Source of the DNA: Hyphomonadaceae bacterium
GTDB lineage: Bacteria > Pseudomonadota > Alphaproteobacteria > Caulobacterales > Hyphomonadaceae
Direction of reading: 5' to 3'
DNA: 64,000 nucleotides
NCBI GenBank assembly: GCA_022844475.1
Contig: JALHLR010000012.1
Span: forward strand, 1-64,000
Shown here one piece after another: positions 1 to 64,000 of this stretch (its first letter is position 1; each line of letters begins with the position of its first letter). The position numbers and the translations under genes were made by a program. The notes beneath the pieces were generated by a model that was not told the origin of the DNA, searched no databases, and saw only the letters and a list, made by a program, of their open reading frames with translations.

Positions 1-22
1 GCACGCTGAAGACCAGCGGCAC

Positions 23-55
23 AAAGAAAAAGGGCGGCGCGATTAACGCGCCGCC
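23..55 (-). terminator. intrinsic terminator
   Basis: GGCGGCGCG (33-41) and CGCGCCGCC (47-55) form a perfect 9-bp stem around a 5-base loop. On the minus strand it is followed at once by CTTTTTCTTT (32-23). It ends the structured RNA candidate and/or the his transcript. Confidence 0.8.
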
Positions 56-119
56 ACTAGAAGGGTCTGATACGAGCGTTTCCTCCCCGAAACGCCAAAC
101 CGCCGAAGCAGTTCGTACT
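23..119 (-). ncRNA. candidate structured RNA: three-way junction plus intrinsic terminator
   Basis: Read on the minus strand, GUACGA (118-113) can pair with UCGUAU (75-70) and enclose two hairpins. The first is a 5-6 bp stem capped by a C(UUCG)G tetraloop (113-98). The second is a perfect 7-bp stem GCGUUUC/GAAACGC with loop GGGGAG (95-76). A 9-bp GC-only terminator stem and a U-run follow (55-23). No convincing reading frame lies in it. A TTGACT element sits about 25 bases upstream of position 119. The RNA could be a stand-alone small RNA of about 95 nt. It could also be the attenuator leader of a minus-strand gene left of the window, or the hisG 3' end. I do not recognise the family; SRP RNA and tmRNA signatures are absent. 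Confidence 0.55.
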
Positions 120-126
120 AACGATC

Positions 127-149
127 ACCTAGACGTAACGGTGAGTCAA
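127..149 (-). promoter_or_regulatory. possible promoter of the structured RNA
   Basis: Minus-strand TTGACT at 149-144 and CTAGGT at 132-127 are 11 bases apart. The short spacing and CTA core loosely resemble the Caulobacter housekeeping promoter (TTGAC, 10-14 bases, GCTANAWC). A start near 119 would put the first nucleotides at the junction stem. The -10 match is imperfect. Confidence 0.35.
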
Positions 150-177
150 GAACGATCTTACATCCGCGTTATCGTTC
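150..177. repeat. inverted repeat GAACGAT-N14-ATCGTTC
   Basis: A perfect 7-bp inverted repeat (150-156 and 171-177) abuts the TTGACT element used for the structured RNA candidate. No T-run follows on either strand, so an operator is as likely as a terminator. Confidence 0.4.
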
Positions 178-306
178 CTTGGAATTTATTGGCCGTGTTC
201 CGTTACGAATCGGCTCCCGAAGGGGTCGAAAAACGCGGTCCAACCTTCGCAGGCGCAACAAAACATCAGTCGATCTGATACCGGACAGAATCGCCTCGCA
301 GCGCAA

Positions 307-1065
307 TCACGCGCGCGTATGGTTCAGCGCCGTCACAAAATCCCCGAAACGCGAGGTGCGCAGACCGGCGCGAAGCTCGAAGGCTGACACCAGCGAGCCC
401 AGCGCTCCAAGTCCGGTGTCAGTCCACCCCGCGTCCAGCGAGGCGACGAGTTGCGCCTGGCTCCTGAGGATCACGCCATCGGAGAGAATCTTGAGCCCGT
501 TCGCCTTCAGCGTCGCCCCGGTTGTGGTGATGTCCACCACCAGATCGGCGACGCCCGCCGCCGGCGCGCCTTCAGTGGCACCCGCACTCTCGACTATGCG
601 GTAGTGACCGACCCCCTCCTCGGTGAAGAACCGCCGGGTCGAGCGCAGATACTTGGTCGCCACCCGCAGCTTCCGGCCGGTGGACACCTCCATCCGCGCC
701 GCCAAGTCGTCGACATCCGCCATCGTCTCGACATCGAGCCAGCTCGCCGGCACCGCCACGACGAGATCGGCGCGCCCGAACCCAAGCGGCGCCAGCAGGT
801 GCGCCACGCGCTCCAGATCGCCCGCCTGCTCGCGCAGCAGGTCCTCGCCGCTGATCCCACAGTGAATGTCGCCGGCAATCACGCCCGACGCGATCTCCGA
901 CGCCGAGAGCAAGCGCACCTCGATCTCCGGCAGCGCCGGAATGCGCGCCAGGTATCCGCGCGCCCCGCCCATCGGCGCGATGGCGTAACCAGCTTCGCGG
1001 AAGAACGCCTCGGTCTGCTCCTTGAGCCGACCTTTCGACGGCACAGCCAGCGTCAGCGAACTCAT
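307..1065 (-). CDS. hisG: ATP phosphoribosyltransferase, short-form catalytic subunit HisG
   Basis: Catalyses the first step of histidine synthesis, joining ATP and PRPP. The 252-residue protein has the PSKGR motif at 9-13 and the PRPP-binding stretch ending in DITTTGATL at 178-186. It lacks the C-terminal ACT-like regulatory domain of long HisG, so it is the short form that depends on HisZ. Its ATG overlaps the hisZ stop by 4 bases, the last of three coupled genes hisS-hisZ-hisG. It is slightly longer than most short HisG proteins because of a C-terminal tail. Confidence 0.96.
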   Translation of the reverse strand: MSSLTLAVPSKGRLKEQTEAFFREAGYAIAPMGGARGYLARIPALPEIEVRLLSASEIASGVIAGDIHCGISGEDLLREQAGDLERVAHLLAPLGFGRADLVVAVPASWLDVETMADVDDLAARMEVSTGRKLRVATKYLRSTRRFFTEEGVGHYRIVESAGATEGAPAAGVADLVVDITTTGATLKANGLKILSDGVILRSQAQLVASLDAGWTDTGLGALGSLVSAFELRAGLRTSRFGDFVTALNHTRA

Positions 1066-2162
1066 GCTGCGCCTCCCCTGCCCAGCCGGTCCGCGCGAAT
1101 CGCCGCGCCGATCCCTGAGGCCTCGACGCCGCCCGCACTCAGTCGCGCGATCAGGCCATCGTAGCGGCCGCCTGAAAGAACCGGCCGGTCCGCCTCGCCC
1201 GCGCGTGCAAGATCGAAGACGAACCCGTCATAGTATTCAAACCGCCGCCCCGCCTCCGCGCTGAACACCGCATCCGCCCAGAAGGGCGGCTTCAGCTTCG
1301 CAATCAAGGCCAGTCGTTCGTTGAAACTGTCGAGCGCATCGCCCAGATCGACGTGTGCCTGCTTGCCGAATTCGGCTAGAGCAGCCCCGCTCTGGTCAGC
1401 AGCCACTGACAGATCGAGATAGTCGCCCAGCACCCCAGCCACGCTCTCGGCAGGTGCCGGATCCGTCGCCTTCTCGCGCAACCGCTGCGCAATCTCGGCG
1501 GCCGTCCGCGCAACAGGCTCGACGCCCAACGCCACAAACTCTGCTTCAACAGCGCGCACCGCATCGTCCTGCGCTAGCCCGCCGATGCGAACCACGGCCT
1601 CCGCCACATCCGTCCGCCGGCGCGCCGCAACGAGCAGCTCACCAGGTCCCTTCCGGCGCGAGAACGCCCGGCGCAACCGGTCGCGCCATTGCGGCGACAA
1701 CGGCAGCGCAGCCAGAAGCGCATGATAGATCGCGACGTCGCCGAACCGCACCTTCGCGCCCATCACGCCGCCCGCCTGCGCGGCCTCCAGCGCAACGGCC
1801 AGCGCTTCAGCGTCCTCGGCGGGCGAGCCCGAATTGCCGAACCACTCGAAGCCGATCTGCAAATGTTCGACCGGATCATCCGACCCGCGCGGCGGCAAGC
1901 GATAGACAGGACCGGCGCCATGATAGCGCGCCACGGGCAGCTCGCCCGATGCCACCATCTGCGCAATCGGCGTGGTCAGGTCAGGGCGCAAGCAATGCTC
2001 GGCGCCGCTCGCATCGGTGAACGTGCACAGCCGCGAACGCACCGCTTCGCCGGAAAGTTCGAGGATCACTTCCGCCGGCAACAGCGCCTGCGGCTCAGCG
2101 CGCACGCCGCTCACCCGCGCGATGCGCGCCAGCGCTGCCGAACCTTCCGGCGTCAGCTTCAC
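1062..2162 (-). CDS. hisZ: ATP phosphoribosyltransferase regulatory subunit HisZ
   Basis: A catalytically inactive histidyl-tRNA synthetase paralogue that forms the HisG-HisZ complex and carries histidine feedback control. The 366-residue protein shows the class II fold remnants LRPDLTTP (58-65) and a GGRYDGL stretch near the C-terminus, without a tRNA-binding domain. Its start overlaps the hisS stop as ATGA and its stop overlaps the hisG start the same way, fixing both ends. A paralogue lying between hisS and hisG is the usual alphaproteobacterial arrangement. Confidence 0.95.
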   Translation of the reverse strand: MKLTPEGSAALARIARVSGVRAEPQALLPAEVILELSGEAVRSRLCTFTDASGAEHCLRPDLTTPIAQMVASGELPVARYHGAGPVYRLPPRGSDDPVEHLQIGFEWFGNSGSPAEDAEALAVALEAAQAGGVMGAKVRFGDVAIYHALLAALPLSPQWRDRLRRAFSRRKGPGELLVAARRRTDVAEAVVRIGGLAQDDAVRAVEAEFVALGVEPVARTAAEIAQRLREKATDPAPAESVAGVLGDYLDLSVAADQSGAALAEFGKQAHVDLGDALDSFNERLALIAKLKPPFWADAVFSAEAGRRFEYYDGFVFDLARAGEADRPVLSGGRYDGLIARLSAGGVEASGIGAAIRADRLGRGGAA

Positions 2163-3622
2163 GGCTGGCCTGCAATCGCTTTAATGCGAGCGACCATCTC
2201 GCTGCGCGGGCATTCGAACTGCCCGGGCCGCTCGTTGCGCCAGGCCTCGTTGTCGGTCATGCCCCTGGCGGCAGCGGCGCCAGCCTTCAGGTCCTTGATC
2301 GTGACGATGCCCGCTGTCCGTTCATTGCTCCCGACGATGACGATCGCAGGGGAATTGCGCCGGTCTGCATACTTCACCTGCGCCTTCATGCCGGACGCGC
2401 CGAGATAGACCTCCGCTCGCACACCTGCGCGCCGCAGGTCCGACGCGAGCGCCGAGTAGTCGGCCATCTGGTCCTTGTCGAGCACCAGTACCAGCACGGG
2501 CCCTTCGATCTGCGCCTCGCCGCTCGCAGCCATCGCAGCCGCCAGCCGGCTCACGCCAACGGAGAAGCCCGTCGCCGGCGCCGGCTCGCCGCGGAAGCGC
2601 GCTACGAGGCCGTCGTAACGCCCGCCGCCCCCTACAGAACCAAACCGCATCGGATTGCCCTCGGCATCACGGAACTCGCGCAGGAACTCCGCCTCGAAAA
2701 CAGGCCCGGTGTAGTACTCGAGCCCACGCACGATCGACGGATCGAATGTCGCCGCATCATCGCCAATGCCCAGCGCGTTGAGGATGCAGTCGATCTCCAC
2801 CAGCTCCGCCACACCACTATCGCCCGAGCGCGTCATCCCGACGGAGTTGGCCAGCTTCCGGGCCGTTTCCGACCGTGTGATGGAGCGCGAGGTGATGAAC
2901 TCGACCAGCACATCGATCTGGCTACCCGCGAGCCCCGCGCCCGCGGTCACATCGCCGGACTCGTCCTTGCGTCCCTTGCCGAGCAGCAGCGTCACGCCCT
3001 CGACGCCGAACTTGTCGAACTTGTCGAGCGCGCGCAGAACCGTTCCGCGCTGTGCGGGATCGAGCACGCCAGCCGTCTCCATGATACCGTCAAGGATCTG
3101 GCGGCTGTTCACACGGATCACATACTCGCCTTGCCCGGCACCGGCAGCCTGCATCGCCTCCGCCGCAATCGCGATCATCTCGGCGTCGGCGGCAGGCCCC
3201 GCAACACCAACAGAGTCAGCATCACACTGGATGAATTCACGGAAACGAAACGGTCCCGGCTTCTCATTGCGCCAGACCGGACCCGCCGAATAGCGGCGGA
3301 AAGGCTTGGGGATGCGCTCCCAGTTCTCAGCGACATAACGGGCCAGTGGTGCGGTATGATCGTAGCGCAGCGCAATCCACTGGTCGTCATCGTCCTGAAG
3401 AGCGAAGACCCCGCTGTTGGGACGGTCGGTATCAGGAAGGAATTTTCCAAGCGCTTCGACATACTCGAACGGGCCGGTGTCCAGGGCGTCGAACCCCCAG
3501 CGTTGGTAAACGGAGCTTATTGAGTCAACGAGCCGGCGTTCGGCGGCGATGACCGCCGCCGTCCTGTCAGGAAATCCGCGAGGCTTGCGCGCCTCGGGCC
3601 GCTTCTGCTCGTCGTTGGACAT
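2159..3622 (-). CDS. hisS: histidyl-tRNA synthetase, alphaproteobacterial type
   Basis: Charges tRNA-His in the cytoplasm. Class II motif 2 (GPVWRNEKPGPFRFREF) lies around residues 114-130, the histidine-binding RGLEYYTG at 299-306, GGGGRYDGL at about 331-339 and motif 3 GFSVGVSRL at 352-360. I chose the ATG at 3622 because GGGGACGG stands 9 bases before it; a longer in-frame reading to 3673 would have no better ribosome site. A CCCCAA/TTGGGG hairpin lies just upstream in the leader. The motif 2 loop is of the alpha type, known from organisms whose tRNA-His lacks the extra G-1. Confidence 0.95.
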   Translation of the reverse strand: MSNDEQKRPEARKPRGFPDRTAAVIAAERRLVDSISSVYQRWGFDALDTGPFEYVEALGKFLPDTDRPNSGVFALQDDDDQWIALRYDHTAPLARYVAENWERIPKPFRRYSAGPVWRNEKPGPFRFREFIQCDADSVGVAGPAADAEMIAIAAEAMQAAGAGQGEYVIRVNSRQILDGIMETAGVLDPAQRGTVLRALDKFDKFGVEGVTLLLGKGRKDESGDVTAGAGLAGSQIDVLVEFITSRSITRSETARKLANSVGMTRSGDSGVAELVEIDCILNALGIGDDAATFDPSIVRGLEYYTGPVFEAEFLREFRDAEGNPMRFGSVGGGGRYDGLVARFRGEPAPATGFSVGVSRLAAAMAASGEAQIEGPVLVLVLDKDQMADYSALASDLRRAGVRAEVYLGASGMKAQVKYADRRNSPAIVIVGSNERTAGIVTIKDLKAGAAAARGMTDNEAWRNERPGQFECPRSEMVARIKAIAGQP

Positions 3623-3718
3623 GATGGCCATCCGTCCCCAAGCCCTGGATTTGGGGCCTGCGGGATAACCCATCGGCCAACCCGCGGCAACACGGCAGCC
3701 ACCCCGCCGCCCGTGGGC

Positions 3719-4663
3719 CTAATGATAGTTAAAGGCGAATACCGCCTGCGCGCCGAAGTCGTTGTAGCGGAGTTGATATCCGCCCTGGTTGGAGCCGGTT
3801 ATCGCGAAGACCACCTCGGATTTGCCATCCCCGTCGAAATCGCTGGCGTCGAGAAACTGCAGCCCCTCGCCCAGATACCGGGCGTCCCCACCAGGCGACA
3901 CGGCGAAGGCCTGTGGCGCAAACGCCGTGTCATCCCATGGACCGTCACACCGGTAGCCGGTCAGGTTCGCCGTCGCCACGCTCCACCCGGTCTTTGCGGC
4001 GGCGCCCTTGGATATCGTGACATCGCGATCCGCATAGGTGACTGGCCTGGCGCCCACCGCGCCTTCATTCGCGCAATTCAGTACGTTGGCGAACAGCCCG
4101 CGGAACGCCACACGGATTGCGGCAACGGCTTTCGGCGAAACTTCGGCTGCCTTCCATGAATCCGCATCCGCCCCTTCGGGCGCCGACACGGCCAGCAAAG
4201 GCCGGTAGATCGGCACGCTTTTGTCGCCGGCAAATTCCATCGACCGCTCGCCAATCACGGGCGGCGTCACGCCCGCCGCGATCTCCTGGGAGCCGACGTC
4301 CGCATAGAGCTGCCACGCCGCCGGTGTTGTCGCGCGAACAGACCCGCGGGTGCCGCCATGGTGCACCACGGTCCAGTCCACGCTGGCGGGAAAATCGGCC
4401 GGCGCACTGGCAAGGCAGGACAGGTCTGTGCATTCCGGCTCCAGCGACCGCCAGCCTTGCTTGTCCTTCTGGAACAACGCACGGACGATGAACCGCGGCT
4501 GCTCCGCCGCTGTGGCTCCGGGGCGATCCTCGAGCACACCGATAGTGACGGCCATCGGCTTGGCCTCGATGGCCGGAGCAGGAGCCGCCGCCTGCGGCGC
4601 AGGCGCATCCGGCGAACAGGCGGCAGCGGCCAGGACAAACGACAACAGGGCGAGACGAAACAT
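3719..4663 (-). CDS. putative lipoprotein with VCBS/FG-GAP-like calcium motif
   Basis: Unknown function. The signal sequence ends in a lipobox (LAAAAC, cysteine at about 16), so the mature protein is probably lipid-anchored, followed by a Pro/Ala linker. Near the C-terminus DFDGDGKSE matches the Ca-binding loops of VCBS/FG-GAP repeats, but only one copy is seen. Three cysteines lie in the middle part. The ATG at 4663 follows GGAG by 8 bases; a TTG two codons upstream is less likely. It is divergent from the small secreted protein at 4783 and upstream of hisS on the same strand, with about 100 bases between. Confidence 0.8.
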   Translation of the reverse strand: MFRLALLSFVLAAAACSPDAPAPQAAAPAPAIEAKPMAVTIGVLEDRPGATAAEQPRFIVRALFQKDKQGWRSLEPECTDLSCLASAPADFPASVDWTVVHHGGTRGSVRATTPAAWQLYADVGSQEIAAGVTPPVIGERSMEFAGDKSVPIYRPLLAVSAPEGADADSWKAAEVSPKAVAAIRVAFRGLFANVLNCANEGAVGARPVTYADRDVTISKGAAAKTGWSVATANLTGYRCDGPWDDTAFAPQAFAVSPGGDARYLGEGLQFLDASDFDGDGKSEVVFAITGSNQGGYQLRYNDFGAQAVFAFNYH

Positions 4664-4782
4664 GCGCAAATCTCCGAAGGAGACTCATCTGGTCACGTCT
4701 GGCCGCGCGGTACTACTGATGTGCAGAAACCCTGCCGAACGGTTTTCGCGAAGGCTTAACCGCCGCCTGAGACGCTGGCGGC

Positions 4783-5256
4783 ATGAAGCGCTTCACCCTC
4801 CTGCTCGCCTTCGCCCTGCTGGCCACAGCGCCCGCCAGCGCCGACACCCTCGCTAATCAGGTGGGCGCGGAGGCAAAGCGCCTGCTCGCCCAGGTCTCAT
4901 CGGCCCAGACCTCCGCGACGGCGCGACCAGGCGCGAAGCCGCAGCCGCTCGCCCCTGCCCTGTCCACCGAGTTGCAGCGCTTCGGCCTCGCCGCCAGCCG
5001 ACTCTCCAGCGAGATCGACCAGCACGGCGGGCCGGCAGACCTGCGCTGCATCTTCCGCGGCATGGCCGAGGAGACCGGCAAACAGCTCACCGCCGCCAAC
5101 GCAGCAGCAACCGGCGCCGAACAGGCCAAGGCGCTCGGCCGGCTCACGCACATGCTGAAGGACGCCGTCGAGATCGCGCCGGCCGTTGGCGGAAACGCAA
5201 CCGCCGCCAGCTCGTCCCGAGCGGCGGCGGCCCAATGTCCAGCAGTGCAGTTCTGA
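4783..5256 (+). CDS. small secreted protein of unknown function
   Basis: 157 residues. An N-terminal signal peptide (KR then a Leu/Ala core, predicted cleavage after ASA near 20) is followed by an Ala-rich, probably helical body with two cysteines (DLRCIFRG near the middle and AQCPAVQF at the end). No family recognised. The gene is divergent from the lipoprotein at 3719-4663, sharing a 119-base intergenic region. Its stop codon abuts the stop of the convergent redoxin gene with no bases between. Confidence 0.75.
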   Translation: MKRFTLLLAFALLATAPASADTLANQVGAEAKRLLAQVSSAQTSATARPGAKPQPLAPALSTELQRFGLAASRLSSEIDQHGGPADLRCIFRGMAEETGKQLTAANAAATGAEQAKALGRLTHMLKDAVEIAPAVGGNATAASSSRAAAAQCPAVQF

Positions 5257-5892
5257 TCAGTATTTTACGTCGCAGCCATATGGCACCGAGGCGGCCGGGT
5301 CGGGCGCCTTGCCGTTTTTCAGGTTGCTCAGCGCCGCCGCCACATAGTTCGTGGCCTTCGGAATGTCGTCGACCTTGTTGGACTGGATCGAGTCGATTGC
5401 GCCGTTGTAGGCGACCTTTCCGTCAGGCGTGATGATGTACATGTGCGGGGTGGTCTTGGCGCCATAGGCGCGGCCCATCGAGCCATCCGGATCCAGCAGC
5501 ACATGCATCGGCTTCGCGCCGCGGTCAGCGGTCAGCTTGTCGGCCTGCTCCGGCGTGACATGCCCCTGCGAGCCCGGCTTGGACGAGATCACCGACAGCC
5601 ACACAACGCCATCCTTGGCGGCGGCGACTTGCGTGTTCTGCATGTTTTTCGAGTTGTAGTGCTTCTGGACAAACGGGCAGCCATTGTTCGTCCACTCGAG
5701 AACAACGGTCTTGCCGGTGAAGTCTGCCAGCGAGATTTCCTTGCCTGCAGTGTTCACTTCCTTGAATGACGGCGCAGCTTTGCCTGGAGGCGCGGCGTTC
5801 GCGCTCGACACCATCAACGCTCCTGCGGTGATCGAGGCTGCGGCCACGGCACCAAGCGCCATCGGGATACGTTCACGTTTCGAAATGCCCAT
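5257..5892 (-). CDS. periplasmic thioredoxin-fold redoxin (AhpC/TSA-like)
   Basis: 211 residues with a twin-hydrophobic signal region ending near ANA (33). A thioredoxin-fold domain follows with an active-site cysteine in NNGCPFVQKH (C72), the cis-Pro region TTPHMYI, and a second cysteine in PYGC (C207) at the extreme C-terminus. There is no CxxC. The C72/C207 pair resembles a peroxiredoxin-like peroxidatic/resolving arrangement. It lies 51 bases downstream of a DsbD/ScsB-type transporter. In Caulobacter, ScsB is reported to reduce a peroxiredoxin-like partner, so this protein may be the electron acceptor of its neighbour (inference). Confidence 0.85.
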   Translation of the reverse strand: MGISKRERIPMALGAVAAASITAGALMVSSANAAPPGKAAPSFKEVNTAGKEISLADFTGKTVVLEWTNNGCPFVQKHYNSKNMQNTQVAAAKDGVVWLSVISSKPGSQGHVTPEQADKLTADRGAKPMHVLLDPDGSMGRAYGAKTTPHMYIITPDGKVAYNGAIDSIQSNKVDDIPKATNYVAAALSNLKNGKAPDPAASVPYGCDVKY

Positions 5893-5943
5893 CCTGCAAC
5901 TCCCTCCGTATGAATCCGGTCCACGCCCGATCCTGCGCCCTTT

Positions 5944-8091
5944 TCAGATCGAGCCTGCCGCCTCCTTCACGGCCTGCTGAATTTGGCCGGCTGAGAGCAA
6001 TCCGTCAAACTTTCGCGGTTCACCGCCGGAAGCGGGATAGACAAGGTACAGCGGCACACCACCCGCGCCATGCCGCTTCAACTCCTCGAAGATCACACTG
6101 TCTTTGTTGGTCCAGTCAGCCTCGAGGAACGCCACGTTCAGATCGGCAAAGGTCTTCTGGACCGCTGCATCGTGCATCGCACCCTTGTTGACCTGGCATG
6201 TCACGCACCACCGCGCCGTGAAGTCCACGAAGATCACGCGGCCCTCTGCCTTCAGCTCAGCGATGCGCTCTGGCGACCATGTGCTGGCGGTCACAACAGC
6301 GGCGGCCGAGGCAGGCGGCGAGATCGTGCCAAACACAGGCACGGCGAAGGCGGCGAGGATTACTCCAGTCGACACCGCGCGTCCGGCAACGCTTCCGCCC
6401 ACCCGTGTCGCCAGCCAGATGCCGAACGACAGCGCGATCGCGCCGCCCAGCGCCCAGATCACGCCATCCGCGCCGGCCTGCGCCGACAGGACCCAAAGCA
6501 GCCACAGCGCTGTCAGGAACATCGGGAAGGACAGCGCCTGCTTGAACGTTATCATCCACTTGCCCGGCTTCGGCAGCACCCTGGCGAACGCCGGCGTGAA
6601 GCTCAGGATCACGAACGGCGCCGCAAGACCGACCCCGATCATGATGAAGATGCCAAGCACGATCGGCGGCGGTTGTGTCATGGCAGCGCCGACCGCGGTC
6701 GCCATGAAGGGGCCGACGCACGGCGCGCCGACGAACGCCGCCAGCAGGCCGGTGAAGAATGCACCCGTCGCGCCACCACGATCAGCGAGCCTGCCGCCCA
6801 CACCCATCAGCGAGCCGCCCATCTCGAAGACGCCGAGCATGTTGAGGCCGACGGCGAACATCACCAGTGCAAAGATCGCGGTGACCCATGAATACTGAAG
6901 CTGGAAGCCGAGTCCCGCAGACGTGTCGCCAGCGGCCTTCAGACCGACCAGGATGGCGCCGATAACCGCAAAGCAAAGAACGACGCCAGCAAGATAGGCG
7001 AGGCCATGGGCGCGCAGTTCCTTGGGATCATGCGCCGCATGAACCAGGCTTGCCGCCTTGATGGTCAGCACCGGTAACACGCATGGCATAAGGTTGAGAA
7101 CAAGACCGCCGAGGAAAGCCAGACCCAACGCGACAAGCAGCTGGTCGATCGGCAGCATCGGCGCGGCCTCGGCGGAGGCCGCGGCCGCGGCCGAAAACAA
7201 TGTTGTCGTCACGCTCGCAGGCACAACGCCCGGCGCTGCCTGCACTTCCCACCCACGCATCTTGCCGTCGGCAGTCTCGATGCCGATGATTCCGGACAGG
7301 GCATTTTCGCCCGGCTTCGCGAACATCGTGTTCGCCTTCACTTCGACGGACACGCCATCGAGGCCGTTGCGTACAACTTGCGGCGCCGCGTGCAGGAGCT
7401 CTGCACCATATGGAAAGAAGCGGACCGATTTCGCCGACGCGACAGCCGACGCCAGGCTGTCATCGATCACGCCGACTTTGAACATGTCGCCCGAGCGCTC
7501 AACCACCGCCTGCCCCGTGAGGGCCACAGGAATGCTGGGCAGTGTCTCGGCGATGATCTTGCTCGCCGCATCATCCGACGAAAGCGTTGCCGCAATCGGC
7601 AGCCGCGTCGAAAGCGTCACCGCCTCCGGGATGCAGATATCCGCGCAGATCAGGTAGTCAAAAGTCGCGCCGATCGTCAGCGGTGCGCCGACGGCAGCCT
7701 CCGGCGCGATCTTCACCTCGAACGGAAGCACGAGTTCGCCCTCGTAGCCATAGTTCATCAGTGTCGCGAGCGGGATGGCGTGCGGCGTCGGAAACTGAAA
7801 CGCGCCTGCAGTCACCTCCGGCGAGGATGTCCATGCCGCCGTGGGCGGCAGGCCGCTATCGCCTGGATTGATCCAGTAGACGTGCCAGCCCTCGGCCATC
7901 TTAAGCCGCAGCGCGCCAAGGAAAGTGTCGCCCGGCGTCGAAGCCGAGCGTTCCAGCAGAATCGTACCCTCTGCATGGGGGCTGCTCGCCGTCACCTGCG
8001 CGACGGCAGGCAGGGTCAGCCCAAGCGGAGCGACCATGAGTAGTAACAGACCGGCCAGACGTGCAGCGAGCCGCGACATTTCCAGACGCAC
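5944..8091 (-). CDS. DsbD/ScsB-family thiol:disulfide electron transporter
   Basis: Carries electrons from cytoplasmic thioredoxin across the inner membrane to periplasmic partners. Order: signal peptide; periplasmic N-terminal domain with a cysteine pair in ICADIC; an eight-helix membrane domain with the two transfer cysteines in MPCVLPV and APCVGPF; a C-terminal thioredoxin-like domain with RWCVTCQ. I prefer the GTG at 8091, seven bases after GAGG. The ATG at 8079 is an alternative and both give a signal peptide. The redoxin gene follows at 51 bases. The N-terminal domain and length favour the ScsB subgroup over classical E. coli DsbD. Confidence 0.9.
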   Translation of the reverse strand: MRLEMSRLAARLAGLLLLMVAPLGLTLPAVAQVTASSPHAEGTILLERSASTPGDTFLGALRLKMAEGWHVYWINPGDSGLPPTAAWTSSPEVTAGAFQFPTPHAIPLATLMNYGYEGELVLPFEVKIAPEAAVGAPLTIGATFDYLICADICIPEAVTLSTRLPIAATLSSDDAASKIIAETLPSIPVALTGQAVVERSGDMFKVGVIDDSLASAVASAKSVRFFPYGAELLHAAPQVVRNGLDGVSVEVKANTMFAKPGENALSGIIGIETADGKMRGWEVQAAPGVVPASVTTTLFSAAAAASAEAAPMLPIDQLLVALGLAFLGGLVLNLMPCVLPVLTIKAASLVHAAHDPKELRAHGLAYLAGVVLCFAVIGAILVGLKAAGDTSAGLGFQLQYSWVTAIFALVMFAVGLNMLGVFEMGGSLMGVGGRLADRGGATGAFFTGLLAAFVGAPCVGPFMATAVGAAMTQPPPIVLGIFIMIGVGLAAPFVILSFTPAFARVLPKPGKWMITFKQALSFPMFLTALWLLWVLSAQAGADGVIWALGGAIALSFGIWLATRVGGSVAGRAVSTGVILAAFAVPVFGTISPPASAAAVVTASTWSPERIAELKAEGRVIFVDFTARWCVTCQVNKGAMHDAAVQKTFADLNVAFLEADWTNKDSVIFEELKRHGAGGVPLYLVYPASGGEPRKFDGLLSAGQIQQAVKEAAGSI

Positions 8092-8176
8092 TCTTGGACC
8101 TCGATTCAAGCCGACTAAACGCCAGACGGCCAAATGCGGCCGGGCAACTATCGTGTACTAGGGGAGCCCAATACGA

Positions 8177-8216
8177 CAGGTCCATCCCCCTCGCCGGAAC
8201 GTGAGGGATGGACCTG
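8177..8216. repeat. 12-bp inverted repeat between the SapC-family and dsbD-like genes
   Basis: CAGGTCCATCCC (8177-8188) and GGGATGGACCTG (8205-8216) are perfectly complementary, with extra pairing inside (CCTC/GAGG). It lies about 30 bases after the SapC-family stop and before the dsbD-like start. No T-run follows, so it could be a stabilising 3' hairpin or Rho-assisted terminator. Confidence 0.6.
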
Positions 8217-8248
8217 CCAGAATAACGAACCCGTGGGGGCGTTTGGCC

Positions 8249-9022
8249 CTACTGGGCCAGCCGCCGCATCGTGCGCTGGATGACGCGCTGCCAGTTCATC
8301 AGAGAAACCATGTGAGCGTAGACTGCCGCAAGCGCCCCCGTATTGCGGATGTCCTGGAATTTGGACTCCGGCAGGGCGTTGAGGCCATCTTCCGAAATCG
8401 CCCAATAGTCAGCTATCTTCTGGGTCTGGCCAGCATTTCCGGCCGCATCGCGCGGCGTGAAGGCCACCGACTTCTGTTCAAACAACGAGGCCTTATCGAG
8501 CATTTCCACGAATTCGACCGTAGCGCGGCGCTGGCGTTCGAATTCCTTGCAGAACTCGATCGCGTCCTGCGTGAATTTCGAGGCCTGGTCGCCGTCGAAG
8601 AACTTCACATCTGGCGAGCTGGTGACCATGTCCGCGCCAGTGTCGACGCAGAGAAGCAGCCGATCGCTCTTCGGATCGGAGGCGAACACGAAAGGATAGC
8701 GGCGCGCAAATGCCGGCAGGTAGACGTCCGGATCAGGCTGGCCGTTGCTGTCGACATACTCATTTTCGTTCTGGCGCACCCCCATCACGGCGACCGGAGT
8801 CTTCTCCGGACCAACGAAAATGATGGGGAAACACGTCGCCGCAACGCCAAACTCGCTCACGGTGATAGGAACCGCATGGGCCGTTTTCAGGAACGAGAAC
8901 GGGGAAGCAATCTGCTTGACCCCCAGGTCCCGGTGCTTTTCCAGTGAAAGCGGCTCGGGACGCTTGTAAAACATGACCTGACCGGTCAGTTCCGGCTGGC
9001 CACCGGGGGCGGGAGTGCTCAT
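8249..9022 (-). CDS. SapC family protein
   Basis: 257 residues without a signal peptide. The start has AGGAG seven bases upstream. The length and pattern (N-terminal MFYKRPEPLS, then PIIFVG, RYPFVFA, LLLCVD) match the SapC family, named after an S-layer-associated Campylobacter protein and common in alphaproteobacteria; its biochemical role is unresolved. It is divergent from the DUF885 lipoprotein, with a 72-base spacer, and separated from the dsbD-like gene by a 12-bp inverted repeat. Confidence 0.85.
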   Translation of the reverse strand: MSTPAPGGQPELTGQVMFYKRPEPLSLEKHRDLGVKQIASPFSFLKTAHAVPITVSEFGVAATCFPIIFVGPEKTPVAVMGVRQNENEYVDSNGQPDPDVYLPAFARRYPFVFASDPKSDRLLLCVDTGADMVTSSPDVKFFDGDQASKFTQDAIEFCKEFERQRRATVEFVEMLDKASLFEQKSVAFTPRDAAGNAGQTQKIADYWAISEDGLNALPESKFQDIRNTGALAAVYAHMVSLMNWQRVIQRTMRRLAQ

Positions 9023-9094
9023 TAACAGGCTCCTGACTTGATGCTGGGCGGTGCTTATCGGAAAACTCCCGGCGCCTCAACCAAAGCGAATCAT

Positions 9095-10957
9095 ATGTTT
9101 TTTCCCGGCTGGAGACTGCGTTTCGGGCCCGCCGCAGTCGCCTTGGCCGCTGCTCTGGCGGCCAGTTGCACGCCCGCGATAGAACGGGCCGACCCGCTTC
9201 TGGTCGAACTCGTCCAGCGCTTCGGCGCGAGCGAAATCCAGCGCCTGCCCGAGGACGCCGACATGATCGGCCTTCCCGACGCGGCCTTCGGGCGGTCCTA
9301 TGCGGCATTGCTCAACGACCGGTCCATGGCTGTCGAGGAGCGCACCCGCACCCGCCGCCTCGAGTTCCTCGCAGATTTCGAACGCATCGATCGCGCGCGG
9401 CTCTCACCTGCGGCGATCCGCACCTACGACTCCCTCCGCTCGACCATCGAGGCAACCGTCGCGGTTGACCGCCACGGGCACGGCGTCACCTCGCTGGGCC
9501 GCTCAAGCGCACACGTCATCACTTTCGCTGACGGGGCCTTCACCGATCTAGTCAAGTTCCTGACCCTTCATGTCGCCGTCTCCACACCTACCCAGGCCGA
9601 CGCGTGGCTCACCAGGCTGGAGCAGATGGACGAGGCTATGCGCGACGAGCGCCGCCGCTTCGAAGTCGATATCGCGGCAGGCGCGATCCCGCCGCGCAGC
9701 GTCGTACAGCGAACCCTCGACAAGGCGCGCCAGCTGCGACCCGGCATCGCGCGCGATCACGTGCTGGTCCAGCATTTCACCGAGTCGCTGGCGCAGGTCG
9801 CAGATATTCCGGAGGCCGATATCGCGCGCCTGACGGCGCGCGCAGCCGAAATCGTCGGCGGCGACATCAAGGAAGAGTACGACGCGCTGATTGCACTTCT
9901 CGAAGCTACGCTGACAAAGGCGCCTGCCGAACCGGGCGTGTGGCGTCTGAAGGATGGTGAGGCTTATTACGCCGACGCCCTGAAGCTCCACACGACGTCA
10001 TCGCTGACCCCCGCGCAGATGAACGAGCTTGGCCTCAAACTTGTCGAGCAGATCAACAACGAGCTTGACCCCTTGCTCGCCGCAGCGGGTCTGGCCGAGG
10101 GCAAGGTCGGTGCACGGCTTCGTAGCCTCGCCCAGCGGCCGGAATTCCTGTTCCCCGAAACACCTGAAGGCCGTCTCGCCCTTCTCGAGGCGATCAACCA
10201 GAAGGTCACATGGGCGACTGGCATCGCAGCGCGCGTTGCCGCGATCGACAAGCCGGCGCCCCTGGTGGTCCGCGAGGCGCCGCGCATCGTGCAGGATACA
10301 GCATCGAGGGCCTATTACCGCCCTGGCCCTCTCAACGGGTCGCAGCCTGGCGTCTACAACATCACGCTGCGTGCAACTGCAGACTTTCCGTCATGGACGC
10401 TGCCGACACTCACCTTCCATGAAGGCATTCCAGGCCACCACCTGCAGGTCGAACTTGAGCGCGATCTTCCAAACCAGCCCGTGATCGAACACCTCGTGGC
10501 CTACCCTGCCTTCGATGAAGGCTGGGCTACGTATGCGGAGGACCTGGCGCTCGAACTCGGCGCCTACCAGTCGGACCCGATTGGCCGCATCGGCTACCTT
10601 CAGTCTCAACTGCTGCGCGCGGCCCGGCTGGCGACCGACACCGGCATTCACGCCCAGCGTTGGACCCGGGAAGAAGCCATCAGCTATCTCGAGGAAACGG
10701 TTGGCATCTCACGTTCGACCGCCGAACTCGAAATTGATCGTTACGCCATTCGCCCGGGGGTCGCTGCGGCGTACATGACCGGCAGGGAAACCATCCTTCG
10801 CCTGCGCGGTCAGGCCCAGCGAGAATTGAAGACCACCTTTGATCTGAAGGCTTTTCACGCAGCACTGCTCGGCCCCGGCCCGCGTCCCATGCCGGTGGTC
10901 GAAGCGGACATCGCTGCATTCATCGCAGCACAGCAAAACACGCCACCCGCCCAATAG
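9095..10957 (+). CDS. DUF885-family lipoprotein, probable metallohydrolase
   Basis: About 620 residues. N-terminal signal sequence with a lipobox (LAASC). The DUF885 hallmark TFHEGIPGHH near residue 450 supplies an HExxxHH-like metal site, followed by FDEGWATYAE. The family includes putative carboxypeptidase-like enzymes, so a periplasmic peptidase role is plausible but unproven. The ATG at 9095 gives a proper signal peptide; in-frame TTG (9038) and ATG (9041) starts would add about 19 residues before it. The ribosome site is weak for all of them. Confidence 0.85.
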   Translation: MFFPGWRLRFGPAAVALAAALAASCTPAIERADPLLVELVQRFGASEIQRLPEDADMIGLPDAAFGRSYAALLNDRSMAVEERTRTRRLEFLADFERIDRARLSPAAIRTYDSLRSTIEATVAVDRHGHGVTSLGRSSAHVITFADGAFTDLVKFLTLHVAVSTPTQADAWLTRLEQMDEAMRDERRRFEVDIAAGAIPPRSVVQRTLDKARQLRPGIARDHVLVQHFTESLAQVADIPEADIARLTARAAEIVGGDIKEEYDALIALLEATLTKAPAEPGVWRLKDGEAYYADALKLHTTSSLTPAQMNELGLKLVEQINNELDPLLAAAGLAEGKVGARLRSLAQRPEFLFPETPEGRLALLEAINQKVTWATGIAARVAAIDKPAPLVVREAPRIVQDTASRAYYRPGPLNGSQPGVYNITLRATADFPSWTLPTLTFHEGIPGHHLQVELERDLPNQPVIEHLVAYPAFDEGWATYAEDLALELGAYQSDPIGRIGYLQSQLLRAARLATDTGIHAQRWTREEAISYLEETVGISRSTAELEIDRYAIRPGVAAAYMTGRETILRLRGQAQRELKTTFDLKAFHAALLGPGPRPMPVVEADIAAFIAAQQNTPPAQ

Positions 10958-10963
10958 CCTAGC

Positions 10964-10985
10964 TTACGTCTGTAATCCGACGTAA
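10964..10985. promoter_or_regulatory. palindromic operator candidate upstream of the VWA gene
   Basis: TTACGTC (10964-10970) and GACGTAA (10979-10985) are a perfect 7-bp inverted repeat. Nested in it is TTAC-N4-GTAA (10964-10975), close to BlaI/MecI-type operators. It lies 57 bases before the start of the VWA lipoprotein gene. No matching regulator gene is in the window. Confidence 0.4.
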
Positions 10986-11042
10986 ACCAGCCCCAATCAC
11001 CGGGCCTGATCGCCTCACGCATTCGCATATGGGGACTTCAGC

Positions 11043-12803
11043 ATGACACATATCAAGATACTCTTGTTGGCAGCCGCTTCGACGTTCACGCTCGCAGCGT
11101 GCCAGTCCAGCTCGACGGTTTCAGACGAAGCAGTGGCCGCAAAGCCTGCCAACGGTCGCAACGTTGTCGTGGTGACAGGCAACAAGCGCGAGCCTTCCGC
11201 GCGGGACGCAGCCGTTCCCGTTCAGGCAATCACCAGCGAGCAAGCCTACGTACCGCCCCCGCCCCCTCCCCCGCCGGTCGCCCTCGCCGCACCGAGAATG
11301 ATGTCGCCCGTGGCTGGCTTCGTTGCCCAGCCGGCGCCCGGCGAAATCAACCGCGACAACTACGAAGACGTCGAGATCAACGGCGTGAAGGTCGTCGCGA
11401 AAGAACCCGTCTCCACCTTCTCCATCGACGTCGACACGGCCAGTTACACCAACGTTCGCCGCATGTTGAACGCAGGCCACCTCCCGCCGAAGGATGCGGT
11501 GCGGATCGAGGAGATGATCAATTATTTCGACTACGAATACGCCCTCCCGAAATCGAAGGAGACGCCGTTCGAGACGACGGTGAAGGTCGTGCCCTCGCCG
11601 TGGAGCGAGGGGCGGCAGCTTATGCATCTCGCGGTGCAGGGATACGACATCAAGAAAGCTGTCCGCCCGCCGCTCAACCTCACCCTGCTGGTCGATGTTT
11701 CCGGCTCGATGTCGGGACCGGACCGGCTGCCGCTGGCGATCAAGTCACTGAAGATGCTGATCAATGAACTGGGCGAGGGCGACAAGGTGTCGATCGTCGT
11801 TTACGCTGGCGCGGCGGGCGCAGTGCTGGAGCCGACCTCGGGCGCGGAGAAGGGCAAGATCCTCTCAGCCCTGGATCGCCTGTCAGCTGGCGGCTCGACC
11901 GCTGGCGGCGAAGGCCTGCGCCTTGCCTACTCGCTTGCGAAGCAGAACTTCAACAAGCTGGGCGTGAACCGCGTCATCCTGCTCAGCGATGGCGACTTCA
12001 ACGTCGGCATCAGCAATCCCGAACAGCTCGAGGATTTCGTCAGCCGCGAACGCGAGAGTGGCGTCTACCTCTCCATCCTCGGCTTCGGCGGCGGCAACTA
12101 CAATGACGCGATGATGCAGAAGCTGGCGCAGTCCGGAAACGGCATGGCCGCCTACATCGACAACCTCAACGAAGGCCGCAAGGTCCTCAGTGACGACCTG
12201 TCGGGCTCGATGTTCTCCATCGCCAATGACGTGAAGATCCAGGTCGAGTTCAACCCTGCGAAAGTCGCCGAGTACCGCCTGGTCGGTTACGAAACACGTA
12301 TCCTCGACCAGGAGGATTTCAATAACGACAAGGTCGACGCCGGCGAAATCGGCGCGGGCACATCGGTGACTGCAATCTACGAGATCACCCCGGTCGGGTC
12401 GAAAGCCACGCTGGTCGATCCGAGCCGCTACCAGCCCGCCTCCACCCCGGTCGCCGGCGCAACCAGCGAGCTCGCCTTCGTGAAAGTGCGCTACAAGCTG
12501 CCAGGTGAAGACAGCTCCAAACTGATCACCCGCCCCGTCACCAGCGCCGACGAGATCAGCGACATCGCGAAGGCGCCAGAATCTACCCGTTTCGCCACAG
12601 CAGTCGCCGCCTACGGATCCATGCTACGCGGCGACCCCTATTTCGGGAAGTCCTTCACCTGGGACAGCGTGATCGCGCTCGCCAACGGCGCCAAAGGCGA
12701 GGACGCGTTCGGCTACCGCGCCGAGTTCATCCAGCTCGCGCGCGCTGCGAAGACTGCTGCGAGTCAGGAAACGCTCATGCCGGTAGGCGGCGTCGGACAA
12801 TAA
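11043..12803 (+). CDS. VWA-domain lipoprotein, YfbK-like with DUF3520 region
   Basis: 586 residues. Signal peptide with lipobox TLAAC (cysteine at 20), a proline run around 72-79, then the N-terminal extension of YfbK-like proteins (STFSIDVDTASY, EEMINYFDY). The von Willebrand A domain has the MIDAS motif DVSGSMSG near 218-225 and LLSDGDFNVG further on. A C-terminal DUF3520-type region runs to the end. It is presumably a cell-envelope protein binding ligands through a metal ion; function unknown. GGGGA stands 8 bases before the ATG. A palindromic operator candidate precedes it. Confidence 0.88.
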   Translation: MTHIKILLLAAASTFTLAACQSSSTVSDEAVAAKPANGRNVVVVTGNKREPSARDAAVPVQAITSEQAYVPPPPPPPPVALAAPRMMSPVAGFVAQPAPGEINRDNYEDVEINGVKVVAKEPVSTFSIDVDTASYTNVRRMLNAGHLPPKDAVRIEEMINYFDYEYALPKSKETPFETTVKVVPSPWSEGRQLMHLAVQGYDIKKAVRPPLNLTLLVDVSGSMSGPDRLPLAIKSLKMLINELGEGDKVSIVVYAGAAGAVLEPTSGAEKGKILSALDRLSAGGSTAGGEGLRLAYSLAKQNFNKLGVNRVILLSDGDFNVGISNPEQLEDFVSRERESGVYLSILGFGGGNYNDAMMQKLAQSGNGMAAYIDNLNEGRKVLSDDLSGSMFSIANDVKIQVEFNPAKVAEYRLVGYETRILDQEDFNNDKVDAGEIGAGTSVTAIYEITPVGSKATLVDPSRYQPASTPVAGATSELAFVKVRYKLPGEDSSKLITRPVTSADEISDIAKAPESTRFATAVAAYGSMLRGDPYFGKSFTWDSVIALANGAKGEDAFGYRAEFIQLARAAKTAASQETLMPVGGVGQ

Positions 12804-12840
12804 GGCGTGGCACGTCCGGCAAACACACCACAAAATGAAT

Positions 12841-12868
12841 CGGGCCCGCGGAATCATCCGCGGGCCCG
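12841..12868. terminator. GC-rich hairpin between convergent genes
   Basis: CGGGCCCGCGG and CCGCGGGCCCG form a perfect 11-bp stem with loop AATCAT. It lies 37 bases after the VWA gene stop and between convergent genes. On the minus strand ATTCATTTTG follows, a modest T-rich tail; on the plus strand the tail is CTTCCCGTCTT. Probably a bidirectional terminator. Confidence 0.6.
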
Positions 12869-12940
12869 CTTCCCGTCTTGGGTCCGGCGCAGAGTGGCTC
12901 AGCCAGCCGCGGCGCCGGATGGACGAGGTTCCGTTCGGCC

Positions 12941-13303
12941 TCAGGCGGCCAGAAGTTCAGGCTCGCGTGAAAATTCGCTTCCGGTCGCGAACACCGGGTC
13001 GAGACCAAGCGCCAAGTCCGACGCTTCAGCGCGGCGGCCCTTCACATCCGCATTGCGGCGAATGAAGACAGCCGTCGCGCCATAGCGGCGGGCCTCACGC
13101 CAGCGCCAGAAGGTGGCGACATCGCCTTCCACCCCGCCCTGATCGGAGACGCGGATCACACGCCATGTGGGGCCTTCCTGCGCAGCAAAGATCACCACGC
13201 CGGCAACCTTGGCCCAGTCCTGTTCGACGCCAAACCGCTCGAAACGATAGCTCTGGCCCTGAGCGCCGCAGAAGTTGACCGATCCGTTGAATGCCGCCGT
13301 CAT
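12941..13303 (-). CDS. small conserved protein of unknown function
   Basis: 120 residues, soluble, no signal peptide, one cysteine near the N-terminus (NFCGAQG). I recognise no named domain; the Trp/Arg-rich middle (FWRWREARRYG) is distinctive. GGAG stands 7 bases before the ATG, and this site lies inside a GAAC-N7-GAAC sequence matching the alphaproteobacterial LexA box. A CtrA-like sequence is about 75 bases upstream. The gene is convergent with the VWA gene, separated by a strong hairpin. Confidence 0.7.
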   Translation of the reverse strand: MTAAFNGSVNFCGAQGQSYRFERFGVEQDWAKVAGVVIFAAQEGPTWRVIRVSDQGGVEGDVATFWRWREARRYGATAVFIRRNADVKGRRAEASDLALGLDPVFATGSEFSREPELLAA

Positions 13304-13318
13304 GTTCTTGCTCCGTTC
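13304..13318 (-). promoter_or_regulatory. SOS-box-like GAAC-N7-GAAC overlapping a ribosome binding site
   Basis: GTTC-N7-GTTC on the plus strand (GAAC-N7-GAAC on the minus) ends exactly at the start codon of the 120-residue gene and contains its GGAG. It has the same form as the box in front of lexA in this window. One or so chance matches are expected in 64 kb, so placement is the main support. Confidence 0.4.
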
Positions 13319-13377
13319 TGTTCGCTGTTGTGATCCCTTTTTGTTCTCTTCGCAAGATTGAAATCGGATGTTTTTCG

Positions 13378-13392
13378 TAAACGGCGGGTTAA
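13378..13392. promoter_or_regulatory. CtrA-like site (TTAA-N7-TTTA)
   Basis: On the minus strand TTAA, seven bases, TTTA; the CtrA consensus is TTAA-N7-TTAA, so one base differs. It lies in an AT-richer patch about 75 bases upstream of the 120-residue gene. Confidence 0.25.
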
Positions 13393-13460
13393 CACTTTAG
13401 GCGGCGCCCGAGGGCGCGAGAGGGCAACTCATCCATGCACGGCGCCTCTCGGCGACGGCG

Positions 13461-14153
13461 CTATTCCTTCTTCGTTATGGTCGCCTTCTTCACCACGACA
13501 GGCTCCTTAGGCAACTTGCCGGGGAACGGCCCACTCTCCGGTGCAAGCTCCACGGCGGCGATCGCATCGACCACCTCCATACCGGAAACGACGTGTCCGA
13601 AGGCAGCATAGCCCGTGGTGTTCGGCGGCGCGTCCGCCTTGGCGTCGAGCCCCGAATTCTCGCCAAGGCTGATGAAGATGGTCGACTGCCCACTGCCCGG
13701 CTCGTCTGCGCGCGCCAGGCTGAGCGCGCCGCGGCTGTGCTTGTTGTTCGCGGTTTCCAGCGGGACATTGGGAAGGTTCGCGGGGCGGTATTTCAGCTTG
13801 GCGTCCAGATCACCGAACTGGATCACGAAGCCCTTCTCGATGCGGTAAAACGCAGAGCCATTGTAGTGACTGTTCGTCACCAGCTTCAGGAACTGGGCCG
13901 ACGTCTTCGGCGCGCCGACGGTGTCCAGCACAACGACGATATCACCCAGCGACGTCTGCAGCGTCACCTCGGGCCCCGTCCGCACGGGCGTTGCCGCCCC
14001 CCCCGGAGCTGGCGCGGGGACTTCAACGATGGCTGGAGTTTCAGCTCGCGCAGTTGCCTCTGCAGGCGGTTGCGCAGCCTGTCCACCCTCCTGGGCCATA
14101 GCGGGCGATGCCAATGCGAGCCCCAGGACTGCGGCAATCAGGAATCGTTTCAC
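13461..14153 (-). CDS. secreted cyclophilin-type peptidyl-prolyl isomerase
   Basis: 230 residues. Signal peptide ending at AMA (about 20), an Ala/Pro/Glu-rich linker to about 60, then a cyclophilin domain: SLGDIVVVLD, FYRIEKGFVIQFGD, STIFISLG and FGHVVSGMEVVDAI. Predicted periplasmic foldase. The start is a GTG preceded by GGAG nine bases away. The C-terminus ends in a lysine-rich tail. It stands alone between the 120-residue gene and eno. Some canonical cyclophilin active-site residues are replaced, as in many bacterial members. Confidence 0.9.
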   Translation of the reverse strand: MKRFLIAAVLGLALASPAMAQEGGQAAQPPAEATARAETPAIVEVPAPAPGGAATPVRTGPEVTLQTSLGDIVVVLDTVGAPKTSAQFLKLVTNSHYNGSAFYRIEKGFVIQFGDLDAKLKYRPANLPNVPLETANNKHSRGALSLARADEPGSGQSTIFISLGENSGLDAKADAPPNTTGYAAFGHVVSGMEVVDAIAAVELAPESGPFPGKLPKEPVVVKKATITKKE

Positions 14154-14223
14154 TGGTGCAGTCTCCGTGTTCGAAGCGGAGACTAGCAGCGTGGCCCGTC
14201 AGGCCAAGTCGTTGTGGCAGGCC

Positions 14224-15561
<1,338 letters not shown>

Positions 15562-15626
15562 CTATGTCGCGATCCGGCGGCGGTTGCAATCGGCCGCACC
15601 AACGGGATTTCACCCGCCCTATACGC

Positions 15627-15650
15627 AAAAAGCGCCCCTGAGGGCGCTTT
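15627..15650 (-). terminator. intrinsic terminator of rpmF
   Basis: AAAGCGCCC (15629-15637) and GGGCGCTTT (15642-15650) form a 9-bp stem with loop CTGA. Read on the minus strand the GC stem is followed by TTTTTG. It lies 30 bases after the rpmF stop. Confidence 0.85.
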
Positions 15651-15679
15651 CGCGGATAGAAACATCCGGCTCAACCGGA

Positions 15680-15865
15680 CTATTCCTCGTCCTTGGCCTT
15701 CAGCACCTGCTTGCCGCGGTACATGCCGGTCTTCGGGTCGACATGGTGCGGACGGCGCAATTCGCCCGATTCCTTATCCTCGACATAGGTCGAGCCCGGG
15801 AGGCGGTCGTGGGCGCGACGCATGCCACGCTTCGAGGGGGATGTCTTGCGCTTAGGGACGGCCAT
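15680..15865 (-). CDS. rpmF: 50S ribosomal protein L32
   Basis: 61 residues, very basic, with the L32 start [20 protein letters not shown] and the short C-terminal stretch [19 protein letters not shown]. It lacks the zinc-ribbon cysteines found in some L32 proteins, as usual in alphaproteobacteria. GAGG is five bases before the ATG. It is followed by its own terminator and preceded by 242 bases without a gene after pyrG. Confidence 0.96.
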
Positions 15866-16107
15866 GGAAGCCTCTGATCAGGCGGAAAAGTATTGGAAAC
15901 AGCTCATTCTTTCGTAATGGCCGTTCGAGCGAGCGGGCCTCATACAGGGTCTGGCGGAGCGCTGCAAGACCGGGCGGAATTGTAAGCGGAGTTGATGGCT
16001 CCAATCCCGGGGACAGGGTCTCAGGCGGGGTGCAGCATTTCGCTGCGCGACCAGGGCCCTCGGCGGGAGGCGCCAGTGCGCGCCGCTGGTTGCGTGCAGA
16101 CTCCGAA

Positions 16108-17739
<1,632 letters not shown>

Positions 17740-17793
17740 GACGGATGCTCAGTTTAACGATTCGCCCCGCCCTAGCGAGGGGGCAGTAGTCGA

Positions 17794-18291
17794 CTAGTTT
17801 GGCGATCCACCGTTTTCCGGCGTCGGCGCCGGCGTGGTGGGCGCAGTTGTCGCAGGCGCAGGCGTGGCAGGCACCGTGTTCATCGCGGGCGCCAGCGGAT
17901 CTGGAGTTGCGGGCACGGCCGGTGCGGGGGCCGCCGGGGCCGTCGTGGTCGAGCCGCCGAGAGGATCAGGCGTCGCGGTTGTGCCGGACGCCGGTGGGGT
18001 CGTCAGCGAGTCGAAGGGATTTCCCGACTCATCGACCTGTTGCTCCAGGATCGAACCCTGGCTGGCCGAGTCGTTGTTAAGGCGGGTCATGGTGATCGAG
18101 GTGACGAAGAAAACTGCTGCCAGACCCATCGTGACACGGACCAGCACGCTGGCGGCGCCCCGCCCGGAGATGAGACCACCCGTACCACCACCGCTCATGC
18201 CCAGCGCCCCACCCTCGGACCTCTGCAGCATCACGGCAATCACGAGCGCGATGCACGCGATCATGTGGATAGTGAGAAGGACGTTCAGCAT
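17794..18291 (-). CDS. secG: preprotein translocase subunit SecG
   Basis: Small membrane partner of SecYE. 165 residues: a transmembrane helix at about 1-20, the conserved loop QRSEGGALGMSGG (23-35), GGLISGRG and a second helix around 50-68. Then follows a long Pro/Ala/Thr-rich tail of about 90 residues, typical of alphaproteobacterial SecG and of low complexity. It lies between tpiA and pyrG on the same strand. Confidence 0.94.
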   Translation of the reverse strand: MLNVLLTIHMIACIALVIAVMLQRSEGGALGMSGGGTGGLISGRGAASVLVRVTMGLAAVFFVTSITMTRLNNDSASQGSILEQQVDESGNPFDSLTTPPASGTTATPDPLGGSTTTAPAAPAPAVPATPDPLAPAMNTVPATPAPATTAPTTPAPTPENGGSPN

Positions 18292-18349
18292 GAAATGGCC
18301 GCCGGCAACGATTTGGACCGCGTCAAAGCACGTTGGGAGGGTGCGGCCA

Positions 18350-18374
18350 AGCCCCCATGGCGCCCATGCGGGCT
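18350..18374. repeat. hairpin between tpiA and secG
   Basis: AGCCCCCATGG (18350-18360) pairs with CCATGCGGGCT (18364-18374) with one mismatch and a CGC loop. CTTTTC follows on the plus strand only, while both neighbouring genes are on the minus strand, so termination of tpiA is not evident. It may modulate tpiA to secG read-through. Confidence 0.4.
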
Positions 18375-18417
18375 CTTTTCATATGGGAGCGACCCCGCGC
18401 CGATGCCAAACATGCTC

Positions 18418-19167
18418 TCAGGCGCAGGCCCGGGCGATGGCGAGGAAGTCCGCAGCCTTCAGGCTGGCGCCCCCGACGAGCGCTCCGTCCACCCCGGGCA
18501 CGGCCATAAGCTGTGCGGCATTGTCCGGCTTTACCGAGCCGCCATAGAGTACGCGGATCTGCAGCCCTGCCGCGCCAAACCGGGCATCCAGAGCGCGCCC
18601 GATCGCCTGATGCACCTCCTCGACCTGGGCAAGCGTTGGCGTTCGCCCAGTCCCGATCGCCCAGACCGGCTCATAGGCGATGACCGTATCCGGCCGTCCT
18701 GCCTCATCCGGGATCGAGCCGGCAAGCTGCCCGGCGATGACCGACAGCGTATCGCCCGCGTCCCGCTCGGCCAGGCTCTCGCCAACACAAATGATGGGCG
18801 ACAGGCCAGCGCGGCAGGCGGCAGCTGCTTTTGCGGCCACGATGGCGTCGGTTTCCGCATGATACTGACGCCGCTCGGAATGACCGACGATAACGAAGCG
18901 CGCCCCCAGATCGGCCCACATTTCCGCGCTGACATCGCCAGTGAAGGCGCCGTTGGCGCTGGCATGGCAATCCTGCCCGCCCAGCGCAATCGGCGATCCG
19001 AGCAACACCTCGCCCACCGATGGGGAGAGTGTAGCCGGTGGGCAGATGGCGAGATCGACCTGCCCCAGCCCACGCGCGCCCGCGACCATGGCTTGCACCT
19101 CCAGAAGCGCCGAGCGCAGGCCGTTCATTTTCCAGTTTCCGGCTACCAGCTTGCGGCGCTCGGCCAT
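18418..19167 (-). CDS. tpiA: triosephosphate isomerase
   Basis: Interconverts dihydroxyacetone phosphate and glyceraldehyde 3-phosphate. 249 residues with NWKMNG (K13), the electrophilic histidine in VGHSERR (H96), the base glutamate in [11 protein letters not shown] (E166), and YGGSVKPDN near the C-terminus. First gene of tpiA-secG-pyrG, divergent from the ppiD-trp operon across 186 bases that must hold both promoters. Confidence 0.97.
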
Positions 19168-19353
19168 GCCCTGAAATCCCCCAAGGCTCCGAAGGCGCCG
19201 TCATCCCCGTCTTAGACCCGGGTCGCGCCTGGATGCCGCAATGTCGCAATTTCCTGTGGCGAACCGGTTTCCCCTTCGCCGCAAAATGCTCTAGCAAGCC
19301 AGCTTCCGGCGGACAACCACACTGGTTTTCGCCCAGACAGGGAGTCGCGCCGC

Positions 19354-21258
19354 ATGATTGGCGGAATGCGAAAATTCGCAAAGTCGAAGTGGGCGCTGGT
19401 GGTGCTGTTCATCCCCCTGGTCATCAGCCTTGCGCTGTTCCTGCCTGACAATTTCGGTGGCGGCCTCTCCGGCGGCACGGTCAGCCGCATCGGCGGCCGC
19501 GAGATCACAACCCGCGAGATCGAGCGCGACACACAGCAGGAGCTGGACCGGATTCGCGTCGAACAGGGCAAGGTGCTCAGCCAGGCCGAGGCAGCGGCGC
19601 AGGGCATCCCTCAGGGCGTCTACCAAGAGCTCGAGATCCAGAACATCCTGCTCGCCTACGCCGACAAAGTCGGCGTCCGCGCAACAGCGGATTCGCTGAA
19701 ACCCTATCTCGAGCGCAACAACCTGATGGTCAACGAGTTCGGCCGCCTGACGCGCGACTCGATCATCGCCGCCGCCCAGCGCCGCCAGCAGACGACACGG
19801 GAATTCGAAGGTTTCCTGAAGGACTATCTCACACAGCAATACGTCCGCGCCGCCGCCGGCAGCGCCCTCAACGTGCCCAACGTTCTGTCCCAGCCATGGG
19901 TGAATTATCTCGGCGAAGGCCGCACGATCAGCTTTGCCCAGGTCACGGCCGCGACTGCTCCGGCGCCCGCCGAGCCGACCGACGCCGACATGCAGACATG
20001 GTACGACGCCAACAAGGCGCGTTTCGAGCAACCGGAACGCCGCCGGATCTCGATCCTGACCTACAGCCCCGACGATTTCATCGATCAGATCGCGCTCACC
20101 GACGAGCAGGTCCGCACTGAATATCAGAACCGCATCAAGGACTATTCGACACCCGAGACGCGCACCGTCGTCGAGTACACGTCTGACAACCGCAACGCCG
20201 TGCAGGCCTTCATCGACCTGTCGGTGCAGGGGATTCCACTCGATCAGGCGCTGGCGCAGGCCCCAGGCCTGCAGCGTGTCGTGTCCACGCTGAAGCCTGA
20301 AGACGTCGCCAATGAGGAGTACAGGACTTTCCTGTTCTCGCTTCCCGCCGGCAAGGTGCACAGCATTCCTGTCCGCCTTGAGGAAGGCGACCCATGGAAG
20401 GCCGTGCTGGTCGAATCCGTGACGCCGGGCATCCCCACCCCCTTCGAGCAGGTAGCCGAAAAGGTCCGGCGCGATGTGGCCTTCCCGGAATCCGCCACTC
20501 TGTTCGAGAATTCCGGTGAGAACTTCCGCGACGCAGCGGGCGGCCAGCCGCTTGAGGACATCGCCCGGCAGTTCGGCATACCCGTAGTCACCCTCGCGCC
20601 GATCGACGCGCAGGGACGCACGGCTCTGGGCGACCAGGCGCAGATCATGGCGCAGAACATGGACGCCTTCCGCCAGCTTTTCACGATGAACGCTGGTGAG
20701 ATGACCAACGTGTTCGAGGGTGAGAATGTGCGCTCCATCTTCCGCCTCGACGAGATTGTCGCGCCCTTCACGCTCCCGTTCGCCGAGGTGAAGGACCGCG
20801 TGAAGGTGGCGGTCATGACCGAGCGGGCGCTCGCGGCCCGCAAGGCCGCCGCTGACGCCATGGTCGCCGCTGTCAAAGCCGGCACAGCCTTTGAGAAGGC
20901 GGCTGCCGAGGCCAAGCTGACCGTCCTGCCAGCGCTGCGCGTCGTGCGCGCGTCCAACCCGCCGATCGATCCGGCAATCGTGGCTGCTGCGTTCAACCTC
21001 AAGGATGGCGAAATCGGCGTCGTTAGCGGTCGTGACGGAAATCCGTGGGTGGCGCGCATCGACAAGATCGAGCCGGTCTCGCCTGAAGTCAGCACGGCCC
21101 TGCGGGCTCAACTGGGTAACGATGTTTCCCAGTCGCTTCTGCGCGACCTCAACGAGGTCTTCGTGCTCGGCATCCGCTCCGAGGTTGAATACCAGCGCGA
21201 TGATGCCGCGCTTCAGGCCTACTTCGAAGGTCTGCGCGGGGATGCGCCGGCGCAATGA
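19354..21258 (+). CDS. ppiD: PpiD/SurA-type membrane-anchored parvulin foldase
   Basis: 634 residues. A short cytoplasmic N-terminus (GGMRKFAKSKWA), one transmembrane helix at about 14-31, then a periplasmic SurA/PpiD N-terminal chaperone region (TTREIERDTQQELDR) and a divergent PPIC rotamase-like domain around 240-370. It assists folding of exported proteins at the Sec exit. It opens the operon and overlaps trpE as ATGA; ppiD before trpE is conserved in related alphaproteobacteria. Isomerase activity is not certain from the sequence. Confidence 0.88.
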   Translation: MIGGMRKFAKSKWALVVLFIPLVISLALFLPDNFGGGLSGGTVSRIGGREITTREIERDTQQELDRIRVEQGKVLSQAEAAAQGIPQGVYQELEIQNILLAYADKVGVRATADSLKPYLERNNLMVNEFGRLTRDSIIAAAQRRQQTTREFEGFLKDYLTQQYVRAAAGSALNVPNVLSQPWVNYLGEGRTISFAQVTAATAPAPAEPTDADMQTWYDANKARFEQPERRRISILTYSPDDFIDQIALTDEQVRTEYQNRIKDYSTPETRTVVEYTSDNRNAVQAFIDLSVQGIPLDQALAQAPGLQRVVSTLKPEDVANEEYRTFLFSLPAGKVHSIPVRLEEGDPWKAVLVESVTPGIPTPFEQVAEKVRRDVAFPESATLFENSGENFRDAAGGQPLEDIARQFGIPVVTLAPIDAQGRTALGDQAQIMAQNMDAFRQLFTMNAGEMTNVFEGENVRSIFRLDEIVAPFTLPFAEVKDRVKVAVMTERALAARKAAADAMVAAVKAGTAFEKAAAEAKLTVLPALRVVRASNPPIDPAIVAAAFNLKDGEIGVVSGRDGNPWVARIDKIEPVSPEVSTALRAQLGNDVSQSLLRDLNEVFVLGIRSEVEYQRDDAALQAYFEGLRGDAPAQ

Positions 21259-22691
21259 CAACAGGCCGTCCGTCCCTCGTAATCAGGCGACGGGTCGACG
21301 ACACCGAGTCTCCGGTTTCAGCGATGCTGAAGCTCAACCCGATGTCGCAAGGCCTCGTGCTGTTCGAAAGCGTCGTCGGCGGCGAAACCCGCGGCCGCTA
21401 TAGCTTCATCGGCATGGCGCCTGACCTTTGGTGGCGAGTCACCGACGGGTGCGCGGAAACATCACTCACGGCAGACTTCAGCGAGACAACCGATTCTTCG
21501 ACCAAGGTAATGGCCTCGCTCCGCGGCTTCATCGACGCCTGCAAGGTGGATGGCATGGAAGGCCTGCCCCCCATGGCCGCCGGCGCCTTCGGGTATCTCG
21601 GCTACGACATGGTCCGCCACGTCGAACGCCTGCCGGAACCAAAGCCCGATCCCAACGGCGTGCCCGAAGCCATGCTGATGCGCCCCGGCGTTGTGCTGAT
21701 CTTCGACGGCGTCCGCCAGGAGATCATCCTCGCCGCCCCCGCCCGCAACGGCGTCAAGGACGCGAACGAACTGCTGGACCGGATCGAGGAAACCCTCGAC
21801 CAGCCCATGCCGCCCTCACGCCCCAGCGATACGCCGGTTGAGAAAATCGACTTCGCTTCGAACACCACAAAGGCGCGCTATCTCGAAATGGTCGAGAAGG
21901 CCAAGGGCTATATCCACGCTGGAGACATCTTCCAGGTCGTGCCCAGCCAGCGCTTCTCCGCGCCCTTCGAGCGCTCACCCTTCGCATTCTACCGCGCCCT
22001 GCGTCGTCTCAATCCATCGCCCTTCATGTTCTACGTGAACTTCGGCGACTTCCAGATCTCTGGCTCGAGCCCGGAAATCCTCGTCCGCGTCCGCAAGCGC
22101 GTCGTCACCGTCCGCCCCATCGCGGGCACGCTGCCGCGCGGCGCGACGCCCGAGCTGGACGAAGCCAACGCGCGGAAGCTGATCTCTGATCCGAAAGAAC
22201 GCGCCGAACACCTCATGCTGCTCGACCTTGGCCGCAACGATGTCGGCCGCGTCGCCGCGCGCGGCACGGTCGAAGTCACCGAGAGCTTCACCATCGAGCG
22301 CTACAGCCACGTCATGCACATCGTCTCGAATGTGCTGGGCGTGCTGAAGGAAGGCGAAGACATGATCTCCGCCCTCGCCGCGGGCTTCCCGGCCGGCACC
22401 ACCTCCGGCGCGCCAAAGATACGCGCCATGGAAATCATCACAGAACTCGAGCCTCACGCGCGCGGCGTCTACGCGGGAGGCGTCGGCTATTTCGGTGCCG
22501 GCGGCGACATGGACACCTGCATCGCCCTCCGTACCGCCGTCTTCAAGGGCGGGAAGATACACGTGCAGGCCGGCGGCGGCGTGGTGTTCGACTCCAATCC
22601 CGAAAGCGAGTTCATGGAGACGGTGCACAAGGCCAGCGCCCTCTTCCGCGCCGCCGAGGAAGCCGCGCGCTATGACAGGGGGAACCGCTGA
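21255..22691 (+). CDS. trpE: anthranilate synthase component I
   Basis: Converts chorismate to anthranilate using ammonia from TrpG. 478 residues with the N-terminal feedback-site region VLFES...GRYSFIG (35-52), VVPSQRFS, RPIAGTLPRG, LMLLDLGRNDVGR, FPAGTTSGAPK and QAGGGVVFDSNPESE. Translation is probably coupled to ppiD (ATGA overlap) and trpG (TGATG). No leader peptide or trp attenuator is possible here because the gene starts inside ppiD. Confidence 0.97.
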   Translation: MTTGRPSLVIRRRVDDTESPVSAMLKLNPMSQGLVLFESVVGGETRGRYSFIGMAPDLWWRVTDGCAETSLTADFSETTDSSTKVMASLRGFIDACKVDGMEGLPPMAAGAFGYLGYDMVRHVERLPEPKPDPNGVPEAMLMRPGVVLIFDGVRQEIILAAPARNGVKDANELLDRIEETLDQPMPPSRPSDTPVEKIDFASNTTKARYLEMVEKAKGYIHAGDIFQVVPSQRFSAPFERSPFAFYRALRRLNPSPFMFYVNFGDFQISGSSPEILVRVRKRVVTVRPIAGTLPRGATPELDEANARKLISDPKERAEHLMLLDLGRNDVGRVAARGTVEVTESFTIERYSHVMHIVSNVLGVLKEGEDMISALAAGFPAGTTSGAPKIRAMEIITELEPHARGVYAGGVGYFGAGGDMDTCIALRTAVFKGGKIHVQAGGGVVFDSNPESEFMETVHKASALFRAAEEAARYDRGNR

Positions 22692-23287
22692 TGCCCTCTC
22701 CCATCAAAGTCCTCCTCATCGATAACTACGACTCATTCACCTACAACCTCGTCCACTACCTTCAAGACGTCTCCCCGGACGTGGACGTCGAAGTTGTGCG
22801 CAACGACGCGCTCACCGTGACGGAAGCGCTCGCGAAGGGTGCCGATGCCATCGTGCTCTCGCCCGGCCCGTGCACGCCGAACGAAGCTGGCATCTGCATG
22901 GAGCTGATCTCCTCCGCGCCAGATGACCTTCCTATCCTCGGCGTCTGCCTCGGCCATCAGGCCATCGGACAGGTGATGGGCGGCATCGTCGAAGGCGCGA
23001 AGGACATCGTCCACGGCAAGGTATGGGACGTGAAAGTCCTCGGCGGCGATCTCTTCGCAGGCGTGCCGGAACATTTCGAAGCCGTACGCTACCACTCCCT
23101 CGCCATCCGCCGCACCGGCATGCCGAATGTCCTTACCGTCGATGCCGAAACAGCCGATGGCGAGATCATGTCCGTCAGCCACGCCACGCGCCCCGTCTAC
23201 GGCGTCCAGTTCCACCCGGAATCGATCGGCTCGCAGTTTGGCAAGGTGATGCTCGCGAACTTCCTCAGGAAGGCGGGCCTCAAATGA
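22691..23287 (+). CDS. trpG: anthranilate synthase glutamine amidotransferase
   Basis: Supplies ammonia to TrpE. 198 residues, class I glutaminase with DNYDSFTYN (11-19), the nucleophile in GVCLGHQ (C86) and the His/Glu pair in QFHPESIG (H175, E177). Its start overlaps the trpE stop by one base and its stop overlaps the trpD start by four. It could also serve p-aminobenzoate synthesis if no separate pabA exists. Confidence 0.96.
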   Translation: MPSPIKVLLIDNYDSFTYNLVHYLQDVSPDVDVEVVRNDALTVTEALAKGADAIVLSPGPCTPNEAGICMELISSAPDDLPILGVCLGHQAIGQVMGGIVEGAKDIVHGKVWDVKVLGGDLFAGVPEHFEAVRYHSLAIRRTGMPNVLTVDAETADGEIMSVSHATRPVYGVQFHPESIGSQFGKVMLANFLRKAGLK

Positions 23288-24297
23288 GCGAGCCCGTACG
23301 CCACGCGATCAGCCTTCTGGCCGACGGACGCCGTCCGACGCAGAGCGAGATGACCGCCGCCTTCGAAGCCATCCTCGCGGGTGAAGCCGAACCGGCGCTG
23401 ATGGCAGCGTTCCTGATGGGGCTGCGCGTTCGCGGCGAAACCTCGGATGACATCGTCGCCGGCGCGCGCGTCATGCGCGCCCACGCTCGCACGGTAAAGG
23501 CCCCGGAAGGAGCCATCGACACCTGCGGCACAGGCGGCCTCGGCTGGACCTCGCTCAACACATCCACCGCCGTCGCCATCGTTGCCGCCGCCGCCGGCGC
23601 TGTCGTCGCCAAGCACGGCAACCGCTCGCGCAGCAAGGCAGGCTCCGCCGACGTGCTCGAAGTTCTTGGCGTGAACCTATCCCCCACAGACGCGCAGCTG
23701 CAGACCAGCTTCCGCGATGCCCGCGTCGCCTTCATGTTCGCCCCGGCGCATCATGCTGCGATGAAGCACGTCGCGCCCGTGCGCGCTGCCCTCGGCCTGC
23801 GAACCATCTTCAACATGATGGGTCCGCTGGCCAATCCCGCAGGCGTGAAACGCCAGGTCCTCGGCGTGTTCGCACCCGAATGGGTCGGCGTGTTCGCTGA
23901 CGCATTGCTCACGCTAGGCACCGAACGCGCCATGGTCGTTCACGGCGTCGATGGCATGGACGAGATTTCGACGACCGGCGCGACGCTGGTCGCCGAAGTC
24001 AAGGACGGCAAGATCCGCATGCAGGATCTCACGCCCGAGCGGATGGGCGTGCAGCGTGCAAGCCTGGATGATCTTCGCGGCAGCACGCCCGCCGAAAATG
24101 CTGAAGCGCTGAAGCGCGTCCTCGCCAACGAGCCCGGCCCGTTTGCAGACCTTGTGGCCGTCAACGCCGGCGCCGCCATACTGGTCGCCGGCCTCTCCAC
24201 GACGCTTGTCGACGGCATAGCACAGGCCCGCGCCGCGATCGCTGACGGCCGCGCCGCCGCAACGCTCGAAGCGCTGAAGCGTGCAAGCAATGGCTGA
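23284..24297 (+). CDS. trpD: anthranilate phosphoribosyltransferase
   Basis: Joins anthranilate to PRPP, the second step of tryptophan synthesis. 337 residues starting at the ATG overlapping the trpG stop. Motifs: CGTGGLGWTSLNTST (81-95) where GTGGDG is the textbook form, KHGNRS (110-115) followed by a loop that looks one residue shorter than usual, FAPAHHAAMK, IFNMMGPLANP and ISTTGAT. The D-to-L change at residue 86 touches the PRPP/Mg site. The rest of the protein is ordinary and the frame intact. Confidence 0.94.
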   Translation: MSEPVRHAISLLADGRRPTQSEMTAAFEAILAGEAEPALMAAFLMGLRVRGETSDDIVAGARVMRAHARTVKAPEGAIDTCGTGGLGWTSLNTSTAVAIVAAAAGAVVAKHGNRSRSKAGSADVLEVLGVNLSPTDAQLQTSFRDARVAFMFAPAHHAAMKHVAPVRAALGLRTIFNMMGPLANPAGVKRQVLGVFAPEWVGVFADALLTLGTERAMVVHGVDGMDEISTTGATLVAEVKDGKIRMQDLTPERMGVQRASLDDLRGSTPAENAEALKRVLANEPGPFADLVAVNAGAAILVAGLSTTLVDGIAQARAAIADGRAAATLEALKRASNG

Positions 24298-25105
24298 GCT
24301 CCCCGATCGCCTCCAGAAGATCATCGACTACAAAAAGGGCGAAGTTGCCGCCCTGAGGCGCAACCGCTCCCTGTCTTCGCTCGAAGCCGAAGCGAAGGCC
24401 GCCGACAACCCGCGCGGATTTTCCGACGTTCTGCTCCGCATCGCCCGAGCCGACGGCAACGCTCTGATCTGCGAAGTGAAGCGAAAGAGCCCCTCCGCCG
24501 GCGATATCTCTCCCGGCCGCGACCAGGTGGCAGTCGCCCGCGACTACGAGGACGGGGGCGCCGCCTGCATCTCCGTCCTCACAGACGGCCCCAGCTTCGG
24601 AGGCTCTCTGGACGACATGATCAGCGTCCGCGCCGCCATCCGCCTGCCCGTCCTACGCAAGGACTTCATGATCGACCCGATCCAGATCGTCGAAGCCCGC
24701 GCCGCTGGCGCCGACGCCATCCTGATCATCATGTCCGCCGCTGACGATAACCTGGCCCGCGAACTCCACGCCTGCGCCGACCAGTACGGCATGTCCGTCC
24801 TGATCGAGGCCCACGACGAAGCCGAACTGATCCGCGCCCTCGGCCTGCCCTCACCCCTCATCGGCGTGAACAACCGGGACTTGCGGCGGATGGCCACCGA
24901 CCTCGCAGTCACTGAACGCCTCGCCGACCTCGTACCCGACTGGGCCGCCTCCGGCCGCATCCTCATCTCCGAAAGCGGCGTGAAGACCCCCTCCGACATC
25001 GCCCGGCTCCGTGCGTGTGGCGCCCGCGGCTTCCTCGTCGGCGAAAGCCTGATGCGGTCAGAAAACCCAGCCGAATCCGTCCGCTCGCTGGTAGCCTCGC
25101 GTTAA
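24290..25105 (+). CDS. trpC: indole-3-glycerol phosphate synthase
   Basis: Closes the indole ring in tryptophan synthesis. 271 residues from the ATG at 24290, which overlaps trpD by 8 bases; a GTG three codons upstream is an alternative. Barrel motifs: EVKRKSPSAG, ISVLTDGPSFGG, LRKDFMIDPIQI, GVNNRDL and ISESGV. There is no fused TrpF. It ends ppiD-trpEGDC. In many alphaproteobacteria moaC and moeA follow, but here lexA is next. Confidence 0.96.
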   Translation: MAELPDRLQKIIDYKKGEVAALRRNRSLSSLEAEAKAADNPRGFSDVLLRIARADGNALICEVKRKSPSAGDISPGRDQVAVARDYEDGGAACISVLTDGPSFGGSLDDMISVRAAIRLPVLRKDFMIDPIQIVEARAAGADAILIIMSAADDNLARELHACADQYGMSVLIEAHDEAELIRALGLPSPLIGVNNRDLRRMATDLAVTERLADLVPDWAASGRILISESGVKTPSDIARLRACGARGFLVGESLMRSENPAESVRSLVASR

Positions 25106-25123
25106 CCACACGGCCGGACCGAA

Positions 25124-25152
25124 TTGACCCAAAGCGTGAACGATAGTAGAAC
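25124..25152 (+). promoter_or_regulatory. lexA promoter
   Basis: TTGACC (25124-25129), a 17-base spacer and TAGAAC (25147-25152) form a sigma-70-type promoter. The -10 element lies inside the LexA box, so bound LexA would block polymerase. Confidence 0.7.
25138..25152 (+). promoter_or_regulatory. LexA (SOS) box
   Basis: GAAC-GATAGTA-GAAC, the direct-repeat form GAAC-N7-GAAC/GTTC-N7-GTTC known for alphaproteobacterial LexA. It lies 38 bases before the lexA start and overlaps the -10 element, indicating autoregulation. Confidence 0.88.
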
Positions 25153-25190
25153 TATCTGCGACTCAACCAGTTAGAGGCTCGTGGACAGTT

Positions 25191-25889
25191 ATGCTCACCA
25201 AGAAACAGCGTGAACTGCTTCTGTTCATCAACGACCGCATCAAGGAGACGGGCGTCTCCCCCTCTTTTGATGAAATGAAGGAAGCGCTCGACCTTGCCTC
25301 TAAGTCCGGTATCCATCGCTTGATTACCGCCCTTGAGGAGCGCGGCTTCCTCCGTCGCCTCGCCCACCGCGCACGCGCGCTCGAGGTGCTGAAGCTTCCC
25401 GAGAGCGTCATCCCGATGCAGGCTGGCCGCACGCCCTTCCGCCCCAGCGTGGTCGAAGGCAGTGCCTCACCCTCAAACGGCTCGCGCAAGACCGCCATGC
25501 CCCGCGGCACTATGATCCCCGTCATGGGACGCATCGCCGCCGGTACGGCCATCGACGCCATCGAGCATGAAACTCGCCGCGTCGCCGCTCCGGACGATGG
25601 GCTTGACCCCGATACTCACTACGCCCTCGAGGTGCAGGGCGAGAGCATGATCAACGCCGGCATTCTCGATGGCGACGTGGTCATCCTCAAGAAGACAGAA
25701 ACGGCCCAGTCAGGCGATATCGTCGTGGCGCTAATCAACGAAGAGACCGCGACCCTGAAACGCTTCCGCAAGAAGGGCGGCTCCATCGCCCTCGAAGCCG
25801 CCAACCCGGCCTTCGGCACGCAGATCTTCGGCCCCGACCACGTCAAGATCCAGGGCAAACTCGTCGCGCTCGTCCGCCGCTATCATTGA
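25191..25889 (+). CDS. lexA: LexA repressor
   Basis: SOS repressor that self-cleaves with RecA filaments. 232 residues: winged-helix DNA-binding domain at about 1-65 ([25 protein letters not shown]), an alphaproteobacterial-length linker, cleavage site A117-G118 in RIAAGTAI, catalytic S152 in QGESM and K190 in TATLKRF. A LexA box overlaps its promoter. Its TGA forms a TGATCA palindrome that is also the stop of a small convergent frame. comEC, often its downstream neighbour, is absent. Confidence 0.97.
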
Positions 25890-26042
25890 TCAGTTTCCGC
25901 ACTCGACGGAGCTGCGTCCTCCCTCGCCGAAGGCGGGGGGCACACGTAGAGTGACGGAGAGGGCTTTCGGCGCAGCCCGCGGATCCTGCGGCGGAGCAGA
26001 TTGCGGCTCCGGAACTGGCGCATAGAACGGCTGTGTCAACAT
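25890..26042 (-). CDS. possible small protein of 50 residues, convergent with lexA
   Basis: Starts at an ATG with a strong AGGAGAG four bases upstream (a second AGGAGG lies further up). It encodes a Pro/Ala-rich peptide (QPFYAPVPEPQSAPPQ) with one cysteine near the end. The stop shares the TGATCA palindrome with the lexA stop. No family recognised. The ribosome site is the only positive evidence; it could also be a relic of a lost gene between lexA and gltX. Confidence 0.35.
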   Translation of the reverse strand: MLTQPFYAPVPEPQSAPPQDPRAAPKALSVTLRVPPAFGEGGRSSVECGN

Positions 26043-26411
26043 CTGACTCTCCTGCCTCCTCGGGCACCAGCCGAAGCCGCTCAGTGGTCGCATCAATGAC
26101 CGCGCCCCGTCCCAACGAACACGCACGGGTCGATCTCAACCGCCTCGCGCTCTGCAGACCCGATCGTCAGTCGGGCGCGCGGCGCACACGAGCCAGTAGG
26201 CTGCCGCCCCACGTGCCAGCGCCGGAAACAGCAGCAGTGTCGACCGCAGCTCCTCACCATTCATCGCTCCCGACAGAAATCCCGAGGCCTGGAGTAGCAA
26301 ACCGGGGCGTTCAGCCTCAGGGCGAAGGCTTGCCAGCGAAGGAGCGGATGTGGTCTTCAGGGCGCGCGCTCCGCTTTTCGGACGCGCACGCCACGCCAGT
26401 GCTGGAACCCG
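26043..26411. other. gene-poor stretch between lexA and gltX
   Basis: No convincing gene is seen. Minus-strand frames of up to 107 codons exist but run into the gltX start or lack a ribosome site. One encodes a hydrophobic segment (STLLLFPALARGAAAYW) loosely like the first helix of ComEC. Since comEC often lies here in related genomes, this may be its remnant. Confidence 0.3.
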
Positions 26412-27869
26412 ATGACGGTCGTAACCCGCTTCGCCCCCTCGCCCACCGGCTACCTCCATATTGGAGGCGCGCGGACTGCCCTGTTTTCCTGGCTCTATGC
26501 GCGCGCCAAGGGCGGCAAGTTCCTGATCAGGATCGAGGACACTGACAAGGAGCGCTCAACCCAGGCCGCCGTCGACGCCATCCTCGACGGCCTGAACTGG
26601 CTCGGCCTCGGCGGCGACGAGCCGCCACTCCTGCAATCCACCCGCGCCGACCGCCATGCCGAGATCGCGCACGAGCTGGTGAAGCGCGGCTCGGCCTATC
26701 ACTGCCCCGTCACCGCCGAAGAACTGCAGGCCCGCCGCGACGAAGCCGAAGCTCTGCAGCAGAAGAAAGCCGCCAATGGCAGCCTTTCGGACGCCGACGC
26801 CGCGCGCATGGCCGATCTCTTGCGCCCCTTCCGTTCACCCTGGCGTGACCCCACGCGACCGCTCCCCGCCGGCGCGCCAACAGTTGTCCGCCTGCGCATG
26901 CCTGACATCGGCGATCTGACCGTGACCGACAACGTGCAGGGCACAGTCTCCCGCGCCTACGCCGATATCGACGACCTGATCGTGCTGCGTTCAGATGGGA
27001 CGCCCACCTACATGCTCGCGGTCGTGGTCGACGATCACGACATGGGCGTCACGCACGTCATCCGCGGCGATGATCACTTCCTCAACACCTTCCGCCAGCT
27101 GCCGATCTACCACGGAATGGGCTGGCCCCAGCCGGACTACAGCCACATCCCGCTGATCCACGGGTCCGACGGCAAGAAGCTATCCAAGCGGCACGGCGCC
27201 ACCGCCGTCGACGAATACCGCGATGTTCTGGGCTACCTGCCCGAGGCCATGCGCAACTACCTTCTCCGCCTCGGCTGGTCGCATGGCGACGACGAGATCA
27301 TCTCCGACGAGCAGGCGATCGTCTGGTTCGGCCTCGAGGGCCTCAACAAAGCCCCCGCCAGGCTCGATTTCGTAAAGCTGGACTCCGTCAACAAGCACTA
27401 CATGGCGCTCGCCGACGACCAGCGCCTGTTCGAACTCTGGATGCAGCGACCTGAGGCCCGGCACCTCCCGGAAGTCATTCAGCAGCGCATCCGTGCCGCC
27501 ATGCCGCATCTGAAAACGCGCGCCGCCAACCTGGTCAAGCTGGGCGAGCAGGCGCGCTTCCTCACCAACCTGCGCCCCATCCACCTGACCGGCAAGGCAG
27601 CCGACCAGGTCAATGCCGAGGCCAGAGCAAGGCTGGCGGCCCTGTTGCCTCACCTGGAAGGGCTGGCAGAATGGTCAGAAGCAGTGATCCAGGCGCAACT
27701 TTCCCAATTCTGCGCTCAGAGCGGCATCAGCATGGGAAAAATCGGCCCGGTTTTGCGCGCAGTCCTTACCGCCGGGGCACCTTCACCCGATATTACCCTT
27801 GTGCTGGCCTTGCTAGGCCGTAATGAAGCTTTCGCACGTATCGCGGATCATGCAGATGCCGGGGCTTAA
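26412..27869 (+). CDS. gltX: glutamyl-tRNA synthetase
   Basis: Charges tRNA-Glu (class I). 485 residues with the HIGH-type motif YLHIGGA (14-20), IEDTD at 41-45, and the KMSKS-type motif KKLSKR (255-260). The C-terminal anticodon-binding region is complete. The start has GGAA seven bases upstream. gltX then gltA is a conserved alphaproteobacterial pair, here 35 bases apart. If the genome lacks glutaminyl-tRNA synthetase, as most alphaproteobacteria do, it would also charge tRNA-Gln (inference). Confidence 0.96.
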
Positions 27870-27904
27870 GCCGCGCGCCGCTGAATAATGAGGAGACACG
27901 CTCG

Positions 27905-29209
27905 ATGCAGAACAAGGTGAAACCCAACGGCAAGGCGAGCATCACCGCCAACGGGAAGACCGTCGAATTGCCCGTCTACAGCGGCTCGATCGGCCCCGAC
28001 GTCATCGACATCGGCAAATTCCACGCCCAGACCGGGATGTTCACGCTCGACCCGGGATTCACGTCGACGGCGAGCTGCGAGAGCCAGATTACCTATATCG
28101 ACGGCGAGGCTGGCATCCTGCTCCACCGCGGCTACCCGATCGACCAGCTGGCCGAAAAATCCAACTTCCTTGAAGTCTGCTACCTGTTGCTCCACGGCGA
28201 ACTGCCAAACGCCACCGAGGGTGCCGACTTCGCCCGCACGATCACGCGGCACACCATGCTGCACGCCCAGTTTGATCGCTTCTTCGAGGGCTTCCGCCGC
28301 GACGCCCACCCGATGGCGATCATGTGCGGCGCGGTCGGCGCGCTGTCCGCATTCTATCATGACTCTACTAACGTCGATGACCCGGTCCAGCGTCAGGTCG
28401 CACAGCATCGCATGATCGCGAAGATGCCGACGATCGCTGCGCGCGCGTTCAAGTACTCCTCGGGCCAACCCTTCGTAAGCCCGCGCAACGAGTACGACTA
28501 CGCCTCGAACTTCCTGCGCATGTGCTTCGCCGTTCCGGCCGAGGACTATGTGATCAACCCGGTTCTCGCCCGCGCGATGGATCGGATCTTCATCCTGCAC
28601 GCCGACCACGAGCAGAACGCGTCGACCTCGACCGTCCGCCTCGCCGGCTCGTCTGGGGCCAACCCCTTCGCATGCATCGCGGCGGGCATCGCATGTCTCT
28701 GGGGTCCGGCGCATGGCGGCGCCAATGAAGCCGCCCTTCAGATGCTGCAGGAGATCGGCACCGTCGACAATGTGAGGAAGCACGTCGACAAGGTGAAGAA
28801 CAAGGTCGATGGCGTACGCCTGATGGGCTTCGGCCACCGCGTCTACAAGAACTACGATCCGCGCGCGACGGTGATGCAGAAGACCTGCCGCGAAGTATTG
28901 AAGGAAGTTGGTATCAACGACCCGCTTCTGGAAGTCGCGATGGAACTGGAGAGGATCGCGCTCTCGGACGAGTACTTCATCGAGAAGAAGCTGTACCCGA
29001 ACGTCGACTTCTATTCGGGCATCACACTCAAGGCGATGGGCTTCCCCGTGTCGATGTTCACCGTGCTGTTCGCCCTCGCGCGTACCGTCGGCTGGATCGC
29101 CCAGTGGGAAGAGATGACCACCGACAGCACCCAGCGCATCGGCCGTCCCCGCCAGATCTACACCGGCGCACCGCGCCGCGACTACGTGCCTATCGACGCC
29201 CGGACGTAG
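27905..29209 (+). CDS. gltA: citrate synthase
   Basis: Condenses acetyl-CoA and oxaloacetate at TCA cycle entry. 434 residues, the Gram-negative hexameric type. Catalytic regions: [24 protein letters not shown] and DFYSGI. GAGGAGA is 9 bases before the ATG. An intrinsic terminator follows 22 bases after the stop and separates it from the convergent lpxB. Confidence 0.97.
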
Positions 29210-29231
29210 AATTGCCGAGATACCCCAGGAC

Positions 29232-29265
29232 AAAGGGCCGCTCGCGAGGGCGGCCCTTTTTCTTT
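29232..29265 (+). terminator. intrinsic terminator of gltA
   Basis: AAAGGGCCGC (29232-29241) and GCGGCCCTTT (29250-29259) form a 10-bp stem, followed on the plus strand by TTTTTCTTT. Its outer A/T pairs may also give weak termination for the convergent lpxB transcript. Confidence 0.88.
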
Positions 29266-29274
29266 GGCGAAGTA

Positions 29275-30417
29275 TCACGACAGCCGCAGGATCGTCTCCG
29301 CCGCAATCTCCGCCGCAGGCCTGCCAGTCACCTTCATCACCGCAATCGCCTTTGCCTGAGCTTCCTGCTGCGCGCGCAGTAGCTCCGGCTTCGACAGGCG
29401 CGCAATCGCCGCCGCCGCAATCAGGTCCGCCCGAAAGCGCGTCTGGATGAACTCAGGGATCACCTCAGCATCAGCCGCCACATTCACCAGCGCCGAATAC
29501 TTCGACTTGAAGAGGAGGCCGCGCAGCAACGCCCAGGTGATCCATCCCAGCCTGTACCCGGTCACCACCGCCGCGCCCTGCGCCGCAAGCTCCGTCGTTA
29601 CGGTGCCCGAGCAGGCTATCGCCACGGTCATGGCCGAATAGGCATCGGCCTTGTCGTCCTCGTCGCGCAGCAGCACGATGGGATAGGCCTGCTCCTTCGC
29701 CTTGCGCTCCACCTCGGCCGCCACGCTCGGCGCCGCCATGCAAACCACGTGTGCGCCCGGCGTCGCAGCCCGTGCCAGCTTCACCGCCTCGAACAGCGTA
29801 GGCGCCACGCGCCGCATCTCCGCATTGCGGCTACCCGGCAACAGACCGATCACCGGCGCATCGAGCGCAATGCCATTACGCTGCCGGAACCCCGCGCTGT
29901 CCCCCTTCGCAAGCCGATGCAGCGCCGGGTTGCCGATCACCGTCGTCGGCAGGCCCCACTTCACATAGAAGGGCTGCTCGAACGGGTGGATGCACAGCAG
30001 GTGGTCCACCCATTGCGCCAGCACGCGTGCGCGCCCCGGCCGCGTTGCCCACACCTGAGGCCCGATAAGCTTGATCCGCCTCGCCCGCACGCCGCGCATC
30101 TTCAGCGCCCGCGCCACGCGCCACATGAAGCCCCAACTGTCGATCAGGACAACACTGTCAGGATCGACCTTCGCAATCGCGTCCGCCGTATCCTCCACTG
30201 CCTGCTTCACGCGCCCGTAGGCCTTCAGCCCTTCGATCAAGCCGAGCACCGCCAGCCCCGACATGTTGACATCGGCCGAGACGCCCTTCGCGCGCATCCG
30301 CTCACCGCCGACCCCCGAAATCCTCACCGCCGGATCCGCCGCACGCATCGCGTCGATCACATCCGCGCCGATGGCGTCTCCGGAATCCTCCGCCGCAACG
30401 AGATAGACGTGGCTCAC
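29275..30417 (-). CDS. lpxB: lipid-A-disaccharide synthase
   Basis: Joins lipid X and UDP-2,3-diacylglucosamine at the inner face of the membrane. 380 residues with the family marks AAEDSGD (8-14), the GVGGERM loop, LIDSWGFMWRVA, GPQVWATRPGR, LLPGSRNAE and the donor-site CSGTVTTELA. It overlaps lpxI as ATGA and ends the long minus-strand envelope block, convergent with gltA. Confidence 0.96.
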   Translation of the reverse strand: MSHVYLVAAEDSGDAIGADVIDAMRAADPAVRISGVGGERMRAKGVSADVNMSGLAVLGLIEGLKAYGRVKQAVEDTADAIAKVDPDSVVLIDSWGFMWRVARALKMRGVRARRIKLIGPQVWATRPGRARVLAQWVDHLLCIHPFEQPFYVKWGLPTTVIGNPALHRLAKGDSAGFRQRNGIALDAPVIGLLPGSRNAEMRRVAPTLFEAVKLARAATPGAHVVCMAAPSVAAEVERKAKEQAYPIVLLRDEDDKADAYSAMTVAIACSGTVTTELAAQGAAVVTGYRLGWITWALLRGLLFKSKYSALVNVAADAEVIPEFIQTRFRADLIAAAAIARLSKPELLRAQQEAQAKAIAVMKVTGRPAAEIAAETILRLS

Positions 30418-31265
30418 GCGATGTCCGCCGCGGTGAAGCCGACAATGAACAGCCCCGCGGCATCCGCCGCCGCCGCGACCTTCTCGCGATCGACCACCAG
30501 GGCTGCGCCCGCTTCGACTGCAATGCCCGCCAGTCCCGCCTTGACGGCCCCCGCGACAGTGGCAAGCCCGATGGTCGGCAGATCGATGCGTCGCTCCTGC
30601 TGCGGCTTGGCCGCCTTCACCAGAACGCCGCGCCGCGCCTCGGGCGTCCCGCGTATCTCCTCGACCAGTTCCGGTATGCGCGCCAGCATCCGGTCAGTCC
30701 CTTCCTGCGCCTCCACGGCGAGAACCAGGCCAGCGCACACAACGGCGCCCTGGCCTATCTCAAGCGAGCCGGAGATCTTCGCGACCTCCGCCCCGCGCCG
30801 GATATCCGACCAATGGTCCGGCCCCGGCGCGATGGCGCCCAACGGCCCCGGCCCGACGCGCAGGTCGTCCAGCACGTCATCGGCGCCGACGATGCGGAAT
30901 CCGGCTTCCGCAAACACATCCATCACAGACCGCAACAGCGCGTCATCGCCCTGCTTGGCCGCCGCCAGAATCCGCGGCAGCGATTGCACGCCCTTCAGAT
31001 CAAGCTTGAGTGAAGAGAAATCCGGCCGCTTCAGCGAACCGGCGAACACCATCTCCTCGCAGCCTTCCTTCTTCATCAGCTGGATCAGACGCCCGATCTC
31101 GCCCACCGAAAGTTCTGGCCCGCCAAACTCGGTCAATAGCGAGGCGTCAACGAAGCCCTTCAAGCCAACCACAAGCGGATTGCGCCCGGTTCGACGCGCC
31201 TGCTCCGCGACGCGGCGCGGCAGGTCGCCGCCCCCGGCAACGATGGCAAGCCGCGCACCTGACAT
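30414..31265 (-). CDS. lpxI: UDP-2,3-diacylglucosamine pyrophosphatase LpxI
   Basis: Hydrolyses UDP-2,3-diacylglucosamine to lipid X, the role of LpxH elsewhere; LpxI was characterised in Caulobacter. 283 residues from an ATG overlapping the lpxA stop by one base (TGATG). N-terminal LAIVAGGGDLPRRVAE, middle GDDALLRSVMDVFAEAGF, and a C-terminal region with IGLATVAGAVKAGLAGIAVEAG are characteristic of the family (former DUF1009). It lies between lpxA and lpxB. Confidence 0.94.
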   Translation of the reverse strand: MSGARLAIVAGGGDLPRRVAEQARRTGRNPLVVGLKGFVDASLLTEFGGPELSVGEIGRLIQLMKKEGCEEMVFAGSLKRPDFSSLKLDLKGVQSLPRILAAAKQGDDALLRSVMDVFAEAGFRIVGADDVLDDLRVGPGPLGAIAPGPDHWSDIRRGAEVAKISGSLEIGQGAVVCAGLVLAVEAQEGTDRMLARIPELVEEIRGTPEARRGVLVKAAKPQQERRIDLPTIGLATVAGAVKAGLAGIAVEAGAALVVDREKVAAAADAAGLFIVGFTAADIA

Positions 31266-32056
31266 CAGCTCGGTCTCGGCACGCACAGCGGCCGCTTCTC
31301 GCCGGCCGCGATGAAGTCGATGATGCGCTTCACCTCAGGTACATGAGAAGAGGCCTCTGTGATACGTGCAAGCCTGTCGTCGAAATAGCCCGCACCGTGG
31401 AACAACTCGCGATAGACATTGCGCAGAAGATGGATCGTCTCGCGTGAGGCGCCGCGCCGCTTCAGGCCGACAATATTCAGCCCGTGCAGCGCGCCCTGAT
31501 TGTCCACCATGCCGAACGGGATCACGTCGCCGAGGACAGCCGCGCACCCGCCGATGAACGCGCCCATCCCGACGCGCCCGAACTGGTGAACTGCCGAGTT
31601 GCCCCCGAGGGTCACGAGATCCTCGACGACCGCGAGTCCACCAGTAACTGCGTGGGTGGCATAGGTCACGCCGTTACCAACGATGCCGTCATGCCCAACA
31701 TGCGAGGCATTCATGAGCAGGCAACGATCGCCAACCACGGTCTGCCCGCGCCCCTGGATGGTTCCGATATGCAAGACAGACGACTCGCGAATGCGGTTGT
31801 CCGCCCCCACGATCAGCTGGGTGTCCTCGCCCTTGTAGCGATTGTCCTGCGGCGGATGGCCAAGCGAAGCGAACGGATAGATCGTCGTACGCGCGCCCAC
31901 CGTGGTCGAACCGGCAATCGAGACGTGCGAGACCAGTCGAACATTCTCAGCCAGCCGCGCCTTGCCCGACACGATGCAGAACGGGCCGACGTCCACGCCA
32001 TCGGCGAGTTCGGCGCCCTTCTCCACGATGGCGGTTGGATGGATGGTTACAGCCAT
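31265..32056 (-). CDS. lpxA: UDP-N-acetylglucosamine acyltransferase LpxA
   Basis: First acylation of lipid A synthesis, cytoplasmic trimer. 263 residues of left-handed beta-helix hexapeptide repeats (IHPTAIV from the start) with the catalytic histidine in ASHVGHDG (H122) and a C-terminal helical domain. The ATG at 32056 begins the family N-terminus; a frame open upstream to 32203 is spurious and overlaps lpxD. It lies 31 bases after lpxD; fabZ, usually between them, is missing. Confidence 0.95.
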   Translation of the reverse strand: MAVTIHPTAIVEKGAELADGVDVGPFCIVSGKARLAENVRLVSHVSIAGSTTVGARTTIYPFASLGHPPQDNRYKGEDTQLIVGADNRIRESSVLHIGTIQGRGQTVVGDRCLLMNASHVGHDGIVGNGVTYATHAVTGGLAVVEDLVTLGGNSAVHQFGRVGMGAFIGGCAAVLGDVIPFGMVDNQGALHGLNIVGLKRRGASRETIHLLRNVYRELFHGAGYFDDRLARITEASSHVPEVKRIIDFIAAGEKRPLCVPRPS

Positions 32057-32087
32057 ATGCGCCGGCGCCCCTGGCCGGTCTGCCCGG

Positions 32088-33101
32088 CTATTCCTTGACG
32101 ATGGGACGCTTTTGCGCCGCCTGCGCCAGCCATGCAAGCTCGCGCATCCACGTGCGGCTAGGCTTGGCCGGATATCCTGCCCAAGTCTCGCCTGGCGGTA
32201 CATCGGTCAGAACAGCGGCACCAGCGGCAATCCGCGCCCCGGCGCCCACGCGCACATGATCCTTGAGCCCGACCCGACCCCCGAACTGCACCCCGTCGCC
32301 CACCTCGCACGAACCCGAAACACCCGCAAAGGCGGCCATCACCACATGCGCGCCGATGCGGCAGTTGTGACCAATATGGCAGAGATTATCGATATGGCTG
32401 CCTTCCCCGATCACCGTGTCTTCCAGCAGCCCGCGATCGATGCAGGAACTCGCCCCTACGGAAACACCGTTCTGGATGATGACGCGCCCGAAATGCGGCG
32501 TCAGCCGCGCTCCTGCCGATCCGCCCGCCAGCCCGAAGCCGGCCTCGCCGATCACAGCGCCTGGATAGATGATCACGCCATCACCGATCAGCGCGCAGCG
32601 AACATTGGCGTTGGCGCCGATCCTTGAATTGACGCCGATCTGCACGCCAGGCCCAATCACGGCATTGGCGCCCACATGAACACCGGCCCCGATAGCGACG
32701 CCAGCGCCGACAACGACGCCCGGCTCGAGCACCGCGCCAGGGGCGATCCGCGCTGAAGGATCGATTGCCGGTTGCCCTGCCGCGAGCATCCGCAGCTTCA
32801 CAAGCAGCTCCCCAACCTTCGCAAAGGCCGCGCGTGGATGCGCGATCGCGATCACCGTTGGCCCATCGGGCACGGCAGGGGCCGCATCAGGCGACACGAG
32901 ACAGACACCGGCCGCCTTCAGGCGACCAGCAGCTCCTGCGCTTTCCACGAAGACAAGATCCGCTGCTCCGGCCTGCCCTGCCGGCGCCAGCGACGATACA
33001 GAACGCAAAGGGTCGCCACGTGTGATGGCGACCCCCAGCAGGCTGGCAATGTAAGAGGCCGACAGCGGTTGCGACGTCTCGTAGAACCGCGGATCGATCA
33101 C
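32088..33101 (-). CDS. lpxD: UDP-3-O-acyl-glucosamine N-acyltransferase LpxD
   Basis: Third step of lipid A synthesis, adding the N-linked acyl chain. 337 residues: an N-terminal uridine-binding domain to about 95, then a left-handed beta helix of hexapeptide repeats with the catalytic histidine in LCHIGHNC, and a C-terminal helix (WAGYPAKPSRTWMRELAWL). It follows skp by 24 bases. Confidence 0.95.
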   Translation of the reverse strand: MIDPRFYETSQPLSASYIASLLGVAITRGDPLRSVSSLAPAGQAGAADLVFVESAGAAGRLKAAGVCLVSPDAAPAVPDGPTVIAIAHPRAAFAKVGELLVKLRMLAAGQPAIDPSARIAPGAVLEPGVVVGAGVAIGAGVHVGANAVIGPGVQIGVNSRIGANANVRCALIGDGVIIYPGAVIGEAGFGLAGGSAGARLTPHFGRVIIQNGVSVGASSCIDRGLLEDTVIGEGSHIDNLCHIGHNCRIGAHVVMAAFAGVSGSCEVGDGVQFGGRVGLKDHVRVGAGARIAAGAAVLTDVPPGETWAGYPAKPSRTWMRELAWLAQAAQKRPIVKE

Positions 33102-33125
33102 AGCCCCCGCCTTCCTGGTCTCGAC

Positions 33126-33743
33126 CTACTGTCCGCCGCCGGCGGGCGGCGCAGCAGGCGCAGCCGGGCGTTGCGGCAGCAGCGGCTTCAGCGCTTCGAT
33201 CGTCGGCACAGTCGCATCGAGACGCGCAATCACCTGCGCCGAGATATCCACCGAGTCCTTGTTGTAGAGCGCCGAGCCATAGCTCAGCACCACATCAGCG
33301 CCGACCTGCTTGGCGACCGCATCGATGGCCGGCACCAGCGCGTAGTTGAAGCGAACGGCGTTCGCGGTGCGCTGCTGTTCAACACCCTGGTCGAGGGCGG
33401 ACGATTTCTGCACCAGCTCGTTGTACTTCTTGTTCAGGTTCTCGACGCGCGTCTTCAGCGTCGCATTGGCCTGGATCGCTTCCGGCGTCAGCGACTGGAT
33501 CTGCGGCTGCAGGGCGGCGCGCTCCGTGTCGGCTTCGGTCTTAAGCGTCTTGAGGCCCAGCTGCTCAACGGCCTGCTGCGCATCGGCGGTGAGCTGCTGG
33601 TTCATCGCCTTGCCCAGCTTGCTCTCGATCATCACCCGGGACTCGTTGACGATGTAGACCTTCGTCTGCGCCATGGCGGCGCCGGCCATGCTGGGGGCTC
33701 CAGCGAGGAGGACGGCGGCAAGCACGATGTTTCTGAGTTTCAT
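33126..33743 (-). CDS. skp: OmpH/Skp-family periplasmic chaperone
   Basis: 205 residues. Signal peptide ending at AMAQ (about 26), then the Skp/OmpH body starting KVYIVNESRVM with a long coiled-coil region (about 45-130), and a Pro/Ala-rich tail. Skp trimers hold unfolded outer-membrane proteins for the BAM complex. It lies directly after bamA (12 bases) and before lpxD, as in many proteobacteria. Confidence 0.9.
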   Translation of the reverse strand: MKLRNIVLAAVLLAGAPSMAGAAMAQTKVYIVNESRVMIESKLGKAMNQQLTADAQQAVEQLGLKTLKTEADTERAALQPQIQSLTPEAIQANATLKTRVENLNKKYNELVQKSSALDQGVEQQRTANAVRFNYALVPAIDAVAKQVGADVVLSYGSALYNKDSVDISAQVIARLDATVPTIEALKPLLPQRPAAPAAPPAGGGQ

Positions 33744-33755
33744 GACACTGATACC

Positions 33756-36356
33756 TTAGAACCTGGTGTTGGTAGCAAACCGGAAGCTTTCGGTCCGGTC
33801 GTACTCTTCGCTCGCAAGGATATGCGAGAAGTCAAAACGGATGGGACCGAACGGCGAATCCCAGCCGATACTCAAGCCCGCGCTGGCCCGCAGGCTGGCG
33901 CTGTCGTCCACGACGCGGACGCGCAGTGGGTCGTTCGGGTCCGGCTGTCCGCTCCGCTCGCGATCACGCTCGTCGAGCAGGCCCACCGTGCCTGCCTCGA
34001 AGAAGAAAGCGCCATCGAGCCCGAACTCCTCCGGAACATACGGCAACGGGAAGGCAAGTTCCAAGGAGGCAATCGCATATGCCTTGCCGCCAAGCGCATT
34101 GCCCGGGGTGACCGTCGGCTCCAGCAGGTTTCCGGCCGCATCGCGCTGCGCGGTGAAGTACAGGAAGTTGCCTGCGCTATCGACCGCCTGGGTTCCGTCA
34201 GTATTGAGCTGCGGACGCGAAAAACCCGGCGGCGCCACGCCTTGCGCCAGGGCGATCTGCTCGGTGGCATAAGCGTACTCGACCTCGCGCGGCCCAAGGC
34301 CGGCAACATCGAAGCCGCGGAACGAGTTGCCGCCCTTGAAGAAGCGGTCGTTGATCCGCACGCCCTCGTCGCCCCAGCTCTCGATGAGCCCGGCCTCAAG
34401 ACGCGACCGCAGACGCCAGCCCGGCGCGAAGCCGTGATAGATCGATCCCTCGAACTCGTTGCGCAGATAGTTCACGTCGCCGCCAAGACCGGCAATGTCC
34501 TGGCTGAAGTTGACGTCGAAACCGCGCGTCGCTTCGATGTAGTCGTTCTTGCGATTCATCGTGATCGTGTAGCCGAACGACGACGTCAGCCGGTCGCCGC
34601 GCTGGTCGCACAGCGAGGACTGGAAGATCGACACCGTCTGACAGTTGGTCTTCCCGGGATTCTGCAACGGGTCCTCGCCCGGCAGAAGTTCGTCGAGCTG
34701 AAGGTTATCGTTGCGCAGACGGTAACGCAGGCCGAGCTGGTCCGTGTCCGACAACGGAAACAGTAATCGCCCGCCCGCTCCGACGATCGAGTTTTCGAAG
34801 CCCGCTATGTCGAAGAAATCCGACTGCGTCACGAACACGTCGAGACCGACTGCAAGGTTGCGGTCCTGAAATTTCGGCTCAGTGAAGCGGAACTCGATAT
34901 CCTGCTGGCGCGAGGTCGTCTGGATGCGCGCCGACAGGTACTGACCGCGTCCGCGGAAGTTGCGCTGCTGGGCCGAAGCCGAGAACAGGAAGGCGTCCTG
35001 CGACGAAAAGCCGGCGGAGAACGCGAGCTCCCCTGTCGCCTCTTCCTCGACCTTCACCTTCACAACGCTGCGATCCGGCGCCGAACCCGCCTCATCCGTG
35101 ATCTCGACCTTGTCAGGATTGAAGAAGCCCAGCGACCGGATGCGGTTCTTTGCGTTGTCGATCTGGACAGGGTTGTACTGGTCACCCTCGGCCACACGGA
35201 TTTCGCGGCGGATAACCCGGTCCAGCGTCTGCGTGTTGCCCTGGATATCGATGCGCTCGATGTAGACGCGGGCGCCTTCATCAACCTCGAAGGTGATGCC
35301 GATGGTGTGGTTGACCGGATCGCGTGTCTCGCGCGGACGGATCTGAACGTTGGCATAACCAGCGATACCCGCGGCGAAGGTCAGAGAATCAATCGCATCC
35401 TGAATGCTCTTCGAGCGGAACTGGTCGCCCCGGCTCATCGGCAGGAACAGAGCCAGACGCTCGCCCGACAGCTTTTCGAGCTCGGTCTGCACCTTCAGCT
35501 CGCCGAACGTGTACTTCTGCCCCTCATCGACCGTGAAGGTCAGGTAGAAGTCGCGCCGGTTCGGCGTCAGCTCGGCCACCGACGAGATCACGCGAAAATC
35601 GGCGTAGCCTTCGTTTGTGTAGAACTCTGTGAGCTGCGAGCGGTCGAACTCGACCTGTCCCGGGTTATAGTTGTCGGCCTGTTCGAAGAACCGCCACCAG
35701 CGCGACTGGCGCGTGGTGATCTCGCGGCGCAGCCGGTCGTCGGGATAGGCCTCGTTGCCGATGAAGTTGATCGAGCTCACGCCCGTCGTCGGGCCTTCGT
35801 CGATCACGAAGATCAGGTCGGCGCGGTTCTGCGGCAGCACCTTGTACTGAGGCGTGACCGTCGCCGCGAAGCGGCCGGCCCGGCGATAGACTTCGAGAAT
35901 GCGCTGAACATCCTGTTCGACCCGGCTCAGCGTGAAGGTCTGCCGCGGCTCGGCCTCGGTCTCTTCCTCCAGGCGCTCGGTCGTGACCGCATTGTTCCCC
36001 TCGAACATGATGCGGTTGATGATCGGGTTCTCGAGCACGCGAATGACAAGGTCGGTCCCGCGCGTCTCGATCTGGATGTCTGCGAACAGTCCGGTGGCGC
36101 CTAGCGCCCGCACCGACAAGCCGATCCGTTCCTCGTCGAAAGGGTCGCCCGGCCGCACGAGCAGGTAGGACTGGACCGTGCGCGACTCGATACGCTGGTT
36201 ACCCTCGACCAGGATCCGGCCGATGATCTGCTGCGAGGGTTGAGCGGGAGGCTGGGCTGGCGGCTGTCCAGGCTGCTGCGCCCACGCCGTCTGTGCGCCC
36301 ACAATGGCGCCAGCCGATGCAGTCAGCGCCAAAGCGCATGCAAACCATGACCGCAT
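33756..36356 (-). CDS. bamA: outer membrane protein assembly factor BamA
   Basis: 866 residues. Signal peptide, a Gln/Pro-rich linker, then five POTRA domains (the first starts IIGRILVEGNQRIESRTV near 43) to about residue 440, and a 16-strand Omp85 barrel with the loop-6 motif SFRGFDVAG and the C-terminal aromatic signature ATNTRF. It inserts beta-barrel proteins in the outer membrane. GAGG is seven bases before the ATG. It lies between rseP and skp. Confidence 0.96.
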   Translation of the reverse strand: MRSWFACALALTASAGAIVGAQTAWAQQPGQPPAQPPAQPSQQIIGRILVEGNQRIESRTVQSYLLVRPGDPFDEERIGLSVRALGATGLFADIQIETRGTDLVIRVLENPIINRIMFEGNNAVTTERLEEETEAEPRQTFTLSRVEQDVQRILEVYRRAGRFAATVTPQYKVLPQNRADLIFVIDEGPTTGVSSINFIGNEAYPDDRLRREITTRQSRWWRFFEQADNYNPGQVEFDRSQLTEFYTNEGYADFRVISSVAELTPNRRDFYLTFTVDEGQKYTFGELKVQTELEKLSGERLALFLPMSRGDQFRSKSIQDAIDSLTFAAGIAGYANVQIRPRETRDPVNHTIGITFEVDEGARVYIERIDIQGNTQTLDRVIRREIRVAEGDQYNPVQIDNAKNRIRSLGFFNPDKVEITDEAGSAPDRSVVKVKVEEEATGELAFSAGFSSQDAFLFSASAQQRNFRGRGQYLSARIQTTSRQQDIEFRFTEPKFQDRNLAVGLDVFVTQSDFFDIAGFENSIVGAGGRLLFPLSDTDQLGLRYRLRNDNLQLDELLPGEDPLQNPGKTNCQTVSIFQSSLCDQRGDRLTSSFGYTITMNRKNDYIEATRGFDVNFSQDIAGLGGDVNYLRNEFEGSIYHGFAPGWRLRSRLEAGLIESWGDEGVRINDRFFKGGNSFRGFDVAGLGPREVEYAYATEQIALAQGVAPPGFSRPQLNTDGTQAVDSAGNFLYFTAQRDAAGNLLEPTVTPGNALGGKAYAIASLELAFPLPYVPEEFGLDGAFFFEAGTVGLLDERDRERSGQPDPNDPLRVRVVDDSASLRASAGLSIGWDSPFGPIRFDFSHILASEEYDRTESFRFATNTRF

Positions 36357-36494
36357 CTAAAACCCTCGTACGACTACAAACCACCACTACACGGACTGTC
36401 TGCCGCAGTCCCGTCCGTCCGTCTGCGCCCGTCCTAGTGCGAGACGGGTACACAGCTCAAGCCTCCCCAGCACACCCGGCCCCTCGGCCTGCCC

Positions 36495-37775
36495 CTAGGC
36501 CGGGCCCGGGAGGAAGCCCGAAATCAATCGCCCGATGTCCTGCCACGTCACCAACAAGGCGAAAACGACAAGACTCACCAGTCCAAACGTCAAGCCGGCA
36601 TTCTGGGCCTTCTCGGGGAGCGCCTTGCCCGTCACCGCCTCGGCCAACGTCATGACAACCGCACCCCCATCCAGAACAGGAATCGGTAGCAGGTTGAAGA
36701 AGCCGATGCCTATGGAAAGCAGCGCCGCCAGATGAAAGTACATCCAGAATAGCTGCATAAACTTGGCGCCCAGGTCGACGTTCTCCTGGTTCATGGTCAT
36801 TTCCGTAACGCCGCCCGTCAGGTGAAGGATGCCGACCGGCCCTGACAGCTTCTCGATGCCTTCCTTGCCCGTAATAAGGCGCCGCAGCACATTGATCGTC
36901 TGGCCGATGGATTCAGCCGTCCGCTGCAAACCATAGCTCACGGCTTCGATCGGGTTGAGACTGCGGATCGACGTGTCGCGATGGCCAAGATCAAGGCCGA
37001 TCCGGCCGACCTTCTGCTTCATCCGCATTCCGCTATCGACCAGTTCCTGCTCGACCGGGGTGGCGAGCAGCGCCACCGTCTCCTTGCCACGGAGTACGCG
37101 ATAGCTCACGGCCTCCCCAGCGCTCAGCTGAGTCGCCATGATGATGTCCTGCGCCGTCGTGACAGGCCGCCCGCCCGCCTCGATGACGACGTCGCCAGTC
37201 ATGAACCCGGCCCGTTCAGCCGCTTCGCCCGCGATCACGCCGCGCACGAATACTTCCTGCGCCTGCGGCACACCCTGAACGCCGCCGATGACTGCGAAGG
37301 CTGCGATTGCAAAAGCGAAGTTCGCGAACGGACCGCCCAGCGACACGGCAATCCGCTGCCAGGGGTTCAGCAGATTGTAGGGCCGGCCAACGAGAATCTG
37401 GTTGTCATGGAACGTGGTCGGCCTGCCCTCGATTGCGCCCTTCGGCGGGACCGCCCGCGCCACTTCGGCGAGCCGCGCAGCCTCTTCTTCGGTTTCGGCG
37501 GTCTGCGGCAATTCCTGCTTCAGGTCCTGCGCGAGTTGAACCTCGCCAACGAACTTCACGAAACCGCCGAGCGGTATCCAGTTCAGGCGCCAGCGCGTTC
37601 CGCGCCCATCGCGCTTCTCGACGATCGGATTGCCGAAACCGATCGCAAAGGATTCCACCGCTGCCCCGAACATCCGGCCAACCCAGTAGTGGCCAAGCTC
37701 ATGAACGGTGATGACGACCGAAATGATCAGCAGGAATACCGGCGCGTAGGTCAGAACCCAGAGGATGACATCCAT
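36495..37775 (-). CDS. rseP: RseP/MmpA-type site-2 intramembrane zinc protease
   Basis: 426 residues. The zinc site HELGHYWVGR lies in the first helix (about 26-35), one or two PDZ-like regions occupy the periplasmic middle (GVIAGEAAERAGFMTGD), and LLPIPVLDGGAV gives the third metal ligand in a late helix. Four transmembrane segments are visible. In Caulobacter the orthologue MmpA cleaves PodJ after periplasmic processing. It lies 36 bases after dxr; 138 bases separate it from bamA and contain a CCCGTC/GACGGG hairpin. Confidence 0.95.
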   Translation of the reverse strand: MDVILWVLTYAPVFLLIISVVITVHELGHYWVGRMFGAAVESFAIGFGNPIVEKRDGRGTRWRLNWIPLGGFVKFVGEVQLAQDLKQELPQTAETEEEAARLAEVARAVPPKGAIEGRPTTFHDNQILVGRPYNLLNPWQRIAVSLGGPFANFAFAIAAFAVIGGVQGVPQAQEVFVRGVIAGEAAERAGFMTGDVVIEAGGRPVTTAQDIIMATQLSAGEAVSYRVLRGKETVALLATPVEQELVDSGMRMKQKVGRIGLDLGHRDTSIRSLNPIEAVSYGLQRTAESIGQTINVLRRLITGKEGIEKLSGPVGILHLTGGVTEMTMNQENVDLGAKFMQLFWMYFHLAALLSIGIGFFNLLPIPVLDGGAVVMTLAEAVTGKALPEKAQNAGLTFGLVSLVVFALLVTWQDIGRLISGFLPGPA

Positions 37776-37811
37776 CAGCGAGCGTCCTTCAAGATCCGGT
37801 ACCCGAGACGA

Positions 37812-38996
37812 TCACGCCGCGAGGTTAAGCTTTTCGACAGTGCGGGCTCGCGCCCACCGGTCGATCGCGTAGACATCGTCGAACCTTGCCGGTTCGGCGC
37901 GGGCAGTCGCGTGTCCGAGATACTCTTCAAGAACCTGCCCTGCCACCTCGGAAATCGTCAAGAATCCAATACGTCGCTGCAAGAAGGCCGCCACTGCAAC
38001 CTCATTGGCTCCATTCAGCACGATTGGCGCTCCGCCCCCTGCGAAAACCGCCCCCCTGGCAAGTGTTAATGCTGGGAAGCGCTTGGCATCCGGAGACAGG
38101 AAATCCAGCCTTCCGATCTTGGCGAGATCAAGGCGCTCAAGCCCCGGAAGCGGCATCCGCCGCGGCCAGGACAGCGCGTAGGAGATGGGCGTTCGCATGT
38201 CGGGCAGACCAAGCTGGGCGAGCACCGACCCGTCATCATAGGCGACCAGGCTATGGATAATGGACTGCGGGTGGATCAGGACATCGATTCGGCTCTCGGG
38301 AACGTCGAACAGGTAGGCCGCCTCGATCAGCTCCAGACCCTTGTTCATCATCGTGGCGCTATCGACGGATATCTTCGCCCCCATGTTCCAGTTGGGGTGG
38401 GCGCAGGCCTTCTCCGGGGTCGCCGCCGCCATCTCCTGCAGGCTTGCCGACCGGAACGGCCCGCCCGACGCAGTGAGGATCAGCTTCTCGACCCGCTCGG
38501 GCCGGTCGAGCACCTGAAAGATGGCGTTGTGCTCGCTGTCGATCGGCAGCAGACGCGCACCGCTTTGCCGGGCCTCTTCCCGCAGCAGCTTGCCCGCACA
38601 GACCATGCTTTCCTTGTTGGCAAGGGCGATGCTCGCCCCCTGCCGCACAGCCGAAAGCGTCGCCGCCAGCCCAGCGATCCCCACAATGCCGGCGACGACC
38701 ACATCGGCTTTGCGCGCGCCGGCTTCGGCAATCGCTGCGTCACCGGCAGCTACCTCCACCCCCGAACCCGCCAACGCGCTCTTCAATTCGCCATAGCAGG
38801 CCTCGTCAGCCACAACTGCGATCTCGGCCCGCGCTTTGCGCGCCGCCGCGGCCAGCGCTCCCACATTGCGGTTCGCCGTGAGCGCAACGACCGAAAACTC
38901 CGGCGAGCCCTGCCCGCCCGATGCCATCACATCGAGCGCCGAGACGCCGATCGATCCCGACGCGCCAAGGACAGATACGCGAACAGTATTGGTCAT
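37812..38996 (-). CDS. dxr: 1-deoxy-D-xylulose 5-phosphate reductoisomerase
   Basis: Second enzyme of the MEP isoprenoid pathway, NADPH-dependent. 394 residues: nucleotide-binding GASGSIGVSALDV (10-22), ALANKESMVCAG, substrate motif PIDSEHNAIFQ, LTASGGPF, and NWNMGAKISVDSATMMNKGLE region. Its start overlaps the cdsA stop as ATGA. It supplies precursors used by UppS two genes upstream. Confidence 0.96.
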   Translation of the reverse strand: MTNTVRVSVLGASGSIGVSALDVMASGGQGSPEFSVVALTANRNVGALAAAARKARAEIAVVADEACYGELKSALAGSGVEVAAGDAAIAEAGARKADVVVAGIVGIAGLAATLSAVRQGASIALANKESMVCAGKLLREEARQSGARLLPIDSEHNAIFQVLDRPERVEKLILTASGGPFRSASLQEMAAATPEKACAHPNWNMGAKISVDSATMMNKGLELIEAAYLFDVPESRIDVLIHPQSIIHSLVAYDDGSVLAQLGLPDMRTPISYALSWPRRMPLPGLERLDLAKIGRLDFLSPDAKRFPALTLARGAVFAGGGAPIVLNGANEVAVAAFLQRRIGFLTISEVAGQVLEEYLGHATARAEPARFDDVYAIDRWARARTVEKLNLAA

Positions 38997-39883
38997 TGCG
39001 CCCCTGCCGTTGCGAGCGACGGCGCCAGCGCAGGCATGAAACGGATGACCAGCGCCGCAGCAACGGTGGCGGCCATCAGCCCATCTAGTCGGTCCAGCAC
39101 GCCGCCATGCCCCGGGAGGAAACCGGACGTATCCTTGACCCCGTAGAGGCGCTTGAAGCGCGACTCCAGCAGGTCGCCAAGCTGCGCCACGATCGACAGC
39201 GCCAGGCCGAACACCAGCCAGTGCGCAAAATCACCGTCGCCCGCCCGCGCCACCGCCGCGCCCGCCAGCCCCGCACACACCAGCGCGCCAATGGCGCCCG
39301 TCCACGTCTTGTTCGGGCTGTCCTTTGGGCTCAGCAATGGCCCGCCAAATCCCCGTCCGGCAAAATACGCGCCCACATCCGTCGTTACGACGATCGCCAG
39401 GATGGCCAGCAGCAGCAGATGCCCGTTTGGCGTCATCTCCCGGATCCAGACGAAGCAGCCAAACGGCAGGCTGGTGTAGATCGCGCCAAACGCCATCGAG
39501 CTGATCGACCCCTTGCCGATATGCGCCAGCCCGCTCGCCACAGCGCACCCAGCCAGCGCCGCCAGCGCCACCGCCTCGATCCCGCGCGTCGCGAGCAGCA
39601 CGGCCGCTGCAGCCGTCACTCCCAGCGTCGTGTACTGCGCCCAGCGCACCCAGCCCGTTTCCGCCTGCGAGGCCATGCGCGTCCACTCGAACGCCGCCAG
39701 AACGCCGCACGCCGCCGTCGCTGCCAGCAGCCAGTACCCCCCGGCCCACACCGCCCAGACGCCCATCGGCGCAAGCACAGCTGCGCTGACGACGCGGAGA
39801 ATAATCTCGCGCCGTCCGCCGCCCTTCGGACCGCCCTCAGGCGCCGAGGCCGCCAAATCGTCTGTCGCGACGTCTGAACGCAT
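38993..39883 (-). CDS. cdsA: phosphatidate cytidylyltransferase
   Basis: Makes CDP-diacylglycerol for phospholipids. About 296 residues, with roughly eight transmembrane helices and the CDP-alcohol signature SRFKRLYGVKDTSGFLPGHG near the C-terminus. The ATG at 39883 overlaps the end of uppS by 47 bases, which is long; the first 25 residues are hydrophilic and not conserved, so a later non-ATG start remains possible. Confidence 0.93.
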   Translation of the reverse strand: MRSDVATDDLAASAPEGGPKGGGRREIILRVVSAAVLAPMGVWAVWAGGYWLLAATAACGVLAAFEWTRMASQAETGWVRWAQYTTLGVTAAAAVLLATRGIEAVALAALAGCAVASGLAHIGKGSISSMAFGAIYTSLPFGCFVWIREMTPNGHLLLLAILAIVVTTDVGAYFAGRGFGGPLLSPKDSPNKTWTGAIGALVCAGLAGAAVARAGDGDFAHWLVFGLALSIVAQLGDLLESRFKRLYGVKDTSGFLPGHGGVLDRLDGLMAATVAAALVIRFMPALAPSLATAGAQ

Positions 39884-40589
39884 CAATCGCCTTCTCGAGG
39901 CTCTCCTTCGTGAAATCCGGCCACAGCTGGTTGATGAACATCAGCTCGGCATACGCCCCGCTCCACAGCAGGAAGTTGCTGAGCCTGACCTCACCGCTGG
40001 TTCGAATGACAAGATCCGGATCGGGCGAATCCGCCGACCAGATCATCCGCGAGATCATCGCCTCATCGATCTCGTCCGGCATCAGCGTGCCAGCCGCAAT
40101 CATCCGGCCTATCTCGCGCATCGCCGCAACAAGCTCGCCGCGCCCGCCATAGTTAAAGGCGATGTTCAGCGTCAGACGCGTGTTGTCCCGCGTGGTGCGC
40201 ACCGCATCGTCGATCAGCTCGAGCAAGTCCTCGCTCAACCCCTCGCGCGAGCCGATGATCCTGATCCGCACGCCGTCCTTGTGAAGCCGCGCCAGGTCCC
40301 GCTTCACGAACATGCGCAGGAGATCGAACAGCGCATCGATCTCCGACTGCGGCCTGTTCCAGTTCTCGGTGGAGAACGCATAGACGCTGAGATGCCCCAG
40401 CCCGAGATCACGCGCCGCCTCCACGGCGAGCCTTAGCGCATCCACGCCAGCCTTGTGCCCGAATGCCCGCGGCATTCCCCGCGCCTTCGCCCACCTGCCA
40501 TTCCCATCCATGATGATGGCAACGTGCTTCGGCGGCGACCGCAGGGTCGCCACGTCCACATCCGTCGAGGAGGGCTTGGGCTCGCTCAC
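39837..40589 (-). CDS. uppS: undecaprenyl diphosphate synthase
   Basis: Builds the C55 carrier for peptidoglycan and other wall polymers. 250 residues with [14 protein letters not shown] (25-38), [16 protein letters not shown], and [18 protein letters not shown]. The start overlaps the frr stop as ATGA; the end overlaps cdsA. Confidence 0.96.
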
Positions 40590-41146
40590 ACCTGCATGAT
40601 CTCTTCGGCTTTGTGCTTCAGCAGGTCGTCGATCATCTTGATGTGCGTATCCGTCACCTTCTGCACGTCGTTCGAGCGGCCCTTGGCCTGGTCCTCGCTC
40701 AATCCGCCGGCCTTCTCGATGCGCTTGATCAGCTCCATCCCGTCACGCCGCACATTCCGCACCGCTACGCGAGCGCTCTCGGCGAACTGCCCTGCCAGCT
40801 TCTGCAGTTCCTTGCGCCGCTCCTCGCTGAGCGGCGGGATCGGGATGCGCAGCGTCTGCCCGTCGGTGATAGGGTTCAGCCCCAGCGGCGCCTCGCGAAT
40901 GGCGCGATCGACAGCGCCCACAACGCTCTTGTCCCACACACTCACGCTCAGCATCCGCGCATCCGACGCCGACACCGACGCCACCTGGTTGATCGGCGTG
41001 GGCGTGCCATACGCCACCACCACGATCGTATCGAGCAGATGGATCGAGGCGCGGCCCGTGCGCAGGCCGCTGAATTCTGTCTTGAGCGACGCGATCGCGC
41101 CGTCCATGCGCTTCTCGACTGTCTTGAGGTCGAAGGTCTCGGGCAT
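40586..41146 (-). CDS. frr: ribosome recycling factor
   Basis: Splits post-termination ribosomes with EF-G. 186 residues, the usual length: [21 protein letters not shown] in the first helix, two-domain pattern, and the C-terminal helix [12 protein letters not shown]...[11 protein letters not shown]. Part of rpsB-tsf-pyrH-frr, 12 bases after pyrH. Confidence 0.97.
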
Positions 41147-41158
41147 CGCTTCCCTCTC

Positions 41159-41893
41159 CTACTTCTTTTTGCCGCTGATCACGGTCGACACGCCTTGCCC
41201 CGTCAGCACGTTCCTGAGGCCGCCGCGGTCACGGATCCGGAAGACCACGATCGGAATCTTGTTTTCCTTGAGCAGGCTGATGGCGGTCGCATCCATCACC
41301 TTCAGCTCCTTCGACAGCACTTCCATGTAGTCGAGCGTATCGAACCGCGTCGCGTCTGCATCGACCTTCGGGTCCGACGTATAGACACCGTCGACCTGCG
41401 TGCCCTTCAGCATCGCATCGCAATTCATCTCCGCCGCGCGCAGGGCCGCTCCCGTATCCGTGGTGAAGAACGGATTGCCCGTGCCCGCCGCGAAGATCAC
41501 GACGCGGCCCTTCTCCATGTGCCGAACCGCACGGCGGCGAATGAACGGCTCGCAGATCGACATCATCGTGATGCCCGACTGCACCCGCGTCGGGACGCCG
41601 AGGCTCTCCAGCGAATTCTGCATCACCAGTGCGTTCATTACGGTCGCCAGCATGCCCATGTGGTCGGCCTGCGCGCGCTCCATGCCCGCATCCACGCCCC
41701 ACTTGCCGCGCCAGATATTGCCGCCGCCGATCACAAGACAGATCTGGCAGCCCAGCTCGATCGCGCCCTTGATCTCTTCGGCATACTTCGTCACCGCCGG
41801 AACATCGATGCCGTAGCCCTGCTCTCCCATGAGGGCCTCGCCTGATATCTTCAGGAGCACCCGTTTGTACTTGAGATCAGCGTGGTCGGTCAT
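41159..41893 (-). CDS. pyrH: UMP kinase
   Basis: Phosphorylates UMP to UDP; hexameric amino-acid-kinase fold. 244 residues with [36 protein letters not shown] and a Val-Ile-Ser-Gly-Lys-Lys-Lys end. The ATG at 41893 has GGAG eight bases upstream; a longer open frame to 42031 would overlap tsf and is discarded. It lies 97 bases after tsf; that gap contains a CGGCCCGG/CCGGGCCG hairpin (41924-41951). Confidence 0.96.
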
Positions 41894-41923
41894 CTTGCCT
41901 GCTCCACCGCCCTTTTGTGTGGA

Positions 41924-41951
41924 CGGCCCGGACGCATGACACGCCGGGCCG
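41924..41951. repeat. hairpin between tsf and pyrH
   Basis: CGGCCCGG (41924-41931) and CCGGGCCG (41944-41951) make an 8-bp perfect stem with a 12-base loop. No T-run follows; a smaller CCGCG/CGCGG hairpin lies at 41963-41976. Probably a partial attenuator or RNA-stability element. Confidence 0.4.
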
Positions 41952-41990
41952 CCAGACTCTACCCGCGAATACGCGGATTCCGCAAAGGCT

Positions 41991-42920
41991 TTACGCTTTC
42001 GGCTTCGCGAAGGACGCAACTTCCGCCGCAAAGTCGGACGTGGCCTTTTCGATGCCTTCGCCCACTTCGTAGCGGATGAAGCCCTTCAGCTTCACGGGCG
42101 TGCCGAATTCCTTGGCGTGCTTCTCGATGAAGCCGCCCACGGTCACGTCCGGGTCCATCACGAAAGCCTGCTCGATCAGCACTGATTCCTGATAGAACTT
42201 GCGGATCCGGCCCTCGACCATCTTCTCGATGACGTTGGCTGGCTTGCCCGACTCGGAGGCCTGGGCGGTCAGGATCTGCTTTTCCTTCTCGACCACGGCC
42301 GGATCGAGTTCCGCCGTCGTCGCGGCCAGCGGCTTCGCAGATGCAACGTGCATCGCAACCTTGCGGCCGAGGTCCATCAGGCGGGTCTTGTCGGCGGTCG
42401 ATTCGAGCGCGACCAGCACGCCGATCTTGCCCATGCCCTCAGCGGCCACGTTGTGCAGGTAGGACGCGACAACGCCATCGCTGACCGACATCGCATCCGC
42501 GCGGCGCAGCGTCATGTTCTCGCCGATCTTGGCCACAAGACCGACCAGCATCTCGCCGATCGTGTTGCCTTGCGACGACTTGGAATGCAGCGCCTTGGCA
42601 GCATCGCCGCCATTCGCCAGCGCCGCGCCGGCGACTTCACGCACCGCAGCCTGGAACTCGGCATTCTTGCCGACGAAGTCGGTTTCGGAGTTCACCTCGA
42701 CAAGGGCCGCCGACGTGCCGCTGGAGGCGAGACCGACCAGGCCCTCGGCCGCGATGCGGTCAGCCTTCTTGGCGGCTTTCAGGATGCCCTTCTCGCGCAG
42801 CCAGTCCCCTGCCGCTTCGATATCGCCGTTGTTTTCGACGAGCGCCTTCTTGGCGTCCATCATGCCTGCGCCGGTCTTGTCGCGCAGCTGTTTTACGAGC
42901 GCGGCGCTGATCTCAGCCAT
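41991..42920 (-). CDS. tsf: translation elongation factor Ts
   Basis: Nucleotide exchange factor for EF-Tu. 309 residues with the N-terminal UBA-like region ([20 protein letters not shown]), the TDFVGKN motif of the core domain and a C-terminal module. The ATG at 42920 follows AGGAG by seven bases. rpsB lies 125 bases upstream; two hairpins occupy the space between. Confidence 0.97.
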
Positions 42921-42950
42921 GTCATGTCTCCTGAGTTCATCCCTGTGGCC

Positions 42951-42966
42951 GCGGTTCGAAAACCGC
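42951..42966. repeat. short hairpin upstream of tsf
   Basis: GCGGTT-CGAA-AACCGC, a perfect 6-bp stem, just upstream of the tsf ribosome site. Confidence 0.4.
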
Positions 42967-43005
42967 GCTCCGCAGGCTGGTTCAAACTGTCCGTCGCAAG
43001 AGCGG

Positions 43006-43033
43006 CATGCCGGCGCACTGTGCCGCCGGCATG
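43006..43033. repeat. hairpin after the rpsB stop
   Basis: CATGCCGGCG (43006-43015) and CGCCGGCATG (43024-43033) form a perfect 10-bp stem 12 bases after the rpsB stop. It lacks a T-run, so partial termination or protection of the rpsB 3' end is the likely role. Confidence 0.5.
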
Positions 43034-43045
43034 TCCGCAATTGCG

Positions 43046-43822
43046 TTACTGCGCTTCGGCCGTCGCCGTTACGGCCAGCGCCGGTTCGTTGACTTCGGCG
43101 CGGGCGCCTAGGTCTTCGCCCGAGGCCATCGACGAATCCGACATGCCGTCAAGAACGGCGTCGGCAATGAGGTTGCAGTAGAGCTGGATGGCACGCGCGG
43201 CGTCGTCATTGCCCGGGATCGGGAAGTCGACTTCCTGAGGGTCACAATTGGTGTCGATGATCGCAACAACCGGAATGCCCAGTTTGCGGGCTTCCTTGAC
43301 GGCGATCGCTTCCTTGTTGGTGTCGATCACGAACATCAGGTCCGGCAGACCGCCCATGTTGCGGATGCCGCCAAGCACGCGCTGAAGCTTGGCCTGCTCG
43401 CGCTGGAGACCTAGAAGTTCCTTTTTCGTAAGACCGGTCTCGCCACCAGCCTGCAGCATGTCGTCGAGATCGCGCAGGCGCTTGATCGAGTTCGACACGG
43501 TCGCCCAGTTGGTCAGCGTGCCGCCGAGCCAGCGATCGTTCATGAAGTATTGCGCGCAGCGGCCAGCGGCCTCCGCGATCGCATCGGCGGCCTGGCGCTT
43601 CGTGCCGACGAACAGCACGCGCCCGCCCTTGGCGGCCGTCTCGCGAACCTTCACCAGCGCCTGGTGCAGCAGTGGCACGGACTGGGAGAGGTCGATGATA
43701 TGGATGCCGGACCGTTCGCCGAAGATGAACCCCTGCATTTTGGGGTTCCAGCGGTGAACCTGGTGTCCGAAGTGTGCGCCAGCTTCAAGCAATTGACGCA
43801 TGGAAAAATCGGGAAGTGCCAA
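43046..43822 (-). CDS. rpsB: 30S ribosomal protein S2
   Basis: 258 residues. The family N-terminus ([20 protein letters not shown]) begins at a TTG at 43822, with AGGAG seven bases before it; the next in-frame ATG would remove conserved residues, so TTG is the real start. Later motifs: [39 protein letters not shown] and [13 protein letters not shown]. First gene of rpsB-tsf-pyrH-frr, with a sigma-70-type promoter about 90 bases upstream. Confidence 0.97.
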
Positions 43823-44405
43823 TGTAGTCTCCTGATCCGGTTGGCCGCCGCGGACAGAACAGGCTTGCGCCCGCACCGGAATGGGTCCGCGTGTCGGAAT
43901 GGCGCGCGTTATACCCGTATTTCCGGCTCCGGCAAGCTTTCCGGCTTACTGCGGCTGCCAGCACCAGCCCTCCCACACCAGCCTCCACCAGAGCCGTCAG
44001 GTTCTGGACGCCAGATTTTGGCTGTCATTCGAGCAGATTCAAAGCACTACACCGATAAAGCCCGCCGTTTCCCGACACGTGCGTCGCCCCGCATGGAGGA
44101 CGGCCCTACACCGTTCAACAGCGCAGGGTGGATGCAGGCGAGCGTGAAGAGCCTCTCGGACCAACGTGACGGGGCGATTTTACAGAAACTGGTCCTAAAC
44201 AGGCAGGCCCGCACGCCGGCAGCCTCAACGGCGCCAAGCGGATGACATGCAGGCCGCTGTGCGCAGGCTGCCGCTCAACACCTGCCGGGGAGGCGGGATC
44301 TGCGAACCCTTCTGTCTACCGGCAGCTTCGCCCACAAGCGGAGACCCAGAGAGACAGAATCACAGGCGGTTCACACCGGCCAGAAGGAGAGCGCGTGTCC
44401 GGCCC
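43823..44405. other. 583-base region without a gene between dnaE and rpsB
   Basis: The part near rpsB holds its promoter. In the rest I find no frame with a plausible ribosome site and no T-run terminator after dnaE. A 7-bp inverted repeat GCTGCCG/CGGCAGC (44267-44273, 44320-44326) encloses about 46 bases. Confidence 0.5.
43908..43935 (-). promoter_or_regulatory. rpsB promoter
   Basis: Minus-strand TTGCCG (43935-43930), 16-base spacer, TATAAC (43913-43908). Transcription would start near 43900, giving a leader of about 80 bases. Confidence 0.65.
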
Positions 44406-47400
44406 CTAAGCCGCTGCCGGCCGCACCTGGTTTACGCCCGGCACCGACTTGAACGCCTGCATCGCGACGAAATCCACCGGGTACTTGCCCTCAAGCGCAA
44501 TCGTCACCACCCGATCGCCCTCGACCGGTATCTCCAGATGGATCGCCCCCAGCGCGTTCTGCGATGGCGACTTCTTCAGCCCCTCCGCCACGCTGGCAAT
44601 CCGCCCAAGCGGCGCATCCGGCGCCAGCCGCACCAGCAGCGTCTCGTGCGCACCAATGGATGCCTTGCTCAGCTCCTTCACGCTGTCCATCGAGAAGCGA
44701 AGCTCCTCCTCGACCTTCCGTACGCGGACCATCACCAGAACCCGTCCACCGACCTCCAGCGAGTCGCGCGAGCTCTGCAGCAGGTCATCATTCACGAACA
44801 ACTCATACTCACCCGAAGGATCAGACAGCGTGACGATTGCAAACTTGCCCCCGGCCTTTGCCGGCTTCTCGACCCGCGCCCGGATCACACCGATCATCGT
44901 CAGCATGTTCCGCTCGCGTCCCACGATCTCGCGCTCCGCAGCCAGCGTCACGCGCGACCGCATGGTGCCCAGCAAGTCGTCCAGCGGATGTCCCGACAGG
45001 AAGAACCCAACACTCGCCAGCTCATTGTCGAGCCGATCGGACTCGCCCCATGCCGGCGCATCCGGGAGGCGCATCGCCTGCTTCGGCTGGTCGCCGAACA
45101 GGCTGACCTGATTGGAACTGCGATCCTGCTCTGCCGCTGCCGCAAGCGCCGATAGCACGGGCGCCGCAGCAAACGCCCTCGCCCGGTTCGGCTCGATGGG
45201 CGTGAACGCCCCCGCCTTTGCCAGCGCCTCGAAACACCGCCGGTTCACCAGTCGCGGATCGACGCGCTCGGCAAAATCCTGCAGGTCCTTGAACCGCTCC
45301 GTCTGCCGCGCCACTTCCACAGACAGCATCGCCGGCTTGCCCACGCCCTTGATGGCGCCCAGCGCATACCGGACGCTCTCGTTCTCGACCGTGAAGTCGG
45401 CGCATGAATGGTTTATGTCCGGCGGCAGCACCGGCACCCCCATCCGCCGCGCTTCCTGGAAGAACACAGCCAGCTTGTCGGTGTTGCCCGCATCCAGGCT
45501 CATGGATGCAGCGAGGAACTCAACCGGGTGGTTCGCCTTGAGCCACGCCGTCTGGTAGGTCAGCAATGCGTACGGCGCAGAGTGAGATTTGTTGAAGCCG
45601 TAGTCCGCGAACTTCGCGCAGGCTTCAAACGTCATGTCGGCATCGGACTCCTTGATGCCTTTCTTCAGCGCGCCTTCCATGAAGCGCACGCGCTGCTTGT
45701 CCATCTCGGCGCGGATCTTCTTGCCCATCGCTCGGCGCAGCAGGTCGGCCTCGCCAAATGAATAGTCCGCCATGTCCCGCGCGACCTGCATCACTTGTTC
45801 CTGGTAAGTGATGATCCCAAATGTCGGCTCGAGGATCGGCTTCAGCCAGGGCGTCAGCGTCTCAGTGTAGTAGGTAGTCTCTTCGAGACCCTTCTTCCGG
45901 TTGCAATAAGTCGGGATGTTCGCCATCGGCCCCGGCCGATACAGCGCCACAAGAACGATCAGGTCCTCGAACCTGTCGGGCACCATGTCGACCAGCGCCC
46001 GCCGCATGCCCTGGCTTTCAACCTGGAACACGCCGACCACATCGCCCTTCTGCAACATTTCATAAGTCTTCGCGTCATCCAGCGGCAGCCGCGCAAGATC
46101 AACAGTGACCCCCTTGTCCGCGATCATCTTGATCGCGCGATCGATAACGGTCAGCGTCTTCAGTCCAAGAAAGTCGAACTTCACGAGGCCGGCGGCTTCC
46201 GCCCATTTCATGTTGAACTGGCTGGCCGGGATGTCCGACCGCGGATCGCGATAGAGCCCGACCAGATCAACCAGCGGCCGGTCACCGATCACGATGCCAG
46301 CAGCGTGGGTCGAAGCGTTGCGATACAGCCCCTCCAGCTGTTGCGCCGTCTCGAACAGGTGCGCGACTTCCTCCTCGGCCTCGATCGCCTCGTCGAGCTT
46401 CGGCTCCATCTCCCGCGCCTCCGCGAGAGTCGGCGGCTTGGCGGGATTGAACGGAACGAGCTTGGCCAGCTTGTCGACCTGATGGAAGGGCAGCTGCAGC
46501 ACACGCCCCACATCGCGCAGGACGGCCCGCGCCTGCAGCGTACCGAACGTGATGATCTGCGACACGCGATCCGCGCCATAGCGCTGGCGCACATACTCGA
46601 TCACTTCGCCGCGCCGTTCCTGGCAGAAGTCGATGTCGAAGTCAGGCATCGAGACACGCTCAGGATTCAGGAAGCGCTCGAAAAGCAGTCCAAACCGGAT
46701 CGGATCAAGGTCGGTGATCGTCAGCACCCACGCGACAAGCGAACCGGCGCCCGACCCCCGACCCGGCCCGACGGGAATGTCATGCGCCTTCGCCCACTTG
46801 ATGAAGTCCGCAACGATCAGAAAGTAGCCCGGAAACCCCATCCGTTCGATAATGCCCAATTCGTAGGCCAACCTGTCCTCGTAGACGGACACCTCGGCCG
46901 CAGGCTGCACGATCTTGAGCCGCGCCTTCAGCCCCGCCTCGGCCTGCAACCGCAGTTCCGCCGCCTCATCCCGCCCGCGCCCGGTGTCGAACGGCGGCAG
47001 GATCGGCTTGTGCTTGGTCGGCCTGAAGGCACAGCGCTTCGCGATCTCGACCGTCGACTCCAGCGCCTCCGGCAAGTCCGAAAAGGCAGCCATCATCTCG
47101 GCCGGCGACTTGAGATATTGCTGCGGCGATACGCGCGGTCGATCTGCCTGGCTCACATAGGCCGAGTTCGCGATGCACATCAGCACGTCATGCACGGGGT
47201 GCTGTTCAGGCTTCGCAAAGCGCACATCGCACGTCGCAACCAGCGGCAGGCCGAGCTCATAGGCGAGTTCAACCATCACGCCTTCGGCAGCGGCCTCCTC
47301 CTGGATTCCGTGCCGCTGCAACTCGACATACAGTCGATCACCGAATGCCGCGTACAGCTCCTGCAGCCGCGCACGCACTTCGGGGACCTTTCCGGCCGCC

Positions 47401-47825
47401 GCGCGCCGGTTCAGCAGCCCACCCCCACCACCCGTCAGGCAGATCAGCCCGTCAGAATGTTCGATCAGGGTCGCCAGCGACACCTGGTTGTCACTGCCGG
47501 CCGGCGTAAGGAACGAAGCCGACGAAAGCTTCATCAGGTTGCGATAGCCGGCCAGGTTCTGCGCAATCAGCGCCAGCGAACCCGTTTCGCCCGAAACGCC
47601 AGGCTCAAGGATGGACAGCGTCAGTCCAGTGATGGACTGCACGCCCTGCTCTGTCAGCGCATCGGCAAGCTCGAGCGCGGCAAACAGGTTGGCGTCGGTG
47701 ACCGCAACGGCAGGCACTGCATTCGCCGCCGCCCACTTCGCCAGATCCTTCGGGCGGATCATGCTCTGCAGCAGCGACAGCGCCGTCCGCACGCGCAGGT
47801 GGATGAAACGTGGCGCTTCCGTCAT
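44406..47825 (-). CDS. dnaE: DNA polymerase III alpha subunit
   Basis: Replicative polymerase catalytic subunit. 1139 residues: PHP domain at the N-terminus (FIHLRVRTALSLLQS; AVTDANLFAALE), polymerase core with the catalytic aspartates in MPDFDIDFCQERR, GRGSGAGSLVAWVL, HAAGIVIGD, then the OB fold and C-terminal tau-binding region. The length is typical of DnaE1. It lies 27 bases after lolD on the same strand. Confidence 0.97.
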   Translation of the reverse strand: MTEAPRFIHLRVRTALSLLQSMIRPKDLAKWAAANAVPAVAVTDANLFAALELADALTEQGVQSITGLTLSILEPGVSGETGSLALIAQNLAGYRNLMKLSSASFLTPAGSDNQVSLATLIEHSDGLICLTGGGGGLLNRRAAAGKVPEVRARLQELYAAFGDRLYVELQRHGIQEEAAAEGVMVELAYELGLPLVATCDVRFAKPEQHPVHDVLMCIANSAYVSQADRPRVSPQQYLKSPAEMMAAFSDLPEALESTVEIAKRCAFRPTKHKPILPPFDTGRGRDEAAELRLQAEAGLKARLKIVQPAAEVSVYEDRLAYELGIIERMGFPGYFLIVADFIKWAKAHDIPVGPGRGSGAGSLVAWVLTITDLDPIRFGLLFERFLNPERVSMPDFDIDFCQERRGEVIEYVRQRYGADRVSQIITFGTLQARAVLRDVGRVLQLPFHQVDKLAKLVPFNPAKPPTLAEAREMEPKLDEAIEAEEEVAHLFETAQQLEGLYRNASTHAAGIVIGDRPLVDLVGLYRDPRSDIPASQFNMKWAEAAGLVKFDFLGLKTLTVIDRAIKMIADKGVTVDLARLPLDDAKTYEMLQKGDVVGVFQVESQGMRRALVDMVPDRFEDLIVLVALYRPGPMANIPTYCNRKKGLEETTYYTETLTPWLKPILEPTFGIITYQEQVMQVARDMADYSFGEADLLRRAMGKKIRAEMDKQRVRFMEGALKKGIKESDADMTFEACAKFADYGFNKSHSAPYALLTYQTAWLKANHPVEFLAASMSLDAGNTDKLAVFFQEARRMGVPVLPPDINHSCADFTVENESVRYALGAIKGVGKPAMLSVEVARQTERFKDLQDFAERVDPRLVNRRCFEALAKAGAFTPIEPNRARAFAAAPVLSALAAAAEQDRSSNQVSLFGDQPKQAMRLPDAPAWGESDRLDNELASVGFFLSGHPLDDLLGTMRSRVTLAAEREIVGRERNMLTMIGVIRARVEKPAKAGGKFAIVTLSDPSGEYELFVNDDLLQSSRDSLEVGGRVLVMVRVRKVEEELRFSMDSVKELSKASIGAHETLLVRLAPDAPLGRIASVAEGLKKSPSQNALGAIHLEIPVEGDRVVTIALEGKYPVDFVAMQAFKSVPGVNQVRPAAA

Positions 47826-47852
47826 CTCAGGCCTCGGTCGGTCAGGCCGAAC

Positions 47853-48575
47853 CTAAACCTGCTCGGCTCTCGCCGGCGCAGGCTCAAGTCTGCCCTCGTG
47901 GAGCGTCAGGACGCGGTCCATCACGCTTGTCAGTTCCACGTTATGGGTCGCGACGAGGACCGCCACCCCTTCCTGCTTCGCAATGTCGAAAAGGTTCTGG
48001 AAAACCACGCGGGATGTGTTCGGATCCAGGTTCCCCGTCGGCTCGTCCGCAATCAGCACCTTCGGCCGATTGGCCAACGAACGCGCGATCGCCACGCGCT
48101 GCTGTTCACCGCCGGAAAGCTGGCCAGGACGATGGTGATCACGCTCGACCAACCCCATCTGCCGCAACAGCTCCTGCCCGCGCTTACGGGCCTTGCCGCG
48201 CGACATGCCGTTGATCATCAGCGGGGCCGCCACATTGTCGACGGCGTTGAGTTCCGGCAGCAGGTGGTGGAACTGATAGACGAAGCCCAGTTGCATACGC
48301 CGCGCCAGCGTTCGCGCATCATCCGACATCGTCAGCGCATTCTTCCCGTTGAACAGCACCTCCCCCCGATCGGGCTTCTCAAGCAGACCCGCCACGTGCA
48401 GCAGCGTAGACTTTCCGGAACCCGACGGACCGATCAGCCCGGTCATCTCGCCGGGACGCAAGTCGAGATTGATGCCGCGCAGCACGTGCAGAATCTTGTC
48501 GCCAGACTTGTACTGGCGCTCGACGTTCTTCAGCGACAGCACGGGCTGCACAGGGGAAGACGACTCCATCATCAT
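47853..48575 (-). CDS. lolD: lipoprotein-releasing ABC transporter ATPase LolD
   Basis: Powers extraction of outer-membrane lipoproteins from the inner membrane. 240 residues with Walker [11 protein letters not shown]-loop YQFHHLLPE (a LolD/MacB-family mark), signature [16 protein letters not shown], and Walker [13 protein letters not shown]. Its start overlaps the lolC stop as ATGA. Confidence 0.95.
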
Positions 48576-49915
48576 TCGAACCTGAGCGCTTCAACCGGAT
48601 TGAGCCGCGCCGCCCATAGGGACGGAATGACCGACATCAGAAGCGTGACGACAAAAGCCGCGCCGCCTACACTCGCAACCTCGGCCCATTCCAGCTTCGC
48701 CGGAAGCGCATCGAGCTGGTAGATGTCCGCCGGAAACAGCTCGGTGCCTGTGATGTATTCCAGAAAGTGCTGGATCGGCGCGATGTAGATCGCACACAGC
48801 ACGCCGAGCACTACGCCCGTGCCAACGCCTGCCATCCCGAGAACCGTGCCCGACATCATGAAGATTCGAACCACGCCCGCGCGCGTCGCCCCGATCGTCC
48901 GCAGGATCGCAATATCGCGCGCCTTGTTTTTCACGAGCATCAGGACGCCAGTAATGATGTTCAGGGCAGTGATCACCACGACAATGAACAGGATCAGCCG
49001 CATCACATTGCGCTCGACAACCAGCGCCGTCACATAAGTGCCGTTGCGCTGGATCCAGCTCTGCATCACGTAGCGCTCTTCCGTCTCGAGCTGTCTGACG
49101 AATTCGTCAGCCGCATCCGGATCAGTAAGGCGCAACCCGACCACCGGATAGCCTTCGCCATAGCCGAACAGCAGCTTGGACGCTTCGATCGGCATGAAGA
49201 CCACGCCACGGTCATACCGTTCATTGCCGACGTGGAAGATCGCCGAGACCGTATAGGTCTTCGTTCGCGGCGCAGTCCCGAGCACCGTGCGTGCGCCGTT
49301 GGACTGCGTGATGGTCACCTTGTCGCCTACCCCGACACCGAGTTGGTAGGCAAACGCGCTCCCCATCACCAGATCCTGCGAGAGGGAGCCGTCATCGCCG
49401 AAGCGGTCGAGGGACCCTTGTCCAAGCGTTCCCCGCGGGGCCGGTTCGGTAGGATTGTCGCGCACGCGCTGCCCCGCCGCGACACTATCGGCGATGAGAT
49501 GGTTCTTGCGCAGGTCCTCGGGCCGCACGCCCCGCACCTGCACCGCATCGCTGCGGCCATAAGCCGACAGCAATCCAAGGCCCTCGTGAAGAGGCTCGAC
49601 ATTCTCCACTCCCGGCCGCTGGCGGAGCTTGACCATCAACTCATCCACCGTACTCAGCGGCACGCCGCGCGTATCGATGAAGACGTGCGGCTCAAACCCG
49701 ACGATCTTGGAGATCAACTCGAGCCGGAAGCCGTTCATGATCGACATTGTGAGGATCAGCGCCCACACGCCGAGCGTGATGCCGACGACCGACACAACTG
49801 AGATGAACGCCAGGCCGCCATGCTCGCGCTTGGCGCCCAGATAGCGCAGCGCCAGCATGCGCTCGAAGGGGCCGAAGGGCCGCTCGACGACCCGTTGATC
49901 CTTGACCGCGCTCAT
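48572..49915 (-). CDS. lolC: lipoprotein-releasing system permease LolC/LolE family
   Basis: 447 residues with the MacB/FtsX topology: an N-terminal helix (FISVVSVVGITLGVWALI), a large periplasmic domain to about 270, and three C-terminal helices. The N-terminal RYLGAKREHGGLAFISVVS is typical of LolC/LolE. Only one permease is present, so the transporter may use a homodimeric LolF-like permease, as found in many alphaproteobacteria (inference). It lies 5 bases after proS. Confidence 0.93.
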   Translation of the reverse strand: MSAVKDQRVVERPFGPFERMLALRYLGAKREHGGLAFISVVSVVGITLGVWALILTMSIMNGFRLELISKIVGFEPHVFIDTRGVPLSTVDELMVKLRQRPGVENVEPLHEGLGLLSAYGRSDAVQVRGVRPEDLRKNHLIADSVAAGQRVRDNPTEPAPRGTLGQGSLDRFGDDGSLSQDLVMGSAFAYQLGVGVGDKVTITQSNGARTVLGTAPRTKTYTVSAIFHVGNERYDRGVVFMPIEASKLLFGYGEGYPVVGLRLTDPDAADEFVRQLETEERYVMQSWIQRNGTYVTALVVERNVMRLILFIVVVITALNIITGVLMLVKNKARDIAILRTIGATRAGVVRIFMMSGTVLGMAGVGTGVVLGVLCAIYIAPIQHFLEYITGTELFPADIYQLDALPAKLEWAEVASVGGAAFVVTLLMSVIPSLWAARLNPVEALRFE

Positions 49916-49920
49916 CTGGC

Positions 49921-51252
49921 TTATGCCTTCCGGCCGGCAAGATAGCGGTTCAGGGCGGCTTCCAGCGTCATTTCCTCGCTGCTGCCCGCCTTGCGGTTGC
50001 GGTACTCGACCACGCCCGCCTTGACGCCCTTGGGCCCAACCACGATCAGGTGCGGCACGCCGATCAATTCCATCGTCGAGAACTTCGCGCCCGGACGCTC
50101 CGCGGTGTCATCATACAGCACGTCAACCCCCGCCGCCTGAAGTTGCGCATACGCACTCTCGCAGACTTTGGTTACGTCCGCATCGTCAGCGCGCAAGCTC
50201 ACCACCGCCGCCTCGAACGGCGCCACGGCCTCCGGCCAGATCACGCCCTTGTCGTCATGGCTGGCCTCGATGATCGCGCCGACCAGACGCGACACGCCAA
50301 TGCCGTAGGAGCCCATCTCGGCCGGGATCGTCTTGCCGTCCGCGGTCGCGATCTCGGCCTTCATCGGCGCCGAATACTTCGTGCCGAAATAGAAGATGTG
50401 ACCAACCTCGATCCCGCGGGCCGACAGGCGTCGCTCGGCCGGCACATCCGACTCGAACTTCGCCGCGTCATGCATCTCCTCGGTCGCAGCGTACAGCTTC
50501 GTGCGCTTCTCGACCTCAGGCAGCAGGTCCTGATGGAAGTCGAGATCAGCGCCCGGCGGCGGCATGTCGACCAGCGCGCTGTCGCAGAACACGGCGCTCT
50601 CGCCCGTCTCTGCCAGCACAATGAATTCATGGCTCAGATCCCCGCCGATCGGGCCGGTGTCGGCGCGCATTGGCACGGCCTTCAGGCCCATCCGGTTGAA
50701 GGTGTTCAGATAGGCGCAGAACATCCGGTAGTAGGCCTGCCGCGCCGCTTCAGGCGTCGCATCAAACGAATAGGCGTCCTTCATCAGGAACTCGCGGCCG
50801 CGCATCACGCCGAAACGCGGACGCACCTCGTCCCTGAACTTCCACTGGATGTGATAGAGATTGAGCGGCAGCTGCTTGTACGAGCGGACATAGGTCCGAA
50901 AGATGTCTGTGATCATCTCCTCATTCGTCGGCCCGTAGAGCATCTCGCGCTCGTGGCGGTCGGTGATGCGCAGCATCTCCTTGCCATAGGCGTCGTAGCG
51001 GCCGGACTCACGCCAAAGATCGGCGGACTGGATCGTCGGCATCAACAGCTCGACAGCTCCGGCGCGCTCCTGCTCCTCGCGCACGATCTTCTCGATCTTG
51101 TGCAGCACCCGCATGCCCAGCGGCAACCATGAGTAGATGCCCGCGCCGTTCTGCTTGATCATGCCCGCCCGCAGCATCAGCTGGTGCGAGACGATCTGCG
51201 CATCAGCGGGCGCTTCCTTGAGCACAGGCAGGAAATACCGGGAAAGGCGCAT
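49921..51252 (-). CDS. proS: prolyl-tRNA synthetase, short alphaproteobacterial form
   Basis: Charges tRNA-Pro (class II). 443 residues from the ATG at 51252, which has AGGA seven bases upstream and starts the family N-terminus [13 protein letters not shown]. Motif 2 [21 protein letters not shown], then motif 3 with [13 protein letters not shown]. It is about 130 residues shorter than E. coli ProRS because the INS editing domain is nearly absent, so trans-editing factors are expected elsewhere. Confidence 0.96.
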
Positions 51253-51322
51253 TGACGGTCCTGAAAGGGGTGCAGACGATGTCAGGCTGATAGCCGCCAA
51301 GGCCTGCCCGCGCAATGAGGCC

Positions 51323-51350
51323 GGACTTAGGCCTCGGCGCGCCTAAGTCC
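51323..51350. repeat. perfect inverted repeat across the DUF1467 stop codon
   Basis: GGACTTAGGC (51323-51332) and GCCTAAGTCC (51341-51350) are a perfect 10-bp stem with an 8-base loop. One arm contains the stop codon of the DUF1467 gene (51343-51345). No T-run follows. Confidence 0.5.
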
Positions 51351-51594
51351 TTGTGGCCATGAAATCCAGCCAGTGCATCTGGAGCGCCAACCATAGCAGG
51401 AAGGTGACCAGCGCCGCCCCCCCTGTCGCAATGGCGATCTTCCGGCCCCAGCGAACCCCGACCGGGGCCCCGCTCTCCGTCCCGGGAATCACTGCCCCGG
51501 CTTCATGCTGGCTCTGGGTGCCCGCGGACAGCGTCGGCAGGAATATCACCCACCACGACATGAAGAATACGACGAAGGCTTCAAATATCCCCAT
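51343..51594 (-). CDS. DUF1467 family membrane protein
   Basis: 83 residues with two transmembrane helices (about 5-22 and 54-74) and the conserved opening FEAFVVFFMSWWVIFLPTL. Found next to mce and proS across Caulobacterales and Rhizobiales; function unknown. It starts four bases after the mce stop. Confidence 0.88.
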   Translation of the reverse strand: MGIFEAFVVFFMSWWVIFLPTLSAGTQSQHEAGAVIPGTESGAPVGVRWGRKIAIATGGAALVTFLLWLALQMHWLDFMATRT

Positions 51595-51598
51595 GGGC

Positions 51599-52018
51599 CT
51601 AGTGGTGACCTTTCGGCGTTTCCATCAACTCGATCAATACGCCGTCCGAGTCCTTTGGATGTATGAAAATTACCAGGGTTCCATGCGCCCCGATCCGCGG
51701 CTCGCCCAGCACCTTGGAGCCCTTGGATTCCATGTCGGCCTTGGCCACATGAATATCCGGCACCTCGAAGCAAACATGGTGCTGTCCGCCTTTCGGGTTC
51801 TTTTCCAGGAAATTGATGATCGGCGACTTTTCCCCCAGCGGCTCGATGATCTCGAGCTGCGTGTTCGGCAGGTTCACGAAGCCGACCCGCACGCCCTGCG
51901 CCGGCATGTCGAAGGGCTGCACGAATTCCGTCGCGCCGTAGAGATTGCGATAGGTCTCGAAGGCCTTCTCGATCGACGGCACGGCGATACCGATATGGTT
52001 GAGGCGACCGATGGTCAT
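51599..52018 (-). CDS. mce: methylmalonyl-CoA epimerase
   Basis: Interconverts the (R) and (S) forms of methylmalonyl-CoA in the propionate and branched-chain degradation route. 139 residues, vicinal-oxygen-chelate fold with metal ligands in LNHIGIAV (H near 7), GGQHHVCFEV and VLIELMETP. Family length. It is in one operon with rnj upstream and the DUF1467 gene downstream. Confidence 0.94.
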   Translation of the reverse strand: MTIGRLNHIGIAVPSIEKAFETYRNLYGATEFVQPFDMPAQGVRVGFVNLPNTQLEIIEPLGEKSPIINFLEKNPKGGQHHVCFEVPDIHVAKADMESKGSKVLGEPRIGAHGTLVIFIHPKDSDGVLIELMETPKGHH

Positions 52019-52036
52019 GGCGTCCAGTCTCCGGGT

Positions 52037-53698
52037 CTAGATCCTGTGTATCGTCACATCGACAAGCGGCCGCTTGCCGAAATGCTGCTCGGCGGCGCGG
52101 CGCACGGCGCGCGTCAATATCTTCTCGATCTTCTCGTCGTCGTCAAAATCGCCACGCTTGAGTTGCTGCACGGCATTCTCTGCGGCCTCATCGAGCGGTT
52201 CAAGCGACTCGTCCGCCGGGCGCCCATCAGCCTCCGAGAAGCCTCGCGCCACGATGATCGGCCCATCCTCGACGCGCCCCTTCGCGATAACGACGCTGAC
52301 AGCGAGATGGCCATTATACGCCATCTTCTTCCGCTCCCACATGCCGCCCGCCTTGTCCGAAGTCAGCACTTCGCCATCGACGTGGAGCCGGCCGGCGGGA
52401 ACCTGATCGATCACTTCAACAGGGCCAGGCGCAAGGCGGATGATATCGCCGTTGTCCGGCGTGATCGCCTCCGGAACCTGCAGAGACCGCGCAAACCGTG
52501 CATGCTCCATCAGGTGGCGCCGCTCGCCATGCACTGGCACAGCAATCCGCGGCTTGGCCCACAGATACATCCGCCGCAGCTCGTCACGGCACGGATGACC
52601 CGAGACGTGGATGTCGAACTGGCGATCCGTCACCAGCTTGACGTTTCGCTCCGCCAGCATGTTCTGTATTGCAGCAATGGAGCGCTCATTCCCTGGAATG
52701 ACGCGCGATGAAAAAATCACCGTGTCGTCCGCTCCCAGCTTCGCCGAAGGGTGATCGCCACGCGCAAGCCGCGCAAGCGCTGCATTGGTCTCGCCCTGGC
52801 TGCCGGTGCAGAGATAAAGGATGTTCTCGTGCGGCAGATAGGCCGCCTCATCTGGCGTGATGAACTTGAAGCCCTGCAGAAGGCCGACTGACTGCGCTGC
52901 ACCAACGACACGGATCATCGAACGCCCCAGCAGGCATACCGACCGGTTATTCGCCCGCGCCGCTTCGCACGCCGACTGCACGCGCGCCACGTTTGACGCA
53001 AACGCAGTGATCGCAACACGCCCCGTCTGCTCCGCCACCGCACGGCGCAGCGCCTCGCGCGCCATGCCTTCAGATCCGGCCTCGCCTTCCTCGAAAACGT
53101 TGGTCGAGTCACAGACCATCGCGAGAATGCCCTCGCGGCCCAGCTCCTCGATTTTCGCCTGGTCGAAATCCTCGCCGATGATCGGATCCGGATCGATCTT
53201 CCAGTCACCCGTGTGCAGAACCATCCCGAGCGGTGTCCTGATCGCAAGACCATTGGGCTCAGGGATGGAATGCGTCAGCGTGATCAGCTCGACTTCGAAC
53301 GGCCCGAACTGCCGCTTCTCACGCAGATCCATAATGTGGACCTTGGCCTCGCGGTCGAGCCCCCGCTCCTTGAGTTTTTCATTGACCAGATACGCCGTGA
53401 ACGGCGTCGCATAGATCGGCGCCCGCAGCTTCGGCCATAGCCAGGCGATGGCGCCGATGTGATCCTCGTGCGCGTGCGTCAGGATGATCGCCTCGATGTC
53501 CGCCGCAAAGCCCTCAAGATAGACCGGGTCCGGCATGATGAGATCGACGCCGGGCGTCGTGTCGTCGCCAAACGTCACGCCTACATCGACGATGATCCAG
53601 CGCCGGTTATCGGGCGGGCCATAGGCGTAGGCGTTCAGGTTCATCCCGATCTCGCGACAGCCGCCGAGAGGCGCGAAGATAAGCTCCGCACCCTTCAT
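52037..53698 (-). CDS. rnj: ribonuclease J
   Basis: Metallo-beta-lactamase-fold 5'-3' exo/endoribonuclease of RNA maturation and decay. 553 residues: HAHEDHIGA zinc motif (about 74-82), [15 protein letters not shown], the beta-CASP domain with TAFASNVAR and GRSM, and [13 protein letters not shown] followed by VHGERRHL. Starts inside the coaX stop (ATGA overlap). Confidence 0.95.
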
Positions 53699-54486
53699 TT
53701 GAGCTCTGTGGCCGCGGTTGTGATGTTGCGATCGTACAGGATGCGCAGCCCCTTGATGGTTATGTCGCCGTCAAAATGATCTATGTTCTGCGCCGCGCCC
53801 TCGAACAGGGACGCGACGCCGCCGGTGGCGATGACGGTCATGGGTTGCCCATACTCGGCCTTGACCCGTTCCACCAGCCCATCAATCAGGTCGATATAGC
53901 CCCAGAACACGCCGGACTGCATGGCCGCGACTGTGTCGCGGCCGATCACATGGTCCGGCCTCTGGATCGCCACGCGCGGCAGTTTCGCCGCCGCCTCATG
54001 GAGCGCCTTCATCGAAAGGTTGATCCCGGGAGCGATGATGCCACCCTCAAAAGACCCATCGGCGCCCACGACGTCGAACGTGGTCGCAGTGCCGCTGTCG
54101 ATCACGATCAGCGGCTTGCCCGGGTACGAACCATGAGCGCCGACTGCGTTCACGAGCCGGTCCGCCCCGACCTCGCTTGGCTTCGGGATGTTCACCTTCA
54201 CGCCAAGGGTCACATTTTCGCCGATCACGAAGGGCTCGACCTTGAGATAACGTCGGGCAAAGTTACGCTGGTTGAACAGCGACTGGGGCACCACGGTCGA
54301 GATGATGCAGTCGTCGATCTGCGACAGGCTGAGGCCGTTGATCTCCATCAGCGTGCTCAACCAGACGGCATAGTCATCCGCCGTCTTGGTCATGTCGGTG
54401 GACGACCGCCACTGCGCCCGCCACGACTCCCCGTCATGCACGGCGAAGAGCGTATTCGTGTTGCCCGTGTCGATCGCCAGCAGCAT
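53695..54486 (-). CDS. coaX: type III pantothenate kinase
   Basis: First step of coenzyme A synthesis. 263 residues from the ATG at 54486, which begins the family N-terminus [12 protein letters not shown]; an upstream ATG at 54507 is less likely. ASKHA motifs: [24 protein letters not shown], and GGIIAPGI. It lies 37 bases after birA; birA-coaX-rnj is common in alphaproteobacteria. Confidence 0.96.
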
Positions 54487-54523
54487 GCTGCATCCCTTGC
54501 GGCTCAAGGCCCTGCAATACCAG

Positions 54524-55264
54524 CTAGCTCAATAGCGAGATTTCGCCCGCACGAACATGGGTCACCGACCCGTCGGGCAATCGCATGATCAACGCGCCGT
54601 CCTCGGCCAGCCCGGCCATCTCGCCGCTGACGCCGTTAACCTCAATGTGGCAACCGAGATAAGCCGCATTGGATAACCATTCAGCCCGCGTGGCCTCAAA
54701 GCCCTCGCTCAGAAGACCAGAGAGCCTTGCACGGAAGGACGCATCGAGAGCAACCAGCAGCTTAGCCGCTGTAATGCCTTCGCCGCCCGGCAGATTATTC
54801 AGGCATTCCGTGGGCCGATCTGACCGCTCAGGCGCAATCTCCACATTCACGCCGAACCCGGCCGCCATCCATAGCCTGCCGTGCAATGTGCCAGTCTCGA
54901 TGAGAATGCCCGCGAGCTTTGCCGATCCGCTCAGCACGTCGTTTGGCCATTTGAGGCGAAGACTACCAGCAAGCACGCCGAGGATCCGCGCCGCCTCGAC
55001 GACCGCAAGCCCCGCAGCAAACGACGCCAACGTGGCCTCCGTGGCAGGACGCGGGTAAGGCAGCAGCGCCGTCGCAAACAGGTTGCCCCGCGGAGACGAC
55101 CACTGCCGGCCCAGCCTGCCCCGACCCGCCGTCTGCGCCTCAGTCACCAGCCAGCAAGGCCCGACATCGCCGCTGACCGCTCGCCGGCGCGCTTCCTCAT
55201 TGGTGGAATCGATCTCGCCAAACCGGAGGACGGGCCAGGGGCTCGAAAGCAGCTCGACCGGCAC
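54524..55264 (-). CDS. birA: biotin-[acetyl-CoA carboxylase] ligase
   Basis: Attaches biotin to AccB through biotinyl-AMP. 246 residues with [10 protein letters not shown], the ligase loop [11 protein letters not shown], the WPND motif RLKWPNDVL and LAGILIETG, and a short C-terminal SH3-like domain. There is no N-terminal helix-turn-helix, so it is a ligase only and not a repressor. It follows nuoN by 4 bases. Confidence 0.94.
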
Positions 55265-55268
55265 CGCC

Positions 55269-56714
55269 CTAGCCGACGACAGCTTGAGCAGCGGCGCTCA
55301 AGAGGAACTGAATGCCTATGGTCAGGATCGGGAACACGATCAGCGTCGATATCGCCACGATGGCGGCGACCGAAGCGTCTGTCCGATCCATCGGCTCGCC
55401 CGCAGGCTTCATGAACATCGCCCACACCAGCCGCAGGTAGTAACCCAGCGAAACCACGCTCGCGAGCGCGCCGACCAGCACCAGCCACAACATGCCGGAC
55501 TCGATACCCGCGGTGAACACCTGCAGCTTGCCCCAGAACCCGGCCGCAGGCGGAATCCCCGCGACCGAGAAGATGAGAACCAGCAAGCCCAGCGCGATAC
55601 CCGGCTTCGTCTTTACCAGACCATTCAGGTCAGCGACCGTGTCAATCGCCTTGCCGCCCCGGCGCAGCGCAAGCACGCCAGCGAAGATGCCAAGCGTCGC
55701 GATGACATACAGCGTCATGTAAACCAGCACCGCCGCCGAACCCAACTCCGCCCCCGCCGCGATGGCGATCAGAGCAAAGCCCACATTCGAGATCGAGGAG
55801 TACGCAAGGATCCGCTTGATGCTATTCTGCATGAGCGCACCGAAGGCGCCAATCAGCATCGACAGCGCCGAGATGATCGCGATGATCATCTGCCAGGAGT
55901 CGATGTGCGGCCCGAACGCCACGAACATCACATTCGCCAGCAGCGCCACGGCGGCGATCTTGGGCGCCGTCGAGAAGAACGCCACCACGGCAGACGGCGC
56001 GCCCTCGTAAACGTCCGGCGTCCAGATGTGGAACGGCGCCGCCGACGCCTTGAAGGACAGACCGCAGATCAGGAACACGAGACCGAAGATCAGACCGACC
56101 GATGTCGGAGCCGATGCGATCACCTCAAACCCGGTGCCGCCTGAGAAGCCGTAGACCAGCGCCGAACCGTACAGCAGCAGGCCGGACGCCAGCGCGCCAA
56201 GAACGAAGTATTTGAGTCCCGCTTCTGCGGACATGATGCTGTCGCGCCTGAAAGCCGCCAGCACGTAGGACGAAAGGCTCAACGTCTCGATGCCGACATA
56301 GAGCGTCATCAGGTCGTTCGCAGACAACATCATGCCCGCGCCCAGCGAGCCGAACGTCACCAGCAGCGGATACTCATACCGCTCCATCTGTGCCGACTTC
56401 AGGAAGCCGCCCGACATGAACAGCGCAAGCGAAGCCATCGCGTACGTCACGCCTTTGGCGAACAGCGTGAACAGAGTCACGCGATACAGCCCGTTCGGTG
56501 AAAGCTCAGCGCTGGCAAAGGCCGAGATGGCCTCGCCACGTCCGAACTGCACGAACGCGGCAACGGAGGCAGCAGCCAGTGCAAGCGCGGCCAACAGCCG
56601 GAGCAAACCCGAAATCCTGTCGCCACCGATGGCGCCGAGAAGCAGCGCCGAAAGACCGAACGCGACGAGGATCGTCTCCGGCAGGGCGTTTGTGATGTCA
56701 GCGAGGAAATTCAT
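55269..56714 (-). CDS. nuoN: NADH-quinone oxidoreductase subunit N
   Basis: Antiporter-like proton-pumping membrane subunit of complex I. 481 residues, about 14 transmembrane helices, with the discontinuous-helix region and key lysines (KYFVLGALASGLLLYG, SFKASAAPFHIWTPDVYEG). It is the last nuo gene, directly followed by birA. Confidence 0.96.
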   Translation of the reverse strand: MNFLADITNALPETILVAFGLSALLLGAIGGDRISGLLRLLAALALAAASVAAFVQFGRGEAISAFASAELSPNGLYRVTLFTLFAKGVTYAMASLALFMSGGFLKSAQMERYEYPLLVTFGSLGAGMMLSANDLMTLYVGIETLSLSSYVLAAFRRDSIMSAEAGLKYFVLGALASGLLLYGSALVYGFSGGTGFEVIASAPTSVGLIFGLVFLICGLSFKASAAPFHIWTPDVYEGAPSAVVAFFSTAPKIAAVALLANVMFVAFGPHIDSWQMIIAIISALSMLIGAFGALMQNSIKRILAYSSISNVGFALIAIAAGAELGSAAVLVYMTLYVIATLGIFAGVLALRRGGKAIDTVADLNGLVKTKPGIALGLLVLIFSVAGIPPAAGFWGKLQVFTAGIESGMLWLVLVGALASVVSLGYYLRLVWAMFMKPAGEPMDRTDASVAAIVAISTLIVFPILTIGIQFLLSAAAQAVVG

Positions 56715-56723
56715 GACCTGCCC

Positions 56724-58223
56724 CTACCGCCCGATCATCCGCAGGACTTCCATGGTCGAGCCTTGCGTGAGGTCGAACACGATGCCCGGGAAAACGCCGA
56801 GGCCCAGCGCGCTGATGGCCAGAAGGCCGAGAATGAAGAACTCCAGACCGGTAACGTCCTTGATGTCGAACAGCTTCTCGTTCGTCATCTCGCCGAACAC
56901 GGTCCGACGATAAAGCGTCAGCATGTAGACCGCCGAGAAGATCACGCCGAGCGCGGCGCCAGCCGCCGCCCATGTGGACGCCTGGAAAGCGCCAACCATG
57001 GTCAGGATCTCGCCTACGAAGCCGCTCGTTCCCGGCAGGCCGACGTTGGCCATCGAGAACAGCATGAACAGCGCCGCATAGACCGGCATGCGATGCACCA
57101 GACCGCCATAGAAGGAAATCTCGCGCGTGTGCATCCGATCGTAGATCACACCCACGCAGAAGAAGAGCGCGCCAGAGATCACGCCATGGCTGATCATCTG
57201 GAAGATCGCGCCCTGGATGCCGGCCTCGTTGAACGAGAAGATGCCCAGTGTCACGAATCCCATGTGCGCCACCGACGAATACGCCACCAGCTTCTTGATG
57301 TCCGTCTGCCGGAACGCAACCAGCGATGCATAAACAATCGCGATAACGCTCAGCGCGAACATTAGCGGCTGGAACAGCATCGACGCTTCAGGGAACATAG
57401 GCAGCGAGAACCGCAGGAAGCCATAGCCGCCCATCTTCAGCAGAACCGCCGCCAGCACCACCGAGCCTGCCGTCGGCGCCTCGACGTGCGCGTCAGGCAA
57501 CCAGGTGTGCACCGGCCACATCGGCAGCTTCACCGCGAAAGACGCGAAGAACGCCAGCCACAGCCACGTCTGCACCTCCGGCGGGAACAACAGAGCCCCG
57601 GTCTCCGGGTTGAGGCCCTCCTGCAGAACAACCACATCCGTCGTGCCCGCCACGATCGACATGTAGACCAGCGCGGCAAGCAGAAGCAGCGAACCGAGCA
57701 GCGTGTAGAGGAAGAACTTGAACGCCGCGTACAGCCGGTTCTTTCCGCCCCACACACCGATGATCAGGAACATCGGGATCAGGCCGCCCTCGAAGAACAC
57801 ATAGAACAGCACAAGGTCGAGCGCGCAGAACACGCCGATCATCAGCGTCTCAAGCAGCAGGAAGGCGATCATGTATTCCGCCAGCCGATCCTTGATCGAG
57901 GTGATCGACTGCAGGATGCACAGCGGCATAAGCGCCGTCGTCAACACGACCAGCGAGATTGCAAGGCCGTCGACACCTAGCTTGTAGGACGACCCGCCAA
58001 ACCACGGCGCGGTGTCGACCAACTGATAGCCCACGACATTCGGATTGAACTGGCTAAGCGCAACGAGCGACGCCGCGAGGGTCACCAGCGACGTCACAAT
58101 CGAAATGCTCTTGGAGGCGCTCGACGCCATATTGGCGCCGCCCACGACGCGAAGGCCCATGATCAGCATGGCGCCGACAAGCGGCAGGAAGGTCGTCAGC
58201 GTGAGGATCATCGGCCCGGTCAT
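56724..58223 (-). CDS. nuoM: NADH-quinone oxidoreductase subunit M
   Basis: Antiporter-like pump subunit. 499 residues, about 14 helices. Conserved helix VFFEGGLIPMFLIIG carries the essential glutamate; FFASFAVKLPMWPVHTWLPDAH and AYSSVAHMGFV follow. 9 bases separate it from nuoN and 3 from nuoL. Confidence 0.96.
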   Translation of the reverse strand: MTGPMILTLTTFLPLVGAMLIMGLRVVGGANMASSASKSISIVTSLVTLAASLVALSQFNPNVVGYQLVDTAPWFGGSSYKLGVDGLAISLVVLTTALMPLCILQSITSIKDRLAEYMIAFLLLETLMIGVFCALDLVLFYVFFEGGLIPMFLIIGVWGGKNRLYAAFKFFLYTLLGSLLLLAALVYMSIVAGTTDVVVLQEGLNPETGALLFPPEVQTWLWLAFFASFAVKLPMWPVHTWLPDAHVEAPTAGSVVLAAVLLKMGGYGFLRFSLPMFPEASMLFQPLMFALSVIAIVYASLVAFRQTDIKKLVAYSSVAHMGFVTLGIFSFNEAGIQGAIFQMISHGVISGALFFCVGVIYDRMHTREISFYGGLVHRMPVYAALFMLFSMANVGLPGTSGFVGEILTMVGAFQASTWAAAGAALGVIFSAVYMLTLYRRTVFGEMTNEKLFDIKDVTGLEFFILGLLAISALGLGVFPGIVFDLTQGSTMEVLRMIGR

Positions 58224-58226
58224 GCC

Positions 58227-60506
58227 TCAGCGCCCCTGAGAAAAGAGGACGAAGGCCACGAAGATCACGGCCGAAAGGAGAACCACCAGTGCGTAGTGGA
58301 AAATGTAACCGGTATGCAGCTTCGACAGCCCGCCAGCGCCCGCCTTGGCAAGGCCGGTCACGCCATCCGGTCCCATGCCGTCAATAATCTTCTTGTCTCC
58401 GACCTTCCAGAACAGGTCACCCAGCGCGGCCGTCCCTTTGACGAAAACGAAATTGTAGATCTCGTCGAAATACCATTTGTGCGACAGGAATGAGTGCATC
58501 GGCCCGCCGTTCGCCGCCATGCGACGCGGCACGCCCGGCGCCATCAGATAGAAGATGATCGCACCGATGAACCCCGTCATCGTCACCACGAACGGCGCCC
58601 AAACCACCCAAAGCGGCAATTCATGATGTTCTTCGGCATGCTCGGCCGCTCCGGCAGCAGCCGCATGCTCGCCACCGGCAGGAGCAGGATGAGCCTCCTC
58701 CGCGGCGGGAGCATGGCCTTCCGTGGCGCCATGTTTTTCGGTCGCCGCGCCGTACGGATGGATCCCCTTCGGGCCATACAGCGGGTCCGCCTCGCGAACG
58801 ATCGCGCCTTGCCAGAACGCATCGGCCTTCGACGTGAGGAATTGTGGCTTGAAAACGAATCCCGCGAACACCGCTCCGATTGCCAGCAGCACCAGCGGAA
58901 CAAGCATGATCCAGGGCGACTCATGCGCAGGCGCGCGTCCGTCCTTGGGCGCTGCGTGCGCGTGGTCATGTCCATGCGCATGGTCGTCGGCATGAGCATG
59001 GTCATCATGGTGCGCATGCGGATTCGGGCGATAGCGCCCCTCGAACGTCATGAACATCAGGCGCCACGAATAGAAGCTCGTCAGCAGTGCCGCTGCAATG
59101 CTGCACCAGAAGGCAAACGGCCCGAACGCGTCGTTCGATGCATAGGCGCTCTCGATAATCGCATCCTTGGAAAAGAAGCCTGCGAAGCCAAAGTCCGTGC
59201 CCGGAATTCCGAACCCGATCAGCGCCAGCGTGCCGATCAGCATCATGGCCCAGGTGAAGATCATCGGCTGGCGCACGCCCCCCATGAAGCGCATGTCCTG
59301 TTCATGGTGCATACCGTGGATGACCGAGCCGGCTCCAAGGAACAGCAGCGCCTTGAAGAAGGCGTGCGTGAACAGGTGGAACATCGCCGCACCATAGGCG
59401 CCAACGCCGGCCGCGAAGAACATGTAGCCCAGCTGCGAACAGGTCGAATAAGCGACCACGCGCTTGATGTCGTTCTGCGCCAGGCCGACCGTAGCGGCAA
59501 ACAGGCAGGTCACCGCCCCGACGACCGTGATCATGCTGGAGGCAACATCGGCCACCGCATAGAGCGGCGACGCGCGGCAAACGAGGAAAACGCCAGCGGT
59601 CACCATGGTCGCCGCGTGGATCAGCGCCGACACCGGCGTCGGGCCTTCCATAGCGTCAGGCAACCAGGTGTGCAGGAAGAACTGGGCCGACTTGCCCATC
59701 GCGCCGATGAACAGAAGGATGCCGGCCATCTCCAGGCCCCAGACATGCACGCCCAGGAAGTCGAACGTCACATCCTGGATCGGCATGGCCGCAGCCTGCC
59801 CGATCACCTGAACCGGCGCATTGTTCGCAATCACCGCGAACACCGTGTCGAACTTGATCGACGAGAATTCCGTGATGCCGAACTGCGCGTAGTCCACGCC
59901 AGCCACCGGGTGAACCATCATGACAAGCGCCATGATTCCGAGCACGAAACCGAAATCGCCGACGCGGTTGACCACGAAGGCCTTGATCGCAGCGCTGTTC
60001 GCCGACGGCTTCTTGTACCAGAACCCGATCAGCAAGTAGGACGCGAGCCCCACACCTTCCCAGCCGAAGAACAGCTGGATGAAGTTGTCCGCCGTCACAA
60101 GCATCAGCATCGCGAAGGTGAACAGCGACAGATAGGCGAAGAAGCGCGCGCGATGCGGATCCTCGCTCATGTATCCGATCGAGTAGGTGTGCACGAGTGC
60201 CGAGACGCTCGTCACCACGAACATCATGGTCACCGACAGCGCATCGATACGAATAGCCCAGTCTGCGATGAAAGTGTCGACATTGAACCAGCGTGACAGA
60301 ACGATCGTCACCGCGCCGCCGGATTGCCCGCCCAGCGACCAAGCGAAAAACTGCCAAGTCGCCAGCACTGCCGCCGAGATCACGATCGTCGTCGTGACGG
60401 CCATGGCGCCCCGGTCACCCAGGAAACGCTGGCCAAGGCCGGACACCGCGGCGGCGACGCCCGGCGCAAGCACGATGAAGATTGCCGCGATTTCCTGGAA
60501 GGTCAC
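58227..60506 (-). CDS. nuoL: NADH-quinone oxidoreductase subunit L with His-rich loop
   Basis: Distal antiporter-like pump subunit, with the lateral helix HL at the C-terminus. 759 residues, longer than the 613 of E. coli. The core is ordinary (FFGWEGVGLASYLLIGFWY, KSAQFFLHTWLPDAMEGPTPVSALIHAATMV). The extra length comes from two hydrophilic loops: residues 497-517 contain ten histidines mixed with Asp and Ala, and a Glu/Ala/His-rich loop lies near 595-635. Such loops occur in other alphaproteobacterial NuoL; a metal-buffering role is only a guess. Confidence 0.95.
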   Translation of the reverse strand: MTFQEIAAIFIVLAPGVAAAVSGLGQRFLGDRGAMAVTTTIVISAAVLATWQFFAWSLGGQSGGAVTIVLSRWFNVDTFIADWAIRIDALSVTMMFVVTSVSALVHTYSIGYMSEDPHRARFFAYLSLFTFAMLMLVTADNFIQLFFGWEGVGLASYLLIGFWYKKPSANSAAIKAFVVNRVGDFGFVLGIMALVMMVHPVAGVDYAQFGITEFSSIKFDTVFAVIANNAPVQVIGQAAAMPIQDVTFDFLGVHVWGLEMAGILLFIGAMGKSAQFFLHTWLPDAMEGPTPVSALIHAATMVTAGVFLVCRASPLYAVADVASSMITVVGAVTCLFAATVGLAQNDIKRVVAYSTCSQLGYMFFAAGVGAYGAAMFHLFTHAFFKALLFLGAGSVIHGMHHEQDMRFMGGVRQPMIFTWAMMLIGTLALIGFGIPGTDFGFAGFFSKDAIIESAYASNDAFGPFAFWCSIAAALLTSFYSWRLMFMTFEGRYRPNPHAHHDDHAHADDHAHGHDHAHAAPKDGRAPAHESPWIMLVPLVLLAIGAVFAGFVFKPQFLTSKADAFWQGAIVREADPLYGPKGIHPYGAATEKHGATEGHAPAAEEAHPAPAGGEHAAAAGAAEHAEEHHELPLWVVWAPFVVTMTGFIGAIIFYLMAPGVPRRMAANGGPMHSFLSHKWYFDEIYNFVFVKGTAALGDLFWKVGDKKIIDGMGPDGVTGLAKAGAGGLSKLHTGYIFHYALVVLLSAVIFVAFVLFSQGR

Positions 60507-60518
60507 GCCTCTGCTCCC

Positions 60519-60836
60519 CTAACCGTGCAGCACGTTGACATCTTCCACCGCGATCTCGCCGCGGTTGCGGAAGTAGACGACAAGAATGGCAAGACCGACA
60601 GCCGCCTCGGCGGCCGCGACAGTCAGCACGATCATCGCGAACACCTGCCCCATGATCGTGCCGTTGAAGACGGAGAAGGCGACCAGATTGATGTTCACCG
60701 ACAGAAGGATCAGCTCGATCGACATCAGGATGACGATGATGTTCTTGCGGTTCACGAAGATGCCGAACACGCCGATCGTGAACAGCGCCGCGGAAACCGC
60801 GAGATAGTGGCCAAGGGTGAGTTCTACGCCAGCCAT
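60519..60836 (-). CDS. nuoK: NADH-quinone oxidoreductase subunit K
   Basis: 105 residues, three transmembrane helices with the buried glutamates in [11 protein letters not shown] and [11 protein letters not shown]. The ATG at 60836 begins the family N-terminus ([14 protein letters not shown]); a longer frame to 60926 would overlap nuoJ and is discarded. Gap to nuoL 12 bases. Confidence 0.95.
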
Positions 60837-60852
60837 GATCAGATTCCCGCTC

Positions 60853-61446
60853 TCATAGGCCCTGGCCCGGACGAACGTCCTTGAGCTCGACAGCATCCTT
60901 GCGTTTTCGCCCGGTCTGCTCGGCAATGTTCTGACGCTTGACGCTGGGCCGCGACCGCAGCGTCAGGACGATCGCGCCCATCATGGCGACCAGCAGCACG
61001 ATGCCCGACATCTGGAACAGCAGAAGATAGTCCGTATAGAGCACGCGCGAGAGCGCCTCGGCGTTCGTCGGCGCGCCGGGGCTCGCGTTGAACGTCTCGC
61101 CGCCGCCGAACGTCGCCGCAGCAGCGACGATCCCGATCTCTGCGAGCAGCGCCAACGCAATCAGCGCGCCCACGACAAGGTAATTCTGGAAGCCCTGCTT
61201 CAGCGCGACGAAGTCGATGTCGAGCATCATGACCACGAACAGGAACAGCACCGCGACGGCACCCACATAGACAACGACCAGCAGCATCGCGAGGAATTCC
61301 GCGCCGATCAGTACCAGTAATCCCGCCGACGTGAAGAACGCCAGAATCAGCCAGAGCACCGAGTGCACCGGGTTGCGGGCTGCGACGACGAACAGTGCGG
61401 AAAGCACCACGATCGTCGAGAGGATGTAGAAAGCGATCAGCGCCAC
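60853..61446 (-). CDS. nuoJ: NADH-quinone oxidoreductase subunit J
   Basis: 197 residues, five transmembrane helices, with the conserved helix-3 motif [19 protein letters not shown]. The start is a GTG with GGAAGG upstream. The C-terminal 30 residues are charged. A 97-base spacer with a GCCCC/GGGGC hairpin separates it from nuoI, the longest gap inside the visible nuo genes. Confidence 0.95.
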
Positions 61447-61543
61447 GGCCTGCCTTCCCTCTTACTGTTCAAACTAACTCGCCCCGGATGGGGCAGGTCA
61501 AAAGTCCCGAAAAGTCCGACTCGCCCCCGCAAGCCGCGCCCTT

Positions 61544-62029
61544 CTATCGATAGCGTGCATCCAGTTCCAGATTGCGCGCGATCTCGCGTTCCCAGCGGTC
61601 GCCATTCTCCAGAAGTCGTTCCTTGTCGTAGTAGAGTTCCTCGCGCGTCTCTGTCGCAAACTCGAAATTCGGCCCCTCGACGATGGCGTCCACCGGGCAG
61701 GCTTCCTGGCAGAAGCCGCAATAGATGCACTTCACCATGTCGATGTCATACCGCGTCGTGCGGCGCGAGCCGTCTTCGCGCGGCTCGGCCTCAATCGTGA
61801 TCGCCTGCGCCGGGCAGATTGCCTCGCACAGCTTGCACGCAATGCAGCGCTCTTCGCCATTCGGATAACGGCGCAGCGCATGCTCGCCGCGAAAGCGCGG
61901 GCTCAGCGGCCCCTTCTCGAACGGATAGTTCACCGTGGCCTTGCGCGTGAAGAACTGGCGCATGGCGAGAAAGAACGCCCCGATGAAGTCCGTCAGAAGT
62001 GCGCCGCGAATGGCCTGGCCGATTGACAT
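61544..62029 (-). CDS. nuoI: NADH-quinone oxidoreductase subunit I
   Basis: Peripheral-arm subunit with two 4Fe-4S clusters (N6a, N6b), relaying electrons toward N2. 161 residues: [12 protein letters not shown] and [12 protein letters not shown] supply the eight cysteines, preceded by [17 protein letters not shown]. Three bases from nuoH. Confidence 0.97.
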
Positions 62030-62032
62030 GGC

Positions 62033-63241
62033 TTACCTCGCCCCTCTGCGGTACTCGGGCCAGCTGATGCGACCGTCATTGTTTGCGTCGACACCCATCG
62101 GCAGCGTCACCGCCGCAAGTTCCGACGCTTCAAGATACCCGCTGTTGTCCGCGTCCATTGCATCGAAATCCGGTCGCCCCTGCGCGTTCATGAAAGTCGC
62201 GTAGCCGCCGATCAGAACCACAGCCACCAGCGACGTCGGCAGGAAGATCTTCCAGCCCAGCCGCATCAGCTGGTCATAGCGATAACGAGGCACGATCGCC
62301 TTCACCATCGCAAACAGGAAGAAGAAGAACGTCACCTTGACCATGAAGACGAGCAGGCCGCCGAGGCTGAGCAGCCAGTCCGGCAGATTCTCGGTTCCCG
62401 GGATCGGGACCGGCATGTGCCAGCCGCCGAAGAACAGGATGGTCAGCATCGCGCACATCAGCACGATGGAGACGTATTCCCCGATCATGAACATCAGGTA
62501 CGGCGACGAGGAGTACTCGACCTGGTAGCCGGCCACGAGTTCCGACTCCGCTTCCGGCAGGTCGAACGGCGGGCGGTTCGTCTCGGCTAGAGCCGAGATG
62601 AAGAAGATCACGAACATCGGGAACATGACGAAGATCGTGGGGAATGCGAAAGCGTGCCAGTTCCAGATGCCACCATCCTGGTTCGCCACCACGTCGCTGA
62701 GGTTCAGCGAGCCGACCAGCAGCAAGACACTGACGATCACGAAACCGATCGACACCTCGTACGACACCATCTGCGCCGCAGAGCGAAGGCCGCCAAGGAA
62801 CGGATACTTCGAGTTTGACGCCCAGCCACCCATGATGATGCCGTAGACGCCAAGCGACGAGATCGCGAACAGGTACAACACGCCGACATTGAGATCGGCC
62901 ACTACCCACCCGGGCGCGACCGGAATCACGGCCCAGCCAACCAGCGCAAGCGTCAGCGTGATGATCGGCGCCAGCAGGAACACCGTCTTGTTGGCGCCGG
63001 CAGGAATGACGATCTCTTTCAGAATGAACTTCAGAAGGTCCGCGAACGACTGCAGCAGGCCAAACGGACCGACCACGTTCGGTCCCTTGCGCATCTGCAC
63101 CGCCGCCCAGACCTTGCGATCGAACAGCAGCAGGAAGGCGATGCAAACCAGCATGATCAGAACGAGCGCAAGGATCTGCGCGACGGCGAGCAGGATCGCG
63201 ATCACCAGGTCGTTGCCGCTAATCTCGAGGAGCTTTTCCAT
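62033..63241 (-). CDS. nuoH: NADH-quinone oxidoreductase subunit H with C-terminal EF-hand pair
   Basis: Forms part of the quinone chamber of complex I. 402 residues from the ATG at 63241; the usual length is about 340-350. Eight transmembrane helices are visible, with [20 protein letters not shown] and [20 protein letters not shown] in the quinone-facing loops. After the last helix a tail of about 45 residues carries two 12-residue loops of canonical EF-hand form: residues 363-374 (D-D-S-G...E) and 385-396 (D-N-D-G...E). From NuoH topology the tail should be periplasmic. Reading is continuous, no frameshift. Confidence 0.95.
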
Positions 63242-63249
63242 GCTTGCTC

Positions 63250-64000
63250 CTACTCCGCCGCAACGGCGGGGCTGACGCCCGCCGCAAGCTCGGCGCACTC
63301 CGCCATGGTCCGCGAAGCCCGCGCGATCGGATTGGTCAGGTGGAAGGCGCGGATCGGCGCCGTGAAGGCCGCGGAGGTCATCTGCCCGGCCGCGCCATAA
63401 GGCGGCGCAACCGACTCGCTGTGCCGGCCCGGCGCATAATCGAGACCGAGGAAGGTCGGATGATCCTTGCCCAGCTTCTCGCGCAGCTGCGCCAGTGAGT
63501 CATACGGCAGCGTCCTGCCCACATAGGCCGACAGCGCCCGCACGATGGCCCAGTCTTCGCGCGCATCGCCCTTCGGCGCCACGGCGCGCTGGGTCCGCTG
63601 CACGCGACCTTCGGTGTTGACATAAGTCGCCGACTTCTCGGTGTAGGCTGCCGCCGGCAGGATCACATCCGCCCGATGAGCGCCATTGTCGCCATGGCTG
63701 CCGATATAGATGACGTTCGCATTGCCGAGCTTCGACGTATCGATTTCGTCCGCGCCGAGCAGCAGCACAGTCTTGATATCCCCCGACTGCGCGCCCGCGA
63801 TGATCCCGGCCACATCCCTGCCGCCAGCCGACGGCAGGAAGCCGAGATCGAGCCCGCCCACGCGCGCCGCAGCCGTGTGAAGCACGTTGAAACCGTTCCA
63901 GGCGTCCGTGAACGCGCCGACTGCATTCGCGAGCGACGAGACGGCATGCAGCACGGCCCCGCCATCGCCACGCATGAACGCGCCCTGCCCGACAATGATC
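63250..64000 (-). CDS. nuoG: NADH-quinone oxidoreductase subunit G, C-terminal part
   Basis: Only the C-terminal 250 residues are in the window; the start lies beyond position 64000. The visible part belongs to the molybdopterin-oxidoreductase-like domain ([43 protein letters not shown]). The N-terminal iron-sulphur domain is outside. It ends 8 bases before nuoH. Confidence 0.93.

Follow-up and report, generated by a model that had tools for sequence, protein, structure and literature searches.

Calcium has been reported at several places in respiratory complex I. In the E. coli enzyme, Ca2+ was suggested as a stabiliser of a NuoG loop (PMC8357420), whereas the complex of Paracoccus denitrificans holds several bound Ca2+ ions, at NDUFS2, NDUFS6/NDUFS8, ND2 and ND4, and its authors cite a Ca2+ dependence of catalysis and stability, while regarding two ions on the periplasmic surface as perhaps adventitious (PMC11522691). 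The passages of these two papers that deal with the Ca2+ sites do not mention an EF-hand (PMC8357420, PMC11522691), and the main text of a review of complex I accessory subunits is free of the terms "EF-hand", "calcium" and "Ca2+" (PMC8762328). Lanmodulin (LanM), an EF-hand protein with a compact loop spacing, is periplasmic (PMC9260416). In the locus described here, two EF-hand loops sit instead on NuoH, as a C-terminal tail, and no description of such a tail on NuoH or on complex I was found in the open-licence PMC literature.

The window, that is, the whole 64,000-nucleotide stretch that was analysed, comprises positions 1 to 64,000 of contig JALHLR010000012.1 from a Hyphomonadaceae bacterium (assembly GCA_022844475.1). 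Its nuoH gene (62033..63241, minus strand), recognised by the NADHdh and NuoH models, encodes 402 residues from an ATG at 63241. The ORF finder proposed a GTG start at 63298, and the resulting 421-residue reading would run into the end of nuoG at 63250; the nuoH ORFs of relatives have similar N-termini (MENLF, MQNLF, MEYLF or MERMF). The downstream nuoI gene (61544..62029, minus strand) starts 3 bases past the nuoH stop codon, an ordinary operon junction. The product is identified as NuoH by the NCBIfam equivalog NF004745 (548.8 bits, cut-off 450), by the Pfam NADHdh model (404.5 bits in the 421-residue reading, cut-off 27) and by the position of its gene between nuoG and nuoI in the nuo operon. 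It shares the whole core of the NuoH/ND1/Nqo8 family, including the quinone loops, and the best-scoring solved chain is 8qby_H (NADH-quinone oxidoreductase subunit H), which we take to be the Paracoccus one. None of the 36 distinct solved sequences found at E 1e-5 reaches the tail, their best stretches going no further than residue 348.

Past the membrane domain the nuoH frame continues unbroken into a tail of about 51 residues with two canonical 12-residue EF-hand loops, all on the minus strand. The eighth and last transmembrane helix in the hydropathy scan (62192..62248, residues 332-350), with five K/R in the loop before it, is followed by a linker (62156..62191, residues 351-362) that has an invariant Arg and Phe ahead of loop 1 in the alignment. 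Loop 1 (62120..62155, residues 363-374) and loop 2 (62054..62089, residues 385-396), each delimited by profile, alignment and pattern scan, flank a 10-residue segment defined by the latter two methods (62090..62119), and the protein ends in YRRGAR (62036..62053), the Tyr-Arg of which is invariant across 10 genomes. The scan with the pattern D-x-[DNS]-x-[DNSTE]-G-x-[ILVMF]-x3-[ED] returned the two loops at 62155-62120 and 62089-62054, 10 residues apart, exactly where the initial annotation had read them. These were the only two matches in the 84,550 residues of stop-to-stop frames of at least 60 residues in the window, and two non-overlapping loops appeared in none of 200,000 shuffles of the tail; the pair is therefore not a chance occurrence. 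Both loops have ligands at positions 1, 3, 5 and 12, Gly at position 6 and an aliphatic residue at position 8, with Asp at position 6 of loop 1 in one of the ten tailed genomes. The profile search that had been proposed along with the initial reading likewise scored above the cut-offs of EF-hand_5 (34.1 bits against 25.9, over two stretches of the NADHdh-matching protein, 421-residue reading) and EF-hand_1 (25.5 bits against 25.4), and at E 0.01 both models match all ten tails.

The likeness to the EF-hand superfamily consists of the two canonical loops with all ligand positions in place, whereas the arrangement of these loops differs. In a canonical pair, such as those of calmodulin, about 24 residues separate the loops; the 10 residues found here would be too few for a full helix-loop-helix pair, and the loops are fused onto a polytopic membrane protein. 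The best stretch for the Pfam pair model EF-hand_7 covers only positions 8-27 of 67, with 21.9 bits for the whole protein and 28.9 bits for a 65-residue piece against a cut-off of 30; a 47-residue version of the tail reached 30.5 bits, just above the cut-off, yet no individual stretch passed. The description of the tail "as in a paired EF-hand" thus stands for the two loops and fails for their spacing. AlphaFold gave pLDDT below 50 across most of the tail in the full model, the alignment of which contained no other tailed proteins, and a mean pLDDT of 60, again of low confidence, for the tail alone.

A profile of the ten tails matched 277 distinct solved sequences at E 0.01. Among the best 60 of these, mostly EF-hand chains matched over one loop each, both whole loops (profile positions 3-42) were spanned only by lanmodulin (6mi5_X) and by 8fns_A, an "EF-hand domain-containing protein" that is presumably also a lanmodulin. 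Both have a compact loop spacing like that of the tail, which is three residues shorter, and lanmodulin is a free protein, whereas the tail is fused to NuoH. The LanM family model gave the nuoH product 13.9 bits against a cut-off of 135, which rules out membership, and Pro at loop position 2, a hallmark of lanmodulins, is also missing from all 20 tail loops. By score and signature, the tail is lanmodulin-like in layout and not a member of the family. Elsewhere in this genome, seven EF-hand ORFs have adjacent loops that are 12 to 107 residues apart. One further ORF of the genome resembles, by eye, a dicarboxylate/amino-acid:cation symporter (L127, G000:C1:66614-66748); the part that separates its first hydrophobic stretch from the second contains two EF-hand loops and is expected to face the periplasm.

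A search with the tail alone found it in 10 of the 15 genomes of the genus. Among the other members, G093, G094, G098 and G100 have a tail-less NuoH, and no NuoH was found in G096. At the family level, NuoH was matched in 99 of 105 genomes, and the C-termini read in 30 loci comprise nine with the tail, one cut by a contig end (G099) and 20 that stop soon past helix 8. The tailed frame is unbroken in nine genomes (the window's own and eight others), and in the tenth, G099, a second contig begins in the loop before helix 8 and continues through both EF-hand loops. Outside these 30 loci and the second G099 contig, the family matches end at or before query residue 381, loop 1 starting at residue 382 of that query; for G089, where the match stops at residue 249, and for the six genomes with no match the family search is uninformative.

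Beyond the family, none of the 80 related loci from named genomes (the best 80 among the matches listed) has the tail. In the order (398 genomes), the cut-off of E 1e-9 was passed by 18, of which eight, all from the same genus, cross the tail and ten match the helix only. Two of 385 genomes of the class passed E 1e-7 and 13 of 398 genomes of the phylum passed E 1e-6, and the tail was crossed in the window's genome only; in each of these scans at most the best 14 or 15 candidates per genome were scored, the samples share genomes, and a strongly diverged tailed NuoH could escape at such cut-offs. Two matches that seemed to extend further were discarded on reading: a nuoH on a Sinorhizobium medicae plasmid ends at helix 8, and a Brevundimonas SH203 tblastn match to residue 388 lies in a frame with no tail. 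Within the related loci and the overlapping family, order, class and phylum samples, no tail was found outside the genus, and the alignment of relatives proposed in the initial annotation shows it kept in ten genomes of that one genus.

The window's genome is a draft of 50 contigs and 78% completeness, which would favour a sequencing or assembly artefact, or a frameshift that joined a separate EF-hand gene to nuoH, as had been considered at the outset. However, the fusion site is identical in ten genomes that differ at many silent positions, and no free-standing homologous EF-hand gene was detected in the 15 genus genomes at E 0.001. With ten genomes carrying the fusion, a frameshift or assembly error is ruled out, the probability left to any such artefact is practically nil, and the NuoH fusion is real. 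In the core-NuoH protein tree, from which the tail was excluded, a branch with support 99/99 separates the tailed rows from all others (15 rows, leaving out G095 and seven tail-less outgroup rows), and the same split has support 100/99 in the core-NuoH DNA tree of 13 rows. On these trees tail-less rows of the same genus surround the tailed clade, and the simplest history that they suggest is one gain of the tail.

As to the source of the tail, loss of the nuoH stop codon with extension into old intergenic DNA was rejected, since in four tail-less genus members just 30 bases separate the nuoH stop from the conserved RGA motif of nuoI. Such a gap is too small to be the source of the tail, and an insertion or fusion is required. 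No donor was found: at E 0.001 the tail search of the 15 genus genomes returned NuoH tails alone. A precursor gene at the nuoH-nuoI junction was also considered and dismissed, as the small ORFs present there in related loci are lipoprotein-like and have no EF-hand loop by eye.

These junction ORFs merit a separate description. At least 29 of the 80 related loci have, between nuoH and nuoI, a small ORF that encodes a lipoprotein-type signal and in many cases overlaps the stop codon of nuoH (L004, L009, L014, L015, L020, L026-L031, L034, L035, L037-L040, L043, L046, L051, L053, L054, L057, L067, L069, L075, L077, L079 and L081). Similar ORFs occur in L016, L055 and L059, beyond the 29 counted by pattern, and L017 was left out of the count because its ORF is an out-of-frame reading of nuoI. 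By sequence, the ORFs are of two types or more (GGVATYDALK...CKRK and SVYQWERRQ...RLC); they occur mostly in Caulobacteraceae-labelled genomes and possibly represent a candidate accessory lipoprotein of complex I. In L064 and L071 (Phycosocius/Aquidulcibacter), 287 bases separate the nuoH stop from the nuoI motif, and the small ORF in this gap is of another kind, with two hydrophobic stretches.

The membrane side of the tail was assessed from the topology of NuoH. Nine segments were found in the hydropathy scan, the weakest of which (residues 56-74, score 1.47, after helix 1) presumably corresponds to the amphipathic helix at the membrane surface of ND1/Nqo8; with this segment set aside, eight membrane helices remain. 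Under the eight-helix reading, the K+R counts are 6, 2, 1 and 5 in the cytoplasmic loops, the count of 6 leaving out segment 56-74, which holds one more, versus 0, 0 and 0 in the periplasmic loops. The number of helices and the K+R distribution together put the C-terminus outside, whereas nine true helices would place it inside, and the 5 K+R of the tail itself, next to 9 D+E, also count against an outside location. With eight helices the tail is predicted to be periplasmic, under the NuoH heel of complex I, and the periplasmic placement in the initial annotation agrees with this topology. Its further suggestion of a site next to the quinone-binding arm has to be abandoned, because the peripheral arm and the quinone loops are cytoplasmic and the tail is predicted to exit on the opposite side of the membrane.

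Conservation within the tail is concentrated at the putative ligands. At positions 1, 3, 5 and 12, the two loops of all ten genomes have only residues with oxygen in the side chain (80 of 80 cells), whereas the initial annotation had named loss of the loop ligands in all relatives as evidence against it. In loop 1, positions 1, 5, 8, 9, 10 and 12 are invariant, position 3 is Asp or Asn, and position 6 is Gly in nine of ten genomes; in loop 2, positions 1, 5, 6, 9 and 12 are invariant and position 3 is Asn or Asp. Mean entropy is 0.25 bits at the ligand positions versus 0.90 bits elsewhere in the tail, a value as low as that of the ligands being reached by 1.1% of 20,000 random position sets. 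Silent sites of the ten tails are heavily diverged (pooled pS 0.59), and pooled pN/pS is 0.39 in the tail versus 0.13 in the NuoH core (45 non-independent pairs, with 28 core codons only from G099), so that, measured against silent change, the tail has an evolutionary rate about threefold that of the core. None of the ten tailed genomes has a truncated or decayed tail. By these substitution patterns the tail is under purifying selection, strongest at the putative metal-binding residues and weaker than that on the core. At the same time, complex I does not need the tail, since G093, G094, G098 and G100 of the same genus have NuoH proteins that lack it. Judging from the alignments and trees, the tail is a real, conserved and clade-specific variant of a very conserved subunit.

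Comparison of tailed (G000, G095 and G104) and tail-less (G093, G098 and G100) genomes revealed no gene going with the tail near the operon, based on mechanically called ORFs and on G098 and G000 regions that do not span the whole operon. Two genes upstream of the nuo genes, which in this comparison matched only among tailed genomes, were tried as tail-linked candidates and rejected: all 15 genus genomes have the first, an M1-peptidase-like gene, and 13 of the 15, including the tail-less G093 and G098, have the second, a T2SSN-like gene.

We give even chances to the reading that we prefer, in which the tail, gained once and kept, is constitutively loaded with Ca2+ and serves to stabilise or dock NuoH on its periplasmic face, not to sense Ca2+. 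A compact two-loop EF-hand module would have been joined once to the NuoH C-terminus in the ancestor of one Hyphomonadaceae-type clade, and the tail would bind, and be folded by, Ca2+ that reaches the periplasm from outside. The Ca2+ concentration is generally far higher in the periplasm than in the cytosol, so the sites would normally be loaded. Stabilised by its Ca2+, the loaded tail may work as a clamp or docking patch, either making NuoH firmer on its outer surface or gripping a periplasmic or supercomplex partner, a job akin to that of accessory subunits in other complex I enzymes. The Ca2+ suggested at the E. coli NuoG loop (PMC8357420) and the bound Ca2+ of the P. denitrificans enzyme (PMC11522691) are precedents for this reading. 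Permanent loading in the periplasm would suit either of these roles better than that of a switch. An envelope anchor would differ in that the tail has no action on complex I itself: an acidic, putatively Ca2+-binding tail would tie the enzyme to peptidoglycan, a lipoprotein or another respiratory complex. The predicted periplasmic position fits this idea, as do the invariant non-ligand residues (e.g., Arg before loop 1 and Tyr-Arg after loop 2), and the lipoprotein-like ORF at the nuoH-nuoI junction of at least 29 of 80 related loci hints that this edge attracts periplasmic additions. Nevertheless, those ORFs belong to other genera and have no EF-hand loop by eye, and with no tail-associated partner gene near the operon we regard an anchor as unlikely.

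A role as a Ca2+ sensor, in which periplasmic Ca2+ would reshape the tail and tune the turnover or the open/closed state of complex I from outside, could explain why both loops keep all ligands. It also has precedents in a periplasmic EF-hand protein of Caulobacter, called a calcium sensor by its authors (PMC13171946), and in the Ca2+ dependence stated for P. denitrificans complex I (PMC11522691). However, the quinone arm and the loops are predicted to be on opposite sides of the membrane, neither a partner nor a regulated element was seen, and the genus includes tail-less relatives. Outside Ca2+ would, moreover, often saturate periplasmic sites, and a sensor seems rather improbable to us. More doubtful still is a periplasmic metal switch, in which Ca2+ or a lanthanide, the latter considered because of the lanmodulin-like loop spacing, would alter the outer face of NuoH and hence turnover or the open/closed balance, making respiration directly responsive to metal from outside. 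The tail might finally be a near-neutral passenger, acquired by chance and tolerated, as the four genus genomes with a readable tail-less NuoH end and the faster evolution of the tail relative to the core might indicate, but not one of the 80 ligand cells is lost despite the silent-site divergence, pN/pS is well below 1 and none of the ten tails has decayed, all of which make a passenger very unlikely.

NuoH is a highly conserved core subunit of complex I, and an addition to it amounts to a natural experiment in the stabilisation or control of the enzyme. A dedicated periplasmic Ca2+ module, if the preferred reading of a loaded clamp or docking patch is right, would offer a handle on the reported Ca2+ dependence of alphaproteobacterial complex I, and the occurrence of tailed and tail-less species in one genus provides a ready-made comparison.

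Two further features were observed in the nuo genes. Between nuoE and nuoF there is an ORF of 75 residues (L148:5664-5891, minus strand) with no Pfam match at E 0.01; it has matches in G095, G098 and G093 and none listed in G104 and G100. The product of nuoL (58227-60506, minus strand) has an insert rich in His, HAHHDDHAHADDHAHGHDHAH, as well as a second stretch rich in His and Ala; inserts of this type are absent in the tailed G104 and the tail-less G093, and similar ones are present in the tailed G095.
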